DNA of 64,000 bases, from positions 884,727 through 948,726 of the forward strand of contig JAHQJS010000004.1 in assembly GCA_019057385.1 (NCBI GenBank), written 5' to 3'. Made by a program: the position numbers and the translations under genes. The DNA is from Candidatus Borrarchaeum weybense. Its GTDB lineage: Archaea > Asgardarchaeota > Sifarchaeia > Borrarchaeales > Borrarchaeaceae. The notes under the pieces were generated by a model that was given only the letters and a program-made list of their open reading frames with translations, searched no databases and was not told the DNA's origin. Shown here in pieces: positions 1-64,000 of the stretch (positions are counted from its first letter, which is position 1; each line of letters starts with the position of its first letter).

Positions 1-63
1 GAAGAGGAAGAAGAGGAAGAAGAGGAAGAAGAGGAAGAAGAGGAAGAAGAGGAAGAAGAGGAA
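1..63 (+). repeat. GAAGAGGAA microsatellite encoding poly-Glu
   Basis: A 9-bp unit GAAGAGGAA is repeated head to tail from the first base of the window and codes for uninterrupted glutamate in the frame of the downstream gene. It is a low-complexity acidic linker and may vary in length between strains. Its upstream extent is not visible. Confidence 0.9.
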
Positions 64-2163
64 GCTGTAGACACAAAAGAACTACCAAAACCAGTGATAA
101 CGGAATACGTTCCTAAGGTTAAAGAAGGATCCATTTTATTTGAGATACCACGAGGGCATGTGATTGTAGACTTAAAAGAAGAAGATCTTGAACTTATGAC
201 CGATAAAGATCTTTCGCCTGCTTGGACGAAGGCTGGCGAAGCAAATAACAAAAGGATTCTTGTCATCAACTCTGAGACCACGAGTGGTGTTTTAAAAGCG
301 GATGGCACTGTTGAAAAAATGGAGGCAACAGGTCTTATAGGTTTTTACAATCCGAACAAGAAAAATAGAGTTTGGGACGTCGACAGCTATTGGGATAATC
401 TCGAAAATACCGATTTAGCCCCTAGAGAGGGCTTATGCCACATAGATATCTATGAATTGGAACCTGGTGAATTACGCTCGAAAAAATACGCTTTAAAAGA
501 AGTAGAACCTCTTTTGAGAATTGAGGAATCTGTAAATGCAGCACCAGGAAAGGATACAGGACCTAGTGTCTTAATGAAGGATAAGGAGACGATTACTAAA
601 ATAACAGTGAGCGTTAGCAATGTATCAAAAACGAAGTTGGAAAATATAACAGTCGAAAAAGAATTGCCTGGAGTCCTAAGGGGAATAAGTGACATAGAAG
701 TTGATACAGGCACTCACAAAAAAGAAGGCAACAAGGTAGTATGGTCAGGATTTAGTTTAGATCCCAATAGCACTCAATCAATGAGTTTCAAAGTTGCAAT
801 GAGCGCAAAAACGATAGATCCTCTAATAACTGGGGATATCACTGCCAGCTATGTAGCGCCCGATATGACGGTATCAGGTATTACATTTATGGGATCGGAT
901 GGTTACACCAAGAACGTGACCTGGATCGATAAGGATGAGATAGATATGAGTCCTGGTCGCTGGAACTGTGCGATCGAGTTCGAAAACCTGTCTACCTTTG
1001 AAATTTTGCTTCGTGAAGTGGAGGTCTATCGACAGACAGCTGAAGAAAGCATTTTCAAGAAACGCTCGGACCGGCGACAACAACTGATAGTCGACGAAGA
1101 ACGCCTTGATGTAACGCTTAGCCCGGATACCGAGAATAAATGGACCAAAAGCTTTGTGTTCCCAGATCCAAAAGAAGAACCGATTATGAAACTGCCCAGC
1201 TTTGGTCAAAAAGTTGACTTCTCGGTCAAAAACATGTTTCTGAGGGAACTTACTGGCTCTGTAATAATGTCTGGTAGTGAAGTGACAGTTGCCGCTATGG
1301 ACTTAGAAAAGTCATTTGACAGAAATGAAATCAGCGCTGCCGAAACAAAACCGATTATAACTACATTGGTTGTAATCAATACTGGTTCTGCTCGATTTAA
1401 TGACTTGATTTTTGAGGAAACGATTCCTCCAGGATTTGATGTAGTCGACCAAGATAAAATTGATTTAAATCTAATTCGACCAGTAGAAGGAACAACAGAA
1501 CTGCAAAAAATACAGATATTAAGAGCGGCAAAAGTAGACTTACCAGATGAAAAAGATCTGAAAAAAGAAAGAACATTAATTGTATCCCTTCGTGATGTTC
1601 AAAAACAGGGTAATATTGGCGCAATCCTACCAGGGGATCGTGTTGAGGTAGAGTACCCTCTTCAACCTGTGACTCCAGAGCCTGGAACTGAACATACACC
1701 TCCCTTTACAGCAACAGCTGATGTTTTGCCACCATTTACTGAGGCTGCTAAATTTGATGTCTCTGTAGAAGAAGAAAAACTGACCATTAAGCCATACGTC
1801 TGGCGTAAAGTGCGTGTCGGCAAATCTATCCAGGAAGGTGCGACCAAGGGCGAATATGCGATCACTATCTTTTACAAGAACAAACTAAAGTCTGGAGAAC
1901 TTGCACTTGTTACTGATGAAGAAGCGAGTCTGCCTGACATTACCATTCATGATATCCTGCCTGAAGGCTTCACCTTGGTCTCAAGTGATCCAAATGTCAG
2001 CGATCAAAGACCGCGACTGGTAGAAGGTAAAAGTTTTACCGTCTTAGAATGGTCCATCAAGGATGTCCCACCTGATCAAATGGTAGAGATTAAATATTCA
2101 ATAAAAGGCGAGCCTGGAGCTGTATATAAAGCCAGAGAGACTCAAGCGCTTCTTACAGCATAA
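1..2163 (+). CDS. large beta-sandwich repeat (DUF11-like) protein, 5' end outside window
   Basis: The frame is open from base 1: a run of 21 Glu codons leads in frame into the rest of the protein, so a GTG at 94 is probably internal and the gene starts upstream. The remaining ~720 residues show repeated ~120-residue segments with alternating hydrophobic strands and phrases such as 'VSNVSKTKLENITVEKELP', 'VINTGSARFNDLIFEETIP' and 'ITIHDILPEGFTL'. These resemble the DUF11/conserved-repeat type of immunoglobulin-like beta-sandwich found in archaeal surface or scaffold proteins. No transmembrane anchor is visible at the C-terminus, so location is unknown. The acidic Glu linker probably separates this region from an unseen N-terminal domain. 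A T-rich stretch just after the stop (about 2182-2196) may terminate transcription. Function is not recognised. Confidence 0.75.
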   Translation, partial: EEEEEEEEEEEEEEEEEEEEEAVDTKELPKPVITEYVPKVKEGSILFEIPRGHVIVDLKEEDLELMTDKDLSPAWTKAGEANNKRILVINSETTSGVLKADGTVEKMEATGLIGFYNPNKKNRVWDVDSYWDNLENTDLAPREGLCHIDIYELEPGELRSKKYALKEVEPLLRIEESVNAAPGKDTGPSVLMKDKETITKITVSVSNVSKTKLENITVEKELPGVLRGISDIEVDTGTHKKEGNKVVWSGFSLDPNSTQSMSFKVAMSAKTIDPLITGDITASYVAPDMTVSGITFMGSDGYTKNVTWIDKDEIDMSPGRWNCAIEFENLSTFEILLREVEVYRQTAEESIFKKRSDRRQQLIVDEERLDVTLSPDTENKWTKSFVFPDPKEEPIMKLPSFGQKVDFSVKNMFLRELTGSVIMSGSEVTVAAMDLEKSFDRNEISAAETKPIITTLVVINTGSARFNDLIFEETIPPGFDVVDQDKIDLNLIRPVEGTTELQKIQILRAAKVDLPDEKDLKKERTLIVSLRDVQKQGNIGAILPGDRVEVEYPLQPVTPEPGTEHTPPFTATADVLPPFTEAAKFDVSVEEEKLTIKPYVWRKVRVGKSIQEGATKGEYAITIFYKNKLKSGELALVTDEEASLPDITIHDILPEGFTLVSSDPNVSDQRPRLVEGKSFTVLEWSIKDVPPDQMVEIKYSIKGEPGAVYKARETQALLTA

Positions 2164-2318
2164 ACTCCTTGGATCAATCCCCTTTATTTTTTCTTTTGTG
2201 CATATCGGTGTTTTGTGGAAACTTATCCGCCTATGGAATGCTTCTTTTTTAGAAAGATTAATTTGTTAGATAAACAGATTAAATACCGTTTTTTATCATA
2301 CTGAAGGTGGTGAATTTA

Positions 2319-2645
2319 GTGGTTGAAGTTACTTTTAAGGAGTTCCAGAAGCTGGATCTTCGTATTGGCAAAATTTTAAATTGCGAAAAGATTCCTGGTG
2401 CAAAAAAGCTCTTAAAATGCACGTTAGATATTGGTACTGAGACCAGAGAAACTATCGTTGGTATGGCAGAGTTTTTTACCCCTGATGAACTCGTTGGTAA
2501 GAATGTTGTTGTTTTAGTTAATCTAGAGCCTAAAAAACTCATGGGCGTTGAGTCACGTGGAATGATTCTTGCAGCCGATTTAGGAGGAAAGCCATTTCTA
2601 CTTACGGTTGAGGGTGATGTCCCAACAGGAACAAAAGTTCGTTAA
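2319..2645 (+). CDS. tRNA-binding OB-fold protein (MetG C-terminal/CsaA/EMAPII type)
   Basis: A compact protein of ~108 residues made of one tRNA-binding domain (PF01588 type). The sequence runs 'FQKLDLRIGKILNCEKIPGA' near the N-terminus, then 'IVGMAEFFTPDELVGKNVVV' and 'LEPKKLMGVESRGMILAA', which are hallmarks of the OB fold found at the C-terminus of methionyl-tRNA synthetase and in CsaA. It probably binds the tRNA elbow and may act in trans with a synthetase, or as a chaperone-like protein. I prefer GTG 2319 because a GGTGGTGA ribosome site lies just upstream; GTG 2307 is in frame but overlaps that site. It stands alone between an upstream + gene and the converging XPD helicase. Confidence 0.88.
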   Translation: MVEVTFKEFQKLDLRIGKILNCEKIPGAKKLLKCTLDIGTETRETIVGMAEFFTPDELVGKNVVVLVNLEPKKLMGVESRGMILAADLGGKPFLLTVEGDVPTGTKVR

Positions 2646-2718
2646 GATCAGAAGTTAGATGATTGTATACAACTAGATTAAAAGGATATTAAGTTCCCTA
2701 TGCTGTTCTAGAAGCGAT

Positions 2719-4662
2719 TTATCCTTCAAAAAAAATTCTTAAATGTTCTCCGAGGAGATTAGGCTCATAAGGAATGACAGAAGTATTTTCTCTTATCCAT
2801 CCTGGCAGATAACCTCGGAGATACGGTGTGGCAAATCTATAATCCAGAAAAATAATGGCTCCTCTATCTGTAAGGGAACGAATTGGTCTTCCAGCAGCTT
2901 GAGAGGCTCTTCGCATGGCAGGAATGTTATAGCCATATATTCGTCCCTTTCCTGCAAATTTGGTGTCATAATACTTGATCTGGGCTTGTATCATAGGTGT
3001 AGGACTAGCATAAGGGACTCCTACAATGATCACCGCATTCATTTCGTTGCCTGGATAATCTGCTCCCTCCGCTGAACGCCCTCCCATGACTCCTAGCAAA
3101 ACTGCTCCGTCAAAGTTCGCAAAGTCCTTAAATTGTTGTATTAGTTTATCATTTTGCTGAGAACTCATTTGGCGTTTCTCTGTTAACAGAGGTTTACTTA
3201 GGGCACCCTCTAATTCTGCAGTTAAGAGGCCATCGAGAACATTATAACTTGCACAGAACACGCCAATATTTTGAGGCGTATTCTTACAAATCTGGCTAAT
3301 TAAATCGACCATTTTAGAATAAGTCTCAGGAGTTCGCTGTTTTAGTGCTGTAGAAACCCCTTCACAAATATATGCACAGACATTATCATTTGAATAAGGA
3401 GAAGGAAGTACCTCATTCTTTGTGTCACTTGGAAGACCTATTTTATCAATGAATGCGCTAATAGGTTGTAATGTCCCAGATGCGCAAATGGTAGCAAAAG
3501 CAGATTTTATAATAGGTTTTGTGCAATAACGAGGATCAAGAGCAGAGATTGTTAATTGAGCTTTGACTTTTTCTGAAGATTTATACCTTTTTAATAAATG
3601 CACAAAATCTATTCTATCACTAGTTTCTATCCATTTTGTCATAAACTCTGCAGTTCTTTTAACAAACGAACGTGGATGTTTCCCCAGCTTTAACAATTGT
3701 TTTTGAATTACTTCTCCAGCTTTGACCATCTTTTTGAAAAACATGTCGTCTAAAGTTAGTCCAAGTCTTTTTTCTACTTGTTGAAGGAACTCTGAGGGTT
3801 CAATAAACGTTTCATCATCTTCTTTCTGAAAATTTTTGAGATTTTGCTCAAGAACACTGTTTAGCGCTTTTCCGAACTGTTCGATAATTTTTGAATTAAA
3901 GTTTTTTGACTCTTTAATCACTGCCTTAATGCTATATTTAGAAATTGAATCACTCGCGATTTCAGTAGCGATTTGCGGGAGATTATGTGCTTCATCAAAT
4001 ATTAAGATACATTCGTGAAGTGGTTTTTCAAGAGATAATCTTAGAAAATTATCGCGAATGTTTGGATCAAATATGTACAAATAACTTAACGCTATAATGT
4101 CTACCTTTTGTATGAGTCGCCTTGCTAATTCATAGGCGCAAATTTCTTCATTTTGGCAAATCTCAAGAAATTCTGCACCAGTAGTTGGTTTTTCTAAAAA
4201 ATAATGTTCAAGTTCTGAAACGTACCACGGCTCATTTTGTAATTTCTCGAAAGAATCGCATCTCTTTCTTTTTTTCAATTCCTTGCATAAAAGTAGAGCC
4301 GATTTTGCGTCAAGCGCATATTTTTTCACAAGTTCATTTGAACAGGTCTCGTTTCTACCTCTTATTGCGAGGCCAGAAACTTCACAACCTTTTTCTCGAA
4401 TTTTATGAATTTCCTCTAGGACACGATCCGCTTGTCTATGCGTACGGCAACAGTAAATTATGGTTCTACCCTCGCGTTTTGCTGAAAGCAATACTCCTAC
4501 TAGCATGCTAATAGTTTTTCCAAGCCCATTGGCACCCTCTACAACCAGATGTCCCCCCTTTTGTGCCACTTCATTGACGAGATTAATTAATTTGGCTTGG
4601 GAGGGTCTAAGATTCTTGTAAGGGAAGAATTCCTGCGCTTCTATTGGAATCTGGTCTTTCAT
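2719..4662 (-). CDS. XPD/Rad3-type 4Fe-4S DNA helicase
   Basis: A 647-residue superfamily-2 helicase of the XPD/DinG group, acting 5'-3' on DNA in repair. The Walker A motif 'EGANGLGKT' is at residues 42-50 and the DEAH box at 223-226. Between them, cysteines at about 107, 126, 135, 169 and 175 fit the iron-sulfur insertion of this family. Near the C-terminus 'QAAGRPIRS' is motif VI, and 'GGRSAEGADYPG' fits motif V. The length is normal for archaeal XPD. It lies 60 bp after the HAD hydrolase gene on the same strand and may be co-transcribed with it. Eukaryotic XPD is part of TFIIH; the archaeal protein is thought to act in excision repair, but its partners are not shown here. Confidence 0.92.
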   Translation of the reverse strand: MKDQIPIEAQEFFPYKNLRPSQAKLINLVNEVAQKGGHLVVEGANGLGKTISMLVGVLLSAKREGRTIIYCCRTHRQADRVLEEIHKIREKGCEVSGLAIRGRNETCSNELVKKYALDAKSALLLCKELKKRKRCDSFEKLQNEPWYVSELEHYFLEKPTTGAEFLEICQNEEICAYELARRLIQKVDIIALSYLYIFDPNIRDNFLRLSLEKPLHECILIFDEAHNLPQIATEIASDSISKYSIKAVIKESKNFNSKIIEQFGKALNSVLEQNLKNFQKEDDETFIEPSEFLQQVEKRLGLTLDDMFFKKMVKAGEVIQKQLLKLGKHPRSFVKRTAEFMTKWIETSDRIDFVHLLKRYKSSEKVKAQLTISALDPRYCTKPIIKSAFATICASGTLQPISAFIDKIGLPSDTKNEVLPSPYSNDNVCAYICEGVSTALKQRTPETYSKMVDLISQICKNTPQNIGVFCASYNVLDGLLTAELEGALSKPLLTEKRQMSSQQNDKLIQQFKDFANFDGAVLLGVMGGRSAEGADYPGNEMNAVIIVGVPYASPTPMIQAQIKYYDTKFAGKGRIYGYNIPAMRRASQAAGRPIRSLTDRGAIIFLDYRFATPYLRGYLPGWIRENTSVIPYEPNLLGEHLRIFFEG

Positions 4663-4722
4663 AATCTATCGCAATCCATCTCGATGTTCATAATTTCTGG
4701 AATATTAAAATCAAGCGCTTTT

Positions 4723-5463
4723 TTACTCACAATTTCTTGTGTCATTTATCAAACTGTCTAATTTAGCTTCCAATAACTCTGACAGCTGATGAATTGTGAG
4801 ATCTGGTCGATACTCGCCCTCATTTTGTTGTTCATCATCATTTCTTTTAAACCATATAGCTTTAAGTCCTGCTTTTTTCGCTCCGATGACATCACATTCT
4901 AAACTATCTCCAATATGAATAACGTTATGTGGTTTCATGTTCATACTATGAACGGCATGAGTAAAGATCATCGGGAATGGTTTAGAAAATCCATGATCTC
5001 CTGAAATAGTAACTGTTTCAAAGAAATCAGACAGGTTATGCGTCTCTAATTGGGAATAAATAAAGGGCGGATAAGTAAAATTACTAATTAACCCAATTCG
5101 GTATGTTTCAGAGAGTGTTTCAATTACTTCATGAGTATCTTCCACGAGCTGGACATTTGCTGTAAGAATCTTAAAATAAGCCGAAGTACTTTCTTTGATA
5201 ACAGCACGAGCTTTAGAGGACTGCATTCCCACGTCTTTAAATACTTCTAAGAGATGACTGTCATAAAGCGTTTCTGTACCTTCTTCTATTCTTTTCCTCA
5301 ATACTTTCTGCCACTGCGCTAATGCCTTACTGATGAATTCATCAAAGCCAATAGTTAGTCCATATTTTACTCCAACATCATATACCGCTTTAAGAGCCCT
5401 CTTAGAAACATTTTTATCAACAGGTTCAATAAGTGTGTTGAAAAAATCGAAAGTTAAACTCAT
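4723..5463 (-). CDS. HAD-superfamily hydrolase
   Basis: A 246-residue haloacid-dehalogenase-like phosphatase. Motif I is 'FDFFNTL' with the nucleophile Asp6, motif II is the Ser in 'LISNFT', the motif III lysine is in 'FSKPFPMIF', and motif IV is 'HIGDSLECDVIGAKKAG'. The helical cap between motifs I and II matches subfamily I (2-haloacid dehalogenase or phosphoglycolate phosphatase type). The substrate cannot be read from sequence. It is the first gene of a probable two-gene unit with the XPD helicase and is divergent from the primase gene, with 84 bp between starts. Confidence 0.85.
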   Translation of the reverse strand: MSLTFDFFNTLIEPVDKNVSKRALKAVYDVGVKYGLTIGFDEFISKALAQWQKVLRKRIEEGTETLYDSHLLEVFKDVGMQSSKARAVIKESTSAYFKILTANVQLVEDTHEVIETLSETYRIGLISNFTYPPFIYSQLETHNLSDFFETVTISGDHGFSKPFPMIFTHAVHSMNMKPHNVIHIGDSLECDVIGAKKAGLKAIWFKRNDDEQQNEGEYRPDLTIHQLSELLEAKLDSLINDTRNCE

Positions 5464-5547
5464 AAAGGTTTTTTTATCTTCTAATCTTAATAAAAATTGT
5501 CTTTGTTATTTTATAAATGATCACAAAAAAGCAGGATTGCTGATTTC

Positions 5548-6528
5548 TTGTCTCAACAAAAGATTACAAAAGCAATGCTTCAGGAATATTATTCAGACTA
5601 TTTTGATGTGACACCTCTCATCAATATCATTGGATTGTCGACCTTTAGACGCAGAGAATTTGGATTTGACCTTGGCAACACTTTCACAAGAAATCTCTCA
5701 TTCGGAACACCTCGAAAGCTTGTAGATTATATGGGTAATCAAGGTGTCTTTCAAGCATATGTTGGGGCGGTATACTCTGAAAGCCCATCGAAACAACAGT
5801 CGATTCAGAGATTACAATGGGAGTCAAGAGAATTAGTTTTTGATATTGATCTGGATGAATTTGACCTAGTAAGGAGATGTGACTGTAAAGGCGAAAAGAC
5901 TTTTTGTGAGGAATGCTGGACATTAGCGCAAGATGCCATGATTTTTTTAGACGCAACAATGAGGGAAGACTTTGGCTTTGAAGACCTAGTTTGGATTTTT
6001 TCTGGGAGAAGGGGAGTTCACTGCTGGATATGTGATGACATTGCAAAAAAGTTGGATCAAAGACAGCGAAGTGCGGTCATTAATTATTTAACTCTAATAA
6101 AGGAAGGAGAGAAGACTCCTCATGTAGATATGCTCCCTAAGTATGCAAAATCATTGAAAGAAAGAATATTCACTCTGTTATCGAGATCCTTTTTTCTTAA
6201 TACTGCAGAAGCTGAATTAATAAAACTGGGGTTCAAAAAAGGCGATTCCAAAAAAATACTAAAACGTGTGCTAACTGAAAGCCAGTTTAACTACAAGCAA
6301 TTTATTCCTACATATCCATCCATTGATCCACTAAGACTGGCTAAAGCGATAATTATAAACAGATATCCACGAATAGATCGAAAGGTAACACTAGATACAA
6401 GAAGACTTCTGAAAATTCCAAATTCGATTCATGGAAAAACTGGGAATGTTTGTGTCGTTATCAACAACATTTCAAATTTTGATCCTTTTGATGTTCCTTC
6501 TATCTTTGATAAGGTATTAAGTAATTAA
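5548..6528 (+). CDS. priS: DNA primase small (catalytic) subunit PriS
   Basis: The catalytic subunit of the archaeal/eukaryotic primase, which makes RNA/DNA primers together with PriL. The active-site 'FDIDLDEFD' supplies the metal-binding Asp pair (D99, D101), followed by a zinc knuckle with C111, C113, C120 and C123 and by 'FSGRRGVHCW', the conserved SGRRGVH nucleotide-binding segment. A later 'HVDMLP' supplies the third acidic position. At 326 residues it is the usual length. The start used is TTG 5548; ATG 5575, giving MLQEYYSDYF, is a serious alternative because neither has a strong ribosome site. PriL is not in the window. Confidence 0.92.
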   Translation: MSQQKITKAMLQEYYSDYFDVTPLINIIGLSTFRRREFGFDLGNTFTRNLSFGTPRKLVDYMGNQGVFQAYVGAVYSESPSKQQSIQRLQWESRELVFDIDLDEFDLVRRCDCKGEKTFCEECWTLAQDAMIFLDATMREDFGFEDLVWIFSGRRGVHCWICDDIAKKLDQRQRSAVINYLTLIKEGEKTPHVDMLPKYAKSLKERIFTLLSRSFFLNTAEAELIKLGFKKGDSKKILKRVLTESQFNYKQFIPTYPSIDPLRLAKAIIINRYPRIDRKVTLDTRRLLKIPNSIHGKTGNVCVVINNISNFDPFDVPSIFDKVLSN

Positions 6529-6634
6529 CTTATTATCTGAAACCAAATTAACTTATCATTTCAACAATTAACTTATTATCAAGAAAGTGAGATGGTACTA
6601 AAATTTGCCTGAAAAACAAAGATGGTACTAAAAT
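6523..6634 (+). repeat. short direct repeats after priS
   Basis: AATTAACTTATTATC occurs three times (near 6523, 6546 with one change, and 6566), the first copy overlapping the priS stop. A second unit, GATGGTACTAAAAT, occurs twice 30 bp apart (6591 and 6621). The block has no coding potential. It could be a terminator region or debris from transposition at the neighbouring element. Confidence 0.6.
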
Positions 6635-6708
6635 CAAAAGTATCCTCTTGAAGAAAGCCGTGGCTAAGCCTTTTTGAAAGATAATTACTTTTCAGGAAGT
6701 TATCATTT

Positions 6709-7031
6709 CTTCGCAAGAAGCCCCCGCAACGTGTTGGGGGGAGGAATGAAGCGCGTTACTAGTTTCACTTTCACCCAGGTCTCTGTAATTATTAAATAAC
6801 TATTTGCATACATATGACCTGTGTCTACCTGCAGGCAAGAGGTCGGCATGCGAGTACCCTTCTGAATCCTGTATGCCGTAAAGCCCAGTGGATCTGGAAG
6901 GGGACACAGTAGGGCAGGGACTGTCCGATTTAAAGCCTGTGTTAAGTCGATATCTGTTAAAGGTATGGTTGGAGACGCTGCAGGTCGTCTGTGAAGCAGG
7001 AAGCCATTCAACTTGTTGGATGGTAGTTCAC
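6709..7031 (+). mobile_element. non-autonomous IS605-like element (tnpB-end MITE 1)
   Basis: Both edges carry hairpins that look like diverged tnpB 3' ends. The left hairpin (about 6709-6745) reads in frame as SQEAPATCWGEE-stop. The right one (about 6999-7031) reads QEAIQLVGW-stop followed by GGTAGTTCAC, the same pattern as the right end of the complete element at 14162. Between them lie ~250 nt without a gene, including GTTTCACTTTCACCCAGGTC, which recurs in related copies near 8390 and 37490. The right end abuts the stop codon of the membrane-protein gene at 7031. The size and hairpins suit either a MITE mobilised in trans or a stand-alone omega-RNA-like gene. Confidence 0.6.
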
Positions 7032-7726
7032 TAACCCAATTTATATCCTACTGCTTCCCATGCATGTTTCATTACTGGATTATTTTCAAGGTAGGCGTCA
7101 ACTATTTCCTTTGGTACTTTGTTTAGAGGACAGGAGAAATTAACGCATTTCGGACAAACATTCCTTCTTACAGCTATAAAAAAATAGATACCTGCAATAG
7201 AACTAAGCAATGCTAACCCCGTTAATGTTGTAATTGTTATATCGACTGTGTGATATTGATTCCATAATATAAAAAGACCGTAAAGATCTGTCACGACAGG
7301 AAATAGCACAAAAAATACTGCTCCTCCTAAAAACCCTAATTTTTCAAAGATATTCATAGGTTCGGGGTGAAATGCCCATAGTTTTGGAAGCCCATGATTT
7401 GCTAGACAGTGCAGAATCTTCCCTTCTTTAGCATAATAAGGACAATGGCTACAAATGATACGAATTTCAATAATGAAAAAAAATAAGATCCAAAAAATAA
7501 TATTAATCAATAACGGAATCCAGCTAACGTTTAATCCAACAATAATAAAACCAAGAAATCCTAATAGCATAGGAGGTAACAGTATTTTATAGACCTTTAG
7601 AAGTAACTTAACTTCCCATTTACAGTTTAATTTTCCATTTATCTTGCAACTAAGGCAATCTGATTCTTCGTCCCAAGTACATGTTATATATTTATCATTC
7701 TGGACACTTTTTTCTTTAATAGTCAT
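7031..7726 (-). CDS. cysteine-rich polytopic membrane protein, function unknown
   Basis: About 231 residues with four hydrophobic segments, a pair near residues 45-95 ('LLPPMLLGFLGFIIVGL', 'LINIIFWILFFFII') and a second pair in the C-terminal half ('LGGAVFFVLFPVV', 'LALLSSIAGIYFFIAV'). Three cysteine clusters face the same side by spacing: CxxC..C near the N-terminus, 'CSHCPYYAKEGKILHC' in the middle and 'CPKCVNFSCP' near the C-terminus. Metal or iron-sulfur binding is therefore plausible. I prefer ATG 7726 over the longer frame to 7762 because an AATATATC box lies at the 5' edge of the longer form. The family is not recognised. The stop lies exactly at the edge of MITE 1. Confidence 0.75.
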   Translation of the reverse strand: MTIKEKSVQNDKYITCTWDEESDCLSCKINGKLNCKWEVKLLLKVYKILLPPMLLGFLGFIIVGLNVSWIPLLINIIFWILFFFIIEIRIICSHCPYYAKEGKILHCLANHGLPKLWAFHPEPMNIFEKLGFLGGAVFFVLFPVVTDLYGLFILWNQYHTVDITITTLTGLALLSSIAGIYFFIAVRRNVCPKCVNFSCPLNKVPKEIVDAYLENNPVMKHAWEAVGYKLG

Positions 7727-7876
7727 TTTCAGCGCCTGCACATCTAGATATATTATTCGCAAAAACCTATTTTAAACAACATCTTTTTTTTGATGCGTAC
7801 TATACGTCAAAAAGCTCTATGTTCTAGTTTTGCAAAGAACTTCTTTGGATGTATATTTTTTAATAAAAACCGATCC

Positions 7877-8170
7877 TTATTCTGAGATGGCGCAAGAATA
7901 GTCTTTACATCGTTTCGGTTTAGTATTATGAATCAAACAGAAATATTCAGATTTGTCTTTCTTGTAAAGAAAAGGACACCGTGATAAACGTGTCTTATTC
8001 TGTGGATTTACCCAACCAAATGCAGTATCCTTATTTAAGAATTCAATATATCGAAGTATGTCTTGTCTATTTTCATTCATCCATCTATCAATATCCTCTG
8101 CAGTTATGTGAACGAAATAAGCCCCCCATTCCAAACAACATTTTCCACATTGTTCACAAGACAAATTCAT
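7877..8170 (-). CDS. YkgJ-type zinc/iron-chelating cysteine cluster protein
   Basis: A 97-residue protein opening with 'SCEQCGKCCLEWG', the CxxCxxCC signature of the YkgJ/Fe-S oxidoreductase-like family (PF03692). Further cysteines follow in 'RCPFLYKKD', 'YFCLIHNTKPKRCKDYSC', giving the full set of eight. Members bind a metal or an iron-sulfur centre; no reaction is established. It is short for the family but looks complete. Its 5' end lies 25 bp from the right end of MITE 2, so its native promoter may have been displaced by that element. Confidence 0.83.
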   Translation of the reverse strand: MNLSCEQCGKCCLEWGAYFVHITAEDIDRWMNENRQDILRYIEFLNKDTAFGWVNPQNKTRLSRCPFLYKKDKSEYFCLIHNTKPKRCKDYSCAISE

Positions 8171-8195
8171 CAGGATATTCAGTTAACATGAGTGC

Positions 8196-8445
8196 GTGAA
8201 CTACCACCCTACAAGTAGGCTGGCTTCCTGAATCATTCATTCCCCAACGGGACATGTCAAACAGGCTCTACGGACAGTTCCTGTCCTGAACTTGATGTTA
8301 TTTTGAGAACCGGCGAGTGTTACCTCAGCTCGATTCTACTTACGAAATATGCGAAACAGTACTTAAAGGTTACTGACTATCGTGAAAGTGAAACACGTGA
8401 AGCAATTCATTCCCCCTACAAGTTGAGGGGTCTTCTAGCGGAGGA
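8196..8445 (-). mobile_element. non-autonomous IS605-like element (tnpB-end MITE 2)
   Basis: Read on the minus strand, it starts with a hairpin (about 8445-8409) followed by GGGAATGAA and GTTTCACTTTCAC, as in MITE 1. It ends with a hairpin that reads QEASLLVGW-stop and GGTAGTTCAC (8230-8196). An internal segment containing CAGGAACTGTCC parallels CAGGGACTGTCC in MITE 1, so the two share a common internal plan although most bases differ. No reading frame is present. It separates the YkgJ gene from the TFB promoter. Confidence 0.55.
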
Positions 8446-8558
8446 GTGCATAAAATCTTTCTTCTGAAAAAAGAAATTATCATTTTCTTGTCTATATAGT
8501 CATTTTAGAAAAATGGATTTTGACTTTCTCTTGATTAAATCTTGTAACTAAAACAGTA

Positions 8559-8589
8559 AAGTTTAAATAGGATGTTTCCAAATGGAAAC
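8559..8589 (+). promoter_or_regulatory. TFB promoter with abutting palindrome
   Basis: A TATA-like GTTTAAATAG (8561-8570) is followed at once by the perfect palindrome GTTTCCAAATGGAAAC (8574-8589). A palindrome directly downstream of a TATA box is a typical position for a repressor or autoregulatory site in archaea. If this is the promoter, the TFB transcript has a leader of roughly 160 nt. Confidence 0.5.
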
Positions 8590-8752
8590 ATTGGAACATC
8601 GGGAGCGGATGAAATACTCTCCATAAAAGGATATTCAATCCTAATGATCTTATTTTGAGAAGTTGATATTCCTCATCTAAGATACGGTGCTCTATCCGTA
8701 AACCAATCCGCGCTATTTGAGTTTACTGAAAAGTAGAGGAGTGTAATCTATA
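8590..8752 (+). other. long, possibly structured 5' leader of TFB
   Basis: About 160 nt lie between the palindrome and the TFB start with no gene. Small inverted repeats are visible (GGAG..CTCC near 8600-8620, AGGAT..ATCCT near 8629-8643, TACGG..CCGTA near 8682-8700), and a ribosome site GAGGAG lies near 8738. Structure is inferred by eye only. Confidence 0.3.
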
Positions 8753-9718
8753 ATGGATGAAACTTTAGGGATTAAGAAGAAACGCCCATCTAACTACGAC
8801 AAGGACTCCTGTACTAGAGCCTATTGTATTGAATGCGGTTCAACTGATGTGATTTGTGATGAGGCTCGTGGTGAGATCATCTGTAACAAATGTGGATTGG
8901 TTATTGAAGAACATATGATGGATCTGGGGCCTGAATGGCGCAGTTACACGGCAGAAGAACGAAAGAAAAGAAGTCGTGTAGGAAGCCCTGTTAATTATTC
9001 CATTCACGATAAAGGTTTATCTACTATGATTGGTCCTGAGGACAAAGACTTCTATGGAAAAAAACTTGCACCTAGTCGACGAGCTGAAATTTATCGTCTG
9101 CGAAAGTGGCAACGACGTACTAGGACGCATAGTTCTCGCGAGCGAAACCTCATTCAAGCACTGAGTGAGTTGGATCGCTTGACGAGTCAAATGGGTATTC
9201 CACGATCAATTAAAGAAGAGGCTGCGATTATTTATCGAAAAGCATTGGAAAAACGAATGAGTCGCGGTACAACCATTGAAGTCATGGTTGCAGCTACCTT
9301 GTATGCGGCCTGTCGCATCAGAAAAATTCCTCGGACCTTAGATGAAGTTGCAGAAAACTCACGCATTAATAAAAAACAACTAGGACAGTGTTTCAGACAG
9401 CTCGTGAGAACTATTGATGTGGCAATTCCTATCAGTACACCAATTGACTTTATCTCTCGCTTTTCAAATGAATTAGGGCTTTCAGGAAAAGTGTCGGGGC
9501 GGGCTATTAAAATTCTTGAAACGGCTAAAAAAGCCGGGATCACTGCTGGAAAGGATCCAACCGGACTGGCCGCAGCAGCTCTCTATATCTCTGGAATATT
9601 AGAAGATGAACGACGAACACAACGCGAAATTGCACGAGTTGCACGAGTCACAGAAGTGACAGTCAGAAACCGCTACAAAGAGTTAGTTAAAAACCTTCAA
9701 ATCGCAGTTGCCGTATAA
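8753..9718 (+). CDS. tfb: transcription initiation factor IIB (TFB)
   Basis: A 321-residue archaeal TFIIB that bridges TBP-bound promoter DNA and RNA polymerase. The N-terminal zinc ribbon has C25, C28, C44 and C47 ('YCIECGS', 'IICNKCG'). The B-reader/linker region follows at about 55-110 ('LGPEWRSY', 'KLAPSRRAEIYRLRKWQRRT'), and two cyclin-like repeats fill 115-321. The second repeat ends with 'RTQREIARVARVTEVTVRNR', the helix-turn-helix that reads the BRE. Length and order are normal. It is monocistronic with a strong T-run after the stop. Asgard genomes often have several TFBs; only one is visible here. Confidence 0.96.
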   Translation: MDETLGIKKKRPSNYDKDSCTRAYCIECGSTDVICDEARGEIICNKCGLVIEEHMMDLGPEWRSYTAEERKKRSRVGSPVNYSIHDKGLSTMIGPEDKDFYGKKLAPSRRAEIYRLRKWQRRTRTHSSRERNLIQALSELDRLTSQMGIPRSIKEEAAIIYRKALEKRMSRGTTIEVMVAATLYAACRIRKIPRTLDEVAENSRINKKQLGQCFRQLVRTIDVAIPISTPIDFISRFSNELGLSGKVSGRAIKILETAKKAGITAGKDPTGLAAAALYISGILEDERRTQREIARVARVTEVTVRNRYKELVKNLQIAVAV

Positions 9719-9728
9719 CCTCTATAAC

Positions 9729-9752
9729 ACTATACTTTTTTTTATTATTTCT
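9729..9752 (+). terminator. T-run terminator after TFB
   Basis: A TTTTTTTTT tract followed by TTATTTCTT lies 12-30 bp after the TFB stop, as expected for factor-independent archaeal termination. It also faces the convergent gene at 9792. Confidence 0.5.
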
Positions 9753-9791
9753 TAAGAAAAACGGCGGTGGATCTGTTTTAAGATGATTCGT

Positions 9792-10493
9792 TCACGATTC
9801 TAGAACATCCATCTCATTGAAAGATTTTCCTAAAGAATTATGCTCCATATGTTCTCGTTTCAGGATTTCTGTTGGATTATCATCTTGTTCTGAATGTCCA
9901 ACTGTCCTAAATCCTAAAGATTCGAAAAATAGATAGGCTGCTCTATTTCTTAAAAAGACCTCTGCAAGCAATGGTTTACTTGTAATTAGGCTTTTAACTA
10001 ATTGTGTCCCAATTTTTTTTCCTCGAAATTGTTTTTCAACAAAGATCCTTAATACCTCTACGTGATCTGGAGATTCAAAAGCTAACATCGCACCCTTAAT
10101 CTCATTTGAGTGTTCAGCGACATATACCCAGTATAAATTATCAGGGACGTTCAATGCACCTTTCAAATAAGTTACGTCAATATCTGAAAAAAAATCTCTT
10201 AGAACTTCAAGATCTGACTTTATAATAGTTCTTACGCGTAATTTATCTTCTTTAGGTTCATCGTGTTCCCATATACCAAAAATATACCCGTCGGAATGCT
10301 TCTCTCTTGGGCAATATAAAGCACGTCTTCTGCCATCCCAGAATGTATATCGTCTTAATACTAATGCACGCCTGTCAAGGCTTCTTAAATCTTTCCATAT
10401 TGTACTGTGTGATTTACCAATAAGCGTTTGCAATTGTTTTGGAGTTAAAGGTCCTTCACTGCGCAGTACATCGAGAATGGCATATCGAGCCAA
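9792..10493 (-). CDS. winged-helix DNA-binding domain fused to GNAT acetyltransferase
   Basis: A 233-residue protein. Residues 1-65 form a winged helix ('EGPLTPKQLQTLIGKSHSTI..DLRSLDRR'). Residues 80-220 form a GNAT N-acetyltransferase, with the acetyl-CoA-binding segment 'FRGKKIGTQLVKSL' matching the Q/RxxGxG/A motif and 'AAYLFFESLGFRTVG' as the usual C-terminal strand. Such fusions can couple acetyl-CoA or a small-molecule signal to transcription, but the target is unknown. The start is TTG 10493, preceded by AGGTGA; a strong TATA box TTTATATAT lies at about 10527-10535. It is transcribed in the same direction as, and downstream of, actin. Confidence 0.85.
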   Translation of the reverse strand: MARYAILDVLRSEGPLTPKQLQTLIGKSHSTIWKDLRSLDRRALVLRRYTFWDGRRRALYCPREKHSDGYIFGIWEHDEPKEDKLRVRTIIKSDLEVLRDFFSDIDVTYLKGALNVPDNLYWVYVAEHSNEIKGAMLAFESPDHVEVLRIFVEKQFRGKKIGTQLVKSLITSKPLLAEVFLRNRAAYLFFESLGFRTVGHSEQDDNPTEILKREHMEHNSLGKSFNEMDVLES

Positions 10494-10655
10494 AGCATCA
10501 CCTGTTATGATTACAAATTCAAAAAAAATATATAAAGGCTTTGGATCGACTGATTACTTTTGCCATTCTCTGGCTCAAGATCAGCCGATCGGTAACCCAG
10601 AAATTCAGTTGCGCAGATGATAAAAAAACTATCGTATTCTTTAGGGGTTTTCCCT

Positions 10656-11795
10656 TTAGAAGCATCGATGAATGGCAGCGGCGCCCATGTCTTGGTATTC
10701 TTTTTTGGTCACCCACATTTTCTGGAAGGTCTTAAGTGACGATAGAATACTACCTCCGATCCAGACACTGTAGCGTCTCTCTGGTGGGGCAATGATTTTG
10801 ATCTCTACGCCTTCGGGTACCAGTTCGGTGAGTTCCTTGTGCATGCGTTCCTTTAGTCCGGGGAACATGGTGGAACCGCCTGATAACACGATGTTACCGT
10901 AGAGTTCGCGGCGCAAGTCGACGTCACATTTCATGATGGCTTGGTAGATGGCTTCGTCAATTGGTGAAGCTTCTAAGCCGATCACACCTGGGTTGAAGAA
11001 TACTTCGGGAGCCAAGAAACGTTCAGGACCGACCACTAAGGCCTGGCCATCTGGTAAGGTGTAGGTCTTTTCCATACCGGAGACTTTCTCCGCTAATTTC
11101 ATTTCCTTTTCTGGGTCGAGGGCCACGTAGCACAGTTTTTCCTTGATGTCACGAACAATCTCACGTTCGGCAGATGAGGTCAGTGAATAGCCTCGCTGTC
11201 GGAGCAGTCGTCGTAGATACTCGGTGAGGTCACGACCGGCTAAATCGACACGAGAGATGGCATGAGTGATGGCAAACCCTTCATAGATGGGCACGATGTG
11301 CGTTACTCCGTCACCGCTGTCGACTACGATACCGGTGGTTCTTCCGCTGGCATACAGACTCAATACTGCCTGCATGCTGACATACATGGCGGGTACATTA
11401 AAGGTCTCGAACATGACTTCGGTCATTTTCTCCCTGTTGACTTTCGGATTGAGAGGGGCTTCGGTCAGCAATACGGGATGTTCGTTAGGGTTAACGCGCA
11501 GGTCGTTATAGAAGGTGTAGTGCCAGATTTTTTCCATGGCATCCCAGTCGCTAATCACTCCATGCTCTACAGGGTAGATGAGCTTCAGTACACCTCTTAA
11601 GTTCAAAGCTTCTTCGCCGATATAGTACTCACGTACGTAATGTTCTACATCGGTCATAATGGATTTATATTTTGGGTAACCAATAAGCGTTGGGAAGACA
11701 CTCCTGGGCTGATCTTCACCGGCATAGCCGTTTTTGGACAGACCAGTCCCGTTATCAATCACCAATGGCTTTCCAGTTATTCCTTCTTCTTCCAA
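10656..11795 (-). CDS. Asgard actin (lokiactin-type)
   Basis: A 379-residue actin much closer to eukaryotic actin than to crenactin or MreB. It has phosphate-1 '[16 protein letters not shown]', the DNase-loop region '[16 protein letters not shown]', '[20 protein letters not shown]' (compare [15 protein letters not shown] in actin), phosphate-2 '[17 protein letters not shown]', the adenosine segment '[15 protein letters not shown]', and the terminal '[13 protein letters not shown]' with '[16 protein letters not shown]'. Length equals eukaryotic actin, so no insertions. It should polymerise with ATP; Asgard actins are known to form filaments and to bind profilin and gelsolin homologues. No such partner gene is within the window. 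G+C and codon use look higher than in flanking genes, as often seen for highly expressed genes. Confidence 0.97.
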
Positions 11796-12253
11796 TGGTT
11801 TTCCTCCATATACTATTTTAATTTAGCTAATAAATTCTTATATTAATTGTTAGATTAAGAACTAATAGTGATTTTGCCCTGAATCTTGCGATTTTGTTTA
11901 TAAATGAAACGTGTTTCTAAATAAAACAACGCCGGCAAAAATAGATTTCACAATTATCTTGATCTCGTCCACAATTATTCACAATTATTAATAATTATTA
12001 ATAATTATTCACAATTTTTCTAAAACGAGAAACTCACACACGACATAGTGTTTCTATCCTCTAAATGTCACAAATTCCTTTTCCATCTATCTTCACCCTT
12101 TTTTAGTAGATTTAGATTATAAGCTGTAATTTCATTTTCTAAACGAACTCCTCTCTAAATAATAACTTCGAGTTTGAGAATCAAACCGTGGGGAATCTTA
12201 TGGAAAAATAGCAAATAGAATTAATTTACTTCAATTTTAAAAAATGCTTTAGT
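11796..12253. other. AT-rich gap between D-aminoacylase and actin genes
   Basis: 458 bp with no gene. It should hold the actin promoter at its left edge (minus strand). A low-complexity block at about 11960-12018 repeats ACAATTATT and AATTATTAATAATTATT several times, with mirror and inverted symmetry. Nothing else is recognised. The AT repeats could be a DNA-unwinding or protein-binding site, or simple drift. Confidence 0.5.
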
Positions 12254-13849
12254 TTAAAGATAGTCGGTCTTTCTGAGAACTTTCCCAGAAAGCGCTCCCG
12301 TATGTTTTCCCTCTTCAACAACAAGTTCTCCATTAACAATCACGAACTTTATACCTTTTGGAAACTGAAGGGGATTATTATAAGTTGCAGTATCGTTAAT
12401 CTCTGTGGCATCAAAGATTGTTATATCTGCAGCGAGTCCTGGCAGAATAAGTCCACGATCTTGCAATCCAATTTTTTGTGCTGGTAAAGAGGTCATCTTC
12501 CTGATCGCTTCAGGGAGTGTTAAAACAGCGTTTTCGCGAACATACTGTCTTAAAATTCTAGGGTATGAGGCAATAGCCCTGGGATGATATTTTCCAATAA
12601 TAATGCTATCTGTTCCAACCATTTGTACCTGGTGTTTCATAACAGTTTTTACATCGTCTTCGTCCATAAAAAAGAGCACCATAGATACTGCAGCGTCCTC
12701 TTCGATTAATAAATTAAAAGCTGTCTCTGCAGGATCATTTGTTCCCTTCATTTCAGCAATTTCTGAGAGCGTTTTTCCTTCCAAATCCTTATTCTGGTCA
12801 GTCTTTACTGAAGTTATTAGTATTCCATCCCATCCAGATGCCTTAGCATAGTTATCCCAATCGTTTCCTTCTTTTATTTCTTTTTTTATCTGCTCTCTAG
12901 TTTCTTGATCTTTTAATCTTTGAATTAATTTCTCTTTGCCACCTACGTGAACCCAAGGAGGAAGAATAGCGGTTAATGTTGTGCTTCCCGCAGTATATGG
13001 GTATTGATCCACCGTTATATCGATGTCTATTGCTCTGGCATCTTCCACCAGTTTGAGAGTTTGAGTAACTTTTCCCCAGTTTTGTTTCCCCGCTGCTTTA
13101 AAATGCGATATTTCTATTGGAATTCCGGTTTCTTTTCCAATTTTAACAACTTCATGGATTGATTCTATCACTTTATCGCTTTCATTTCGCATATGGATGC
13201 TCAAAAAGCCATCATAACTATTTGCAACTTTGCAGAGTTCAATAATTTCTTCTGTTGAAGCAAAAGTAAGAGGAGGGTAAATTAAACCTGTTGAAAACGA
13301 AAATGCGCCATCATCAAAGCATTTAGCAACACTTTGTTTCATTTCTTCCATTTCTATGGTTGTTGGAGGTCTATTTTCCATACCCATAGTGCAAAATCGG
13401 ATGACTCCATGTCCAACTGAACTTGCAATGTTCACAGCTACGCCTTGAATTTCAAATACTGCTAAATATTCAGCTAATGTATTCCAATTCCATTCTACGC
13501 CTGTATTTCCTAAAACCCCCATAACTAATTGTTTGTACTCTTCCTTGCATTCTTCCTTAATAGGTGCCACAGAAAAGCCACATTGCCCAATCAACTCAGT
13601 AGTGACACCTTGAAGTACTTTTTCGTCAGCAGTTGGGCGTTCTAACCACACAATATCTGAGTGTGAGTGAATGTCGATAAAACCCGGTGCAACAATAAGT
13701 TTTTCAGCGTCAATTTTTCGTCTAGAGTTAGATGTCGAGACTTTACCAATTTTTACAATCTTTCCATTCTCAATGGCGATATCGCCCTTAAACCAAGGAT
13801 TACCAGTTCCATTAATGATTCTACCATTTTTTACAATCATATCAAACAA
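12254..13849 (-). CDS. N-acyl-D-amino-acid deacylase (D-aminoacylase family amidohydrolase)
   Basis: A 531-residue metal-dependent amidohydrolase. It begins 'IVKNGRIINGTGNPWFKGDI' and has the metal site 'GFIDIHSHSD' (H61, H63), 'TTELIGQCGFS' with the bridging cysteine typical of D-aminoacylases, 'IEISHFKAAG' (His), 'YPYTAGSTTL' and 'VGTDS' with the catalytic Asp. The C-terminal 'LILPGLAADITIFDA' closes the small beta domain. It would remove acyl groups from N-acyl-D-amino acids in the cytosol, perhaps to use D-amino acids or peptides; dihydropyrimidinase-like activity cannot be excluded. It stands alone between gaps. Confidence 0.88.
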   Translation of the reverse strand: MFDMIVKNGRIINGTGNPWFKGDIAIENGKIVKIGKVSTSNSRRKIDAEKLIVAPGFIDIHSHSDIVWLERPTADEKVLQGVTTELIGQCGFSVAPIKEECKEEYKQLVMGVLGNTGVEWNWNTLAEYLAVFEIQGVAVNIASSVGHGVIRFCTMGMENRPPTTIEMEEMKQSVAKCFDDGAFSFSTGLIYPPLTFASTEEIIELCKVANSYDGFLSIHMRNESDKVIESIHEVVKIGKETGIPIEISHFKAAGKQNWGKVTQTLKLVEDARAIDIDITVDQYPYTAGSTTLTAILPPWVHVGGKEKLIQRLKDQETREQIKKEIKEGNDWDNYAKASGWDGILITSVKTDQNKDLEGKTLSEIAEMKGTNDPAETAFNLLIEEDAAVSMVLFFMDEDDVKTVMKHQVQMVGTDSIIIGKYHPRAIASYPRILRQYVRENAVLTLPEAIRKMTSLPAQKIGLQDRGLILPGLAADITIFDATEINDTATYNNPLQFPKGIKFVIVNGELVVEEGKHTGALSGKVLRKTDYL

Positions 13850-13968
13850 GATTTTTCACCAATGGTTTCAATTTCAATGAAAACAGTGCGTAAAAGAGAT
13901 CGATGAGTTATTCGTTAGATGCTAGGAATTGGAACCCCCATCGCGGTCATTGCTCCTGTCAAAACAAC

Positions 13969-14112
13969 TCATAATGTCGTTCCACGCATAAAAAAGTTTG
14001 GATCAGCATTTAAAACATTTTCATATTCTTTTATAGCTTTTTCATACTCTCCTTGATTGAGATATTCTTCACGTTTTTCAAGATAAGCTTCTGGTGACTC
14101 ATTTGTAAACAT
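13969..14112 (-). CDS. short TPR-like protein (47 aa), possibly truncated
   Basis: An ORF of 48 codons with a good ribosome site (GAGGAG about 11 nt upstream). It reads 'AYLEKREEYLNQGEYEKAIK' and 'EYENVLNADPNF', one tetratricopeptide-like helix pair, then ends after 'MRGTTL'. It lies just beyond the right end of the tnpB element and may be the N-terminal remnant of a longer TPR protein cut by an insertion or deletion. It could also be a genuine small protein. Confidence 0.5.
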   Translation of the reverse strand: MFTNESPEAYLEKREEYLNQGEYEKAIKEYENVLNADPNFFMRGTTL

Positions 14113-14161
14113 GATTATGTTACTCCTCTCACTATGCTTGACAACAATATGTCTGAACTAA

Positions 14162-14320
14162 GTGAACTACCCCACCCTGACGGATGGAGCTTCCTGCGAG
14201 TCCTCCGAACCATATCCACGAATAGGACTGGGTACTTTCGTTTTACCTTTGGCTGTGTGTCGCAGATTATCAAGAAACACTTGATAGCCCGTCCACTTGG
14301 CATTCTGTGATAGGAAACGT
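14162..14320 (-). ncRNA. candidate omega-RNA at the tnpB 3' end
   Basis: By analogy with known IS605 TnpB systems the guide-RNA scaffold overlaps the last part of tnpB and ends at the right end, with the guide taken from flanking DNA beyond 14162. The terminal hairpin is visible here, but the 5' limit is a guess. Confidence 0.35.
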
Positions 14321-15447
14321 TTCATAAGCACCACACAACTATTTTTGTCTCTGGCAATCACGTTACCACACTCACAGTTCATAACTCGTTCCCACAACGG
14401 CATATAATGGAGTTTACCACACATATAACACTCTCTGGAGGTATTGCGTTCGTCAAATTCTATTAGTCTTTTACCTACTCGTTTCGATTTGTAGGTTAGA
14501 AACTGTACGAACCGCCCCAGCGTACCCGTGCTCTGTGTAGCGCGGTTTAACCCCGATCTCATAAAATTTGGCACCTTCGTTGACTGTGCCATGGCTTTGA
14601 CCTGCAGTTCACCCACGATAAGCGTATTCGCCTTGGTGTTGTTCACTACCTTCGTGCTGAGTTTGTGCTGGAAATCCTTTAGTTGATCATCACGTTTCCG
14701 CTCGTACTTGCGTTTGATACGGTTGAAGAACTTCCACTTGTTGCTGAATTTCTTGCACCTATCCCGCCGTGCTTGTATCTTTGCGATTTTTTGATTCCAG
14801 TATTTATCGGGACGCTGGTTGTTCACCACCAAGAATTTCCCCTGAGAATTGACAGCCGTAATGATATGGGTAATTCCCAGATCAATGGCCTGATACCGTC
14901 CGTTATCCATAAAGAGCGGTTCTTCCATCTCGTACGTGATAGTCACAAAATACCGCTTGTTCTGCTCAGAAATGGCGACTTGTTTTACCTTCTTATCATC
15001 AAAAAAGAATTTCGCAGGGATGGCAAACTCCAAAGGTAGATCATTGTAGTTATGGGAAAAGGAGACTTTTCCGTGTTCTAACTTGAACCCCGACTGGTTA
15101 TAAACCATCGTAGTGAAATACTGCTTGCCTTTGAATCGCGGGAGTCTAGCATCGGCGTGTCCATTTTTTCGCAGGGCAAAGAACGACTCATAATCGGCGG
15201 CTAACGTCCTCAAAACATACTGTAAGACCTTCGAATATACCCAGCTATATTCCGGGTAGTGCTTTTTAATTATTGGCAGGTCGTTTTGCTGTTTTCGATA
15301 AGTCACGCCCTTAATGCCGTGTCTATAGGCGTCCCTTCGCTCGGCAAGGGCAAAATTATAGATGAGTCTGCACTTCTCCGAGAGTTTCCAAAGCACTTCT
15401 TCCTGTTCTAGTGTCGGAAAGATCCTAATTTTCTGTGTCAGTCTCAT
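14167..15447 (-). CDS. tnpB: TnpB RNA-guided endonuclease (IS605 OrfB)
   Basis: A 426-residue TnpB. It starts 'MRLTQKIRIFPTLEQEEVLW', the standard N-terminal helix-turn-helix of OrfB. The RuvC nuclease looks intact: Asp189 in 'AIDLGIT', Glu280 in 'LIVGELQV' and Asp367 in 'IARDKNS'. A zinc finger with four cysteines ('CYMCGKLHY', 'NCECGN') lies between the last two, as in active TnpB. Family knowledge: TnpB cuts DNA next to a target motif using an omega-RNA from the element's right end. ATG 15447 is preferred over GTG 15456. The gene may therefore be a working nuclease that protects or spreads the element. Confidence 0.93.
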   Translation of the reverse strand: MRLTQKIRIFPTLEQEEVLWKLSEKCRLIYNFALAERRDAYRHGIKGVTYRKQQNDLPIIKKHYPEYSWVYSKVLQYVLRTLAADYESFFALRKNGHADARLPRFKGKQYFTTMVYNQSGFKLEHGKVSFSHNYNDLPLEFAIPAKFFFDDKKVKQVAISEQNKRYFVTITYEMEEPLFMDNGRYQAIDLGITHIITAVNSQGKFLVVNNQRPDKYWNQKIAKIQARRDRCKKFSNKWKFFNRIKRKYERKRDDQLKDFQHKLSTKVVNNTKANTLIVGELQVKAMAQSTKVPNFMRSGLNRATQSTGTLGRFVQFLTYKSKRVGKRLIEFDERNTSRECYMCGKLHYMPLWERVMNCECGNVIARDKNSCVVLMKRFLSQNAKWTGYQVFLDNLRHTAKGKTKVPSPIRGYGSEDSQEAPSVRVG

Positions 15448-15718
15448 GGGCTTCACGCAGACTCTGGTATCAGTATTTCTACCCCAAAAAACTATATAAA
15501 ACTAGTGGCTTTCATCCCCCCAGCAGTCGGAAGGGGACTTCCCGCTGAACTAATTAAAAAACAATTTGCATTATAAGTTTGCACGATGCCCCTCTAATTC
15601 TGATAGCAACTATTTTTATTGAAATTATATTAGAATACGTATACAAGGAAAAGAAGTGATTCAAATCTACATTATTTTTAAATTCAATGAGGGCAGGGTT
15701 AGCGTGAGGAGATAATTG

Positions 15719-16249
15719 ATGCATCTGTTATTCAAGATAGTGGTAGTAGGAGATGGAGCCGTAGGAAAAACAACTTTGGCAACTCATTTCGTTAAGGGTA
15801 AATTCATAGAGTATTACAAAATGACTATCGGTGTAGATTTTTTTGTGAAAGACGTTCAAATCGGAGAAGATCTGATCAAACTTCAAATCTGGGACACAGC
15901 TGGTCAAGAAAGGTTTGCCTTTATTCGTCCAACGTATTATTCAGGCACCAGTGGAGGATTCATGGTATTTGATGTAAATCGGAGCGAATCCTTTAAAAGT
16001 CTTGATAAGTGGCTCAAAGAGATTCACACGAATTGTGGAAAGATTCCACTTCTTTTGTTAGGCAATAAAATTGATTTAGATATGCGACAAGTAAAAAAAT
16101 CACAAGCTGAAAAATATGCGAAGAAAAATGATCTCCTATATTACGAAACATCCGCAAAAACAGGTGAACAGGTCTTTGACGTATTTTCTGAATTAGCTAA
16201 CATTTTGTACACCAGATACAAAGTAAAAGTTAAGGATAAGTCAAGTTAA
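15719..16249 (+). CDS. Rab/Ras-family small GTPase, canonical
   Basis: A 176-residue small GTPase of eukaryotic Rab type. It has the P-loop 'GDGAVGKTT', switch I 'YYKMTIGVDFFVK' with the conserved Thr, switch II 'WDTAGQERFAFIRPTYYSG' with the catalytic Gln, 'NKIDL' (G4) and 'ETSAKTG' (G5). The WDTAGQE sequence and the following Arg-Phe are Rab-like. There is no C-terminal prenylation cysteine, so membrane attachment by lipid is unlikely. ATG 15719 follows a GAGGAG ribosome site. Compare the two atypical GTPases at 46531 and 48052, which lack the Gln. Confidence 0.95.
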   Translation: MHLLFKIVVVGDGAVGKTTLATHFVKGKFIEYYKMTIGVDFFVKDVQIGEDLIKLQIWDTAGQERFAFIRPTYYSGTSGGFMVFDVNRSESFKSLDKWLKEIHTNCGKIPLLLLGNKIDLDMRQVKKSQAEKYAKKNDLLYYETSAKTGEQVFDVFSELANILYTRYKVKVKDKSS

Positions 16250-16622
16250 ATTCAATTTCATAAACAGAAAACCAATATTTACTTTTTAATTATTTTCAAT
16301 TTAGAATACAAGTATATTTTGACAAGTCAATTTCACAATTATACTTATAATGGAGTATTCTGAAAAAATATTAGACAAAAATTGGCGACAGAAAAGAGAT
16401 ATTGACTGTATAATTGATCACTTCAGTCTAATATCTTAACTAAATATCTTGGATGGTGTTAAAAAAAAGAAGACGCGTCACTAATTATTATGTTTGCTTC
16501 TTGCTGCTTAAAAGATGTGATTGTTGATAGTGTGAGGTGCAAACACAATAAGTTTCTCTGAAAGTCAATTTTTGCTAATAAACAAACAACAAGAAACATA
16601 AAAAAAGAATGGAAAGATTATT
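16250..16622. other. 373-bp gap with one long inverted repeat
   Basis: No gene is supported. ATATTAGAC (near 16368) and its exact complement GTCTAATAT (near 16427) could pair as a stem with a ~50-nt loop. A 29-codon ORF at 16349-16438 has no recognisable features. The promoter of the KaiC-like gene should lie in the right half. Confidence 0.4.
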
Positions 16623-17378
16623 TTGAAGAGAATACATACTGGAATTAAAGGGCTCGATAATTTAATTGAAGGAGGCATTCCAGAAGGATGGGGTGTTCTT
16701 TTGACAGGCCCTACCGGGACAGGGAAGACAACTCTCGCTATACAATATTTGTATAACGGCTATAAAGACTATAATGAACCAGGAGTATATATCAGTCTAG
16801 AAGAAGATGTTCAGGATATCCTAAAAGTGATGGCTACATTCAATTGGGATTTAAACACTCTGCAAAGGGAAAAAAAACTAGTAATGATTAATGCTATTCC
16901 AAAAAAATCTCCCGATGCGACAGAGTACGTGATTAAAGCTCCTCTATTCTCTCAAACTTTCAGTTTTGAATCAATTTGTTCGTTATTAGAAGAAAAAATC
17001 AATGAAATAAACGCAACCCGCGTTGTTATTGATGGTTTAAGCGCACTAGCGCTTCTATATCAAGATGACTTTAAAATTCGGCAAGGTCTTTTGGATATGA
17101 CAAATACAATTCGCTCCTCAGGTTGCACGACGATTTATACAACAGAGATTCCTGAGGGATCGGTTGGAATCAGCAGATTTGGAGTCGAAGAATTCATTAC
17201 ACACGGTGTAATAATCCTCTATTATGTTCGAGAAGGAGGGAAAAGAACCCGCGCCATAGAGATTCGGAAGATGCGTGGTACCAGGCATGATCAATCATTG
17301 CATCCCTATGAAATTGCAGAAAAAGGAATTGATGTATTTTCCGAAGAAATAGCATTTTTAAGAGATAATTTATTATGA
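16623..17378 (+). CDS. KaiC-like RecA-superfamily ATPase
   Basis: A 251-residue single-domain KaiC/RadA-like ATPase. It starts with the family phrase 'GIKGLDNLIEGGIPEG', then Walker A 'GPTGTGKTT', 'YISLEED', Walker B 'VVIDGLSAL' and the C-terminal 'IRKMRGTRHDQSLHPYEI', which is diagnostic of KaiC domains. Such archaeal proteins are thought to work in signal transduction, sometimes with motility or two-component modules. It is followed after 50 bp by a second, diverged KaiC-like gene with a receiver domain, and the two probably form an operon. TTG is the likely start. Confidence 0.9.
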   Translation: MKRIHTGIKGLDNLIEGGIPEGWGVLLTGPTGTGKTTLAIQYLYNGYKDYNEPGVYISLEEDVQDILKVMATFNWDLNTLQREKKLVMINAIPKKSPDATEYVIKAPLFSQTFSFESICSLLEEKINEINATRVVIDGLSALALLYQDDFKIRQGLLDMTNTIRSSGCTTIYTTEIPEGSVGISRFGVEEFITHGVIILYYVREGGKRTRAIEIRKMRGTRHDQSLHPYEIAEKGIDVFSEEIAFLRDNLL

Positions 17379-17428
17379 AAAACAATATGCTATAAGAAGA
17401 TATACTCTACAATGTCTTGGTGGGATTA

Positions 17429-18727
17429 ATGAAAGAAATATTCCCAGATTATTACAGTGTTTTACTATATGGTCCTCCTGGCGTTGGCAAATCGGAGTAT
17501 ATCTTTGATTTAGTAGAATATTACCTAAAACATAATAAGAAAGTGATTTATATCACCACATCAAAAAGCCCAGAGCAGCTTATCGAATACGCGAAAAAAC
17601 GTAATCTTGATATCACGAAATATGAAAATAAAACACTTGTTTTTATTGACTGTTACTCATGGTCTGTTAGTAAAGAAGAGAAAAGACTCTCAGTTGATCA
17701 TCCAGCAAATCTAAATAAAATAAGCATTAATTTAGTAAAAGCTGTAAATACATTGGGGATGCCAGTTAGAATAATTTTTGATTCATTATCTACACTTTTT
17801 CTTCATAGCCAAGCAGACGTCATTCTGAAGTTTGTTCAAACCATCACATCTCGAATTAAATCAGAATATGGCTTCATCCTTCTTTCAATGCAAAAGGGGA
17901 TGCATAATCAAGAACATGTCACCACAGTGTATTCTATCATGGATGGCGTCATAGAAATGGATTTCGAGGAAGAAACACTCGGAAAACATTTAAGAATTCA
18001 TCATCTAGACGGCTTTCCACATGAATCCATTTGGATACCGTACAAGGTAACCCCTCATGGGACTGAGATAAATCCTGAAAACCTTCAAAAGATTGTTTCT
18101 TATAACGCAAAAACAGCACAACAATCAGCAAGATTCATTAAAAAAGCTGAAAAGTTGCTTTCAGATATTTTTGCGAAAGCTATGGTTGATAATCTTATTA
18201 AATCATATCTTACTAAGTTAGGAATAACACGTGACACTATTGAACAAAATCATGCCAAAAAAATTACGGAAATGATCCACAAAGATATAATTAAGTTTAC
18301 TGGAAAAGATCCTGGCAATTTGGAGAAAGTGTTATTAGGTGATTTTATTAAACGTAAAAAGATTCTTGTTGTAGAAGATAATGAAGATTTTCGAGTTGCC
18401 ATTAAAGAAATCCTAAAACTAAAGGATTATCAAGTTGTTACAGCAGTAAATGGTGTAGAAGCTATAGACTCCGCCGAAAGAGAGCATCCAGATCTGATTT
18501 TAATGGATATTGGTCTCCCTGTGCTTGATGGATATGAAGCCACACGCCGTTTGAAATCTAAGGAAACAACTAAAGATATTCCAATAGTGGCATTAACCTC
18601 ATTTGTTCTCAAAGGGGATGATGAAAAAGCATTAGCTGCTGGATGTGATGGCTATATTCCTAAACCAATCGATATGGGCGGATTTCCACAAAAGGTAGAG
18701 CGTTTTTTCGAAACTGGCGTTCTTTGA
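17429..18727 (+). CDS. KaiC-like ATPase fused to a CheY-type receiver domain
   Basis: A 432-residue fusion. Residues 1-220 are a diverged KaiC/RecA-like ATPase with Walker A 'GPPGVGKS' and Walker B-like 'VRIIFDSLSTL'. A helical linker follows (about 225-305). Residues 309-425 form a response-regulator receiver domain: acidic pair in 'ILVVEDNEDF', phospho-acceptor Asp in 'LILMDIGLP', Thr in 'ALTS' and Lys in 'YIPKPID'. Phosphorylation could thus gate ATPase activity. Start ATG 17429 follows GGTGGGA; the frame is open to TTG 17417. No histidine kinase is in the window. Its stop lies within a few bases of repeat copy A. Confidence 0.88.
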   Translation: MKEIFPDYYSVLLYGPPGVGKSEYIFDLVEYYLKHNKKVIYITTSKSPEQLIEYAKKRNLDITKYENKTLVFIDCYSWSVSKEEKRLSVDHPANLNKISINLVKAVNTLGMPVRIIFDSLSTLFLHSQADVILKFVQTITSRIKSEYGFILLSMQKGMHNQEHVTTVYSIMDGVIEMDFEEETLGKHLRIHHLDGFPHESIWIPYKVTPHGTEINPENLQKIVSYNAKTAQQSARFIKKAEKLLSDIFAKAMVDNLIKSYLTKLGITRDTIEQNHAKKITEMIHKDIIKFTGKDPGNLEKVLLGDFIKRKKILVVEDNEDFRVAIKEILKLKDYQVVTAVNGVEAIDSAEREHPDLILMDIGLPVLDGYEATRRLKSKETTKDIPIVALTSFVLKGDDEKALAAGCDGYIPKPIDMGGFPQKVERFFETGVL

Positions 18728-18880
18728 GTCACTTTTTTCGTCCCTGAGCCTGTCATTCATCCCTGTCTTCGAAGGCGTGGGACCTCTCGGGTTTTGTCTC
18801 ATGCACAAGAACGTGTGCACCGCGTGGTGCGAAGAACATTCCGCCTTGTAGTTAAAACATTTGCTGGTTATTATAAGAGT
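18728..18880 (-). repeat. ~130-bp repeat, copy A
   Basis: First of three related copies (A, B, C), all in the same orientation. On the minus strand they share CACGTTCTTGTGCATGAGAC (GCGCATGAGAC in B and C), then GAGAGGTCCCACGCC, a variable stretch, ATGACAGG and GGACGAAAAAAGTGA. Copies align over ~110-150 bp, with indels in multiples of three, and in one frame all encode a peptide like TFLxMRxNxRGPTP..NDRxxDEK. This suggests descent from a coding sequence. Copy A sits between the GIY-YIG gene and the convergent KaiC-REC gene. Confidence 0.7.
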
Positions 18881-18930
18881 CATGAGCATGATTTCGAGCA
18901 TTCCTATACCTCTAGTATCCGTGTTTCTTT

Positions 18931-19221
18931 TTAAGAGAGTCCACAAAATTTGTTTACGTTATCCACAAATTCTTGATCAAAGGGTTTCTCAATTAACTTC
19001 TTTTTCTTTTGATGCGTAAGTTTTTTTATTTCGCGTTCTCTTTGAATTGCCTGACGTTGGGTTCGGAATTTTTCTACATAGTACAATTTCTTGACTTTGT
19101 ATCTTTTAAGATATCTGGCGCCTTTCCCATCTAAATGGAGTTTGAGGCGCTCGAAGATATCTTTAGTATAACCTGTGTAGAACGTTTTATTTTTACAGAG
19201 AATTACGTAGACGTAAAACAC
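18931..19221 (-). CDS. GIY-YIG nuclease-domain protein (UPF0213/YhbQ-like)
   Basis: A 96-residue single-domain protein. It has 'VYVILCKNKTFYTGYTKDI', the GIY-YIG core in the usual variant YVY..YTGYT, followed by the conserved Arg region 'FERLKLHLDGKGARYLKRYK' and the Glu in 'RQAIQREREIKKL'. The Arg and Glu are catalytic in the family. I place the start at GTG 19221, with GGTGAT 8 nt upstream; a longer frame runs back to 19401 but only by reading through repeat copy B. It lies downstream of the Cas6-like/HD gene on the same strand. Single GIY-YIG proteins occur in repair and in mobile elements; its link to the Cas-like genes is positional only. Confidence 0.85.
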   Translation of the reverse strand: MFYVYVILCKNKTFYTGYTKDIFERLKLHLDGKGARYLKRYKVKKLYYVEKFRTQRQAIQREREIKKLTHQKKKKLIEKPFDQEFVDNVNKFCGLS

Positions 19222-19227
19222 TGGGGT

Positions 19228-19400
19228 ATCACCTTTTTCGTCCTTATACCTGTCATTCTTAGCCATCATCTGAGGCGTGGGACCTCTCAGGTTTAGTCTC
19301 ATGCGCAAGAACGTGTTTTCCGCGTAGTGCGAAAAACATTCCGTCTTGTAACCTGTATAGCAGTTAGTGATTATAAAATGTGATATCATATCCCTCTGCA
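19228..19400 (-). repeat. ~130-bp repeat, copy B
   Basis: Second copy of the A/B/C family, between the Cas6-like/HD gene and the GIY-YIG gene. Its end (GACGAAAAAGGTGA) supplies the probable ribosome site of the GIY-YIG gene. In frame it encodes TFLRMRLNLRGPTP and NDRYKDEKGD, joined without a stop to the GIY-YIG frame. Confidence 0.7.
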
Positions 19401-19426
19401 TTATTTTGACCTCGATTTAAATATCT

Positions 19427-20236
19427 CTAAATACTTGCTAAATCGTTTATGTAAAGATTAACCATTAAGAGTAAGTGATTTTTCAGCGAGGAAAAGCCAT
19501 AACTGAGAGCCTCATTAATTTTCTGCAATTCTTGAGACTTACGAATATAGGTATAAAGTGCAAAGAGAGAATGTTGCCGCTTCTCAATGTCACTCACTAG
19601 CGCTTGAAAATCAATTTTTTCTATTTCCGAAATGCGATAGCGTGATGTCGCTTTCCAACGAAATTTTCGAGATATACTGGAAGACAACCTGTCATAATAT
19701 TGGAGAGTTGACAATAAAGGTACCTCTGTGTCATCAATCTCGTAGTTATGATGATTTTCAACTAATTGATGGATATATTCATCACTGATAGAAACCTCAT
19801 TATAGATTTTGCTGTTATGTCTCTCGGTATGGACGAAATCATGTAGAAGCATGGCAATCAGGAGTTTTTGTTGTGTGTCTGAGAGTTTAGGGAGCATTTT
19901 TCTGATGGTGATTTTTCTCGAGACGAAGAGAGGCTTCTTGTGGAGTTTTTTCACTTCTTTCCATTGTATGCGTCCCATGCCTTCATGGGTATAGCGTCCG
20001 AGGCGATCCAGAGAGATTGCAGTTTCAAGTTTATGTTCTGGAACAATAAACTCGATATTACCATACCAAGCCCTGAAGGTCATAGGTGCCCGTCTTTCGC
20101 CTTTTGTAAGTTTACCGAAGGCTCTAGGTCGCCCATGAATTGTTATAACTCCCAGACCAGTAATTCCAAATCTTCTTCGCTTAGAAACTACAGGCGTTTT
20201 CGTTATTCCTGTTAATTTAACCCAGTTTTTTACCAT
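19427..20236 (-). CDS. Cas6 C-terminal-like RAMP segment fused to an HD domain
   Basis: A 269-residue protein. Residues ~50-92 read 'FRAWYGNIEFIVPEHKLE' and 'LDRLGRYTHEGMGRIQW', close to the C-terminal glycine-loop region of Cas6-type RAMP proteins (G-x-Y-T/L-H-x-G-x-G); the N-terminal RAMP half of Cas6 appears to be missing. Residues ~115-190 look like an HD domain: 'LLIAMLLHDFVHTERHNS' (H132-D133), 'VENHHNY' (H162-H163) and 'LQYYDRLSSSISR' (D182). The HD, HH and DRLSS order is what is seen in Cas10 HD domains. The rest is helical. It could process RNA or cut DNA, but activity is inferred. It is preceded by an inverted-repeat operator candidate and by a promoter shared with the Cas7-like gene. 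The call is moderate because the family match is by eye. Confidence 0.6.
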   Translation of the reverse strand: MVKNWVKLTGITKTPVVSKRRRFGITGLGVITIHGRPRAFGKLTKGERRAPMTFRAWYGNIEFIVPEHKLETAISLDRLGRYTHEGMGRIQWKEVKKLHKKPLFVSRKITIRKMLPKLSDTQQKLLIAMLLHDFVHTERHNSKIYNEVSISDEYIHQLVENHHNYEIDDTEVPLLSTLQYYDRLSSSISRKFRWKATSRYRISEIEKIDFQALVSDIEKRQHSLFALYTYIRKSQELQKINEALSYGFSSLKNHLLLMVNLYINDLASI

Positions 20237-20258
20237 TTCTAATCCTCTTTATAGTGTT

Positions 20259-20287
20259 TATCCCGTTAAAAATGATATAACGGGATA
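20259..20287 (-). promoter_or_regulatory. 10-bp inverted repeat, operator candidate
   Basis: TATCCCGTTA (20259-20268) and TAACGGGATA (20278-20287) form a perfect 10-bp inverted repeat with a 9-bp spacer, in the leader of the Cas6-like/HD gene and overlapping the edge of its TATA region. A repressor site or an RNA hairpin in the leader are both possible. Confidence 0.6.
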
Positions 20288-20321
20288 TCTAAACGTATCG
20301 GTTTCTTTACCTTTTGTTCGT
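20281..20321 (-). promoter_or_regulatory. shared promoter element, copy upstream of Cas6-like/HD gene
   Basis: On the minus strand the element reads ACAAAAGGTAAAGAAACCGA followed by TACGTTTAGATATC. It matches the element at 21341-21381 at about 33 of 38 positions. The 3' part (TTTAGATATC) sits where a TATA box would be and the 5' part where BRE or an activator site would be. Confidence 0.65.
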
Positions 20322-20332
20322 AAATTGGATAT

Positions 20333-20450
20333 CACTTTTATCGTCCCGTTGCCTGTCATCCGTCCCCATCAGTACTGGAGGCGTGGGACCTCTCAGATGG
20401 TTCAGTCTCATGCGCAAGAACGTGCCACCCGCGATACGCAAGCAGCAGAC
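20333..20450 (-). repeat. ~130-bp repeat, copy C
   Basis: Third copy of the A/B/C family, between the Cas7-like gene and the promoter of the Cas6-like/HD gene. In frame it encodes TFLRMRLNHLRGPTP and DDRQRDDKSD, with one extra codon in each of two places relative to copies A and B. Confidence 0.7.
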
Positions 20451-20496
20451 CATCAGGGATGAGAAAAAAGAAATAAAATGAAATAGTGCCGATTCC

Positions 20497-21300
20497 TTAA
20501 GCATTTGAAGCCCTTCGGGTATGTAATGAGACTACAGTTTCCCTCCAATCCTCGATGTTATCAAGCGCAATTGACTCAGCTTTAGTTTTTTCAGAGAACT
20601 TATAGATACCATCATTTCGCTCTAACTTTTTCTCAATGTCAACGTTTTGGAGATCAAAGTCCAAAAGTTTAACCTGTCCATAGCCTGCATTCTTACCGCC
20701 ACCAAGAGTTTCGATATAGAGCAATGACTCAATGAGAAATTTAATTTCCTCATCAGTTAATTGTGTCACATCGATAGAGAAGGTGAAGTAGCCGCTGAAA
20801 TAACTTTGTCGAAAATCCTGAATTGGAACGCCATCAAAACTTAAGGCTATCCTTGTTTCGCTGGCGATGTGAACCTTCTGCACCGCTACATTCGTCTCAT
20901 AGTCTTTATGAGAGATTGAGGTAATGGGATCTGCCGAGACAGAGATACGAGACTCTTTGTGAAAACTGCCGAAGATACGTTGTAGCATGCAAGGGGGATC
21001 ACAACTACCCAGTACATGAAATCCCACAGGCATCAATTTCGTACCATCCTTGAGTTCGGTTTTTTCACTGGTATGGCAAACTTCAATCCCACAATCATAC
21101 GCAAGTTTCATAGCTGCATGTCGTAGCATGCCACGCAGACCCTTGATGTAGTACACTTTTGTATTGAAGACCTTATCTCCGTTTACATAAGGAATTTCGC
21201 CGAGAAGTAACATCGTAGAATTCTTTTGGATAGAGGCATTTAGAGGCTTGGCAATCGGGGTATAGGCACGAACTACAATCTGTTTTTTAGTGGTTTTCAT
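20497..21300 (-). CDS. Cas7-group RAMP protein (Csf2-like)
   Basis: A 267-residue protein with the marks of a Cas7-type backbone RAMP. 'YYIKGLRGMLRHAAMKLAYD' at ~51-69 parallels the GxSLRGxLRRxA segment of type IV Csf2. Then come 'CDPPCMLQRIFGSF' (C100, C104 and the FGS turn), 'RISVSADPITS' at ~118-128, and the glycine loop 'LGGGKNAGYGQVKL' at ~199-212. Cas7 proteins coat crRNA in effector complexes. The Csf2 resemblance is my best reading; Csm3/Cmr4-like ancestry is possible. No large subunit gene is adjacent. It starts at ATG 21300 with the shared promoter element 40-80 bp upstream. Confidence 0.68.
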   Translation of the reverse strand: MKTTKKQIVVRAYTPIAKPLNASIQKNSTMLLLGEIPYVNGDKVFNTKVYYIKGLRGMLRHAAMKLAYDCGIEVCHTSEKTELKDGTKLMPVGFHVLGSCDPPCMLQRIFGSFHKESRISVSADPITSISHKDYETNVAVQKVHIASETRIALSFDGVPIQDFRQSYFSGYFTFSIDVTQLTDEEIKFLIESLLYIETLGGGKNAGYGQVKLLDFDLQNVDIEKKLERNDGIYKFSEKTKAESIALDNIEDWRETVVSLHTRRASNA

Positions 21301-21340
21301 TTCTCTAACCTCGTTGATTTTTCAAATATACTTTTTGCAA

Positions 21341-21381
21341 CCAGATATATAAACCTATCGCTTTCTATACCTTTTATTAGT
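21341..21381 (-). promoter_or_regulatory. shared promoter element, copy upstream of Cas7-like gene
   Basis: On the minus strand the element reads ATAAAAGGTATAGAAAGCGA followed by TAGGTTTATATATC, containing a strong TATA box (TTTATATA) about 45 bp before the Cas7-like start. It is the partner of the element at 20281-20321; the two genes are thus likely to be expressed together. Confidence 0.68.
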
Positions 21382-21625
21382 ATAATGGAGAATTAAATTA
21401 ACTCCTTTTAAAATTTAAAGGATTTTATCGGCTTTATTTAATAACGTTGAGTTATGACGCCAAAAATGACCGTTCATTCAACTTGCTATCATTAAGAATA
21501 ATTATTCAATAAAACAAAGATATTATCCTTTTAGTAAAAACAAGCATTTTGTAAAGGTTCATAAGTTAAAAATTAATGGTCTAAATTAATTTATGTTAAA
21601 AAATTGCATAATCATCATATATATT
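21382..21625. other. gap between Cas7-like and helicase-Cas1 genes
   Basis: Together with the promoter just described, this leaves 325 bp without a gene between the two Cas-like genes. It is AT-rich. I looked here for CRISPR repeats, a third copy of the shared promoter and a copy of repeat A/B/C and saw none. Confidence 0.5.
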
Positions 21626-24600
21626 TTAGGTTAAGAGTCGAGTCATAGGCACAGGGGGCCCCTTGCCTATCGATTTACAAAATCGCTCGATGCTTCGGAA
21701 CATCTCAAAGATCTCCTGAAACTGTCCCTCATCTGATAAATAGACAAAGGGGATAAATGGAGTTTCGTTTAACAAAAATCCGGCAAGATAACTGGCACAA
21801 CGATTCATAGCTTTCCTTAAAGTCATATAATTGCGATCATAATAGACGACCTCATCCATCAGTTCTTGAAACAATAACCACATCTTTTCCTCAGCACTTT
21901 CTTTTAATGTATACACTTCTTCGCCACGGGGAGTGTAAGATAACTTGAAATCATCCTTGGTGATATCCCCCTTTTTACATGCTTTTACATAAGCGTACCT
22001 GAACATGGGAAGGAACATTTCACGGAAATCAAGCACCGCACCAATAGAGATTTTTTGTCCTGCAGCTCTCCGATAATGGAGTACAAGTTCACCCGGAAAC
22101 CACGAAAAACCGACATCCCATAACACCTTTTGACATTTTTTCAATAGTTGTCTCTTTAGGGCATTAATTCCTGCACTAAAGGGAGAACGCCCTTTGGCTT
22201 CTCCCATAAATAGCGAGGACGCTACATAACGATCATAGGTACGACTGCGGCATTGCATCGCAGTATCTTCTAAGATGAGTTTCCACACCTGCCAAACCAA
22301 TCGCTCTCCATCTGCTTCATAACTGAGTAAGTTTTCTCGACTACCCGTCCAGTGGATAACTGTATGGGCGACAACGTTCATTTGACCTGCGAATAGCCTA
22401 TTTACATCCGCAGATTCTAACATACCATCCTTTTCAGCTTGCAGTGTAAGGAGTGCATTGCTTGCTCGTTTGCTCATATCTATTTGCCATGCCAATAATA
22501 GGCCATCTTCCTTTTCCCTGATGAAGTCAGCTCTTGCCTTTAATTTCTCAGTTAAATTCTCATCTTGAGAGATCTTATATCCTTCAAACGGGACACGAAT
22601 TGAGTCGTCTCGCTCCTCGCCATACACAATTCGTCCTTTAAGTTTTATACGCATAAATTCGGAAAGACCTACATCGCCTATTACTTTTATCCGCTCTATA
22701 GCATCCAACCGATGGCTACGTGAAAAGCCTTCCTTCGATATATAATGAAGCATATGTCGATTAATCGTGAGTTCATCCCCTTCCCTCACAGTCAGCCATA
22801 CATATTGTCGTTGAAGCTCACCCTCTGTCTTTGCAACCACTTTCACAGGTTTAATAGACCTTTTTAAGATGATCTCAAGTGCCTCTTGAAGAAGATCTTT
22901 CGTTCCTGGCTCGACCTTAATCCTACCATCATGAAGCAAAAAATACAGCGAATTACACTGAGGACATAGTGTGTACTGAGCATATGACATCGGTTCCTTT
23001 AATACTGCCTTTTTACAGATGCGACAGATTGGAGTTCCTTGTGTTGTTCGTTCAAAATCCCTAAAAGTCCTGCTTTTTCTTTTTCGAGAGGAATTATGAA
23101 ATCGACAGGCAGCGGTACAGAGCGTGATATCGGTAGTCATGGCACGGTGTCCAAGCAGTCTATTATATTCTGCTGATAATTCACATAAAAATCGTTGATC
23201 CACTCGTTCCTTTTCATAGTCATTTGGACAGGGCATTCTAAAGACACAGGAACCACAGGTTTTTAACATATGTTCTGGAATAGCGGTTTCTTCGCTACAT
23301 ATTCGTTTCACAGGACGTCCCACACCCTTCCCTCTCGGAAAACGTACCACTTTCCCTTGTACGTCTAAGTCGAGCACATTCCAAATAACTGTGGTAAGAC
23401 CGACTGAGTGTTCATAGTGAGCAGAGATCCGTTTATGAAGGTCTTCATAGGTAGTGATTGTTCCGTCCTTTAGTGTCGAACTAATAACGTCTTGGATAGT
23501 TTTGTGTGGTGATGGTTTTTTTTGAGGGTAAAATCGCACTTTTGATCCCCGTTCGAGTTCACTTTTTGTTGTAAGTAACTCACAGATGTGCTCTGCAGCG
23601 TCAACCAGTAATGGATTCTCCATTGTTACAAAGGCATGAACCGCCTCAGCGATCCAGGCTGCGGTTCTTCTGCTTTCTTCGGCATCTCCTAGCCACATAT
23701 TCACCTCATTTGCCGCTGTTTCGAGCTCGTAATCCTCGATTAAAGCTTTTATAAAATAGGTGTAATGTTTGGTGCTATACTTTCCATTGATGTTGTAAAC
23801 AGTCTCTGCGATTATGTCAGTAATCGCCCAATAGGCAGCTTCATTCATGGAAAATCGCTGTTCCTGAAAATAACAGCGTATATTGTTTCCAACAACCGCT
23901 GGCAGTAGGAACTGGCTTGCCCACCTTCCGATAGTCGTCGCTTTATATTTGCCACCCTTCTGTTCTACCAATTTACAGGATATGAGTTCGCGGAGATACA
24001 ATTTCACATCATTTTTTAACTGCTTCTCATATCGCTCAAGTTCTTCAATTTTATGCTCTTTTAAAAGATCGAGAAAAAACAAAATGGGTTTCCTTAGCTT
24101 GATGGAATCCTCATAGTGTTTCAGAATACGATCATAAACACAGTCAAAAAATCCAATTACAAACTGTTTATACTGCTCGATTTCTAGATCGTCGTAGTTG
24201 TCATTATCGTTCAAAAGCGAAAGAAGTTTGTTACTGTTCCGTTTGGAAACCTTAAAACTTTGATGCTGATACAGTTCGGTCTTGATTACTTCTGTATACT
24301 TCCTGATCAGTGCTTTGTGCTCGTAATACATGTAAAATCGTTGCAGATGCCTGATGAGCACACCACTAGACACAGCACCGCGTGACACTCTATACAGAAT
24401 AATATCCTTTAAATTGTGCTTTGAATGGCTCCTCAAACGTTCTTCCTCGAACTCTATTCCTTTTTCAGTGATTTTGATCCTTTTTTCTCCATAAAATGTT
24501 TCTATGCCGCTTTTAATGATCAGGTTGGCATATCCGATTTCGTAAAATTCTGGTCGTGCCGTCCTACCAACCATTGATTCCAAATCCTGTGGACTATAAA

Positions 24601-25597
24601 TCGTCGCATCGGCATCGGCGATAATCACCCGTAACACCGGAGCACTGATCCCCTCTTTATATTCAGTTGTAAAAAGCACGTTAATTTTGCCTTCTTGAAA
24701 GGCTGTCATCCGTTTTTGTCGTTCAACAGCACTTAACCCAGCATGACTGAAGGAAACTGTAATATCAATTCCCTCTTCCTCGAATTTGCAACTCAATTCA
24801 GCAGCCCTAAGCTCTGCCTTTTTCCTTGAGGCACAGAACACCAGTACACATCTTATATCAGTCTGTTGGGTACTCACTTCCATCGCGTATGTACCCTTAA
24901 CTAATTGTGCAATGACGTACATTTGTTCATCGTCATCGGAGACCTTGATAATAGGTTCAATCACAATTTCTGAATGACGTTCATCAGTCTCAATGATCTC
25001 AGCCCCAAGCCAGTCTGCTACCTCACCAATATCCTTGACCATCGCAGTCAGGTAAAGTATTTGAGGTCGGGATCGCAACCACGATTGCGTTTTGACGATA
25101 ACATCCTCCAAACGACTCCCACGCTGCATTTTGCCTACGTAATGCATCTCATCAATAACAACAAGCCCTAATTTTCTCAATAATGAGTATTCATAATTCC
25201 TCATTAACATGCCGTTAAAGGATTCAAAGGTAGTAACAATGATTTCCGCCTTCTTTAATACACGATGGGGTGGCTTCTCCTCTCCCGTCACTTTGACGAT
25301 GCGATACTTTCTGCGGTAGCGTGGCAGGCTGTCAAACCATGCCACAAGACGGTTGTAGGTCTGATCGATCAGCCGTCGATTCGGCACCAAAAACACGCAT
25401 CTTTGTTTTATCCCGAGTATAAAAGTGGCACATATAAGGGGGATGAGTGTCTTACCTGCGCCGGTTGGGGCTTTCACCAGCACATCCTTTTCTTTAATAA
25501 AGGCGGCAATAGCCTTCTCCTGAAATTCAAAGAGTTGTTGATATCCTGCCCGCTTGAGTCGTTCCCATACCGAATACCAATCCATGATGCGTGGCAT
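21626..25597 (-). CDS. superfamily-2 helicase fused to Cas1 integrase
   Basis: A 1323-residue fusion. The N-terminal ~650 residues are a Ski2/Hel308-like helicase: Walker A 'APTGAGKT' (43-50), 'VVIDEMH' (146-152), motif III 'LTAM' (183-186), 'FTTEYKEGISAP' (309-320) and motif VI 'QDLESMVGRTARPE' (337-350). A winged-helix-like stretch follows (~695-765), then two cysteine clusters (C781, C784, C790, C805, C827, C831; and C858, C861, C878, C881). Residues ~928-1270 read as Cas1: beta domain with 'LDAIERIKVIGDVGLSE' (964-980), then Glu1110 in 'ILEDTA', 'PFSAGINALKRQLLKKC' (1139-1155), His1174 in 'LVLHYRR', and Asp1190/Glu1193 in 'AVLDFREMFLP'. The 64-residue Glu-to-His spacing equals that of known Cas1. 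No Cas2 is nearby. TATA-like TTTATAAG is ~40 bp upstream. Confidence 0.85.
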   Translation of the reverse strand: MPRIMDWYSVWERLKRAGYQQLFEFQEKAIAAFIKEKDVLVKAPTGAGKTLIPLICATFILGIKQRCVFLVPNRRLIDQTYNRLVAWFDSLPRYRRKYRIVKVTGEEKPPHRVLKKAEIIVTTFESFNGMLMRNYEYSLLRKLGLVVIDEMHYVGKMQRGSRLEDVIVKTQSWLRSRPQILYLTAMVKDIGEVADWLGAEIIETDERHSEIVIEPIIKVSDDDEQMYVIAQLVKGTYAMEVSTQQTDIRCVLVFCASRKKAELRAAELSCKFEEEGIDITVSFSHAGLSAVERQKRMTAFQEGKINVLFTTEYKEGISAPVLRVIIADADATIYSPQDLESMVGRTARPEFYEIGYANLIIKSGIETFYGEKRIKITEKGIEFEEERLRSHSKHNLKDIILYRVSRGAVSSGVLIRHLQRFYMYYEHKALIRKYTEVIKTELYQHQSFKVSKRNSNKLLSLLNDNDNYDDLEIEQYKQFVIGFFDCVYDRILKHYEDSIKLRKPILFFLDLLKEHKIEELERYEKQLKNDVKLYLRELISCKLVEQKGGKYKATTIGRWASQFLLPAVVGNNIRCYFQEQRFSMNEAAYWAITDIIAETVYNINGKYSTKHYTYFIKALIEDYELETAANEVNMWLGDAEESRRTAAWIAEAVHAFVTMENPLLVDAAEHICELLTTKSELERGSKVRFYPQKKPSPHKTIQDVISSTLKDGTITTYEDLHKRISAHYEHSVGLTTVIWNVLDLDVQGKVVRFPRGKGVGRPVKRICSEETAIPEHMLKTCGSCVFRMPCPNDYEKERVDQRFLCELSAEYNRLLGHRAMTTDITLCTAACRFHNSSRKRKSRTFRDFERTTQGTPICRICKKAVLKEPMSYAQYTLCPQCNSLYFLLHDGRIKVEPGTKDLLQEALEIILKRSIKPVKVVAKTEGELQRQYVWLTVREGDELTINRHMLHYISKEGFSRSHRLDAIERIKVIGDVGLSEFMRIKLKGRIVYGEERDDSIRVPFEGYKISQDENLTEKLKARADFIREKEDGLLLAWQIDMSKRASNALLTLQAEKDGMLESADVNRLFAGQMNVVAHTVIHWTGSRENLLSYEADGERLVWQVWKLILEDTAMQCRSRTYDRYVASSLFMGEAKGRSPFSAGINALKRQLLKKCQKVLWDVGFSWFPGELVLHYRRAAGQKISIGAVLDFREMFLPMFRYAYVKACKKGDITKDDFKLSYTPRGEEVYTLKESAEEKMWLLFQELMDEVVYYDRNYMTLRKAMNRCASYLAGFLLNETPFIPFVYLSDEGQFQEIFEMFRSIERFCKSIGKGPPVPMTRLLT

Positions 25598-25743
25598 ACA
25601 CCATCAATAGTAAAACTTAGAAATTTGCTTATAAAGAAGGTAAGAGGAGCTGACAGCAACCTTTTTTCCACTTAAAGGTTTATGTAATTAGAAATCCATG
25701 TAGATGGTAAGAATTATTTTTGTTACTTAGGAAGGTGGGGCTT

Positions 25744-27678
25744 ATGGGACAGAAGTTTGTGACGGTTCATGGCAAGAAATATTATGTTAAGGGTGGTAAG
25801 CTAGACTTTCGTAATTGGGCACTTAAGAATATCGCCAAAATTGAAGGGTTAGAAAATCTTACCAACCTTAGGGAGTTATACCTTTATAGTATTCATTTAG
25901 AATCGATTGAAGGTCTAGGCAATCTCACAGAACTTGAAAAATTAAGTCTTGGCGGCAATAGAATAAGAGAAATTAAGGGATTAAGAAATCTTACTAACCT
26001 CCAAGAACTCGACCTTAGTGGGAATAAGATAGAGGTGATCAAGGGACTGGAAAACCTCACTAAACTTCAGGTACTAAATCTTTATAACAATGGGATACGG
26101 GAAATCAAGGGATTAGATCAACTCACCAAACTCCAAGAACTCAACCTTGGTAGGAATTATATAAGGGAAATCGAAGGATTGGATCTCTTCTCAAACCTCC
26201 GCATACTGGATCTAAGTAGTAATTGTTTTACAGTATTCAAGGGAAGCGTGCGTCACGGTACATATTGTATTTCCGAAATCCAGGGGCTGGAAAATTTGAA
26301 AAACCTACATACGCTGAATCTTGCAAAAAATCAGATCAAGGAAATCACCGGTTTGGAAACGCTCACAAACCTCACAAACTTCGATCTGAGTCATAATCAA
26401 ATTACCGAGATCAAGGGATTGGAGAACCTTACCAAGCTCCAAGTACTCAATCTGTATGGGAATCAGATAGATGAATTCAAAGGTCTTGAGCACCTTACAA
26501 GGCTCAAAGAACTTGATCTTAATTGGAATCCAATAAGGGCTGGAGAAAGACATTTACTAAAAGCAAATGCAAAGAAAGTGGTAAAATATTGTCAAGACAA
26601 AAAGGCCGACAAGTTCCCGAGTGTAGAAGTCAAGGGAAGAACATTTCCTATACTAACCGAGGTTATGGATCTCAGAAATTTGAAGATTACCGATATTGCA
26701 GAGATTAAAGGATTGGAGGCGTTTACTAAAGTCACCGTGTTAGACCTTAGGGGCAATCAAATAACAGCTATTAGTAACCTACATCATCTTACCCAACTTC
26801 AAAAACTGAATCTTAGTGGGAACATGATCACCGAAATTAACGGTCTAGAACAACTTACCAAGCTCAAAGAATTACATATTTCGAATAACCAAATAAATGA
26901 GATCAAAGGCTTAGAGACACTCACTGGACTCCAAAAATTAAACCTCAGTGGCAATCAAATAGAAGAAATCAGTAACTTAGAGCCTCTTGCAAATCTCCAG
27001 GAACTAAATCTTGAGAGAAATCAGATTAAGACGATTAAGCAACTGGAACAACTCACCACCCTCAAAACATTAAACCTCAAGAAAAATCAAATACAGGAAA
27101 TTGAAGGACTAGATAGCCTTGTAAATCTCACCACACTCGAGCTTGAGTGGAATCAAATCAGCGAGATTAAAGGACTGGATAATCTTGTAAATCTCATCAA
27201 ACTTGATCTTGAAGAGAATCCGATCACCGAGATTAAAGGACTGGATAACCTTAAAAGTCTTAAGAACGTCTACATTACTATAGACCTTATAAGAGATGAT
27301 GAATGGGACATAGTTTGCAGTAAAGATGCACAGGTTGTTGTGAGATACTGCCAAAGAAAAACGAGAATGGAAAAGGGGGAAGATGAACTGGAAGATGAAC
27401 TGGAAGATAAACTGGATGAAGGAAGATTTGAATCGGCATTTGATACTTGGCGACACGAAAGAGATTTGGAAAGGTATTTTGATATTAATCTTCATGCAAG
27501 TGATTTTGATATTGATGAGGATTGGGAGATGTATAAATTAGATGAGGGTATTTCGATAGGACTAGTATATTTTATGGAAGACATATTCCGAGAAGAACTG
27601 CGTGGTAATAGGCTTTCACAACACGAACTAATTGAGAAAATAAATGAGTGGCTTAGACCATATTTAACTACAGAGTAG
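25744..27678 (+). CDS. leucine-rich-repeat protein 1
   Basis: About 644 residues, almost all LRRs of the SDS22/internalin 22-residue type, with the consensus L-x-x-L-x-x-L-N-L-x-x-N-Q-I-x-E-I-K-G-L. The protein is modular. It opens with 'KFVTVHGKKYYV', runs through ~11 repeats, has an internal junction (Ala-Lys-Lys-Val-Val-Lys-Tyr-Cys-Gln, then Ser-Val-Glu-Val-Lys-Gly-Arg), and restarts a second block of ~10 repeats ending in 'VVVRYCQRK'. An acidic, non-repeat tail of ~100 residues follows. There is no signal peptide, so it is probably a cytosolic binding scaffold, as for many Asgard LRR proteins. ATG 25744 has a strong GGAAGGTGGGG ribosome site. Confidence 0.9.
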   Translation: MGQKFVTVHGKKYYVKGGKLDFRNWALKNIAKIEGLENLTNLRELYLYSIHLESIEGLGNLTELEKLSLGGNRIREIKGLRNLTNLQELDLSGNKIEVIKGLENLTKLQVLNLYNNGIREIKGLDQLTKLQELNLGRNYIREIEGLDLFSNLRILDLSSNCFTVFKGSVRHGTYCISEIQGLENLKNLHTLNLAKNQIKEITGLETLTNLTNFDLSHNQITEIKGLENLTKLQVLNLYGNQIDEFKGLEHLTRLKELDLNWNPIRAGERHLLKANAKKVVKYCQDKKADKFPSVEVKGRTFPILTEVMDLRNLKITDIAEIKGLEAFTKVTVLDLRGNQITAISNLHHLTQLQKLNLSGNMITEINGLEQLTKLKELHISNNQINEIKGLETLTGLQKLNLSGNQIEEISNLEPLANLQELNLERNQIKTIKQLEQLTTLKTLNLKKNQIQEIEGLDSLVNLTTLELEWNQISEIKGLDNLVNLIKLDLEENPITEIKGLDNLKSLKNVYITIDLIRDDEWDIVCSKDAQVVVRYCQRKTRMEKGEDELEDELEDKLDEGRFESAFDTWRHERDLERYFDINLHASDFDIDEDWEMYKLDEGISIGLVYFMEDIFREELRGNRLSQHELIEKINEWLRPYLTTE

Positions 27679-27831
27679 GGAGTTTCCTTGAGGTGATTTT
27701 AGAAAACTTGAGAGAGATCGCAGATTCAATAGCTACATAATCTCAAGTAAATAATACAAAGCGTTTCGAACATTCAATCCAGTAACTGCACTATAAGGAA
27801 TCAATTTTTCCTCTTCAACAGAGGCTATGAA

Positions 27832-27897
27832 GATGCCCAAGAGATTGTAAAATACTGTCAAGAAAAGGCTCGAAAGGTAAAACAAGAAGGCGGTTGA
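27832..27897 (+). pseudogene. C-terminal fragment of an LRR-protein gene
   Basis: Codons for 'DAQEIVKYCQEKARKVKQEG' plus a final Gly and a stop lie 23 bp before LRR protein 2. This is the same module end as in the two intact LRR genes, without its repeats, so it is the tail of a deleted third LRR gene. Confidence 0.75.
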
Positions 27898-27919
27898 GGG
27901 AAACAGAGGGAGTTAAAGG

Positions 27920-30343
27920 ATGGGAAAAGAGGAGTTTGTGACGGTTAATGGCAAGAAATATTACATCATAGAGAACAACTATACAAAGCGTCTAACCTTA
28001 GATCTTAACCATGCCAAAATTTCTGATTTTAAGGATGTTAAGGGATTAGATACTTTGACGGACTTACAAGTTCTGATCCTTGATCACAATCTGCTAAGAC
28101 AAATCGAGGGGGTAGATGCTCTCGCTAATCTAGAAGATTTAGTCCTCTCACACAACAAAATTACAGAGATAACGGGATTAGAGACCCTCACCAATCTCAA
28201 AGCATTAGATCTTAGATATAATCAGATCATAGAGATCAAGGGGTTGGAGAATCTAAAGGACCTCTATTATCTTAACCTTGACGGCAATCAGATCACAGAG
28301 ATTAAGGGATTGGAGACCCTCACCAATCTTCGTGAACTACATCTAGGATATGTTGATATTTTTGAAAGGCTTTCACGGAGATTATATGAAGCATATGGTG
28401 GAGATTTAGAAGAGTTTAAAGAAGAGAAGCATCGCAATCGTATAAGAGAGATCAAGGGATTGGAGAGCCTCACTAACCTTAAACTACTAGATCTACGTGG
28501 CAATAAGATAACAGATCTCAAGGGACTGGAAAATCTTACAAATCTGGAAGAAGTATTTCTTGAAGACAATCCGTTACAAGCTGCAGATCAGATTAAATAT
28601 AGCAGGGATAGGTATTACACGTCGTCGATTGTGGAATATTGTCAAAAGAAAAAAGAGGGTAAAATCCCCTTTGTAACAATTAAAGAAATAAAATATTATG
28701 TGTATGAAGCGGAATTGGGAGAAGCCTTATACCTTAGCGAGTTAGGAATTACCGATACCGCCGAAATTGAAGGATTAGAAGCACTTACTCAACTTATAAA
28801 CCTCAATCTATCCTCAAATCAAATCACCGAAATTAAAGGACTAGAGAATCTTTCTAATCTGGAAGAACTAAACCTTGAGAACAATCCGTTACGAGAGAAT
28901 GAGAAACATCTGATAGATCAAAGTGCTCAGGTAATTGTAAAATACTGTAGGGACAAAAAGGAGGGTAAACTGAAATATGTGACAGTTGGAGAAAAGCAAT
29001 ATCAGGCTAGCAACGACATACTCGACCTTAGCGATCAAGGTATCACTGATATAACTGAAATTAAGGGTTTAGAATTCCATTTTAGTCTAAGGAAACTATT
29101 TCTTAATAATAATAACATAAAAGAGATTAAAGGCTTAGAGAAACTCTCTTCTCTACAGGAATTACATCTCAGTAATAATCAAATCAAAGAGCTCAAAGGA
29201 CTCAAGAATAATACACTTCTCGAAACATTAAATCTTAATGGGAACCAGATAGAAGATCTCAGTGAATTAGAGCATCTTAAAAACCTAAGAGAATTATTTC
29301 TTAATAACAATCACATAAAAGAGATTAAAGGTTTAGAGAACCTTCATAATATACATAAATTAGATCTTCGCAACAACCAGATACAAGAACTTAAAGGATT
29401 GGAAAACATTTCTAATTTAGTAGATCTGTTCCTCGAAGACAACCAGATACAAGAGATCAAAGAGTTGGACAACCTTATTCATCTTAAAGAGCTTCATCTA
29501 GCAAGAAATCTCATAAAAGAGATTACAGGGCTAGTAAAACTTACTAATTTAACAAACCTTAATCTTAGTTATAATCAAATTGAAGAACTTAGGGGCCTTG
29601 AAACGCTTACTCATCTCAAAGAATTATACCTTGAAGGGAATCCGATAAGAGAATGGTCTATGGCATTTATGAAAGTGTTTGATGGAGATAAAGAAACGTG
29701 GTATACGCGAGATGTGCAAGATATCGTAAATTATTGTAAAGATAAGAAAGGGGGCAAAATACCTTTTGTTACAGTCAAAGGAAAAAGGTATCATGCTTAC
29801 GATGACGATCGAACTGAATACTACTATCATCATTTCATCTTAGATGACCTCGGCAACAAATTAGAACCTCAACTTAGATTAAACCTTAGCGGGTTAGGAA
29901 TTATTGATATTAAAGAGATTAAGGGCCTAAAAGATCTTAAAAACCTCCAAGTATTAGATCTCAGTCAGAACAAGATCAAGGAAATCGCCAGGCTGGGATC
30001 CCTTGAAAATCTCGCGATCTTACATCTTGAAGAAAATATGATCACAGAAACCAAAGGGTTGAAACCTCTAAAAAATCTCCAAGAACTCTATCTCAACAAT
30101 AATCAGATACTTGAGATCAAAGATGTGGAGTCTTTCAAAAACCTCTATTTGCTAAATCTTGAGAATAATCAAATAACAGAGGTAAAAGGTTTGGAGGCGT
30201 TAATTAACCTTGAGGAACTTAGACTTGAAGGAAATCCACTAGAAGTCGATGAACGACAGTTTATTTATATTGGCAGAACTGACGCAAAAAAAGTTGTGAG
30301 GTACTGCCAAGAAAAAGCTAACAAGGCAAAGGAAGGCGGGTGA
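27920..30343 (+). CDS. leucine-rich-repeat protein 2 (four modules)
   Basis: An 807-residue LRR protein built from four modules. Each begins with a 'FVTVxGKKYY' strand, carries 2-8 LRRs of the same 22-residue type as LRR protein 1, and ends with a cap such as 'VIVKYCRDKKEGK', 'SIVEYCQKKKEGK', 'DIVNYCKDKKGGK' or 'KVVRYCQEKANKAKEGG'. The first block contains an insertion of about 30 residues rich in charged residues between repeats. No signal peptide or transmembrane segment is visible. It probably arose by duplication and module shuffling with its neighbour. Binding partners are unknown; LRRs of this class often act on small GTPases or phosphatases. Confidence 0.9.
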   Translation: MGKEEFVTVNGKKYYIIENNYTKRLTLDLNHAKISDFKDVKGLDTLTDLQVLILDHNLLRQIEGVDALANLEDLVLSHNKITEITGLETLTNLKALDLRYNQIIEIKGLENLKDLYYLNLDGNQITEIKGLETLTNLRELHLGYVDIFERLSRRLYEAYGGDLEEFKEEKHRNRIREIKGLESLTNLKLLDLRGNKITDLKGLENLTNLEEVFLEDNPLQAADQIKYSRDRYYTSSIVEYCQKKKEGKIPFVTIKEIKYYVYEAELGEALYLSELGITDTAEIEGLEALTQLINLNLSSNQITEIKGLENLSNLEELNLENNPLRENEKHLIDQSAQVIVKYCRDKKEGKLKYVTVGEKQYQASNDILDLSDQGITDITEIKGLEFHFSLRKLFLNNNNIKEIKGLEKLSSLQELHLSNNQIKELKGLKNNTLLETLNLNGNQIEDLSELEHLKNLRELFLNNNHIKEIKGLENLHNIHKLDLRNNQIQELKGLENISNLVDLFLEDNQIQEIKELDNLIHLKELHLARNLIKEITGLVKLTNLTNLNLSYNQIEELRGLETLTHLKELYLEGNPIREWSMAFMKVFDGDKETWYTRDVQDIVNYCKDKKGGKIPFVTVKGKRYHAYDDDRTEYYYHHFILDDLGNKLEPQLRLNLSGLGIIDIKEIKGLKDLKNLQVLDLSQNKIKEIARLGSLENLAILHLEENMITETKGLKPLKNLQELYLNNNQILEIKDVESFKNLYLLNLENNQITEVKGLEALINLEELRLEGNPLEVDERQFIYIGRTDAKKVVRYCQEKANKAKEGG

Positions 30344-30388
30344 AGGCAATAAAGGAGTGGGTGGATGGGAATCAGAGGGAGTTAAAGG

Positions 30389-30563
30389 ATGGAAGAAGAG
30401 GAGATAGTAACAGTTAGAATAGTTCAGCCCATATGTTCTATTCTTATTAGCCAGAAAAGTAGAGGAAAAAACGATGACAAATGATTTTGTAACGTTTAGA
30501 GGCAAGAAATATTATGTTAAAATATTATGTTTTCCTCTTAATTTCTCATCTGATTCCAAGTAA
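30389..30563 (+). pseudogene. two truncated starts of further LRR genes
   Basis: ATG 30389 opens 'MEEEEIVTV' and soon hits a stop; it follows the same AGGGAGTTAAAGGATGG leader as LRR protein 2. ATG 30474 opens 'MTNDFVTFRGKKYYVK', the module start, and stops at 30563. Both are 5' remnants of lost LRR genes. Confidence 0.7.
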
Positions 30564-30851
30564 ATAAGTTAGTATTTGATGTAAACCAAGATTAGAAATA
30601 TGGATGAAAGTTTTTTTGAATTACCAAAGATGTTAAGATAGCTTATGAAATAAATACGTATCTATTTTGTTTTTTACAAGTGTTAGATTGAATTTATTGT
30701 CTGAAAATAAAAATATACATATAATTTTCACATTTTAATGTACTGTAATGAACAATTAATACGTAGCAATTCTTATATTAACGAAATCTTATCAAAGTCA
30801 CGTTTGTTTTACAAAAAGAATAAAAAAAATCTATAGGTGGATGTTAAAAAA

Positions 30852-32741
30852 ATGTCATTTGGTGGTTATTGGGGTAAGATACTCCGTGTGAATTTAACCA
30901 CAAAGGAAGTTTCAGTTCAAGAGTATGATGAGGCATTTGCCAGAAAATGGATTGGTGGTGTAGGTTTGGCTGTAAAGATCTGTTATGATGAGATCCCAGC
31001 AAGAGCTGACCCATTAGGTCCTGAAAACTTATTGGTATATGCATGTGGTCCTTATCAGGGATATACAGCCATTCAAGGCTCAGGACGTTTCGCCATCTGC
31101 GGAAAGTCTCCTCTCACTGGAATATGGGGCCAGTCTACTGGTGGCGGGCACTCCGCTGAAGAACTTAAACGAGCAGGGTTTGATGCAGTTGTAGTAAGCG
31201 GTGCTTCTGATAAGCCTGTCTATATTTATGTAAAAGACGGAGAGGTCGAAATCAAAGATGCAAGTCATCTCTGGGGTAAAGATGCTGGTGAAACAGAGGA
31301 TATTCTAAAACAGGAACTCGGTGATAAAGTCCGTGTAGTGCCAATTGGTCCCGCTGGAGAAAACCTTGTAAGATATGCTGGTGTGATTACCGAGAAAGGT
31401 CATGGCTGTGCTGGACGTATGGGCATGGGTGCCATTATGGGCAGCAAAAAACTCAAAGCATTTGTCTTTCGAGGTACTATGAGACAGCCTATCGCAAACC
31501 CAGAAGAACTCAAGAAACTGAACAAAGAACTACTTCCAGTAATTCAAGAAAACGATTTTGCAAAAATGAACAGATCTGATGGACAGGCAATGGCCGTAAT
31601 TCCAAGAGAAGAAAACAGTCTCTTGCCGATTGGTAACTTCAAAGTTGGAACTTGGAAAGAAGGCGCTCGTAAAATTGGTTCTGCAGGAGGAGAGTTCAAT
31701 GAAGTTCTTAAGCCACAACCTGATTCATGTTCATATTGTATAGTAGGCTGCCACAGAAGAGTCATCATTGATGAAGGCGGACCTTATGACATGGACGGCT
31801 ACGGACCTGAATATGAGACCTTAGGCATGATGGGAAGCGACTGTCTCGTCGATAATCTTAAAGCAATCAATTATGCAGGTCATCTTTGCAATATTTATGG
31901 CATGGATACTATTGATTTTGGTGGTATGTGTGCTTTTGCTATGGATGCCTATGAAAACGGCATTATCAAGAAAGAAGATTTGGGCTTTGAATTACCGTTT
32001 GGTGATGGCGATGCCATGATTAAACTCGTAGATCTCATTACTTTCCGGAAAAATGAAATGGGCAAGCTATTAGGTGAGGGCGTTAAAGTAGCAGGTGATA
32101 AATTGGGTTGTCCAGAACTCGCAGTACAAGTCAACAATGCTGTAATCCCTGCACATGACCCAAGAGCATTCTTCTCAATGGCAGTCACATATGCATGCGG
32201 TTCACGTGGCCCTTGTCATGTTACTGGTTTCTCTGAAGCTGCTGAACTAGGTGTACCCTTACCAGAATACGAGCTAACAGATGTTCCACTTGACCGTTTC
32301 TCAGACAAGCAAAAAGGTCTTGCCGCGTTAGCGTGGATGGACTTCTCAATGTTCGATGACGCTCTAATAGTGTGTCTCTTCTATGATTTCTCAGGATATA
32401 CAACTCAAACTAAGGTCGATCTCCTTAAAGCTGTAACTGGTTGGGACGACTATAACACCACAGAGGCGTTAGTTGATCTTGGCGGTAGACTAAATCAGTT
32501 GATGAGGATGTTTAATCTTAAACAAGGTCTTATTCCAGAGAAAAATGACGTTCTTCCACCAAGAATGTTCGAACCTCTTGGTGAAGGTGGTGCAGCAGGA
32601 GCAGACCTCAGACCAGTGTTTGAAAAAATGAGGACAGAGTACTATAGTGAACGTGGATGGAATGCGAAAGGTATACCAACTCCAGAAACTCTGAAACGAT
32701 TTGGATTAGATTTTGCAGTAGCCGATATCGACAATTATTAG
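30852..32741 (+). CDS. aor: aldehyde:ferredoxin oxidoreductase (tungstopterin enzyme)
   Basis: A 629-residue AOR that oxidises aldehydes to acids with ferredoxin as acceptor. It has the N-terminal 'GYWGKILRVNLTTKEV' and 'RKWIGGVGLA', the pterin-binding 'GPYQGYTAIQGSGRF', 'ICGKSPLTGIWGQSTGG', and the 4Fe-4S ligands C293, C296 and C300 ('CSYCIVGC') with C508 in 'DDALIVCLF'. 'GPAGENLVRYAGV' and 'GRMGMGAIMGSKKLKA' are further family marks. Domain order and length are complete. ATG 30852 is preferred over GTG 30837, with AGGTGG upstream. A MoaD-like beta-grasp gene follows directly, which is a common partner of tungsten AORs. Confidence 0.95.
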   Translation: MSFGGYWGKILRVNLTTKEVSVQEYDEAFARKWIGGVGLAVKICYDEIPARADPLGPENLLVYACGPYQGYTAIQGSGRFAICGKSPLTGIWGQSTGGGHSAEELKRAGFDAVVVSGASDKPVYIYVKDGEVEIKDASHLWGKDAGETEDILKQELGDKVRVVPIGPAGENLVRYAGVITEKGHGCAGRMGMGAIMGSKKLKAFVFRGTMRQPIANPEELKKLNKELLPVIQENDFAKMNRSDGQAMAVIPREENSLLPIGNFKVGTWKEGARKIGSAGGEFNEVLKPQPDSCSYCIVGCHRRVIIDEGGPYDMDGYGPEYETLGMMGSDCLVDNLKAINYAGHLCNIYGMDTIDFGGMCAFAMDAYENGIIKKEDLGFELPFGDGDAMIKLVDLITFRKNEMGKLLGEGVKVAGDKLGCPELAVQVNNAVIPAHDPRAFFSMAVTYACGSRGPCHVTGFSEAAELGVPLPEYELTDVPLDRFSDKQKGLAALAWMDFSMFDDALIVCLFYDFSGYTTQTKVDLLKAVTGWDDYNTTEALVDLGGRLNQLMRMFNLKQGLIPEKNDVLPPRMFEPLGEGGAAGADLRPVFEKMRTEYYSERGWNAKGIPTPETLKRFGLDFAVADIDNY

Positions 32742-32801
32742 TAAACAAGGCGTAAAGCCTTCCCTTTTTTCTTTAATTTTCTAAAGGAACGGTGTTCTAC
32801 T

Positions 32802-32969
32802 ATGGCAAAGATAACTGTCAAGGAATGGAAAGAAAAATATGGTTATACCTCAAGAAACTACCTGATGGATCTAAAGAATAAGACCGTTCTTAGAGATAAT
32901 GACATGATAAATGAAGATATAGAAGAAGGTGTGGACGTAAAAGTCTTTAAAATCTACCCAGGTGGCTAA
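32802..32969 (+). CDS. MoaD/ThiS-like beta-grasp protein ending in Gly-Gly
   Basis: A 55-residue ORF with an AAAGGAACGGTG ribosome region. It reads 'MAKITVKEWKEKYGYTS', 'LRDNDMINEDIEEGVDVKV' and ends '..FKIYPGG'. A short beta-grasp protein with a terminal Gly-Gly next to a tungsten AOR fits a MoaD- or SAMP-type sulfur carrier, activated by an E1-like enzyme to form thiocarboxylate for pterin synthesis, or used as a protein modifier. It is 60 bp after aor and probably co-transcribed. It is shorter than typical MoaD (~80). Confidence 0.7.
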   Translation: MAKITVKEWKEKYGYTSRNYLMDLKNKTVLRDNDMINEDIEEGVDVKVFKIYPGG

Positions 32970-33000
32970 TTTTCTTACATCATTTTTATCTGATATCAGC

Positions 33001-33082
33001 GAGAAGACCCCTTCCGACAGGGAGGGGTAGTTGAATTCAACTTATTTGGCGGGACACCCTTTCTAAAGGCGGGGTAGTTCAC
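33001..33082 (+). mobile_element. two solo tnpB-type right ends in tandem
   Basis: Two hairpins resembling IS605/tnpB 3' ends lie side by side. The first reads EKTPSDREG-stop then GTAGTTGAA (33001-33035). The second ends GGCGGGGTAGTTCAC (33046-33082). No transposase is attached. They sit between the beta-grasp gene and the convergent AmrS-like gene. Confidence 0.5.
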
Positions 33083-33120
33083 AAAAATGGCTTATAGAGT
33101 CAATAAATTGACTAAATTGG

Positions 33121-34146
33121 TTATAATCCAATCCCATCAATTTTTGAATTACATTTATAACATAGATTGTTTTTAATCTCATTTTTTGTATAGTAAAACC
33201 CCCGTCTTTGAATGAGTAGTTCGCCACAATTATAACAGTACGTATTCTCCCCCCGTCCAACATTTCCCATGTACACATATTTTAAACCTGCCTCTTGTCC
33301 AATCTTTTGTGCCCTTTCTAATGTACTTACTGGAGTTGGCGGTTTGTCAGTGAGTTTATATGTTGGACGAAAAGCCGAGACGTGCCAAGGTGTTTCTTCC
33401 CCGACTTCATCACGAATAAATACTGCAATTTGTCTTAATTCATCATCTGAGTCATTCAAATCTGGAATTATTAAGGTAGTTATTTCAACCCATATGCCAA
33501 GCTCTTTATGAAGTCTAATTGAGTCCAATACGGGCTGTAGTTTTGCCCCACAAATTTCTTTATAAAAAAGGTCGGTCATCGCTTTTAGATCAATATTTGC
33601 GGCGTCTAAATATGGAGCAATCTCATGCAACGCTTCTTTTGAAATATATCCGTTTGTTACGAAGATATTTTTGATTCCTTCTTTCGTAGCTAACTTTGCA
33701 ATGTCATAGGCGTATTCAAAAAATATTGTCGGTTCAGTGTAGGTATATGCAATACTTTTACATTTATTTCGTTTTGCATCAGCAACAACTTTCTCTGGAG
33801 GAATATCCATCCCTGTGATACGCTTCTTATCTTTTGGCATTTGAGAAATATCATAATTTTGACAGTGTTTGCATCTAAAATTACATCCTGGAGTAGCGAT
33901 CGAATAAGCAGTGGAGCCGGGATAAAAATGGAATAATGGCTTCTTTTCAATCGGATCCACAGCACGAGAAACAAGTTGCCCATATACCAAAGTATAAAGT
34001 GTCCCTTGGTTATTTTCTCTAACCGTGCATATTCCTCGTTTAGCATCTTTAATCATACAGTAATGATTACAAAGAGTACAACGTACTGTTGAATTATCCA
34101 ATTTTTCGTACATCATAGCTTCTTTCATTTTTTCCGCCAATTTCAA
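33121..34146 (-). CDS. AmrS-like radical SAM enzyme (AmmeMemoRadiSam type)
   Basis: A 341-residue radical SAM protein. An N-terminal cysteine motif 'CTLCNHYC' (C23, C26, C30) is followed by the radical SAM cluster 'GCNFRCKHCQNYDISQ' (C88, C92, C95), with 'SIAYTYTEPTIFFEYAYD' and 'TNGYISKEAL' as in pyruvate-formate-lyase-activating-like enzymes. The C-terminus is a zinc ribbon ('CYNCGELLI..LCYKC'). This arrangement is that of the AmrS family, whose companions (AmmeMemo proteins) are not seen nearby. The substrate is unknown. The start is TTG 34146, though ATG 34128 is possible. Confidence 0.85.
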   Translation of the reverse strand: MKLAEKMKEAMMYEKLDNSTVRCTLCNHYCMIKDAKRGICTVRENNQGTLYTLVYGQLVSRAVDPIEKKPLFHFYPGSTAYSIATPGCNFRCKHCQNYDISQMPKDKKRITGMDIPPEKVVADAKRNKCKSIAYTYTEPTIFFEYAYDIAKLATKEGIKNIFVTNGYISKEALHEIAPYLDAANIDLKAMTDLFYKEICGAKLQPVLDSIRLHKELGIWVEITTLIIPDLNDSDDELRQIAVFIRDEVGEETPWHVSAFRPTYKLTDKPPTPVSTLERAQKIGQEAGLKYVYMGNVGRGENTYCYNCGELLIQRRGFYYTKNEIKNNLCYKCNSKIDGIGL

Positions 34147-34269
34147 ACTTAACTTGATTTAATACTATATTACCATTAGATTTATAACTCAACTGGCAAG
34201 AAGACTCCTCCATGCTTTGTGCAGTATAGTTCAGCTGAATATATGTGCACAAATGAGGTGAATAAAATC

Positions 34270-35034
34270 TTGGATACACAGCTTGTGGACACTCATGCTC
34301 ATTTACAAAATGCTCGTTATAATAATGATCTTGAATCAGTAATTTTTAGAATACAACAAGCTAATATGAAGGTCATTGTTATTGGCTGGGATTTAGAGTC
34401 TAGTCAGAGAGCAATAGAACTAGCCTCTCAATATGAGTTTATTTATGCAACGGTGGGCCTCTCTCATTATAGTGCTAACGAGATGAATGATGATTTATTG
34501 AATAATCTTTCTCAATTGGCACAAAAAGAAGGAGTAGTAGCTATAGGTGAAACTGGACTCGATTATTATCGCATGGCAGCATCGATTACTTCTCAACAAC
34601 GTCTTTTTCGTGCACAAATTCAATTGGCATTATCATTATCATTGCCATTAGTTATTCATGATCGAGATGCCCATAAAGATATAGTAAATATCTTGAAGGA
34701 GGAAGAAGCCCACGAAGGAGTAATTCACTGTTTTAGTGGAGACGAAGATATGCTTAAGGATGTACTTGATATTGATTTTTATATCTCTCTATCTGGCATA
34801 ATCACCTTTTCCAAACCTCTTGCTCAACTTATAAAACAAATACCACTTGATCGGCTTCTTGTTGAGACAGATAGTCCTTATCTAGCACCAGTACCCAAGC
34901 GTGGCAAAAGAAATGAACCTAGTTATCTTAAGTATATTGTTCAAAAGATTTCAGAGATTTTAGACTTGACGTATGAAGAAGTTGTTCAAATAAATGAAAC
35001 GAACGCTAACAATCTATTCAAGCTTAAAGACTAA
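34270..35034 (+). CDS. TatD-family metal-dependent DNase
   Basis: A TatD-type TIM-barrel hydrolase. It has 'LVDTHAHL' (first metal pair), 'GETGLDYYRM' (Glu), 'PLVIHDRDA' (His), 'GVIHCFSGD' (His) and 'LLVETDSPYLAP' (Asp), covering the full metal set. TatD proteins are 3'-5' exonucleases or endonucleases with roles in DNA repair. TTG 34270 is favoured as start because GAGGTG lies 9 nt upstream and the domain starts at once; the open frame extends to GTG 34219. It is divergent from the AmrS-like gene. Confidence 0.92.
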   Translation: MDTQLVDTHAHLQNARYNNDLESVIFRIQQANMKVIVIGWDLESSQRAIELASQYEFIYATVGLSHYSANEMNDDLLNNLSQLAQKEGVVAIGETGLDYYRMAASITSQQRLFRAQIQLALSLSLPLVIHDRDAHKDIVNILKEEEAHEGVIHCFSGDEDMLKDVLDIDFYISLSGIITFSKPLAQLIKQIPLDRLLVETDSPYLAPVPKRGKRNEPSYLKYIVQKISEILDLTYEEVVQINETNANNLFKLKD

Positions 35035-35076
35035 TACACTATTGTTTATGGTATAAAAGAAACCTATAGAAATTTT

Positions 35077-35799
35077 TTAGTCAACCAGGCGGAAATAAAC
35101 TCTACGATTATTTTTTCCTTTATTTTTTGCTTCGATGAATTCTATTTGACCAACTTCTTTTAGATTGCGTACATGTGTGCCGCCATCCGCTTGTTTATCG
35201 ATACCTTCGATTTCAACTATTCGCAACTTAGGAAGGTCTGGTGGAAAGGCACCCGCCATTCTTGAGACAGTTGGAATTTTAATTGCCTCATCATAGTCTA
35301 ATTCGTACCATTTCACTGCGATATCTTGTTCGAAAAGTGCATTAGCTTTCTCTATGTAAGTTAGAAAAACTTCCTTTGAGAATTCTTTAAGATTGAAATC
35401 GAATCTTGTTTTTTCTAGACTAATTTGGTTGCCTGTAATGAGTGTTCCAGTGTCTTCACAGAGAATTGCAGCTAACGTGTGTGCTGCTGTATGGCTTCTC
35501 ATGAATTTATAGCGTCTATCCCAATCGATTTGACATTTTATTTTATCCCCAGGTTGTAATCCTGGCTCACCTACTTCATGAGAAATTTCACCTGAGAATT
35601 TGCCTACATAAACTACTGGAAATACTTCTTCATCTCGAATCATTTTACCTGTGTCATGTGGTTGTCCACCGCCCTTTGGATAAAAGATTGTTTGGTCAAG
35701 AACAACATATTTATCTTCTTTGACACTTACAACGGTGGTCTCACATTCTTGAAGGTAACTGTCCTCTAAATATAATATTTGGGTCACGTTATTCACCAA
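35077..35799 (-). CDS. alaX: alanyl-tRNA editing protein AlaX (AlaX-M type)
   Basis: A 240-residue trans-editing deacylase that removes Ser or Gly from mischarged tRNA-Ala. It has the N-terminal 'FYPKGGGQPHDTG' glycine-rich segment, the zinc-site 'RSHTAAHTL' and 'DKQADGGTHVRN' with the last ligands, all as in the AlaRS editing domain. The N-terminal glycine-rich segment and length place it in the AlaX-M group. It stands alone between convergent TatD and the methyltransferase. Confidence 0.93.
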   Translation of the reverse strand: MVNNVTQILYLEDSYLQECETTVVSVKEDKYVVLDQTIFYPKGGGQPHDTGKMIRDEEVFPVVYVGKFSGEISHEVGEPGLQPGDKIKCQIDWDRRYKFMRSHTAAHTLAAILCEDTGTLITGNQISLEKTRFDFNLKEFSKEVFLTYIEKANALFEQDIAVKWYELDYDEAIKIPTVSRMAGAFPPDLPKLRIVEIEGIDKQADGGTHVRNLKEVGQIEFIEAKNKGKNNRRVYFRLVD

Positions 35800-35904
35800 T
35801 TTGGATTATCTATGTCACTTTATTTAACCTGCATGCAGTGTATTACTAAACTTTTGCGAGATCTTCTCTTGATCAACTGAATTTTATAATTTTGACATTA
35901 TAAA

Positions 35905-36636
35905 TTAACTATTATTAACATGGTCAGCGATAATTAATATTTGATATTCTGGCACAACAGGTTCATTTATTCCAAGATATATAGTTTCAATTATATCAAA
36001 TCCATGTGATTTCAGAATTTTTCCCCATTCTTTTATCCTAAGAAAATTAAGAGGTACATTGATATCTTCGTCTCCAATGACTCGATTGTAAAACCAATCA
36101 AAAAAGCTATTAGTCACCCTTATATCATCTTCCTCAATATAGCCTTCTATAATTACTAAGCGTTTTTTGGTTATTCTTGTTGCTTCCTTCAATAGATGTT
36201 CGGGGTCACTCGCATGATGCAATACAGTATATAAAATGGTAGTACCTACTTCCTCATCTGCTAACGGAATCTTTTCCTCTGGATTATATAAGATCAATGG
36301 TAGGTCTGTATAATTATAATCTACAATATCAACCAGCACGACTTCTTTCTTAAGTTGTTTTTTTATTTCTAACGATAAAAGCCCATCTCCTGCACCAAGA
36401 TCAAGTATTTTCTCTCCTACGATGTAGTCTGCTACTAATTCAAAACTCCTTTTAGCGCGTTTGAATGCATAAGCCTTTCGATCTTTTTCCTTATCGACAT
36501 GTTTTCTGATAAATTTTCGCAGTGTTTCTTCAACTTTAATAAGAGGTATTCCTTTTTTCATGCCTTTAGTTATGGTTCTATTTACATAGAACCAAAAAAT
36601 ATGTCTTTTAAAAAAATTTAAATTGGCATTTTTCAT
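35905..36636 (-). CDS. class I SAM-dependent methyltransferase
   Basis: About 243 residues. Motif I 'KILDLGAGDGLLSLEI' binds SAM; 'VVLVDIVDY' is motif II, and 'TTILYTVLHHASDPEHLLKE' and 'RLVIIEGYIEED' are motif IV-V regions typical of UbiE/small-molecule methyltransferases. The substrate is unknown. The frame extends to TTG 36678, but that part lies in the edge of an inserted element, so I use ATG 36636 (MKNANLNFFKR). The native promoter may have been lost. Confidence 0.83.
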   Translation of the reverse strand: MKNANLNFFKRHIFWFYVNRTITKGMKKGIPLIKVEETLRKFIRKHVDKEKDRKAYAFKRAKRSFELVADYIVGEKILDLGAGDGLLSLEIKKQLKKEVVLVDIVDYNYTDLPLILYNPEEKIPLADEEVGTTILYTVLHHASDPEHLLKEATRITKKRLVIIEGYIEEDDIRVTNSFFDWFYNRVIGDEDINVPLNFLRIKEWGKILKSHGFDIIETIYLGINEPVVPEYQILIIADHVNNS

Positions 36637-36671
36637 GGTAGATAAAAATAATGACCGGATTTCATTGGATT

Positions 36672-37032
36672 GCCTCAAGGAGACTCCCGCCCTAAAGAGT
36701 GGAGAGGAATTAAGGTCGGGTTTTGCTCACACAACCCTTTCTGCGAGCACAGGGGTTGGTGTACCCGACCTTGGGCGGTGTTTTAATGATGGGTACTCTC
36801 AAGTCCCATCCCTCCCAACACCAAGGGAGTCGGTCCACTTCGAGGTTGTTGTAAAGGCTTACCCGTCCGTAGCACCGTTCCTACCCCTCAGAACTTTTAA
36901 CCAGCGGACGACAGAGCAAGGGGCTAGTGGAGCACCCCAGGGTGTCATAACCTCAACAACTGCTGCATCTCTCTCGTAAGGAGAGACGCCCTCTAATCAA
37001 CTAATACCCTTCGGGTATACCCTTTAGGGTGG
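36672..37032 (+). mobile_element. non-autonomous IS605-like element (MITE 3)
   Basis: The left hairpin (36672-36706) reads KETPALKSGEEL, a tnpB C-terminus pattern. The right end (36998-37032) reads PSGIPFRVG-stop with GGTAGTTGAC, closely matching the PSVRVG-stop of the intact tnpB at 14167. The interior is GC-richer than its surroundings, has CCCGACC and GGTTGTTGTAAAGG motifs and many short hairpins, and has no convincing gene. Confidence 0.55.
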
Positions 37033-37133
37033 GGTAGTTGACTCCAATAGTGCTTGTCTTTTTTATTTTTCTTAGAAAATATTGGATATATGAGACGTTC
37101 CACAACAGTTATATCGTTTTGATTAGCAGGCTT

Positions 37134-37410
37134 GTAAACTACCTCACGCGAAAGCAGTGAGGCTTGTAGCTGTGCGTGATCTCAGCCCTCTAACTATACG
37201 AGCTAGAGTTTAAACGTTATCGCACGCTACCACATGGGCGTGTTTACCGCAGCCAGCCCAATAATCCGCATATAGCATCGGGCTGTATTTCTTGCACAAC
37301 TTACACGAGACTATTACTATGGTCGTTACACTATTTATAGATGGAGAGACTTTGGTATAAGTAAAAGTAAACATCCTCAAGGATTGGGCTTCCCTGAGAG
37401 GGAACTGTGA
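37134..37410 (-). mobile_element. non-autonomous IS605-like element (MITE 4)
   Basis: On the minus strand it starts at a hairpin near 37405, has GTTTACTTTTAC..AAAGTCTCTCC (compare GTTTCACTTTTAC..GGGTCTCTCC at 37490), and ends in a right-end-like hairpin reading KPHCFRVR-stop and GGTAGTTTAC at 37134. The interior shows strong local pairing and no gene. Confidence 0.5.
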
Positions 37411-37444
37411 AATTTTATTATTTCTTCTTGAACCATTTATAACA

Positions 37445-37520
37445 ACCTCAAAGAAGCTCCTGCCCTTAAGGTAGGGAGGCATTGAGGGAGGGTTTCACTT
37501 TTACTAGGGTCTCTCCACCT
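37445..37520 (+). mobile_element. solo tnpB-type hairpin
   Basis: The hairpin reads KEAPALKVGRH-stop, then GTTTCACTTTTACTAGGGTC as in MITEs 1 and 4. It has no matching right end before the gene at 37579. It is probably a broken copy of the same element family. Confidence 0.5.
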
Positions 37521-37578
37521 TTAAATTCCTTTTTTCTATTAAATCAAAAATCGATGAATTAAAAGAAGGTGTGATAGG

Positions 37579-37806
37579 ATGGTTAAAAGAAATGAAAATA
37601 ACGATTGTGAACGTTGCCTCATATACCCTGTAAAAATTAATGCTATTTCTCGTGAAGAAAATATAGTTATTATTGAAGTTGATTCGCTAGAAGAACTGAC
37701 AATGATTGCAGAAGGATTTAAAAAGCCACTTCTTCATGATGAAACTCATCATCTCGTTATATTTGACAAAGAAATTCATTATAGAACTAAAAATGTTGAT
37801 TTGTGA
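37579..37806 (+). CDS. small protein, unknown function (75 aa)
   Basis: A 75-residue protein with an AAGGTGTGATAGG ribosome region just before ATG. It has 'NDCERCLIYPVKI' near the N-terminus (CxxC) and a hydrophobic core pattern 'NIVIIEVDSLEELTMIAEGF' suggesting an alpha/beta fold. No family is recognised. It lies just beyond the MITE cluster. Confidence 0.6.
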   Translation: MVKRNENNDCERCLIYPVKINAISREENIVIIEVDSLEELTMIAEGFKKPLLHDETHHLVIFDKEIHYRTKNVDL

Positions 37807-37840
37807 AAGAAAGCCTATCAAGTTTTCAATGACATTTAAA

Positions 37841-37972
37841 TTATTCTTCTTTCTTGGATTCGCAGGCTTTTACTAGGCGAGCATATTCAGCGGCGTTTAA
37901 TTCTTTTCTCGCCATTTTAAGGCATTCTTTAATCATATCTTCTTTCTCATCTTCATGAGATTTTTTCGCCAT
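37841..37972 (-). CDS. small charged helical protein (43 aa)
   Basis: A 44-codon ORF beginning 'MAKKSHEDEKEDMIKECLKM' and ending 'LVKACESKKEE', preceded by GAGGATT at a good ribosome-site distance. It is probably a single helix with high charge. Function unknown. Two evenly placed Cys residues are present. Confidence 0.5.
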   Translation of the reverse strand: MAKKSHEDEKEDMIKECLKMARKELNAAEYARLVKACESKKEE

Positions 37973-38120
37973 AACTAATCCTCAATTCATAAAAGATATT
38001 TTATTTCAAAAGATTTTCGCTTGAGGTGAATAGTAAAGGTCTTTAAATGATCAAAAATCGGTGAAAGATGAACTTATCCTATTAAATTTTGAAAAGAGAT
38101 TCCTTAATGACCAGGAATAG

Positions 38121-38516
38121 TCATTCCACATGATAGACCATACCCTGACATGATGCAATCAGTTTATCATTCTCTTGATTCTTAACATTAACTTGATAAA
38201 CTGCAATTCTTTTGCCAAAATGTATTTGTTTTGCTTCTGCTTCGAGCAAATCCCCTAGTTTGGAAGGTCTATGATAATTTATATTCATCTGGATTGCTAC
38301 TGCAGTTATTCCTTGAGAATTGGAAGCTAGTGCGAAGGCTTGGTCTGCTAAAGAAAAAATTGCACCTCCATGGGCAACTCCATGAAAATTCAAATGATTT
38401 TCAGCTATCTGCATTTGAATTTTTGCATATCCTTCCGCAAGTTGATTAATTTGAACATCTAAAAATTTTGAAAACGGATCAAAACGTTTTCTTAAATTGT
38501 CAATATGATCTGACAC
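38121..38516 (-). CDS. PaaI-family hotdog thioesterase
   Basis: A 131-residue single hotdog domain. 'NFHGVAHGGAIFSLADQAFA' contains the HGG and the downstream Asp of PaaI-type acyl-CoA thioesterases; 'INYHRPSKLGDLLEAEAKQI' and the GKRIAVYQVNV strand complete the fold. It hydrolyses acyl- or aryl-CoA esters in the cytosol. GTG 38516 follows GGGTGG. There is no pathway context nearby. Confidence 0.9.
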   Translation of the reverse strand: MSDHIDNLRKRFDPFSKFLDVQINQLAEGYAKIQMQIAENHLNFHGVAHGGAIFSLADQAFALASNSQGITAVAIQMNINYHRPSKLGDLLEAEAKQIHFGKRIAVYQVNVKNQENDKLIASCQGMVYHVE

Positions 38517-38610
38517 AAAACCACCCTTTCAATCATATGAATTATTCATATCTTTGAAAACACATTTCTGGTTTCTTTAGGAAACATAAGAGGTTCTCTT
38601 ATATCTATAG

Positions 38611-38661
38611 GTGAGAACTACCCCCCAACAAGTTGGGGTGTCTTCTTGCGAAGAAATGATA
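38611..38661 (-). mobile_element. solo tnpB-type right end
   Basis: On the minus strand the hairpin reads RKKTPQLVGG-stop followed by GTAGTTCTCAC. Its 21-bp left flank (TATCATTTCTTCGCAAGAAG plus one base) is identical to the left edge of MITE 1, which ties the two loci together. Confidence 0.5.
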
Positions 38662-38744
38662 AAACAATTAAAAGGGAAAAAGGAAGCCTGTTTAAAAAAA
38701 TCAGGCAACATTAATTTTTGAAATAATTCACGGCTTGTTATATA

Positions 38745-39260
38745 TTAATATCTTCGTCGTCGGTTATATCCGCCGCCGCCGCCGCCACCGCTGTAGCCAC
38801 CGCCACCACGGTTATATCCGCCGCCACTACGTGGTCGACCGCCGCCGCGTCTAAATCTAGGAGGTTGCTCAAAAAACCTATCTGAGAGGTTATTATCTGT
38901 ATTTGCTGTGATATCCTCTTCTGTCTCTTCAATAGAACCATATCTACCGATATTAAGCCGTAAACTGTTTTTGAACACATTACAGTAACCATTTGAAATC
39001 TTGAGTGCGCTATCAACGCTTACTCGGTCAATATCATCGTTCCAAAGTGTTAAGAAAATGACTCCTGTGTCGTCACCGACTAAAGCTTCAGTTACTCTAT
39101 TGACTGATCCATCTTTTCTACTTGTTACTTCTCGTGCTTCGTTCAATTCAACAACTTTTACTTTGACGTTGACCTTGCGACTTCGCGGGCCAAGGTCTGA
39201 AACAGACATCATAATTTCTTCTGATTCTTCTGTTTCTTCTCGTTCTTCATCCATGGACAT
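38745..39260 (-). CDS. single-stranded DNA-binding protein, OB fold with Gly-Arg tail
   Basis: About 171 residues. An OB fold at ~10-105 ('VSDLGPRSRKVNVKVKVVEL', 'GDDTGVIFLTLWND', 'LKISNGYCNVFKNSLRLNIG') is like crenarchaeal SSB and the RPA-type OB domain. The tail (~125-171) is Gly/Arg/Tyr-rich with RGGG and YNRGGGG repeats, similar in style to RGG RNA-binding tails. ATG 39260 follows AGGTGA; GTG 39269 overlaps that site. It should bind single-stranded DNA or RNA; the tail may promote protein contacts or condensation. Confidence 0.87.
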   Translation of the reverse strand: MSMDEEREETEESEEIMMSVSDLGPRSRKVNVKVKVVELNEAREVTSRKDGSVNRVTEALVGDDTGVIFLTLWNDDIDRVSVDSALKISNGYCNVFKNSLRLNIGRYGSIEETEEDITANTDNNLSDRFFEQPPRFRRGGGRPRSGGGYNRGGGGYSGGGGGGGYNRRRRY

Positions 39261-39511
39261 TTTATTCACCTAAACTATTAAAACTTACAAAAAAAGACAA
39301 ACTTACTTAAAACTCACCAACTAGTCCTGTAAATTCCTTTTTCTGTATTCTTTTCATGGCATCGAATTTTTTCTTTTGCAAAAAAAAGAGTTTCCGATGT
39401 ACATGGTTTTGTAAAATGGCAAGCCTGAGGCTTTTAAGTTTTTCTATTATGAACATAATCTATTTAGACATTTGAAGAATTGTTTTACTTCAATATTTTT
39501 GAACTCTTAAT

Positions 39512-40360
39512 TCAGTGCTCAGTGGAATGATGTTCCCATATCAAATCAAAGAAAAGTTTTAATGCTTGTACCAGATTCGTATTTTCCGAAATAGCAGCCT
39601 CACGCATCCAAAGTGGAATTCCTATTTCTTCTGCGAGAAAGATTGCAGTACCTTCTTTGCTTGGATCGATTAACGCTCCTCTCAGGGGAACCGAATAGGC
39701 GAATCTGATAGTAATTTTATCCTCAAAACTTGAGGAGAGAAGTGTTATTATGCTTTGTTGGATTGCTTGAGATTCATTACTCAGTTTGTTCGGATCTAAT
39801 AGTAAGATTTTTACTTGAACTCCTTTTTCTATCTTTTTTGCTAAATCATCTATAATCTTAGGTAGATATTCTAGCACTTTCGAGATAATATAGATTTCTT
39901 TTTTTGCCCTTCTAATAGCAGAAATAGTTTCTGTTTCTGATGCCAACCCGATTTTGACTATTCGCAACAGTTTCTGTCGTTTTTCAACTAATCCCTTTTC
40001 ATAAATGGGTGTCAAAGTTTTTGTAAATTCTTTTGCTGTCTTTCTCAGTTCTCTCATGTCTTTATCAAATGTTTTCTGCTTGTATTCAAGCAGATTATCC
40101 ATTATTCGCTTAGGTGACAATGCAGTATAGGCGACAGGACGACCTGTTCGTTCTTGGATGATACCCTTAGTAGCAAGTTCATTAAGAGTTTCATAGATTT
40201 TTGTGCTTGGAATTCCAGTAATCTCTTTCATTTGTTTAGCTGTCCCCTCCCCGAGCGGAAGAAGATAACTTAGAAGTATTGCCTGATATTCTGTGAATCC
40301 CAGACTTAATAACCATTTCTTAGCTTTCTCTGTTTCCTCTTCATATTCTTCAAGAGACAT
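39512..40360 (-). CDS. TrmB-family transcriptional regulator
   Basis: A 282-residue regulator. The N-terminal winged helix 'LLSLGFTEYQAILLSYLL', 'GIPSTKIYETLNELATKG' and 'GRPVAYTALSPKRIMDN' is typical of TrmB. It is followed by a coiled segment and a C-terminal domain resembling the phospholipase-D-like part of TrmB proteins ('KEIYIISKVLEYLP'). TrmB proteins sense sugars and repress uptake or metabolism genes. The divergent phosphodiesterase gene (154 bp apart) is a possible target. ATG 40360 follows AGGTG. Confidence 0.87.
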   Translation of the reverse strand: MSLEEYEEETEKAKKWLLSLGFTEYQAILLSYLLPLGEGTAKQMKEITGIPSTKIYETLNELATKGIIQERTGRPVAYTALSPKRIMDNLLEYKQKTFDKDMRELRKTAKEFTKTLTPIYEKGLVEKRQKLLRIVKIGLASETETISAIRRAKKEIYIISKVLEYLPKIIDDLAKKIEKGVQVKILLLDPNKLSNESQAIQQSIITLLSSSFEDKITIRFAYSVPLRGALIDPSKEGTAIFLAEEIGIPLWMREAAISENTNLVQALKLFFDLIWEHHSTEH

Positions 40361-40513
40361 CAAAGACACCTAAAAATTCATAGTTAGAAAATTAATGCCA
40401 TTTTATGCCTTATTTACTTTATTATAGAGTAACTTTTATATTCCAATTGGACTTTAAGAAAAAGTAATAATTTTGCTTATTAGAAAATTAGGCAATTTTA
40501 AGGTGATTTCTTG

Positions 40514-41788
40514 ATGGATAAGAAAAGAACAGCGGTGATTGGCATTGACGGAGCCCCTTATAGACTGATGAATGATTTATCCGATAAAGACGTAATGCCA
40601 AACTTCAAAGAGTTGCAGAAAAACGGTAGTTTCTTTAAAATGCAAAGTTCTATTCCAGAACTTTCATCAGTATCTTGGAGTTCTATCATTACTGGAAATA
40701 ATCCTGGAATACATGGGATTTTCGGATTCACTGATTTCATAGAAGGAACATATTCTTTGTGTTTTCCAAATTTTCTGAACCTAAAATCCAAAGCTTTTTG
40801 GCAAAGAGATTCTAGAAAATACATAATTATTAATGTTCCAAGTACATATCCTGCACAGGAAATAAATGGTTTTTTAGTTTCTGGATTTGTTGCATTAGAT
40901 TTAGATAAGGCTGTTTATCCGTCAAGATTTGTTAGCACTTTGAAGAAATTAGGATATAGAATAGATGTTGATGCACAAAAGGGACATGAATCTAAGCCAT
41001 TGTTTCTTAAGGATTTGTTTGAAACACATAAAAACCGTATAAAGACATATCGTTATTTTTGGGATAAAGCAGGAATTGATTGGGATGTATTCATGTTTGT
41101 ATTCACAGGAAGTGATCGACTTGGTCATTTCCTTTGGGATGCGTATGAAGATCCAAATCATGAATATCACTCAGAATTCTTGAGGTATTTTGAACTCATT
41201 GATGAGGAAATTGGTTACATAAAAAGCAAATTGAGAGAAGATGACGCTCTAATCATGCTGTCTGATCATGGGATGGAATCTGTTAAAACAAATGTAAATA
41301 TCAACAGATATCTTACCGAAGAGGGATTTTGCTCATTAGACAAAGATCCGAAAAAAAATTATAACAATGTTAGAGAAGGTACAAAGGCATTTGCTTTGGA
41401 TCCTGCAAGAATCTATTTACACAAAAAAGGTAGATTTCCTAGGGGTCATATTAAGACGAATGAGGAAGTTAAGTTAAAAGAGGAACTGATTGATTCGTTT
41501 TCAAGGCTGAAAATGAATGGGATGCCTGTTATAAAAAAAATATTTGACAAAGAAGAGATTTATCATGGTTCCTATGTAGAAAAAGCCCCTGATCTCATTT
41601 TATTGCCGAATTCTGGCTTTAATCTTAAGGGTAGTGTGTTCAAGAAAGAGATATTTGACAAGGATATTTTCACTGGAAAACACACCCAAGAAGATGCATT
41701 TCTTTATGTTAGAGGCGAAGCAGATCTACCAGATAGTCTAAATGTAGAACATGTTATGAACCTGATTATAGGACGTGATTCAAATTAA
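40514..41788 (+). CDS. type I phosphodiesterase/alkaline-phosphatase-superfamily hydrolase
   Basis: A 424-residue enzyme of the nucleotide pyrophosphatase/phosphodiesterase group. 'VIGIDGAPY' gives the first Asp, 'SSVSWSSIITG' carries the Ser/Thr nucleophile region, 'GSDRLGHFLWD' (Asp, His) and 'IMLSDHGMES' (Asp-His) provide metal ligands, and 'FTGKHTQEDAFLYV' the last His. The cytosolic location (no signal peptide) and the next gene, a nucleotide-sugar epimerase, suggest work in glycan or glycolipid synthesis, but the substrate is unknown. AGGTGA precedes ATG 40514. Confidence 0.85.
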   Translation: MDKKRTAVIGIDGAPYRLMNDLSDKDVMPNFKELQKNGSFFKMQSSIPELSSVSWSSIITGNNPGIHGIFGFTDFIEGTYSLCFPNFLNLKSKAFWQRDSRKYIIINVPSTYPAQEINGFLVSGFVALDLDKAVYPSRFVSTLKKLGYRIDVDAQKGHESKPLFLKDLFETHKNRIKTYRYFWDKAGIDWDVFMFVFTGSDRLGHFLWDAYEDPNHEYHSEFLRYFELIDEEIGYIKSKLREDDALIMLSDHGMESVKTNVNINRYLTEEGFCSLDKDPKKNYNNVREGTKAFALDPARIYLHKKGRFPRGHIKTNEEVKLKEELIDSFSRLKMNGMPVIKKIFDKEEIYHGSYVEKAPDLILLPNSGFNLKGSVFKKEIFDKDIFTGKHTQEDAFLYVRGEADLPDSLNVEHVMNLIIGRDSN

Positions 41789-43352
41789 AGCATATAATGT
41801 AAATAAAACATGCTGGAATTGCCCTGCGGCAATATTCAAAGGTAATGTTGATTTTAGAGCATGTGGACAATCTATGGAGAAAGTAAAGGAATTAAAAGAT
41901 CCCGAATATGTTATCATGATTGAATGTGCTCGGAGACCTGAATTGGGACATTTTGAACCCACCATAAGTTTTGAACAATGCACAGAATGGGAATATCGGG
42001 AAGAAATAAATTGTTATCTTTTGAAAGATATGCGTGTTATGATTTTAGGAATCGATGGATATTTAGGATGGACATTAGCACTAAGACTAGGAAGATTAGG
42101 ATGCAAAATTAGTGGGATCGATAATTATTTCCGCAGAGATTGTGTAAAAGAAAAAGGTGCGCTTTCGATTGTTCCTATTGCATCAATAGATGAACGTCTC
42201 CAGACTGCCCAAGAAGTACTTGGGATTGACATCACGTTTCGGGAGATTGATATCTTAGATCGTCAAAAACTGGGTGAATTCCTAAAAGAAATGAAACCAG
42301 AAGCGATCGTTCACTACGCAGAATGTCCAAGTGCACCATATAGTATGGTAGATTGTGATCATGCTATTAAGGTTCAATATAATAATGTTATTGGTACGCT
42401 TGGTCTGCTTTTTTTGATGAAGGAGATGGTTCCGGAAACGTCTTTAATCAAACTTGGTACCCTTGGCGAATTTGGTTCACCTTTGACTGGAAGACCGCTC
42501 TTTGAAGGTATCTTCCCTGCAGATGCCGTATTGAATTATGGAGGTAGAGAATGGAGCCTTGGTGGTGAATTGACTCCTCGCGATCCCGTAAGCTTTTATC
42601 ATGTATCTAAAGTCCAAGATACCTTCAATGTTTATGAAGCATGTAAATATTGGTGGCTTCGATCCTATGATGTTATGCAAGGTGTTATATATGGGGTTCA
42701 CACTGATGAAATAGCAGCAGATCAACGACTTCGAACTCGCTTAGACGCTGATGAATGGTTCGGGACAGTGGTGAATCGTTTCGTCATTCAAGGTATACTG
42801 GGACTTCCGTTAACCGTATATGGACAGGGTGAACAAATTCGAGGGTTTATTGCTCTTGATGATGCGATGCAATGTATGGTGCGCTTAATTGCATCACCAC
42901 CAGAACCCGGGCAATATGACGTAGTAAATCAAGTGTCTGGGCTCTATAAAATCAAAAAATTGGCAGACACTGTTGCAAAAGTTGGAAATGAAAGATTTGG
43001 CTTAAATGTAAGGATTCAGAGAGTAGAAAATCCACGTGTAGAAGCAGATTTTCATCCCTTCGAAGTAATTTCTAAAAAACTTCCCAAGACATTTGGCTTT
43101 GCACCAAAACTGAGCCTCGAAGAAGAAATTACAAATATGTTTACTCTTTTAACTCAACCTCACATCAAAAAACGAATTGAAGAGACAGCTCACGTGTTTT
43201 GGCCAGTAACTCGGTGGGATGGCGAAAAACGAGAGTCAGAAGTGATTGAAGTCTATGCACCAGGCACAAAGCAAAATGGGGGTTTCCAACCACAACTTGA
43301 TACAGGGAAAGAACTAGTGGTAAAAGAGACTCAAAAAAGAGTCAAGCAGTAA
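41775..43352 (+). CDS. UDP-sulfoquinovose-synthase-like epimerase with Cys-rich N-terminal extension
   Basis: Residues ~86-500 form an extended SDR enzyme of the SQD1/Agl3 type: 'MRVMILGIDGYLGWTLAL' (Rossmann), 'VHYAECPSAPYSMVD', 'KLGTLGEFGSP' and the catalytic 'YHVSK', then 'YGQGEQIRGFIALDDAMQC'. These enzymes make UDP-sulfoquinovose from UDP-glucose and sulfite; in Sulfolobus the sugar is used in N-glycans. An unusual ~85-residue extension precedes it in the same open frame, with cysteines at 13, 16, 30, 51, 69 and 80 ('TCWNCPAAIF..RAC'), which may bind a metal. GTG 41775 overlaps the upstream gene by 14 bp. ATG 42030 would give the enzyme alone. Confidence 0.85.
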   Translation: MIQIKAYNVNKTCWNCPAAIFKGNVDFRACGQSMEKVKELKDPEYVIMIECARRPELGHFEPTISFEQCTEWEYREEINCYLLKDMRVMILGIDGYLGWTLALRLGRLGCKISGIDNYFRRDCVKEKGALSIVPIASIDERLQTAQEVLGIDITFREIDILDRQKLGEFLKEMKPEAIVHYAECPSAPYSMVDCDHAIKVQYNNVIGTLGLLFLMKEMVPETSLIKLGTLGEFGSPLTGRPLFEGIFPADAVLNYGGREWSLGGELTPRDPVSFYHVSKVQDTFNVYEACKYWWLRSYDVMQGVIYGVHTDEIAADQRLRTRLDADEWFGTVVNRFVIQGILGLPLTVYGQGEQIRGFIALDDAMQCMVRLIASPPEPGQYDVVNQVSGLYKIKKLADTVAKVGNERFGLNVRIQRVENPRVEADFHPFEVISKKLPKTFGFAPKLSLEEEITNMFTLLTQPHIKKRIEETAHVFWPVTRWDGEKRESEVIEVYAPGTKQNGGFQPQLDTGKELVVKETQKRVKQ

Positions 43353-43383
43353 ACTGCGAGTCTAACGGTGGTGCAGAGGATAT

Positions 43384-43695
43384 ATGGAATTTACTGCGAA
43401 GGATTTTGAAAAAGAAGTTCTTAAGTCTGATATTCCCGTTTTAGTGGATTTTTGGGCTAGTTGGTGTCCTCCCTGCAAAGTAGTCGAGCCAATCATAGAA
43501 GAATTAGCTCAGGAATATCTGGGTAAAGCAAAAATCGGCAAACTCAATGTGGACAGAAATCCTGGCCTAGGTGCAAAATATGAGATTACAGGGGTTCCTA
43601 CGTTTATAATTTTTAAAGATGGTAAGATAAAAGATCGAGCTATAGCTGCAAAGTCCAAAGCTGAATTGAAAAAGATGATTGAAAAGTTTTTATAA
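43384..43695 (+). CDS. thioredoxin with CPPC active site
   Basis: A 103-residue thioredoxin. 'VLVDFWASWCPPCKVVEP' holds the active site C28-P-P-C31, an unusual replacement for CGPC; 'GVPTFIIFKDGK' contains the cis-Pro. The CPPC form is seen in some archaeal and plant thioredoxin-like proteins and shifts redox potential. It lies 31 bp after the epimerase and may be co-transcribed, perhaps keeping the Cys-rich extension reduced (inference). Confidence 0.93.
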   Translation: MEFTAKDFEKEVLKSDIPVLVDFWASWCPPCKVVEPIIEELAQEYLGKAKIGKLNVDRNPGLGAKYEITGVPTFIIFKDGKIKDRAIAAKSKAELKKMIEKFL

Positions 43696-43834
43696 AACTC
43701 AAGTTAGACTCCTTTTGAAGTTTAGCGACGAATACACACTAAGTTGCAAAAATAAAAAAGTGAAAACTTTCTCACCATTCTAAGAAATAACAGCTTCAAC
43801 ATTTTTCAGATCGGGCAAGGCGAGTTATTTGAAT

Positions 43835-45802
43835 ATGTTTAAATTATCTACAGATCTTGAACCAAAAGGAGATCAGCCAAAAGTTATTCAACAACTTGTA
43901 GATGGTATACAAAAAAGAGAACTAAAACATCAGACATTACTAGGAGTAACTGGTTCCGGAAAAACATTCGCTATGGCTCAGATTATCGAAAAGACGCAAA
44001 AACCAACGCTCGTTATCAGCCACAATAAGACATTAGCTGCACAGTTGTATTCTGAATTCAAGGCATTTTTTCCAGAAAATGCAGTGGAATATTTTGTTAG
44101 TTATTATGATTATTATCAGCCAGAAGCCTATATGCCTCAAACTGACACTTATGTAGCAAAAGATGCGTCAATAAACGAACGCATAGAAAAGATGCGCTTA
44201 TCTGCAACGAGTTCTTTACTCGAACGGCAAGATGTCGTAGTCGTAGCCAGCGTCTCATGTATTTATTCTATTGGTGATCCTCAAGACACTACAGGTCTTA
44301 CGCTCTATCTCAAAGCAGGTGAAAAAAGGGATCGTGACAGCGTTTTGAAATCTTTTGTTGACATCCAATATGAACGAAATGATTTGGACTTTGCGAGAGG
44401 CAGATTCAGGGTAAGAGGGGATGTTGTCGAGGTTTTTCCAGCCTATGACGATTCGGCGTTAAGACTCGAATGGTTCGGGGACGAGATTGAGAACATTTCA
44501 GAGATTGACCCGTTGACAGGAAAAACTAAAATGAAAAAACCAGTAGCTGTGATTTACCCGGCAAAACACTTCGTCTTCACTCAATCCCGGATCGATCAGA
44601 CTATTGAATTAATAGAGACAGAACTTGAGGAACGCCTCGCTGAATTGAAAAAAGAAGAAAACCTGTTGTATGCACAAAGGCTTGAACAAAGAACACGTTA
44701 TGATTTGGAAATGATAAAAGAGGTAGGATATTGCTCAGGAATTGAGAACTACTCCCGGTATTTTGACAATCGACAACCTGGTCAAAAACCATATGTATTG
44801 TTGGATTATTTCCCACAAGATTTTCTCATGTTTATAGACGAATCACATGTAACTATACCTCAAGTAAGAGGCATGTATGGCGGAGATTTGTCGAGAAAGA
44901 AAAATCTTGTCAAGTATGGATTCAGATTACCAAGTAGTTTTGACAACAGACCTTTAAGATTTGAAGAATTCGAGCAACATATGGATCGAAGTAGGGTGAT
45001 TTTCGTATCTGCTACACCGGCTACTTATGAACTAAATAATAGTGAACAAATCGCAGAAATGATAGTCCGGCCTACTGGATTGATTGACCCAGAGGTAATT
45101 GTAAAGTCAACCGAAAATCAGATAGATGATCTAATTTCTCTGATAAGACTACAGGCGGAACACAGAGAACGTACATTGGTAACAACATTAACAAAGCGAA
45201 TGGCTGAAGATCTAACTGATTATCTATTGAACGTCGGGCTCAGGGTACGATATCTTCACAGTGACATTGAAACGCTAGAACGCGTGGAAATTTTGAGAGA
45301 TCTGCGTCTAGGGAAGTTTGATACACTTATTGGCATCAACTTACTGCGAGAAGGGTTAGATCTTCCCGAAGTCTCCCTCGTCGCCATTCTCGATGCTGAT
45401 AAAGAGGGTTTCTTACGTTCTGAAACAAGTCTAATTCAAACAATTGGGCGAGCCTCCAGAAACGTGAGTGGGCGCGTTATTCTTTATGCAGACGAGATTA
45501 CTGAATCAATGAGAAGAGCACTCGATGAAACCGAAAGAAGACGCCTTCTACAGCTAAAATATAATGAAGAACATGGAATTACACCCGTAACGATCTCTAA
45601 AGGAATTAGAGCTCCAATATCCGAAACGACTAAAACAGAGATTGAATTAGATTCTATATTGTCTGAATCTCCTGAAGATCTCAAATTTCAACTCTCACAA
45701 CTCGAAACTGAAATGAAAAACGCTGCAGATAACCTCGAATTTGAGAAGGCTGCAGTTATCCGTGACAAAATATTTGAATTGAGAAAGCTTTTAATTCCGT
45801 GA
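43835..45802 (+). CDS. uvrB: UvrABC excision repair protein UvrB
   Basis: A 655-residue UvrB. Walker A '[11 protein letters not shown]', the beta-hairpin '[20 protein letters not shown]', '[17 protein letters not shown]', '[10 protein letters not shown]', '[19 protein letters not shown]' and 'QTIGRASRN' are all present, and the C-terminal UVR motif '[20 protein letters not shown]' contacts UvrC. It is the damage-verifying helicase of bacterial-type nucleotide excision repair; its presence in an archaeon implies ancient transfer. UvrA and UvrC are not in the window. It converges on the GTPase-partner gene with only 1 bp between stops. Confidence 0.96.
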
Positions 45803-45803
45803 T

Positions 45804-46538
45804 CTAACTCTCAACCTCTATTATCTGGAATATATCTTCTGGGAGCTCTAATCTTTCAATTTCCCCCCATCGATTAACCATCTCAATGCCTAATTTTCTT
45901 GATGTTTCGAGAGCTTCGATCTTATTAACTCGGTAAAAACCAGTTTTGACGTGATCAAAGAATGTCTGATATATCTTTTTCAAATCACTTTTCTTGATCT
46001 CTTGAAGGTCTTCATCTTGAAAAGTAGTAGCAATTAGACTATTTGTCTTATCCAAAAACACAAATTTCTCATATATTGGATCCACATTTCTTAAGTTATG
46101 CAAAATCTTGCTCAAGATAGGATTAACTCTTTTGCTCGCTAAAAACGTAATTAATGTTGAATTCACTCTTTTATTTGCTGGAATATTTCTCGTCTTAAAA
46201 TGGAAGATATATTCGTTAATGAGCTGCTCGTAGAATAGTTTAATGTCCTTTTTCAACTTTAGCTCTTCCACAAAACCCGACTTTTTCCCCTTTGTTTTAA
46301 ATTCTATTGAAATGCCATCCGTAAAAATTACTTTTGAGCCTTCCGTTCCTCTATGGGCAAGATCCTCATCAAAATAAGAAAGTACTGCGTGAATTTCTTT
46401 ATTATCAGCACTCCTATGAAGGAATATTCCGGAATATAGATCGCTACTCTTGCGTAGAAGTTGTTCTTTCCTAAAGCAATATGTAATGTTTTTCTTACAT
46501 ACCTCACAATAATCAATGAATGCATGTTCCTTAGACAT
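45804..46538 (-). CDS. GTPase partner protein, copy 1
   Basis: A 244-residue protein paired with, and overlapping by 8 bp, the GTPase at 46531. It starts 'AFIDYCEVCKKNITYCF' (CxxC), continues 'SGIFLHRSADNKEIHAVLSY', 'HRGTEGSKVIFTDGISIE' and is mostly helical after ~90. Copy 2 at 47372 is clearly related along its whole length ('FIEYCEKCGTSVTHHF', 'SGVFLHKSKSNNEIHAMLAY', 'RGGEGAKVILTNGVSLE'). A role as regulator or effector of the neighbouring GTPase is inferred from the repeated pairing. No known GAP or GEF domain is recognised. Confidence 0.75.
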   Translation of the reverse strand: MSKEHAFIDYCEVCKKNITYCFRKEQLLRKSSDLYSGIFLHRSADNKEIHAVLSYFDEDLAHRGTEGSKVIFTDGISIEFKTKGKKSGFVEELKLKKDIKLFYEQLINEYIFHFKTRNIPANKRVNSTLITFLASKRVNPILSKILHNLRNVDPIYEKFVFLDKTNSLIATTFQDEDLQEIKKSDLKKIYQTFFDHVKTGFYRVNKIEALETSRKLGIEMVNRWGEIERLELPEDIFQIIEVES

Positions 46539-47097
46539 TTAGTTGTATCACCCTAGCGTAAAGTAAATCAGAAAGAGCAGCAAAAACGTTCTCTATATTT
46601 TCACCAGTTAGCGAACTTGTTTTAAAAAAAATCTCTGCTGACAATTCATTTTTTTTCAAAAATTCTTTGATTTTTGCATCAGTTACCGCCTCTTTGCCAG
46701 CTTTCCCAAGTTTATCCGCCTTTGTGCCAATCACTAAAACTATTGGATTCCCAGCGGTGTTCTTATAGACTAAATCAAACCAATCACTTAAATTGAGCAA
46801 ACTAGATGATCGTGTAAGATCAAAGGCAAATATGACCGCATGAGCCCCTTGGCAATAACTAGGTAAGATGAACCGAAACCTTTTTTCCCCACCAAAATCC
46901 CATACCTGAAGTTTAATGATGATATCTGCATCTACATCTACTTTATTATGGAAAGAATAAAATCCTGCGCCGATCGTGATTTTTGTATCTTTGGCAAACT
47001 TGTTTGTTGCATATCTATTTATGAAAGTCGTTTTCCCGACACCACCTTCCCCTACAACGATCACCTTGAAGATATAACTTGATTTTGGCGGTTCCAT
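46531..47097 (-). CDS. atypical Ras-superfamily GTPase, copy 1
   Basis: A 188-residue small GTPase with P-loop 'GEGGVGKTTFINRYATNKF', switch I 'KDTKITIGAGF', and switch II 'QVWDFGGEKRFRFILPSYCQ'. Where Ras/Rab has DTAGQE this has DFGGE, so the catalytic Gln position is Glu. G4 is 'GTKAD' rather than NKxD and G5 is 'KTSSLTG'. The fold therefore seems intact but hydrolysis and base specificity may differ. No C-terminal Cys. ATG 47097 follows GTG 47100 in frame. Confidence 0.9.
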   Translation of the reverse strand: MEPPKSSYIFKVIVVGEGGVGKTTFINRYATNKFAKDTKITIGAGFYSFHNKVDVDADIIIKLQVWDFGGEKRFRFILPSYCQGAHAVIFAFDLTRSSSLLNLSDWFDLVYKNTAGNPIVLVIGTKADKLGKAGKEAVTDAKIKEFLKKNELSAEIFFKTSSLTGENIENVFAALSDLLYARVIQLNV

Positions 47098-47371
47098 CAC
47101 AAATCGACCATTTTAATACTTAGTAAAATCACTTCACTTTGATACTAGAATATTTGGATAATTTCAAATCTCGTTTTCAACCTTTTTATTAATTCTGGGA
47201 ATTTTTTCAGCAAGTTTGAGAGCATCTTCGAAACTCTCCACTAGCTATTAAAATGATAGAATTAGAGACGTTTTTATTCATGGAAAGCATTTAAGGGCAT
47301 TAATTAAAAAACAAGAATAACAAAAAATAGGATCTCTGGAAGTGTTAGGTGCAAAACCTACAATACTGCAA

Positions 47372-48052
47372 CTAATGAGTAGCTAAGATCTGCAGGACGT
47401 CTTCAGAGAGTCCTAATTTTACAATTTCTCTCCATTGTGTAATGACTTTGAGCCCAGTTTTCCTTGATGCATCAAGAGCATCATTCTCGTTTTCATCCTT
47501 AAAATATTCAATAATCTGCTCAAAGACAGTCTGAAAAGCTTCTTTGAGTTCGTCATAAGTGATTTGACTGATGTCCCTTTTTTGCAAATCGAACGTAATC
47601 TTGTCAGAAACTGTCATAAACGGTTCGTATAATTCAGATTGAGTTTTTAAATCGGCTAAAATTTTATTTAGTGTAGGTTCCACTTTTCTTTTTACTAATA
47701 ACCTCTTATTTTTAAAACTGGAAATATATTCATTAATTAACCATTCGTAAAAGAGTTTGCTTTCTAGTTTATTTACTTCTTCATCTAGATGTTTCTTTTC
47801 GTTCTTTTTCAGATGTTCTAGTGAAACACCATTCGTTAGAATTACTTTTGCCCCCTCTCCTCCTCTATTAGCAAGATTAGTATCGAAGTAAGCAAGCATT
47901 GCATGAATTTCATTATTACTTTTACTTTTGTGAAGAAATACTCCCGAGTATAGACCGCCACCTTTTTGTTCTAGCATTTCCTTTGTAAAATGATGTGTAA
48001 CTGAAGTACCACATTTCTCACAGTACTCAATAAAAGTATAATCGTCAGCCAT
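47372..48052 (-). CDS. GTPase partner protein, copy 2
   Basis: A 226-residue paralogue of the protein at 45804, overlapping the upstream GTPase by 1 bp (a TAATG junction). The CxxC-containing N-terminus and the 'LHKSKSNNEIHAMLAYFDTN' segment are well kept; the helical C-terminal half is more diverged but ends alike ('GLSEDVLQIL' against 'ELPEDIFQII'). Translational coupling with the GTPase is likely. Confidence 0.75.
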   Translation of the reverse strand: MADDYTFIEYCEKCGTSVTHHFTKEMLEQKGGGLYSGVFLHKSKSNNEIHAMLAYFDTNLANRGGEGAKVILTNGVSLEHLKKNEKKHLDEEVNKLESKLFYEWLINEYISSFKNKRLLVKRKVEPTLNKILADLKTQSELYEPFMTVSDKITFDLQKRDISQITYDELKEAFQTVFEQIIEYFKDENENDALDASRKTGLKVITQWREIVKLGLSEDVLQILATH

Positions 48053-48612
48053 TATTGTTTCACCTTGTTGTAGAGTAAATTAGACATTTCGGCAAATACG
48101 TCTTTGACATTTTGCCCTGTTTTCGAACTTGTCTTAAAAAACAAATTTGGTGAAACTTCGTATGTTTTCATGAATTCGACAATTTGTTCATCTTTGATTG
48201 CTTCAAAACCGTTGTCTTCGATTTGATCAGCTTTTGTACCAATGAGGATAAATATCGGGCTATTCTCAGTATTCTCAGTAATTAAATCAAACCATTCACT
48301 CAGATTCCATAAAGTAGTTGCTCTAGTAAGATCAAAAGCAAATATGACCCCGTGAGCCCCGTTGCAATAACTAGGCAGAATAAAGCGGAAACGCTTCTCG
48401 CCACCGAAATCCCACACCTGAAGCTTTACGGAAGTATCTCCATTTACATTATTTTCAAAGGAATGAAAAGAGGCACCAATTGTAATTTTCGTATCTTCAG
48501 AAAAACTGTTTGTAGCATATCGGTTAATGAACGTCGTTTTCCCGACGCCACCTTCTCCAACAACGATGCATTTGAATAAATAGCTATAGCTCATCTGATT
48601 CTTAGCCACCAA
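48052..48612 (-). CDS. atypical Ras-superfamily GTPase, copy 2
   Basis: A 186-residue paralogue of the GTPase at 46531. It has the same P-loop 'GEGGVGKTTFINRYATNSF', switch II 'WDFGGEKRFRFILPSYC' with Glu for Gln, 'GTKADQ' and 'KTSSKTGQNV'. Both copies agree in these unusual residues, so they are features of the family and not decay. GGGGTGA lies upstream of TTG 48612/GTG 48609. Confidence 0.9.
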   Translation of the reverse strand: MVAKNQMSYSYLFKCIVVGEGGVGKTTFINRYATNSFSEDTKITIGASFHSFENNVNGDTSVKLQVWDFGGEKRFRFILPSYCNGAHGVIFAFDLTRATTLWNLSEWFDLITENTENSPIFILIGTKADQIEDNGFEAIKDEQIVEFMKTYEVSPNLFFKTSSKTGQNVKDVFAEMSNLLYNKVKQ

Positions 48613-48868
48613 TTTAAATCACCCCATTATGCGCAGTAAACTCGATCGTATAATTTAAAAAACAATACTTTCTGTTCCTTTTAAACCTTCAGGTAAAGTT
48701 CTCCGCAAAATGCTTTATCGTTTTTGTCGAGAAGGAGAGTTCAGTATTCAATAAATTCTCCGCAATGGTTGCTTCTAAAAGGCATTTCGAAGTTGTTCAT
48801 GTCCCAATTTGAAAAGAAGTAATTTTTAACTAAATTACTGAGTAATCTTGAGTTGATTCATAAAACTA

Positions 48869-49807
48869 CTAGTTTAGAATTATTTGATCTGCTTCTTGTA
48901 AAAATTCGTTGGCCTTTTCTTCATCGCCTTGTGCCATATACAGGTCACCAAGTTTTTTTAACGTTTCTTTTTTTCCAGCAGAATCTTTTTTTTCGTCACT
49001 TAAACTAAGAGATTCATTATAATGTTTCAGCGCTTGCTCCCAGTTTTCTTTCTTATGATAAACAAGTCCTATGTATCGAAGCCTAGAAGCTTTTCCTCTC
49101 ATATCATTGAAATTTTCATCCATTTCAAGCGCTTGTTGATAATATTCAAGTGCTTCATCGTATCTTTCATTCTTATAATGAACAACAGCTAAATTATTAA
49201 TCATATTTCTCGCGTCACGTCTACGTCCCATGATATTAAGAAGTTCAACTGATTTTTCAAAAAATTTAATTGTTCTTGGGTCATCTTTTGCTAAATGCTC
49301 ATAACATACACTAGTTAATTTATCTAGAAGTTTTGCAGTATCATCAAAGGGTGCACTTGCCCGTACCATCAAATAGTAAAGCTCTTCAAATGTATTCACA
49401 GCGTCATTATATTTTTTTTGATCACAATAGATATCGCCGATCATTTTCATAATTAAAACTCTAATGCGCATATCTCCTGTCTTTCCTTTCTCATTATCTA
49501 ACTTTAGTGCTTCATTCAAATATTCCAGTGCGCGATCCGTCTCTTTGAGTTCCTGATGAACATTTCCTAAATGTAGCAATGCAACTATTTTTCCCTCTCT
49601 AGTATCTGCATATTTGCTCTCTTCGAAGTCATCTGAAGTCAAAATGCCCTGAATTATTTCATATGCGTTTTGAAAGTGATTTAACGCTTCTTCCAAATCT
49701 TGAGATTTCTGCGCTTTGATACCTTTCTTTAAAAGTTTCTTACTCTCATGTAACTGTTTATCTATTCTTTTTACTATTTTTCTGTCTGGTTTCTTGTCCT
49801 TAGTCAT
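48869..49807 (-). CDS. tetratricopeptide-repeat protein
   Basis: A 312-residue all-helical protein with about six TPR units, for example 'LHLGNVHQELKETDRALEYL', 'GDIYCDQKKYNDAVNTFEEL', 'LAVVHYKNERYDEALEYYQQ' and 'LGDLYMAQGDEEKANEFLQE'. It is a protein-binding scaffold with no enzyme domain. It lies downstream of the FAH-hydrolase gene on the same strand, 22 bp apart, so may share its transcript. Confidence 0.88.
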   Translation of the reverse strand: MTKDKKPDRKIVKRIDKQLHESKKLLKKGIKAQKSQDLEEALNHFQNAYEIIQGILTSDDFEESKYADTREGKIVALLHLGNVHQELKETDRALEYLNEALKLDNEKGKTGDMRIRVLIMKMIGDIYCDQKKYNDAVNTFEELYYLMVRASAPFDDTAKLLDKLTSVCYEHLAKDDPRTIKFFEKSVELLNIMGRRRDARNMINNLAVVHYKNERYDEALEYYQQALEMDENFNDMRGKASRLRYIGLVYHKKENWEQALKHYNESLSLSDEKKDSAGKKETLKKLGDLYMAQGDEEKANEFLQEADQIILN

Positions 49808-49829
49808 GCTTTCAAGAACTCCTATTGTT

Positions 49830-50612
49830 TTAGTCTTCTATTGATACTTCCAGAATCCCAATGCCATCAATTTGAGCAACAAGCCTATCTCCGCTTTTTA
49901 CAGTATCAATTCCAGCAGGTGTTCCAGTGGCAATTATGTCTCCTGGGTAAAGCGTCACGATTTTTGTAATGAAGGAAATTAGTTTGGGTATTTTAAAAAT
50001 CATTGAAGCTGTATTGTCACTCTGCTTTAATTCGCCATTGTGCCATAGTTTGATATCAAGTGCGTGAGGATCAGGTATTTCATCAGTAGTAACGATATAT
50101 GGGCCAAGTGGACCAAACGTATCGAATCCCTTCACCTTAAATAATGCCCTATCTGTTTCTGTGAAATCTCGGGCAGACATATCAAGAATAATAGTATAGC
50201 CAAAAACCTTTGAAAACACTTCGCTTTCATCGACATTTTTTGCCTTTTCCCCGATCACAACAGCTAATTCTGTCTCGTAATCAACCCTATTGACCTCTTT
50301 TGGAATTTTGACTGCTTGGTTTGGTCCAATAATTGTAGAAGGAGGTTTTAACCAGCAAAAAGGTTCAGAAGGCGTTTGTTTCCCCAATTCGGCTATGTGA
50401 GAAGGGTAGTTTAATCCGATTCCTATAATTTTCGAAGGGTTTCTTATTGGTGCATCAAATTTTGCTTCGCTTAGTGAAATAATGTCACCCGAAAAAGATA
50501 ACCGATCAGGAGGATTTTGAATGAACTCTTCGACTAATTGGAAACCTTTCAAAAACCTGATTTGATATCCTTCAATAATGCCGACTTTCCCTTCAACACA
50601 ACAAATCTTCAT
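49830..50612 (-). CDS. fumarylacetoacetate-hydrolase-family protein
   Basis: A 260-residue FAH-family enzyme. 'IIGIGLNYPSHIAE' (His), 'VDYETELAVVIGEKAKN' with the paired metal ligand Glu, 'ILDMSARDFTETDRALFKVK' and 'GDIIATGTPAGI' are the family marks. Members cleave C-C bonds in acylpyruvates or decarboxylate oxaloacetate; substrate unclear. It precedes the TPR gene and follows the racemase on the same strand; the three may form one catabolic operon. Confidence 0.88.
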   Translation of the reverse strand: MKICCVEGKVGIIEGYQIRFLKGFQLVEEFIQNPPDRLSFSGDIISLSEAKFDAPIRNPSKIIGIGLNYPSHIAELGKQTPSEPFCWLKPPSTIIGPNQAVKIPKEVNRVDYETELAVVIGEKAKNVDESEVFSKVFGYTIILDMSARDFTETDRALFKVKGFDTFGPLGPYIVTTDEIPDPHALDIKLWHNGELKQSDNTASMIFKIPKLISFITKIVTLYPGDIIATGTPAGIDTVKSGDRLVAQIDGIGILEVSIED

Positions 50613-50671
50613 GTTTTCACGACCTTTTACGTAAAATAGAAACTCGTAATTATATGTTAGTGTGATTTATA

Positions 50672-51364
50672 TTATTTTCCAATTGCTTTTCTTAGAGCAG
50701 CTCTTGCAAGTAGTCTTGTGGAGTCTAATGTTGGAAGAGGTGATGTTTCTGGGATTACTATCAATGGGATTTCAGTGCATCCAAGTACTACTGCATCGCA
50801 GTCTTCATTTTTTAATTTGCCTATTACCTCTTCAAAATACGCACGAGATTTTTCATAGAACTTTCCGTTTACAAGTTCGATAAAAATAATGTCATTTATT
50901 CGTTCCCTATCCACTTTTTCAGGAATCTTGAAGTTAATTCCCATTTTAGTAAGCGTATCTGAATACACAGGTCCTTCCATGAGATAGCGGGTTCCCAAAA
51001 TTCCGAGACATTTATATTTCTGCCTTTTTACCTCTTTTGCAACTTCCTCTGCTATATGGAGCCATGGAATTGGGGATTTTTCAATAACGATGTTAAAAAC
51101 CTCGTGTATTGTGTTATCAGGACATATGGCAAAGTCTGCCCCAACATCTGCTAATTTATTAACTGATGCTAACATTAAACTTGCTACATCTTCCCAATTA
51201 TCTGCTTCAATATATTTCATATATTCGCTTAAAGGATAGGTGTGCATAGTAACCTCAGGATGGGCATATCTCCCCATAAAATCTGCACCTTCTGTGCAAA
51301 TTGTCCTATAACAGAGAGCGGCCCCTTCCGCACTACATGCAACTATCCCGATGTGTTTTACCAT
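50672..51364 (-). CDS. Asp/Glu racemase-family protein
   Basis: A 230-residue member of the aspartate/glutamate racemase superfamily. The catalytic cysteines are likely C101 region 'FAICPDNTIHE' and C195 region 'AVVLGCTEIPLIV'; the latter GCTE motif is diagnostic. The first motif has Pro-Asp inserted before Asn-Thr, a common variant in broad amino-acid racemases. It may interconvert D- and L-amino acids, in keeping with the D-aminoacylase elsewhere in the window. Confidence 0.87.
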   Translation of the reverse strand: MVKHIGIVACSAEGAALCYRTICTEGADFMGRYAHPEVTMHTYPLSEYMKYIEADNWEDVASLMLASVNKLADVGADFAICPDNTIHEVFNIVIEKSPIPWLHIAEEVAKEVKRQKYKCLGILGTRYLMEGPVYSDTLTKMGINFKIPEKVDRERINDIIFIELVNGKFYEKSRAYFEEVIGKLKNEDCDAVVLGCTEIPLIVIPETSPLPTLDSTRLLARAALRKAIGK

Positions 51365-51511
51365 ATTTTTTTCTCCTTTGTTAAATCATTAGCAAGAGTA
51401 TTTCAAGTGAAATCTACTTGTCTTTATAAAAAGATCCTTTAATATGCTAGAGTTAAGACGGAATTAGTGCTAATCAAATCAATAGTAGAAAATATGGAGG
51501 CGACCCAATAT

Positions 51512-52375
51512 ATGAGAATTATTAAGATTTCTACTGCACAATTCTCTTTAAAACCTATCAAAAGTTTCTCAGAGTTCGAGGATCACGTTATCTCCTGCTT
51601 AAAACAAGCTGAAGGATCTGATTTCGTTGTATTTCCTGAATTATTTACATTTGAATTGTTGACAACCTTCTCTGATGCAAAGAATTTTACAACTATGGAT
51701 AAAAAAAAGACGTCTGAGTTTACCAACCAGTATCTAGATCTTTTCTCAAGACTTGCAAGACAAAACGGTCAATATATTGTTGCAGGATCGCACTTAAAGA
51801 AAGAAGGAATCAATTATTATAATTCATGCTATCTGTTTGGTCCAGATGGGACAGTATTTGAGCATAAAAAGACCCACATCTTTCCAGCGGAGGGAGAATG
51901 GGATACCGCTGAAGGCAATATATTAGAAATCTTAGAGCTAGAAAAAGCAAAGGTGGGTTTATTAATCTGTTATGAGGCGGAAATTCCAGAATGTGCAAGG
52001 ATTCTCGCTTTAAAAGGTGCCGAGATTATTTTCTGTCCTTCATTCACATCAAGCGAAGCTGGGTTTTGGCGAGTAAGACATTGCTGCCAAGCGAGGTGCA
52101 TAGAAAATCAGATTTATATGGTGCACTGTTGCACGGTGGGCGATGCAGGCATATTGGATCTCGCTGGATGGGGGAGAGCCTCAATACTTAGCCCTTGTGA
52201 TACTCCTTGGCCTTCAAACGGAGTAATTGCAGAAGCAAAATCAAACAAGGAAATGGTAATAACCGCTGAAGTTGACCTCGATGAGCTTTACGTCAACAGA
52301 GAAACAGGTGCTGCCACTACCTTCAAAGATCGCACTCGGAGGGCGGAACTTTACAAGTGGTTATATGATCGTTAG
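51512..52375 (+). CDS. carbon-nitrogen hydrolase (nitrilase superfamily)
   Basis: A 287-residue nitrilase-type amidohydrolase. The catalytic triad is visible: Glu in 'VVFPELFTFE', Lys in 'EHKKTHIFPAEGE' and Cys in 'GLLICYEAEIPECARIL'. It is similar to amidases or N-carbamoyl amidohydrolases. ATG 51512 is placed after a GGAGG site at 51496; the frame is open to GTG 51467. It is divergent from the racemase, and the grouped racemase, FAH enzyme and amidase suggest degradation of amides or modified amino acids. Confidence 0.9.
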   Translation: MRIIKISTAQFSLKPIKSFSEFEDHVISCLKQAEGSDFVVFPELFTFELLTTFSDAKNFTTMDKKKTSEFTNQYLDLFSRLARQNGQYIVAGSHLKKEGINYYNSCYLFGPDGTVFEHKKTHIFPAEGEWDTAEGNILEILELEKAKVGLLICYEAEIPECARILALKGAEIIFCPSFTSSEAGFWRVRHCCQARCIENQIYMVHCCTVGDAGILDLAGWGRASILSPCDTPWPSNGVIAEAKSNKEMVITAEVDLDELYVNRETGAATTFKDRTRRAELYKWLYDR

Positions 52376-52530
52376 TTTCAAACCCATCTTTCATCTCATT
52401 TTTTTATAAAATGCGTTAAACTATCTTTAAGTTGTACTAAAGACGCCCTTTAGAAAATACTGCATTTCATCTATAAGAAACCAAAAGACTAAAAGAGATC
52501 TTAATTGACCTGTTTACAAAATTTAATGTC

Positions 52531-53706
52531 GTGAAGCTTGTGCCTTTAAATAGAAAAATCTCCATCATTTTCGGTATCTCCCTATGTGGAATAGTTGGCA
52601 ATAGTGCAATAATACCCGCACTTCCAAAAATAGCTCACGAATTAAATGTATCATTACTGTCAATTGGACTTTTAATAACAGCGTTTACGCTTCCAGGTAT
52701 TTTTCTGGCGCCTGTTATCGGTGTTCTAAGCGACAATTTTGGCAGAAAACAAGTTATAATACCCTGTCTTTTTCTATTCGGTACTGCAGGAGGCTTAAGT
52801 TTTTTTGCAGCAAACTTCACACAATTACTTATCTTGAGATTTATAACGGGTATAGGTGGCTCAGGTTTAACTATTTTAGCTGTAATCCTCATAGGCGATT
52901 TTTACGATGGCAATGCCCGCGTAAAGGCCATGGGAATCAATACTAGTGTAATAAATGTTGGCATGGGGAGTTTTCCACTTGTCGGCGGTGCTCTCGCGCT
53001 AATCGGCGCGACATACCCATTTTTATTGCTTCTTTTAGGAGTAGTTGTGGGTTTTTTAGCTCTTTTCTTACTAGAAAATCCAGAAGGTTCGCAGGCATCC
53101 TCTACTTTTGAATATTTTCACAAATCTATAGAGTACTTGAAGAAACCTGGGAGTATAATTCTCTTCTTGACTGCAATTATTGCGTTTATCGTGATATACG
53201 GGGCAATCCACTACGCTTTAACACTACTATTTGCCGTAAAATTTGGACTGAATTCATTCCAGATAGGTATTTTTTCATCCCTTTTATCATTCACAATAGC
53301 AGCAACTTCTAGTCAAGCTGATAAAATCGAGAGCCGTTTGTCTCCTCGTGCCGTTTTAACACTCGCATTTTGCTTTGAGGGTATTAGCTTGGTGATGATT
53401 CCTATTATTCATCGTATAATACTCATGATTATACCGGTCGTAATTTTTGGCTTCGGCTTTGGTTTAGCTTTACCTTTGTTTCTAACGTCAGCGACAAGAC
53501 TTGGTCCTATGGAACTTCGAGGAGTTTTATCTAGCTTAATTTATTCTGGAATCCGCATAGGACAAACTACAGGTCCAATACTCATGGGACTTGTCGTGCT
53601 ATATTCTTCATTAGAAATTATCTTTTTGTGGAGCGCAATAATATCATTTAGCGTTTCGTTTATTGGGTTCTTTGCATGGAAAATTTTTGAAACGGGATTA
53701 TATTAG
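52531..53706 (+). CDS. major facilitator superfamily transporter
   Basis: A 391-residue MFS protein with about 12 membrane spans. The loop 2-3 signature 'GVLSDNFGRKQVII' and the span-5 'GMGSFPLVGGALALIG' are as in drug-efflux or sugar-type MFS. 'GIRIGQTTGPILMGLV' near the C-terminus is also typical. Substrate unknown. GTG start; TG-rich leader without a clear ribosome site. Confidence 0.9.
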   Translation: MKLVPLNRKISIIFGISLCGIVGNSAIIPALPKIAHELNVSLLSIGLLITAFTLPGIFLAPVIGVLSDNFGRKQVIIPCLFLFGTAGGLSFFAANFTQLLILRFITGIGGSGLTILAVILIGDFYDGNARVKAMGINTSVINVGMGSFPLVGGALALIGATYPFLLLLLGVVVGFLALFLLENPEGSQASSTFEYFHKSIEYLKKPGSIILFLTAIIAFIVIYGAIHYALTLLFAVKFGLNSFQIGIFSSLLSFTIAATSSQADKIESRLSPRAVLTLAFCFEGISLVMIPIIHRIILMIIPVVIFGFGFGLALPLFLTSATRLGPMELRGVLSSLIYSGIRIGQTTGPILMGLVVLYSSLEIIFLWSAIISFSVSFIGFFAWKIFETGLY

Positions 53707-53727
53707 CGTTAGACTGCTATATATCCA

Positions 53728-53812
53728 TAAGGGAAAAGGGAAGAAAAAGAGTTTTGAAGGAAAGCGCGCCCACCTGCAGACGTCCCTTATCCCTTAAGAT
53801 ACGCTTAGTATC
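53728..53812 (+). terminator. hairpin region after the MFS gene
   Basis: TAAGGGAAAAGGG (53728) pairs with CCCTTATCCCTTA (53784) in 12 of 13 positions over a 43-nt loop, followed by a second hairpin GATAC-GCTTA-GTATC (53798-53812) and TTTTGACAG. It may be a terminator or a small RNA; no tRNA can be folded here by eye. Confidence 0.35.
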
Positions 53813-53983
53813 ACCAAGGTTTTGACAGCCTAATATATAAGAACCACACTTTTTTTATCAATAGATGTCTCTCGATGGTTAGCACAAAAGTTCTCTTTGA
53901 ACTGCTCGGAAAAAAAATTTTAAATACATTTTAAATTCACGAATAATGTACAAAATCAAAAATTCGAGGCAAAGGAAAACCAA

Positions 53984-55222
53984 ATGTATCCTAAACTTGC
54001 AAATCATGTAGTCCTTCGAGTATTAGAACATCCCGTACTTTATGATTTTGTTAATAATGAACTTTATGAATTAGAAAATGATGAGTATCAATGGATGAGA
54101 TATTTTACCGGCTATTCTTCTCTCAATCTGCTCTTAAGTCAATTTAATGATTCAAGGGATGAGTTTTTAGGATTTCTTAAGGAACTAAAAAATGAGAGGT
54201 TAATCGAACTAAAAGATAAAAAGGCGTCGGAGATCCCATTCTATTCTGTAGATCAATCTACACTCCCTAGTTTGCGAACGTTACTGTTGCATGTTACCAC
54301 GAAATGTAACTTAGCATGTCTTCATTGTTATCTTGATAAAAGTGCTCCAATTGAGTTAGATCTGCAGATTCTACTTGAAATAGTTCGGCAATTCGATCAA
54401 ATGCAAGGATTGAAACTTCTCATATCTGGTGGAGAACCACTTCTTCATTCAAAGATCTTTGAATTCTTAGAAAAGATTAGAGAATACAAAATACGAAAGA
54501 TTCTTTTGTCAAATGGGTTGCTTATTGATAAAGAAACCGCAGAACGCCTAAAAGATCTTGTAAATGAGGTCCAGATCAGTATTGATGGAATTAAAAGCCA
54601 TGATCGTTTTCGAGATATGAAAGGGGCGTTTGAAAGATCGATTGCTGCAATTAAAACGTTACAGTCATTTGGCATTCGGGTAAGCGTAGCAACCATGGTT
54701 CACAAAGAGAATATTGACGAATTACCAGAACTTGAACAAATTCTCAAAGACATGAATATAGAAAGTTGGATGTTAGATGCTCCATCGCCCTCAGGAAATT
54801 TTTTAGAGAATTTAGAACTTCAAGCATCAGTAGAAGACGCCGCAAGGGCTTTGAAGAAATATGGTTGGGGCTATACTTTTGAGGATAGCTCAAATATTTA
54901 TGCATGTGGGGCGCATCTTGCTGCCATAATGAGCAACGGTGACGTTGCAAAATGTGGATTTTTTGAAGATCAACCCGTTGGTAATATTCAGACCAATCCT
55001 CTTCTTTCCTGTTGGGAAAAAATCAAGGACAACTGGATCTGGAGACTCGATGCTCTGAATTGTCGAGAACTAGATTGCCCACATCTATCGGATTGTAAAG
55101 GAGGATGTCGTTATAGAGCCTTTCAGTATAGTAAAAATCTTATGGGGGAAGATCCTGTCAAATGCGGAATATACGGCTTTAAATCGAGTCGATTTTTTCA
55201 GGAAACTGATTCTTTGCTATAA
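53984..55222 (+). CDS. radical SAM/SPASM protein with PqqD-like N-terminal domain
   Basis: A 412-residue protein. Residues 1-85 look like a PqqD/RRE peptide-binding domain ('LENDEYQWMRYFTG', 'FLKELKNERLIELK'). The radical SAM core has C108, C112 and C115 ('TKCNLACLHCY') and 'LLISGGEPLLH'. The C-terminal SPASM region contains 'YACGAHLAAIMSNGDVAKCG' and 'LDCPHLSDCKGGCRYRA' for auxiliary 4Fe-4S clusters. This layout matches PqqE-like and other peptide-modifying enzymes; a RiPP precursor was looked for upstream but not found with confidence. TATA-like TTTTAAATAC lies ~55 bp upstream. Confidence 0.88.
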   Translation: MYPKLANHVVLRVLEHPVLYDFVNNELYELENDEYQWMRYFTGYSSLNLLLSQFNDSRDEFLGFLKELKNERLIELKDKKASEIPFYSVDQSTLPSLRTLLLHVTTKCNLACLHCYLDKSAPIELDLQILLEIVRQFDQMQGLKLLISGGEPLLHSKIFEFLEKIREYKIRKILLSNGLLIDKETAERLKDLVNEVQISIDGIKSHDRFRDMKGAFERSIAAIKTLQSFGIRVSVATMVHKENIDELPELEQILKDMNIESWMLDAPSPSGNFLENLELQASVEDAARALKKYGWGYTFEDSSNIYACGAHLAAIMSNGDVAKCGFFEDQPVGNIQTNPLLSCWEKIKDNWIWRLDALNCRELDCPHLSDCKGGCRYRAFQYSKNLMGEDPVKCGIYGFKSSRFFQETDSLL

Positions 55223-55301
55223 GTTTGTGTTGCTACGGGTTATTGCTTTAAATGGATGATCACTCTTCTTAAAAAAATAGTTTTCTAAAATTATTTATCA
55301 A

Positions 55302-56492
55302 TTAAACGTTTATGTGATTCTCATATACTATTTCAGTAATTTCATCATCCGATAAATCTGGAAAGCGATTATTAAGGATTTCAACGATTCTACTCATATA
55401 AAATATTTCTAAACCTGCAGGATTTTTTATAGTCTCCTTCAGTCTAAACGGTCTGGATAATAGTGGACCTCCCATTTCCTTTTCAGATGAGATAAATGTG
55501 TTACCCGTAAACAGTGTATTGATAAATTTTCTAATAGTTATCTTTGGTATTTCGTTTGTATCATTAAACAAAATGTCTATCATTTGATGCATTGACATTG
55601 AAAGATTTTTTCTAAAGACTTCAAATAGAATTGTGAAGAGTTTTAAACGTTGAGATGAATCATTAATATACCTTAAATTCTTTTTGAGAAAACTTTTTGC
55701 ATCAGCTTTGAGATCCACAGGCTGTACTTCTGGCAATTCCATTTCGGCAAAATAGATTTTAGGTTGTTGATCTGTCAGATCAATCTTTTCAACAATTTCT
55801 CCTACAAATGATTCAACGAAGTCCTTAAAACTCCGAAATCCCAATCTTTTTTCAGAAAATGAAGGGTCTAATCTCAGTAAATCTTGCTTAAGCTTTGCCA
55901 TCAATACTGGTTCATCATCTGATTTGCTTTTGATATATCTTATCATTAAATCCTTCCCTAAAGAAATATTCATCTCTTCAGTTAAATCTGAAGATAATGA
56001 ATCCTTTTCAGGTGCACCTAGTATTTCATCAATAGATTTAAACTCGGTGCCACTACTTTTAATCAAGGGACCTACACTATGTTCAAATCCTAAAACTATT
56101 ACTTTTTTTCCCCTTGCCAGAATTCGTTGAATAAGAGGGATAAAATCGGTATCTCCTGAGCAAATAATGATGATATTAATTATTTTAAATAACTCTAGAT
56201 TTTCCATTGCATCAATTGCCAATCTGACGTCAGAACCATTTTTACCTTGTGAAGTTGTTGCTGGAAGATGTATCATTTCAAATCCATGTTCCATTAACGA
56301 TCTTTGATATTGAGCAAAAATGTGCTTAGACCAATCCGCATAGGCTCTTTTTATGCAAATATTTCCCTTAGATGTTGCGAAATCAACGAGAGGTCCAAGT
56401 GATAATGGTTTCTCCTTTGAAGGATAAACTTCTTCTGCAGAAAGGGCTAAATTTTCGAAATCCAAATAGATCGCGACATTTTCATCTGACAT
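55302..56492 (-). CDS. NYN-domain ribonuclease with OST-HTH/LOTUS domain
   Basis: About 396 residues. The N-terminal NYN (PIN-like) domain has 'VAIYLDFENLALS', 'YADWSKH', 'GSDVRLAIDAMENL' and 'IIICSGDTDFIPLIQRILAR', carrying the acidic metal set of LabA/limkain-b1-type nucleases. An OST-HTH-like domain follows at ~190-245 ('VLMAKLKQDLLRLDPSFSEKRLG', 'FRSFKDFVES'). The C-terminal third is helical and unassigned. NYN/OST-HTH proteins act on RNA in eukaryotes and bacteria. ATG 56492 (MSDENVAIY) follows AGAGGTT. Confidence 0.88.
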   Translation of the reverse strand: MSDENVAIYLDFENLALSAEEVYPSKEKPLSLGPLVDFATSKGNICIKRAYADWSKHIFAQYQRSLMEHGFEMIHLPATTSQGKNGSDVRLAIDAMENLELFKIINIIIICSGDTDFIPLIQRILARGKKVIVLGFEHSVGPLIKSSGTEFKSIDEILGAPEKDSLSSDLTEEMNISLGKDLMIRYIKSKSDDEPVLMAKLKQDLLRLDPSFSEKRLGFRSFKDFVESFVGEIVEKIDLTDQQPKIYFAEMELPEVQPVDLKADAKSFLKKNLRYINDSSQRLKLFTILFEVFRKNLSMSMHQMIDILFNDTNEIPKITIRKFINTLFTGNTFISSEKEMGGPLLSRPFRLKETIKNPAGLEIFYMSRIVEILNNRFPDLSDDEITEIVYENHINV

Positions 56493-56854
56493 TAAAAAAC
56501 CTCTGTTTGTTTCCACAAGTAATTTCAATGGCATTATACAAGCGGATTAAACATCTGAAGAAAGAATTCAAGATATCTGTAACATGCAAGACTGTGAAAT
56601 GTTCAATTAATTTATGCTCAATCATATAAATAAATTTTTACAATTTTATTTTTTCGCACAGTTATTGATCTTCTACTCATTTTCTGCAATAAATTGTTGT
56701 GGACAAATCTAAATTATTAAAATGATTAGAAATGTCCTTTCACACAAAGAAACTATTTACGAATCCAAATAAATTGTGACATATATTTAAAAACTACTCA
56801 AGTAAAGTTGTAAAGAGTTAAAATAGAGTAAGAAGAATCAGTTAAATCGTATCT

Positions 56855-56992
56855 CCCCTCTTCTTCGATCCATTTAGTCACAATCTCTGCCCTACAGCAG
56901 ACGTTTCCGTCCACCCATCAGCATCAATCATTTTTTGCCAGGCAGGCGTCGTTAGAGCGCCACCAATTAGCATTATGTTGTCATCTAGTCTT
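56855..56992 (-). pseudogene. C-terminal fragment of a methyltransferase corrinoid protein
   Basis: On the minus strand 'DDNIMLIGGALTTPAWQKMI' continues as DADGWTETSA, then a frameshift, then 'IVTKWIEEE'. It matches the C-terminus of the intact corrinoid protein at 59560 ('DDYIVLIGGAPTTPAWQEEI'). Only ~40 codons remain, so a second methyltransferase set was once here. Confidence 0.8.
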
Positions 56993-57035
56993 TTTCAGAA
57001 AAGTGATTGATTTAAGGCATTTTCAACTGATTGGG

Positions 57036-57071
57036 CGAAGGATTCTCTTTCCGACAGGAGGGGGAGTTGAC
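57036..57071 (+). mobile_element. solo tnpB-type right end
   Basis: TCTCTTTCCGACAGGAGGGG followed by GAGTTGAC resembles the right end at 33001 (CCCCTTCCGACAGGGAGGGG, TAGTTGAA). No other part of an element is seen. It lies between the corrinoid fragment and the acyltransferase gene. Confidence 0.4.
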
Positions 57072-57208
57072 CTGAAATTGATTCTTATTTTCTTATAGCA
57101 AGATACCTTTTTTCCAACTCATTACTTCTTATATGACTTAGTCATATATGACTTTTAATTCACTTGAAAAAAAAATCATTATCTTATAGAGAATGGGTGA
57201 TTTAAACA

Positions 57209-58375
57209 ATGAGCAGCACTATCGAAAGATGGTATTGGCTTGATTGGCTGAGAGTCATTGCGATGGGCACAATTTTTTTCTATCATAGCGGAAGACCTTT
57301 CATCATTACTCCATGGCATATTATGAATCCCGAACCAGATCCACTATTTACTCTGGTTAATGTCTTCGTAACAGGGTGGATCATGCCGTTGTTTTTTGTA
57401 ATTTCGGGAATGGCGACATATTTTTCTCTGGGTAAACGGAATGCTTTACAATTCGCTAAGACGAGATTCCTGCGACTCATGGTTCCTTTCATTTTTGCTT
57501 TGTTTACAATCCTCTATGTGCATGTTTACTTTACTGCAGTTTTTAATGGCGACTATACAGGATCCTTTTTTGAAGGCTACTTTTGGGACTACTTTCTTTA
57601 CGGTTTTCCTTTAGATTTAGTTCCCAGGTTGACCTATTTTGCTGGAGCAAATCAGGGAATATACCTCTGGTATCTTTTCTGGCTTTTCGTGTTTTCATTG
57701 ATAACAGTACATTTCTTCAAGTATCTGCGAGAAAAAGATAACAAAATTTCAAAACTGGCAACAATTTGTAATAGACGAGGAGGAATCTTCTTACTTGCGA
57801 TCCCCTTGATTATTGTGGATTTAGCTGCGATTCCGCCCTTTTTTGTGTTCCCTTCCGGCTACGGAGGCTGGAAACTGCCCACTTATCTCATTTTTTTCAT
57901 ACTAGCATACGTGGTGGCTTCTAATTCACAATTCATGCAGTCCATAGACAAAAATGGCTTGATTGCGCTTATAGTAGGTATTGTTACTAGCGTGCTTATT
58001 CTTGTTGTTTTTATAGCATTTGGCCTTGACGTTCTTGTCTCACTAAGTGGTTATCTTCTATTCACGCCACTTTGGGCGTTCAATGGCTGGTCTTGGATCA
58101 TAGCTTTACTCTTTCTGGGACGGAAATTCCTGAGTTTCAATCATCGATATTTGCAGTTCTCAAATGAACTTGTCCTACCATTCTATGTCCTTCATGAAAC
58201 TGTAATCGTCGCAGTAGCCTTCTTTGTTGTCAGTTTGAATTTAATTGTGATGGTAAAATATTTCATCATCTTCTCAGTATCATTCGCGATTATAAGCCTC
58301 TTACTAATACCTATCAGACAAATCAACGTGCTTCGGTTCCTATTCGGTATGAGATTAAAGAAAAAAAGCGCATAA
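57209..58375 (+). CDS. acyltransferase-3-family membrane protein
   Basis: A 388-residue polytopic protein with ~10 spans. It begins 'YWLDWLRVIAMGTIFFYHSG', the conserved first span of acyltransferase family 3 with the catalytic His, followed by 'FFVISGMATYFSL' and 'FLRLMVPFIFALF'. Such proteins O-acylate sugars or lipids at the membrane. Substrate unknown. A possible ribosome site is weak. Confidence 0.87.
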   Translation: MSSTIERWYWLDWLRVIAMGTIFFYHSGRPFIITPWHIMNPEPDPLFTLVNVFVTGWIMPLFFVISGMATYFSLGKRNALQFAKTRFLRLMVPFIFALFTILYVHVYFTAVFNGDYTGSFFEGYFWDYFLYGFPLDLVPRLTYFAGANQGIYLWYLFWLFVFSLITVHFFKYLREKDNKISKLATICNRRGGIFLLAIPLIIVDLAAIPPFFVFPSGYGGWKLPTYLIFFILAYVVASNSQFMQSIDKNGLIALIVGIVTSVLILVVFIAFGLDVLVSLSGYLLFTPLWAFNGWSWIIALLFLGRKFLSFNHRYLQFSNELVLPFYVLHETVIVAVAFFVVSLNLIVMVKYFIIFSVSFAIISLLLIPIRQINVLRFLFGMRLKKKSA

Positions 58376-58577
58376 TTGCAAAACTTTTTTGAAGCTATCC
58401 TCCCTTCTTTTTTTTGCTATGTTCTATATTTCTTATTCCACGCTCGAATTGGCGTTATCTTCCAGAAAAACGCTACATTTTGCTACGATGACAAAAAAAA
58501 TTCTCAGGTAAAAAAATAAGAAAAGGAAAGTTGAGAAAACCGATGCTTTCTACTCCTACTTATCCTATTAATCCCTC

Positions 58578-59402
58578 TTATAACTTGTAAAGGTCAATGT
58601 TGCCGTTTGTATTCGTAATGGTAAGGTCATAGCCACCGTCTCCCATAGTGCCTTCAACGCTGGTAGCCGAGGAAGATTCTAAGTCTAATTGAACATCGTG
58701 AATTGTTATCACCCCATTTGTTGTCGACATCGAAAGATCAGCGTTTAAGTCCTCCGATACATACGCAGTAATCGCTCCATTTGTAGTTTTGATTTCTACA
58801 TTGTTACTAAGAGACGGGATCTCGACTATAATTCTGCCATTGGTTGTTTCTGTCCCACGAACACTTGTGACATCTTCGATTGTAATGCCGCCGTTGGTGG
58901 TCTCTGCATCCACATAGCCGTCAACGTCCTTCACGTTTATATTGCCATTGGTGCTGATCAAAGTTGTGTCTCCAGTAGTTCCCTCCAATGAGATACCTCC
59001 ATTCGTAGTTTCTAGGTGCTCGACGGATACATCTGCCGGGACCTTTATCCAATAATTCACAGTCACCCGAGGAGTTCTAAAAAACCAAAATAGGTTCGTA
59101 TAGGTCGTTTTGACGGTCATTTCATTTCCGGTGGTCACTTCTATACTGACTTTGTCCAGTTCACTTTGCCCATATTGGGTCACTTTTTCGGCATAAACCT
59201 CAACATCATCGTTATTCCATCCTTCAACGATTATGTCTCCGTTTTGATTATCAACCGTCAGCACTGTCCCAGCTTCAACATCATAGGTTTGTTGAAATTC
59301 CTCAGAGGCGAATTGAGCAACAGTGGGCTGTACGCATCCAATAAAGCTCATTGTAAAAAGAATAGAGATCATTACCAATGCGATTCTATATTTTCGCACC
59401 AT
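58578..59402 (-). CDS. secreted lipoprotein with DUF4097-type beta-helix
   Basis: A 274-residue protein. Residues 1-22 form a signal peptide with lipobox-like 'MSFIGC' and Cys23, so it is probably anchored outside the cell. The rest repeats 'ETTNGGISLE', 'STNGNINVKD', 'ETTNGGITIED' and 'TTNGAITAYV' at ~20-residue intervals: the DUF4097-type right-handed beta-helix found in putative adhesins. About seven TNG turns are visible. Function unknown. Confidence 0.87.
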   Translation of the reverse strand: MVRKYRIALVMISILFTMSFIGCVQPTVAQFASEEFQQTYDVEAGTVLTVDNQNGDIIVEGWNNDDVEVYAEKVTQYGQSELDKVSIEVTTGNEMTVKTTYTNLFWFFRTPRVTVNYWIKVPADVSVEHLETTNGGISLEGTTGDTTLISTNGNINVKDVDGYVDAETTNGGITIEDVTSVRGTETTNGRIIVEIPSLSNNVEIKTTNGAITAYVSEDLNADLSMSTTNGVITIHDVQLDLESSSATSVEGTMGDGGYDLTITNTNGNIDLYKL

Positions 59403-59559
59403 ACTGATACCTCGAATTCTTTCTATAAACCTAGAAATAGGTATTAGCTATACGGACTTATATTCTTTCAAAGCAGGTATGGATAAGATGGCTCACAAAA
59501 AATGTCCTACTTGTGTGTGGAATCAAAACAAAGGTCAAATAATAATTTAACATCCAGTT

Positions 59560-60213
59560 CTATTTTCCCTTTTCTTTCATCCATTTAGCCGCAATCTTTG
59601 CTGCTCCGGCAGCTGTTTCTGCCCAAGCATCAGCACCAATCTCCTCTTGCCAGGCAGGCGTTGTTGGAGCGCCCCCAATTAATACTATATAGTCATCTCG
59701 TTTTCCTAAGGCTTCTAACAGCTCAAGAACTTCTTTTTGAGATCCCATCGTGGTCGCCATAAGTGCGGAAAGAGCAATTATATCAGCATTTACTTCCTCA
59801 GCTTTTTCAATGAACTGCATAGAGGGAACTTTATTTCCTAAGTCAAATACTTCAAAACCAGAAACTTCCATCATCACTTTGACAATGTTCTTTCCAATAT
59901 CATGAACGTCCCCAAATACTGTTCCTAATACAACCTTGCCTTTTGTCTTAGGAAGCTCAGTGGATTTCTTAAGTGGTTCTATAAGAATAGAAGTAGCAGC
60001 TTGCATCGCTTCGGCGGCAACCACAAGTTCAGGGAGAAAAATCTCCATTTTATCGAATTTCTCACCTATTTGCTCCATCGTAGGGACTAAAACCTCATCG
60101 ATCGCTTTTAATGGATCAATTTGGGCAATTAAAATTTCTTTTGCCACTTGTTTTGCCTTTTCAGGTTCGTATTTCTCCACAGCATTCTTTAATGCTTCGA
60201 AAAGATTCTCCAT
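59560..60213 (-). CDS. methyltransferase corrinoid protein (MtmC-like)
   Basis: A 217-residue B12-binding protein. The N-terminal helical cap ('LIAQIDPLKAIDEVLVPTME') is followed by the cobalamin domain with 'GDVHDIGKN' (D-x-H-x-x-G at 102-107, His104 as cobalt ligand), 'VPSMQFIEKAEEVNADIIAL' and 'VLIGGAPTTPAW'. The length equals MtmC-type proteins. It lies 25 bp after the MtmB-like gene and is its natural methyl acceptor. ATG 60213 follows AAGGATG. Confidence 0.93.
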   Translation of the reverse strand: MENLFEALKNAVEKYEPEKAKQVAKEILIAQIDPLKAIDEVLVPTMEQIGEKFDKMEIFLPELVVAAEAMQAATSILIEPLKKSTELPKTKGKVVLGTVFGDVHDIGKNIVKVMMEVSGFEVFDLGNKVPSMQFIEKAEEVNADIIALSALMATTMGSQKEVLELLEALGKRDDYIVLIGGAPTTPAWQEEIGADAWAETAAGAAKIAAKWMKEKGK

Positions 60214-60238
60214 TTTTAAACACATCCTTAAATTTAAG

Positions 60239-61615
60239 CTAAAATTTGAGTCCAAGATCTTCAAGTTCTTTTTTGACTCGTGTAAAAATGTTAACGTGTT
60301 CTTCAGAGGGCTTAACCGTGTTCAAATCATAGCATTCTTGAAATGTAAGCCCTAGAGGTGGGTTTTTTAAATTTTGTTCATATTTTGACATAATTTTGGT
60401 CACTAGGTCGTTGGCATCAGTTCTTTTCAATCCCGTTGCTGCATGGCCAACTTCGCAGCCCATCTTAGCTTCCATTCCAGTATTTCGATCTGGGTATTGA
60501 CTTTTAGCTGCCGATGCATTATTGATATGACATCCAGAAACAGCACCAGCTATACTCATCGCCGCAACCTCAAGGAAACACATATCTGTACAAGGACCAG
60601 CTGCAGTTATAGCCTCTGAAGCAGTAAGCAGATGAGTATTTCGACTAAGAGCTTGACATACAATGCTGGCAATCCAAATGGTTTCAGGTGCCGTACTACA
60701 AGAATATTTGAGATGCAGAGGCGGAAAGTCCGAATAAGCGACATTATAAGTAAGGACTCCCTGTAAATGATGTGCTAGGGTAACTATGGCGGTTCCTTCA
60801 GGTCCTCCTGCATATCCTCCCATTAACGGCACATACACGCCTCCTATCAAGACAGTATCTTGATCAGAGTAGTATAACGCCTTAGCGAGTTGACTATAAT
60901 CTGTTTTAAGCTCAGCAAGCGTAGCGATGAGCATTCCATCCACAGGTCTAACGCCAAGTTCTGGTTGATTCATGTTGATATACGAGGCCTCTGACAGAGC
61001 GCTTCCTATCAGATTATGAAATCCAATCAAAGGACGACCTGCTCTCTTTGTTCCTTCTTTTGCATAAATGAGATTGTAAGTAGATGCTAAGATTTCAATA
61101 GGAGTGCCTGCTCGTGGCACCATTCCAAATATAGTCTTTAATGGATATCCTCCACTTACTGTATCGGCTAATGGTTCTTGTGCAAGACTCTGAACTACTT
61201 TTGCATAAATATCCTCAGAGATTTCGCAACCACCTGAAGTTAAACATAAAGGTGGTTTTCTATCTTCAATACGTCTATTAGCCATTACTCTTTCATCAGT
61301 TCCAGCTCCGAACGTAATTTGACTTGGTGCTTCATGTAGTGCTAACCTTATCTCATCTTCCTCAAACTTGATTTGTCGATGTGTACTTAAACAATAAGTG
61401 CCTGTTTCTAAATAAAGTTCCAAAGCGGCATTAAACACAGCGTCCGCCAAACTATCGTCGGAAGGAACTAAAACCTCTGGATCATATCTTATATCATAAT
61501 CTTTAATTAATTCTTTGAGTTTTAATCTCATTATACTAAAATCAAAGTCTTTTTCCATACAAATTGGACCATCTTCAGCTCTCTTGATGACGTCTAATAA
61601 TTTTGATGCATGCAT
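60239..61615 (-). CDS. MtmB-family methyltransferase lacking pyrrolysine
   Basis: A 458-residue protein, the same length as methanogen monomethylamine methyltransferase MtmB and alike in 'AGPCTDMCFLEVAAMSIAG', 'NTGMEAKMGCEVGHAATG' and 'TFQECYDLNTVKPSEE..KKELEDLGL'. MtmB carries pyrrolysine at residue 202 in GRPGMGV-O-GPE. Here the aligned stretch is 'RAGRPLIGFHNLIGS', with His200 at that place and no in-frame UAG. The protein therefore probably demethylates another substrate or uses different chemistry, passing the methyl group to the corrinoid protein next door. Confidence 0.9.
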   Translation of the reverse strand: MHASKLLDVIKRAEDGPICMEKDFDFSIMRLKLKELIKDYDIRYDPEVLVPSDDSLADAVFNAALELYLETGTYCLSTHRQIKFEEDEIRLALHEAPSQITFGAGTDERVMANRRIEDRKPPLCLTSGGCEISEDIYAKVVQSLAQEPLADTVSGGYPLKTIFGMVPRAGTPIEILASTYNLIYAKEGTKRAGRPLIGFHNLIGSALSEASYINMNQPELGVRPVDGMLIATLAELKTDYSQLAKALYYSDQDTVLIGGVYVPLMGGYAGGPEGTAIVTLAHHLQGVLTYNVAYSDFPPLHLKYSCSTAPETIWIASIVCQALSRNTHLLTASEAITAAGPCTDMCFLEVAAMSIAGAVSGCHINNASAAKSQYPDRNTGMEAKMGCEVGHAATGLKRTDANDLVTKIMSKYEQNLKNPPLGLTFQECYDLNTVKPSEEHVNIFTRVKKELEDLGLKF

Positions 61616-61817
61616 GTACCATATCTTCCTTCATTTCTATTCATATAGCAAGCCTTTCGACTTCTCATCTTATGAACTTAATATTCTTTTTGTTTTGGAT
61701 ATGTATCTAAGGAAAACTAATGCAGTAAACATGTAGTATTATAACAATTTATTCATCATTTTTCCATAAACTATTTGAAATGTAGCTTCCTCTGGATATC
61801 AGGGAAAAAGAGTACAG

Positions 61818-62501
61818 ATGAATGTTCAAGCTAAACAGAAATTTCGCTGGAATGATGTGAGTACACTCCGAATAATCGTTTCAATATTGGGTATCCTTGT
61901 TGGATTCGCCGGTTTCGAACATGGGTTCTTTGAAATTCTTCAAGGGAATGTCATTCCTAATGAATTTGTCATAGATGCCATTGGTCCAGGGCAGAGGTTT
62001 TGGTCTGAGGGAACAGAACCTGCATTCACAATAATTCCAAATTATTTTATTACAGGTATTTTAGCAATGAGTATTGGTCTGTTAATGATTATTTGGGCTG
62101 CTCTATTTATTGAAAGGAAATATGGTGTCCGAATACTATTTCTACTGTCAATTACATTATTTTTGGTAGGAGGAGGGTTTGCACCACTACCGGTCGCATT
62201 ATTAGCTAGTTTTGTTGCAACTAGCATAAATAGTCCCTTAAACTGGTGGCGTACCCATCTCCCTGAGAACATTCAGAACATGCTTGTCAAGCTATGGCCG
62301 TGGAATGTCATCGTAGCTGTATTTTTATTTTTGTTTGCTGTTTTTGTCGCAATATTTGGCTATCCCATAATATGGTTTTTGTCTGCTGAACTTACTGTAT
62401 CATTTAACTTGATTATAGGTTTAATTGACCTTGGTATTATGGTGATTTCTATTCTGTCGGCAATTTCCTATGGTATCCAGAGCTCCCCAGATTCGAATTA
62501 A
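61818..62501 (+). CDS. multispan membrane protein, function unknown
   Basis: A 227-residue protein with five probable spans ('LRIIVSILGILVGFAGFEHG', 'YFITGILAMSIGLLMIIWAA', 'ILFLLSITLFLVGGGFAPLP', 'VIVAVFLFLFAVFVAIFGYP', 'LIIGLIDLGIMVISILSAIS'). The family is not recognised. It is divergent from the MtmB-like gene (202 bp between starts). Confidence 0.65.
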   Translation: MNVQAKQKFRWNDVSTLRIIVSILGILVGFAGFEHGFFEILQGNVIPNEFVIDAIGPGQRFWSEGTEPAFTIIPNYFITGILAMSIGLLMIIWAALFIERKYGVRILFLLSITLFLVGGGFAPLPVALLASFVATSINSPLNWWRTHLPENIQNMLVKLWPWNVIVAVFLFLFAVFVAIFGYPIIWFLSAELTVSFNLIIGLIDLGIMVISILSAISYGIQSSPDSN

Positions 62502-62592
62502 ACTGCTTAATGCAAATGAGTTTTTTGCAATTATTTAGGAATGAAAAGTGTGATTCTAATCAGGATTTGATTGATACTTTTTTAAAGAAATT

Positions 62593-63456
62593 TTATTTTT
62601 TGGGTTTTCTAAAAGCCAGTATAAAGTCGTGAACCCTGGAAATTACCATAGTTGTCGGATATCCTAAAGGACGTGTTGTATAATGAGGATGCTCCCATAT
62701 AATCATGTCTTGATATTCAAAGCCTATCTCTTTGCAGATGTGGATCATATCAATATGTATTGTGATTACTTCTGAACCTCTTCGAGAATCCTGAACTATG
62801 ACCACAAAGTACTTTCCTTTTTTTAAAACCTCAAAAACAAGTCTATAGATTTTCTCAAGTTCAGAAATAAATTTATTGTAGGTCTGAATATTGCCCAAGT
62901 CTCTGGAATCTTCACTATAAATTTTCCATTCTTTTTCAGTTTGTCCTGTATATTTACCGTTTATTCCATGAAGTCCGATCCAATAGGGCGGTGATGTCAA
63001 ACAAAAATCTACAGATTCTTTTTCAACATGAGAAAGAAGGTTTCTTGCATCATCGTAGATTATTTTATGATCATTAGATATTCTCGTTTTTTCATCAGAG
63101 TCGAACCAAGTCTCTATAGGTTTAGGGATTTCTTCCAGTCTTCCCTTAGCAATATTTGACCATTTTTCTGATAATTCTATTCCTAAGGCATCTCTATCTA
63201 AGTTCCTACTTACAACAACGGTTGTTCCAATTCCAACCATTGGGTCAAAAACAAAATCTCCTCTCTTAGTAAACATCCTTATCAAACGTTTTGCAACAAA
63301 ATCAGGAAAGATTGCTGGATGTCCATAATTATTTCTTACTGGTTGTTTAAATCTCCACGCAGATTTTGAGAATTGCACCCATTCTGCCCCAGTAAGGTCA
63401 TTTAGTCTATTCTCTCTCTTTTTAATTTTTTTATTGTTTTGGTTATTTTCATTCAA
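62593..63456 (-). CDS. DNA N4-cytosine/N6-adenine methyltransferase
   Basis: A 287-residue DNA methylase. SAM motif 'FVFDPMVGIGTTVVVSRNLD' precedes the catalytic 'DFCLTSPPYW' (TSPPYW, typical of N4-cytosine enzymes); 'GIELSEKW' is motif II. The order X-I-IV with a central TSPPYW and a C-terminal 'HDFILAFRK' fits the PF01555 group. No restriction endonuclease is adjacent, so it may be an orphan. Target sequence unknown. ATG 63456. Confidence 0.9.
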   Translation of the reverse strand: MNENNQNNKKIKKRENRLNDLTGAEWVQFSKSAWRFKQPVRNNYGHPAIFPDFVAKRLIRMFTKRGDFVFDPMVGIGTTVVVSRNLDRDALGIELSEKWSNIAKGRLEEIPKPIETWFDSDEKTRISNDHKIIYDDARNLLSHVEKESVDFCLTSPPYWIGLHGINGKYTGQTEKEWKIYSEDSRDLGNIQTYNKFISELEKIYRLVFEVLKKGKYFVVIVQDSRRGSEVITIHIDMIHICKEIGFEYQDMIIWEHPHYTTRPLGYPTTMVISRVHDFILAFRKPKK

Positions 63457-63617
63457 TTTAATCCTCTACATCTGTCAAGATCAACGATTTTCTTCTTGGC
63501 TTTAATATAGATCGTTTTTCATACAATTTTTCATTATATAAAAGACAGTTTTATCACAATAGTATGCGTGAATAATTCTATATACCTTAAGGTTCCCAAG
63601 ACGTATTGGGAATCATT

Positions 63618-63695
63618 ATGACGAACATTACTGAAATTAGTTCCAAAGAATGGATTAAAGAACATGAACCTATTGATGATTTTCTCGCAAAATAA
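63618..63695 (+). CDS. possible small protein (25 aa)
   Basis: ATG 63618 opens a 25-codon ORF (MTNITEISSKEWIKEHEPID then DFLAK). TCTATATACC, a TATA-like box, lies ~35 bp upstream. It precedes the next gene by 22 bp. It could be a leader peptide or chance ORF. Confidence 0.3.
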   Translation: MTNITEISSKEWIKEHEPIDDFLAK

Positions 63696-63717
63696 ATGAA
63701 TAGTGAGCAAGGATGAC

Positions 63718-64000
63718 ATGACCCTCTATTTGGATAATTTTGAACAGATACAGAAAGGAATTCAATGGCTAAGAGAGTGGGTAATCTTTGATGAGGAGAA
63801 GTTAAAGCGACGGTTAGATCGTTCAATCGAGGCTAAAGAAGAAGATAGCTACAGTATATCTCTCGAAGAACGAATTCACGATCTAGAAATAAAATTAGAT
63901 ATAAAATATACTTCAAGAGATACACTCCCGATTTATGTGTTATCACTCTTCAACGATCCGATTGTTAAGGAATTTAAGAATGCCTCGAACTCCCCCGAGT
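63718..64000 (+). CDS. partial protein, start of gene cut by window end
   Basis: ATG 63718, 5 nt after AAGGATG, opens a frame that runs to the last base without a stop: 'MTLYLDNFEQIQKGIQWLRE', 'FDEEKLKRRLDRSIEAKEED', 'SLEERIHDLEIKLDIKY', 'LPIYVLSLFNDPIVKEFKN'. It is hydrophilic and largely helical. Nothing further can be assigned. Confidence 0.6.
   Translation, partial: MTLYLDNFEQIQKGIQWLREWVIFDEEKLKRRLDRSIEAKEEDSYSISLEERIHDLEIKLDIKYTSRDTLPIYVLSLFNDPIVKEFKNASNSPE

Follow-up and report, generated by a model that had tools for sequence, protein, structure and literature searches.

In the archaeon Candidatus Borrarchaeum weybense we describe a CRISPR-derived module which, judged from its sequence, is probably mobile and may well insert beside particular genes selected by the 3′ tail of the structured RNA that it encodes. 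The module comprises a helicase-Cas1 fusion, a Cas7-like RAMP protein, a Cas5-like RAMP/Cas10-type HD protein and two to three copies of a structured RNA of ~130 nt. Its components recur together: the helicase-Cas1, the Cas7-like RAMP, the Cas5-like/HD protein and the sequence carrying the RNA structure are found in each other's company at dispersed sites. At five of 11 module loci, the gene at the junction is represented in the tail of one RNA by a copy 31-37 nt in length (20 codons in L048). The copy that led to this work lies in a 64,000-nucleotide stretch of DNA, analysed as a whole and referred to here as the window.

The helicase-Cas1 fusion and its partners

The fusion gene (21626..25597, minus strand) encodes 1323 amino acids in which three parts share one frame: an SF2 helicase (residues ~10-365), a Cys-rich middle (~780-885) and a Cas1 domain (~1000-1296). 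The sequence-only reading had proposed a helicase joined to a complete Cas1 in a single frame, and this was confirmed by a match to the PADLOC Cas1 profile (E 9.2e-7) and by residues E1094, H1174 and D1190, which are identical in all seven aligned sequences. The same reading had misassigned the catalytic glutamate to Glu1110; the residue is instead E1094, with H1174 and D1190 unchanged. Judged by this alignment, the window fusion carries the predicted, conserved Cas1 Glu-His-Asp triad, and it was assigned to the Cas1 fold. Paralogs of the fusion exceeded the curated cut-off of the Cas1 profile. The profile search of the window copy returned no Pfam Cas1 match, and the Cas1 part of the L015 copy, compared with the PDB by sequence, gave no match up to E 10. 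Immediately 5′ of the gene, a region at 25598..25685 (minus strand) holds a TATA-like box and marks how far the nucleotide homology (87%) to L021, the B. yapensis copy, extends. Adjoining the module (25720-30343) are two long genes for leucine-rich-repeat proteins, which contain DNA repeats of 66 nt; similar repeats occur near the L014 copy.

The Cas7-like RAMP protein of 267 amino acids (20497..21300, minus strand; Pfam RAMPs, E 4.1e-9; PADLOC Csm3, E 4.3e-10) shares 61-89% identity with six other copies. Gene 3 (19427..20236, minus strand) joins a Cas5-like RAMP (residues 1-105) to a Cas10-type HD domain (residues 119-269). The predicted structured RNAs lie on the same strand: a class A copy at 20324..20459 (119.6 bits) and two class B copies, B1 at 19221..19350, with a TATA-like box upstream, and B2 at 18721..18850, which forms the right end of the module. 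Between B1 and B2 lies a GIY-YIG ORF (18931..19401, minus strand; Pfam GIY-YIG, E 3.3e-15) whose frame overlaps B1. B2 abuts the 3′ end (18676..18727, plus strand) of a KaiC/response-regulator gene (17417-18727), and its 3′ tail extends antisense into that end. The final codons of the response regulator differ between the window and the related genome G003, with the peptide GVL* unchanged. The corresponding stretch of G003 has the response regulator, the GIY-YIG region and RNA B1, together with 51 nt of the fusion gene, and both the module interior and RNA B2 are missing from it.

No CRISPR array was detected at any of the 11 module loci (the 64-kb window and ten loci of 16-20 kb), while the same scan recovered the canonical L019 array with 49 copies. 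In that array a 37-nt repeat occurs about 49 times; together with a canonical class 1 cas operon that encodes a Cas1 of its own (G000:C4:153602-154474, which is L019 8594-9616, and L019 3435-7131), it stands apart from the modules. Among the ten window ORFs scanned, none of them small, there was no Cas2 and no PolB. The module proteins of the window include no Tn7-like transposase family, and no TnpB/IscB was found within the window module. A TnpB/OrfB gene (OrfB_IS605, Cas12f1-like TNB) lies apart from the module at 14167-15456 (minus strand), and an ORF that appears TnpB-like by eye is situated upstream of the partial module L048 (5985-7511).

The conserved ~130-nt element sits between and after the partner genes. 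Alignment of 18 copies yielded a predicted structure with a basal helix, an inner hairpin and a 5′ hairpin that is variable yet compensated: 27 pairs, 95.7% of cells paired and 14 pairs with two-sided changes. None of 500 shuffles reached the same level on any of five measures, and slid versions of the structure attained 43-53% as against 95.7%. On this alignment, the module sequence has a conserved, compensated putative RNA structure. A covariance model found 25 copies genome-wide and 7, 3, 21 and 33 copies in four relatives. A TATA-like box was present upstream of 14 of the 25 class B or solo copies tested (from a set of 49), compared with 5.5% of random windows. Eight of 48 RNAs (win_B2, L014_B, L047_B, L054, L055, L097, L104 and L111) end ≤15 nt from the stop codon of a convergent ORF; random placement gave a mean of 0.66, and no run in 500 reached eight.

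No Rfam family was matched at gathering score in five module loci. The match to SNORD50 near the window module (18500-20700; E 1.2) was dismissed as chance, and nothing else from Rfam was found there. Hairpins 3′ of the tail proved uninformative, since 75% of random windows qualify. A reading of the RNAs as CRISPR spacers was also rejected: two tandem RNA pairs in G001 are spaced by 29-36 nt, yet TATA-like boxes occur within these gaps. At L095 (G001:C73), compared with L017, the start of an S19e-like gene has two tandem RNA copies directly upstream, and the S19e-like block is inverted relative to G000.

The Borrarchaeum-type genome holds six copies of the module, one of them split, with the same two partner genes and RNA. 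Five further RNA loci (L047, L048, L049, L051 and L052) have the RAMP and/or gene 3 without the fusion, and four carry RNA alone. When the same fusion was sought in 59 genomes, the Cas1 part appeared among the matches listed only in G000 and G003, which belong to the same genus; in the remaining genomes the matches listed fall on the helicase parts. Gene 3 is more widespread: of 227 genomes of the phylum, 23 contain matches, as many as 10 in a single genome, and the RAMP adjoins gene 3 in all 12 inspected loci of other families. One additional gene 3 copy (G000:C5:81462-82274) lies outside the set of module loci. The structured RNA was found at none of 19 loci from other families, the single match (L172) being of the same genus, and no relatives of gene 3 were confirmed among viral contigs. 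At L154 (family f24), the RAMP/HD pair lies near a 523-aa LAGLIDADG protein (5711-7282; 26.1 bits, cut-off 22.5), together with a 672-aa protein matching Cas1 (E 5.5e-5) and a PD-(D/E)XK protein, a neighbourhood that resembles ARAMP by its published description (PMC8730458, PMC12669027). ORF starts in L155, L156 and L159 are similar to the LAGLIDADG protein, which was profiled in L154 alone.

Insertion sites and RNA tails

Comparison with sister genomes, which are drafts, revealed the module-bearing stretch to be an insertion at L015, L017, L018 and L051. At L018 the module lies within a PRC-barrel gene that is uninterrupted in G003. The junctions there carry an 8-bp direct repeat with one mismatch, seen at this site only, and the element tested has no terminal inverted repeats at its ends. 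G003 also offers a clean empty allele for L015 and an uninterrupted gene start for L051. In L015 (where it spans 10.6 kb), L017 and L051 the inserted stretch exceeds the module, which therefore does not define where the element ends on the left. A dispersed repeat of ~320 nt with a 117-nt core, present in many copies per genome and at many places in G001-G003, lies at 13117-13436 of L018 and is absent from the orthologous site in G003.

At several sites the hit gene is followed by a 5′ end or a 3′ end that has changed, or by a second copy that is complete. At L017, the 5′ remnant of an ftsY-like gene (codons 1-38) lies beyond the module and ends at the start of the tail match, and on the other side is an intact ftsY-like gene with a diverged 5′ end; G001 has a single gene. 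At L048 an hsdM piece (residues 169-303) precedes the module, after which come an hsdM that is complete and one more 3′ piece (residues 581-857, 59% identical); which hsdM copy was the original is something we infer.

The stretch 3′ of each RNA was compared with the gene at the junction, using 26 control loci each for L018_B, L051_A and L017_B. For the L018_B tail, 31 of 32 nt agree with the G003 allele (score 29.5, control maximum 13.0) and 26 of 32 with the gene at its own locus; as the test was devised after seeing L018, this case is not independent. The target at L018 shows extra divergence (6/32 versus 11/241, p 0.008), a single post hoc case. The L051_A tail matches G003 at 35 of 37 nt (33.0, control maximum 13.5) and scores 22.0 in G001 and 9.0, which is no match, in G002. 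The L017_B tail agrees with G001 at 29 of 35 nt (20.0, control maximum 14.5) and with the gene at its own locus at 28 of 35. L015_A1 matches its own flank at 27 of 31 nt, beginning about 5 nt off the junction (21.0 versus 13.0), and fits the G003 empty allele poorly (13.5); the L015_A2 and L015_B tails gave no match in this test. The L048_B tail encodes hsdM residues 309-328 (14 of 20 identical), the preceding hsdM piece ending at residue 303. A sixth case, L016_B, is marginal (26/34 nt; 14.0 versus a control of 13.5, and 11.5 in G002). The junction is at, or ≤8 nt from, the tail match in L015, L017 and L018, and in L017 and L018 the match starts where the interrupted sequence has its edge.

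A same-strand scan of 49 RNAs (one unscored) against their own downstream regions left most tails at background. No separate downstream copy above controls was found for the tails of win_B2, L014_B, L047_B, L049_B, L052_B, L050, L053, L054 and L055, several of which run straight into a gene. The matches seen for the L107_B and L108 tails were discarded as evidence for a guide, being part of longer coding similarity, which in L108 is between two similar genes of the locus.

These tails might be explained by a casposon-like Cas1 transposon that chooses its site without RNA, the RNA at its right end reading into the flanking gene and the copies being native flank later separated. We consider this unlikely. 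The RNA end merely abuts a gene at many loci, the L048 and L016 tails can be read as native flank, and the modules are scattered, with partial and solo remnants alongside them, all as this explanation would have it. Read-through accounts for abutting tails but not for the L015_A1 tail, which cannot be read-through flank because it lies ~1.7 kb inside the module. Furthermore, the L018 copy lies 317 nt inside the junction, and the matches are of similar length (31, 32, 34, 35 and 37 nt in L015, L018, L016, L017 and L051).

A model for guided insertion

The best reading, and the simplest single account, is of a mobile element that moves by Cas1, is guided by RNA and spares the gene it targets, a proposition we hold with evenly balanced confidence. 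We infer that the module expresses its RNA and performs guidance, cutting and integration. The RNA would be transcribed together with its tail, whereupon the RAMP proteins would bind it and locate matching DNA. The helicase and HD domain would open and cut the target, as a split Cas3, and the Cas1 domain would join the module at the edge of the tail match. The altered gene copy would then spare the host and block re-targeting. A new guide might be gained by capture of a short piece via the fused Cas1, although this is a guess.

More tentatively, the module could be a natural target-and-rescue homing element. A Cas7/Cas5-HD/helicase ribonucleoprotein with a 31-37-nt guide would cut the host gene, Cas1 would integrate at the match edge, and a recoded or foreign gene copy that no longer fits the guide would be supplied. 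The sequence-only reading had suggested a new form either of spacer acquisition or of transposition; the present findings fit transposition rather than standard CRISPR. That reading was made without the Cas7-like RAMP, the Cas5-like/HD protein, the structured RNA, the other copies in the genome or the evidence from insertion sites.

An array-less host defence of the ARAMP type, in which the RNA is a fixed scaffold, the helicase, HD and Cas1 domains degrade invading DNA and copies spread by duplication or transfer, we rate lower than the transposon. The protein kit does resemble array-less ARAMP/HRAMP as described in PMC8730458 and PMC12669027, the combination of HD and helicase resembles interference, and much unpaired RNA sequence is conserved. 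Defence, however, leaves unexplained the tails that copy the interrupted gene, and several modules occupy positions within genes or at gene borders where relatives have an uninterrupted allele. Helicase-Cas1 could, as a novel kind of CRISPR adaptation, add single 'spacers' to the 3′ end of the RNA gene, one-guide RNAs then replacing the array. This would suit a conserved scaffold followed by differing tails of spacer-like length but is very improbable, as the tails recognised in our comparisons with host loci match a neighbouring host gene.

Relation to known systems

The earlier view that the fusion fits no standard CRISPR subtype holds, although array-less Asgard systems (ARAMP) with diverged, type III-like Cas5 and Cas7, a diverged Cas1 and a nuclease have been published (PMC8730458, PMC12669027). 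By published description our module is similar, being Asgard, array-less and equipped with diverged Cas5 and Cas7 and a distinct Cas1. It differs in two fusions, of Cas1 with an SF2 helicase and of the Cas5-like domain with HD. Target-copying RNA tails and gene-edge insertions are absent from the ARAMP descriptions in those two papers, as are the fusion and the RNA from the accounts in them and in PMC11656645 and PMC10910872. A literature search on Cas1 with helicase-Cas1 returned no such fusion. What is new here is the RNA tails that copy the junction gene; the protein kit resembles published ARAMP.

Compared with canonical CRISPR-Cas, the module has no array beside its cas genes. Like type I Cas3 it possesses a helicase and an HD domain, but these reside on two different proteins, where each is joined to a further Cas domain. 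Casposons employ a Cas1-type integrase and have terminal inverted repeats and PolB. The module shares with them Cas1 as the likely transposase, and the short, imperfect direct repeat at L018 is a candidate target-site duplication of the kind casposons make; the module differs in the L018 element having no terminal inverted repeats and in the RAMP/HD proteins and RNA. No PolB was seen among the ten window ORFs scanned. With CAST the module would share RNA-guided insertion by class 1 effector parts, our working model, whereas it has neither the Tn7-type family nor an array, and Cas1 would be the integrase. In OMEGA systems (TnpB/IscB), a single nuclease is accompanied by a guide region 3′ of a structured RNA, near the right element end and matching the insertion site. 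The module likewise has a site-matching putative guide region 3′ of a structured RNA near its right end, but with Cas7/Cas5-like proteins in place of the single nuclease and, in L015, with the matching tail inside the module.

If the proposed mechanism is correct, the apparent sparing of the genes hit, including one that is ftsY-like, would parallel in nature what home-and-rescue drives have been engineered to do, and the enigmatic array-less ARAMP systems would gain a testable function. Cas1, the integrase of CRISPR adaptation, would drive RNA-guided DNA insertion without Tn7 proteins, offering a new programmable insertion machine, and casposons, CRISPR effectors and OMEGA-style guides would be linked in one system.
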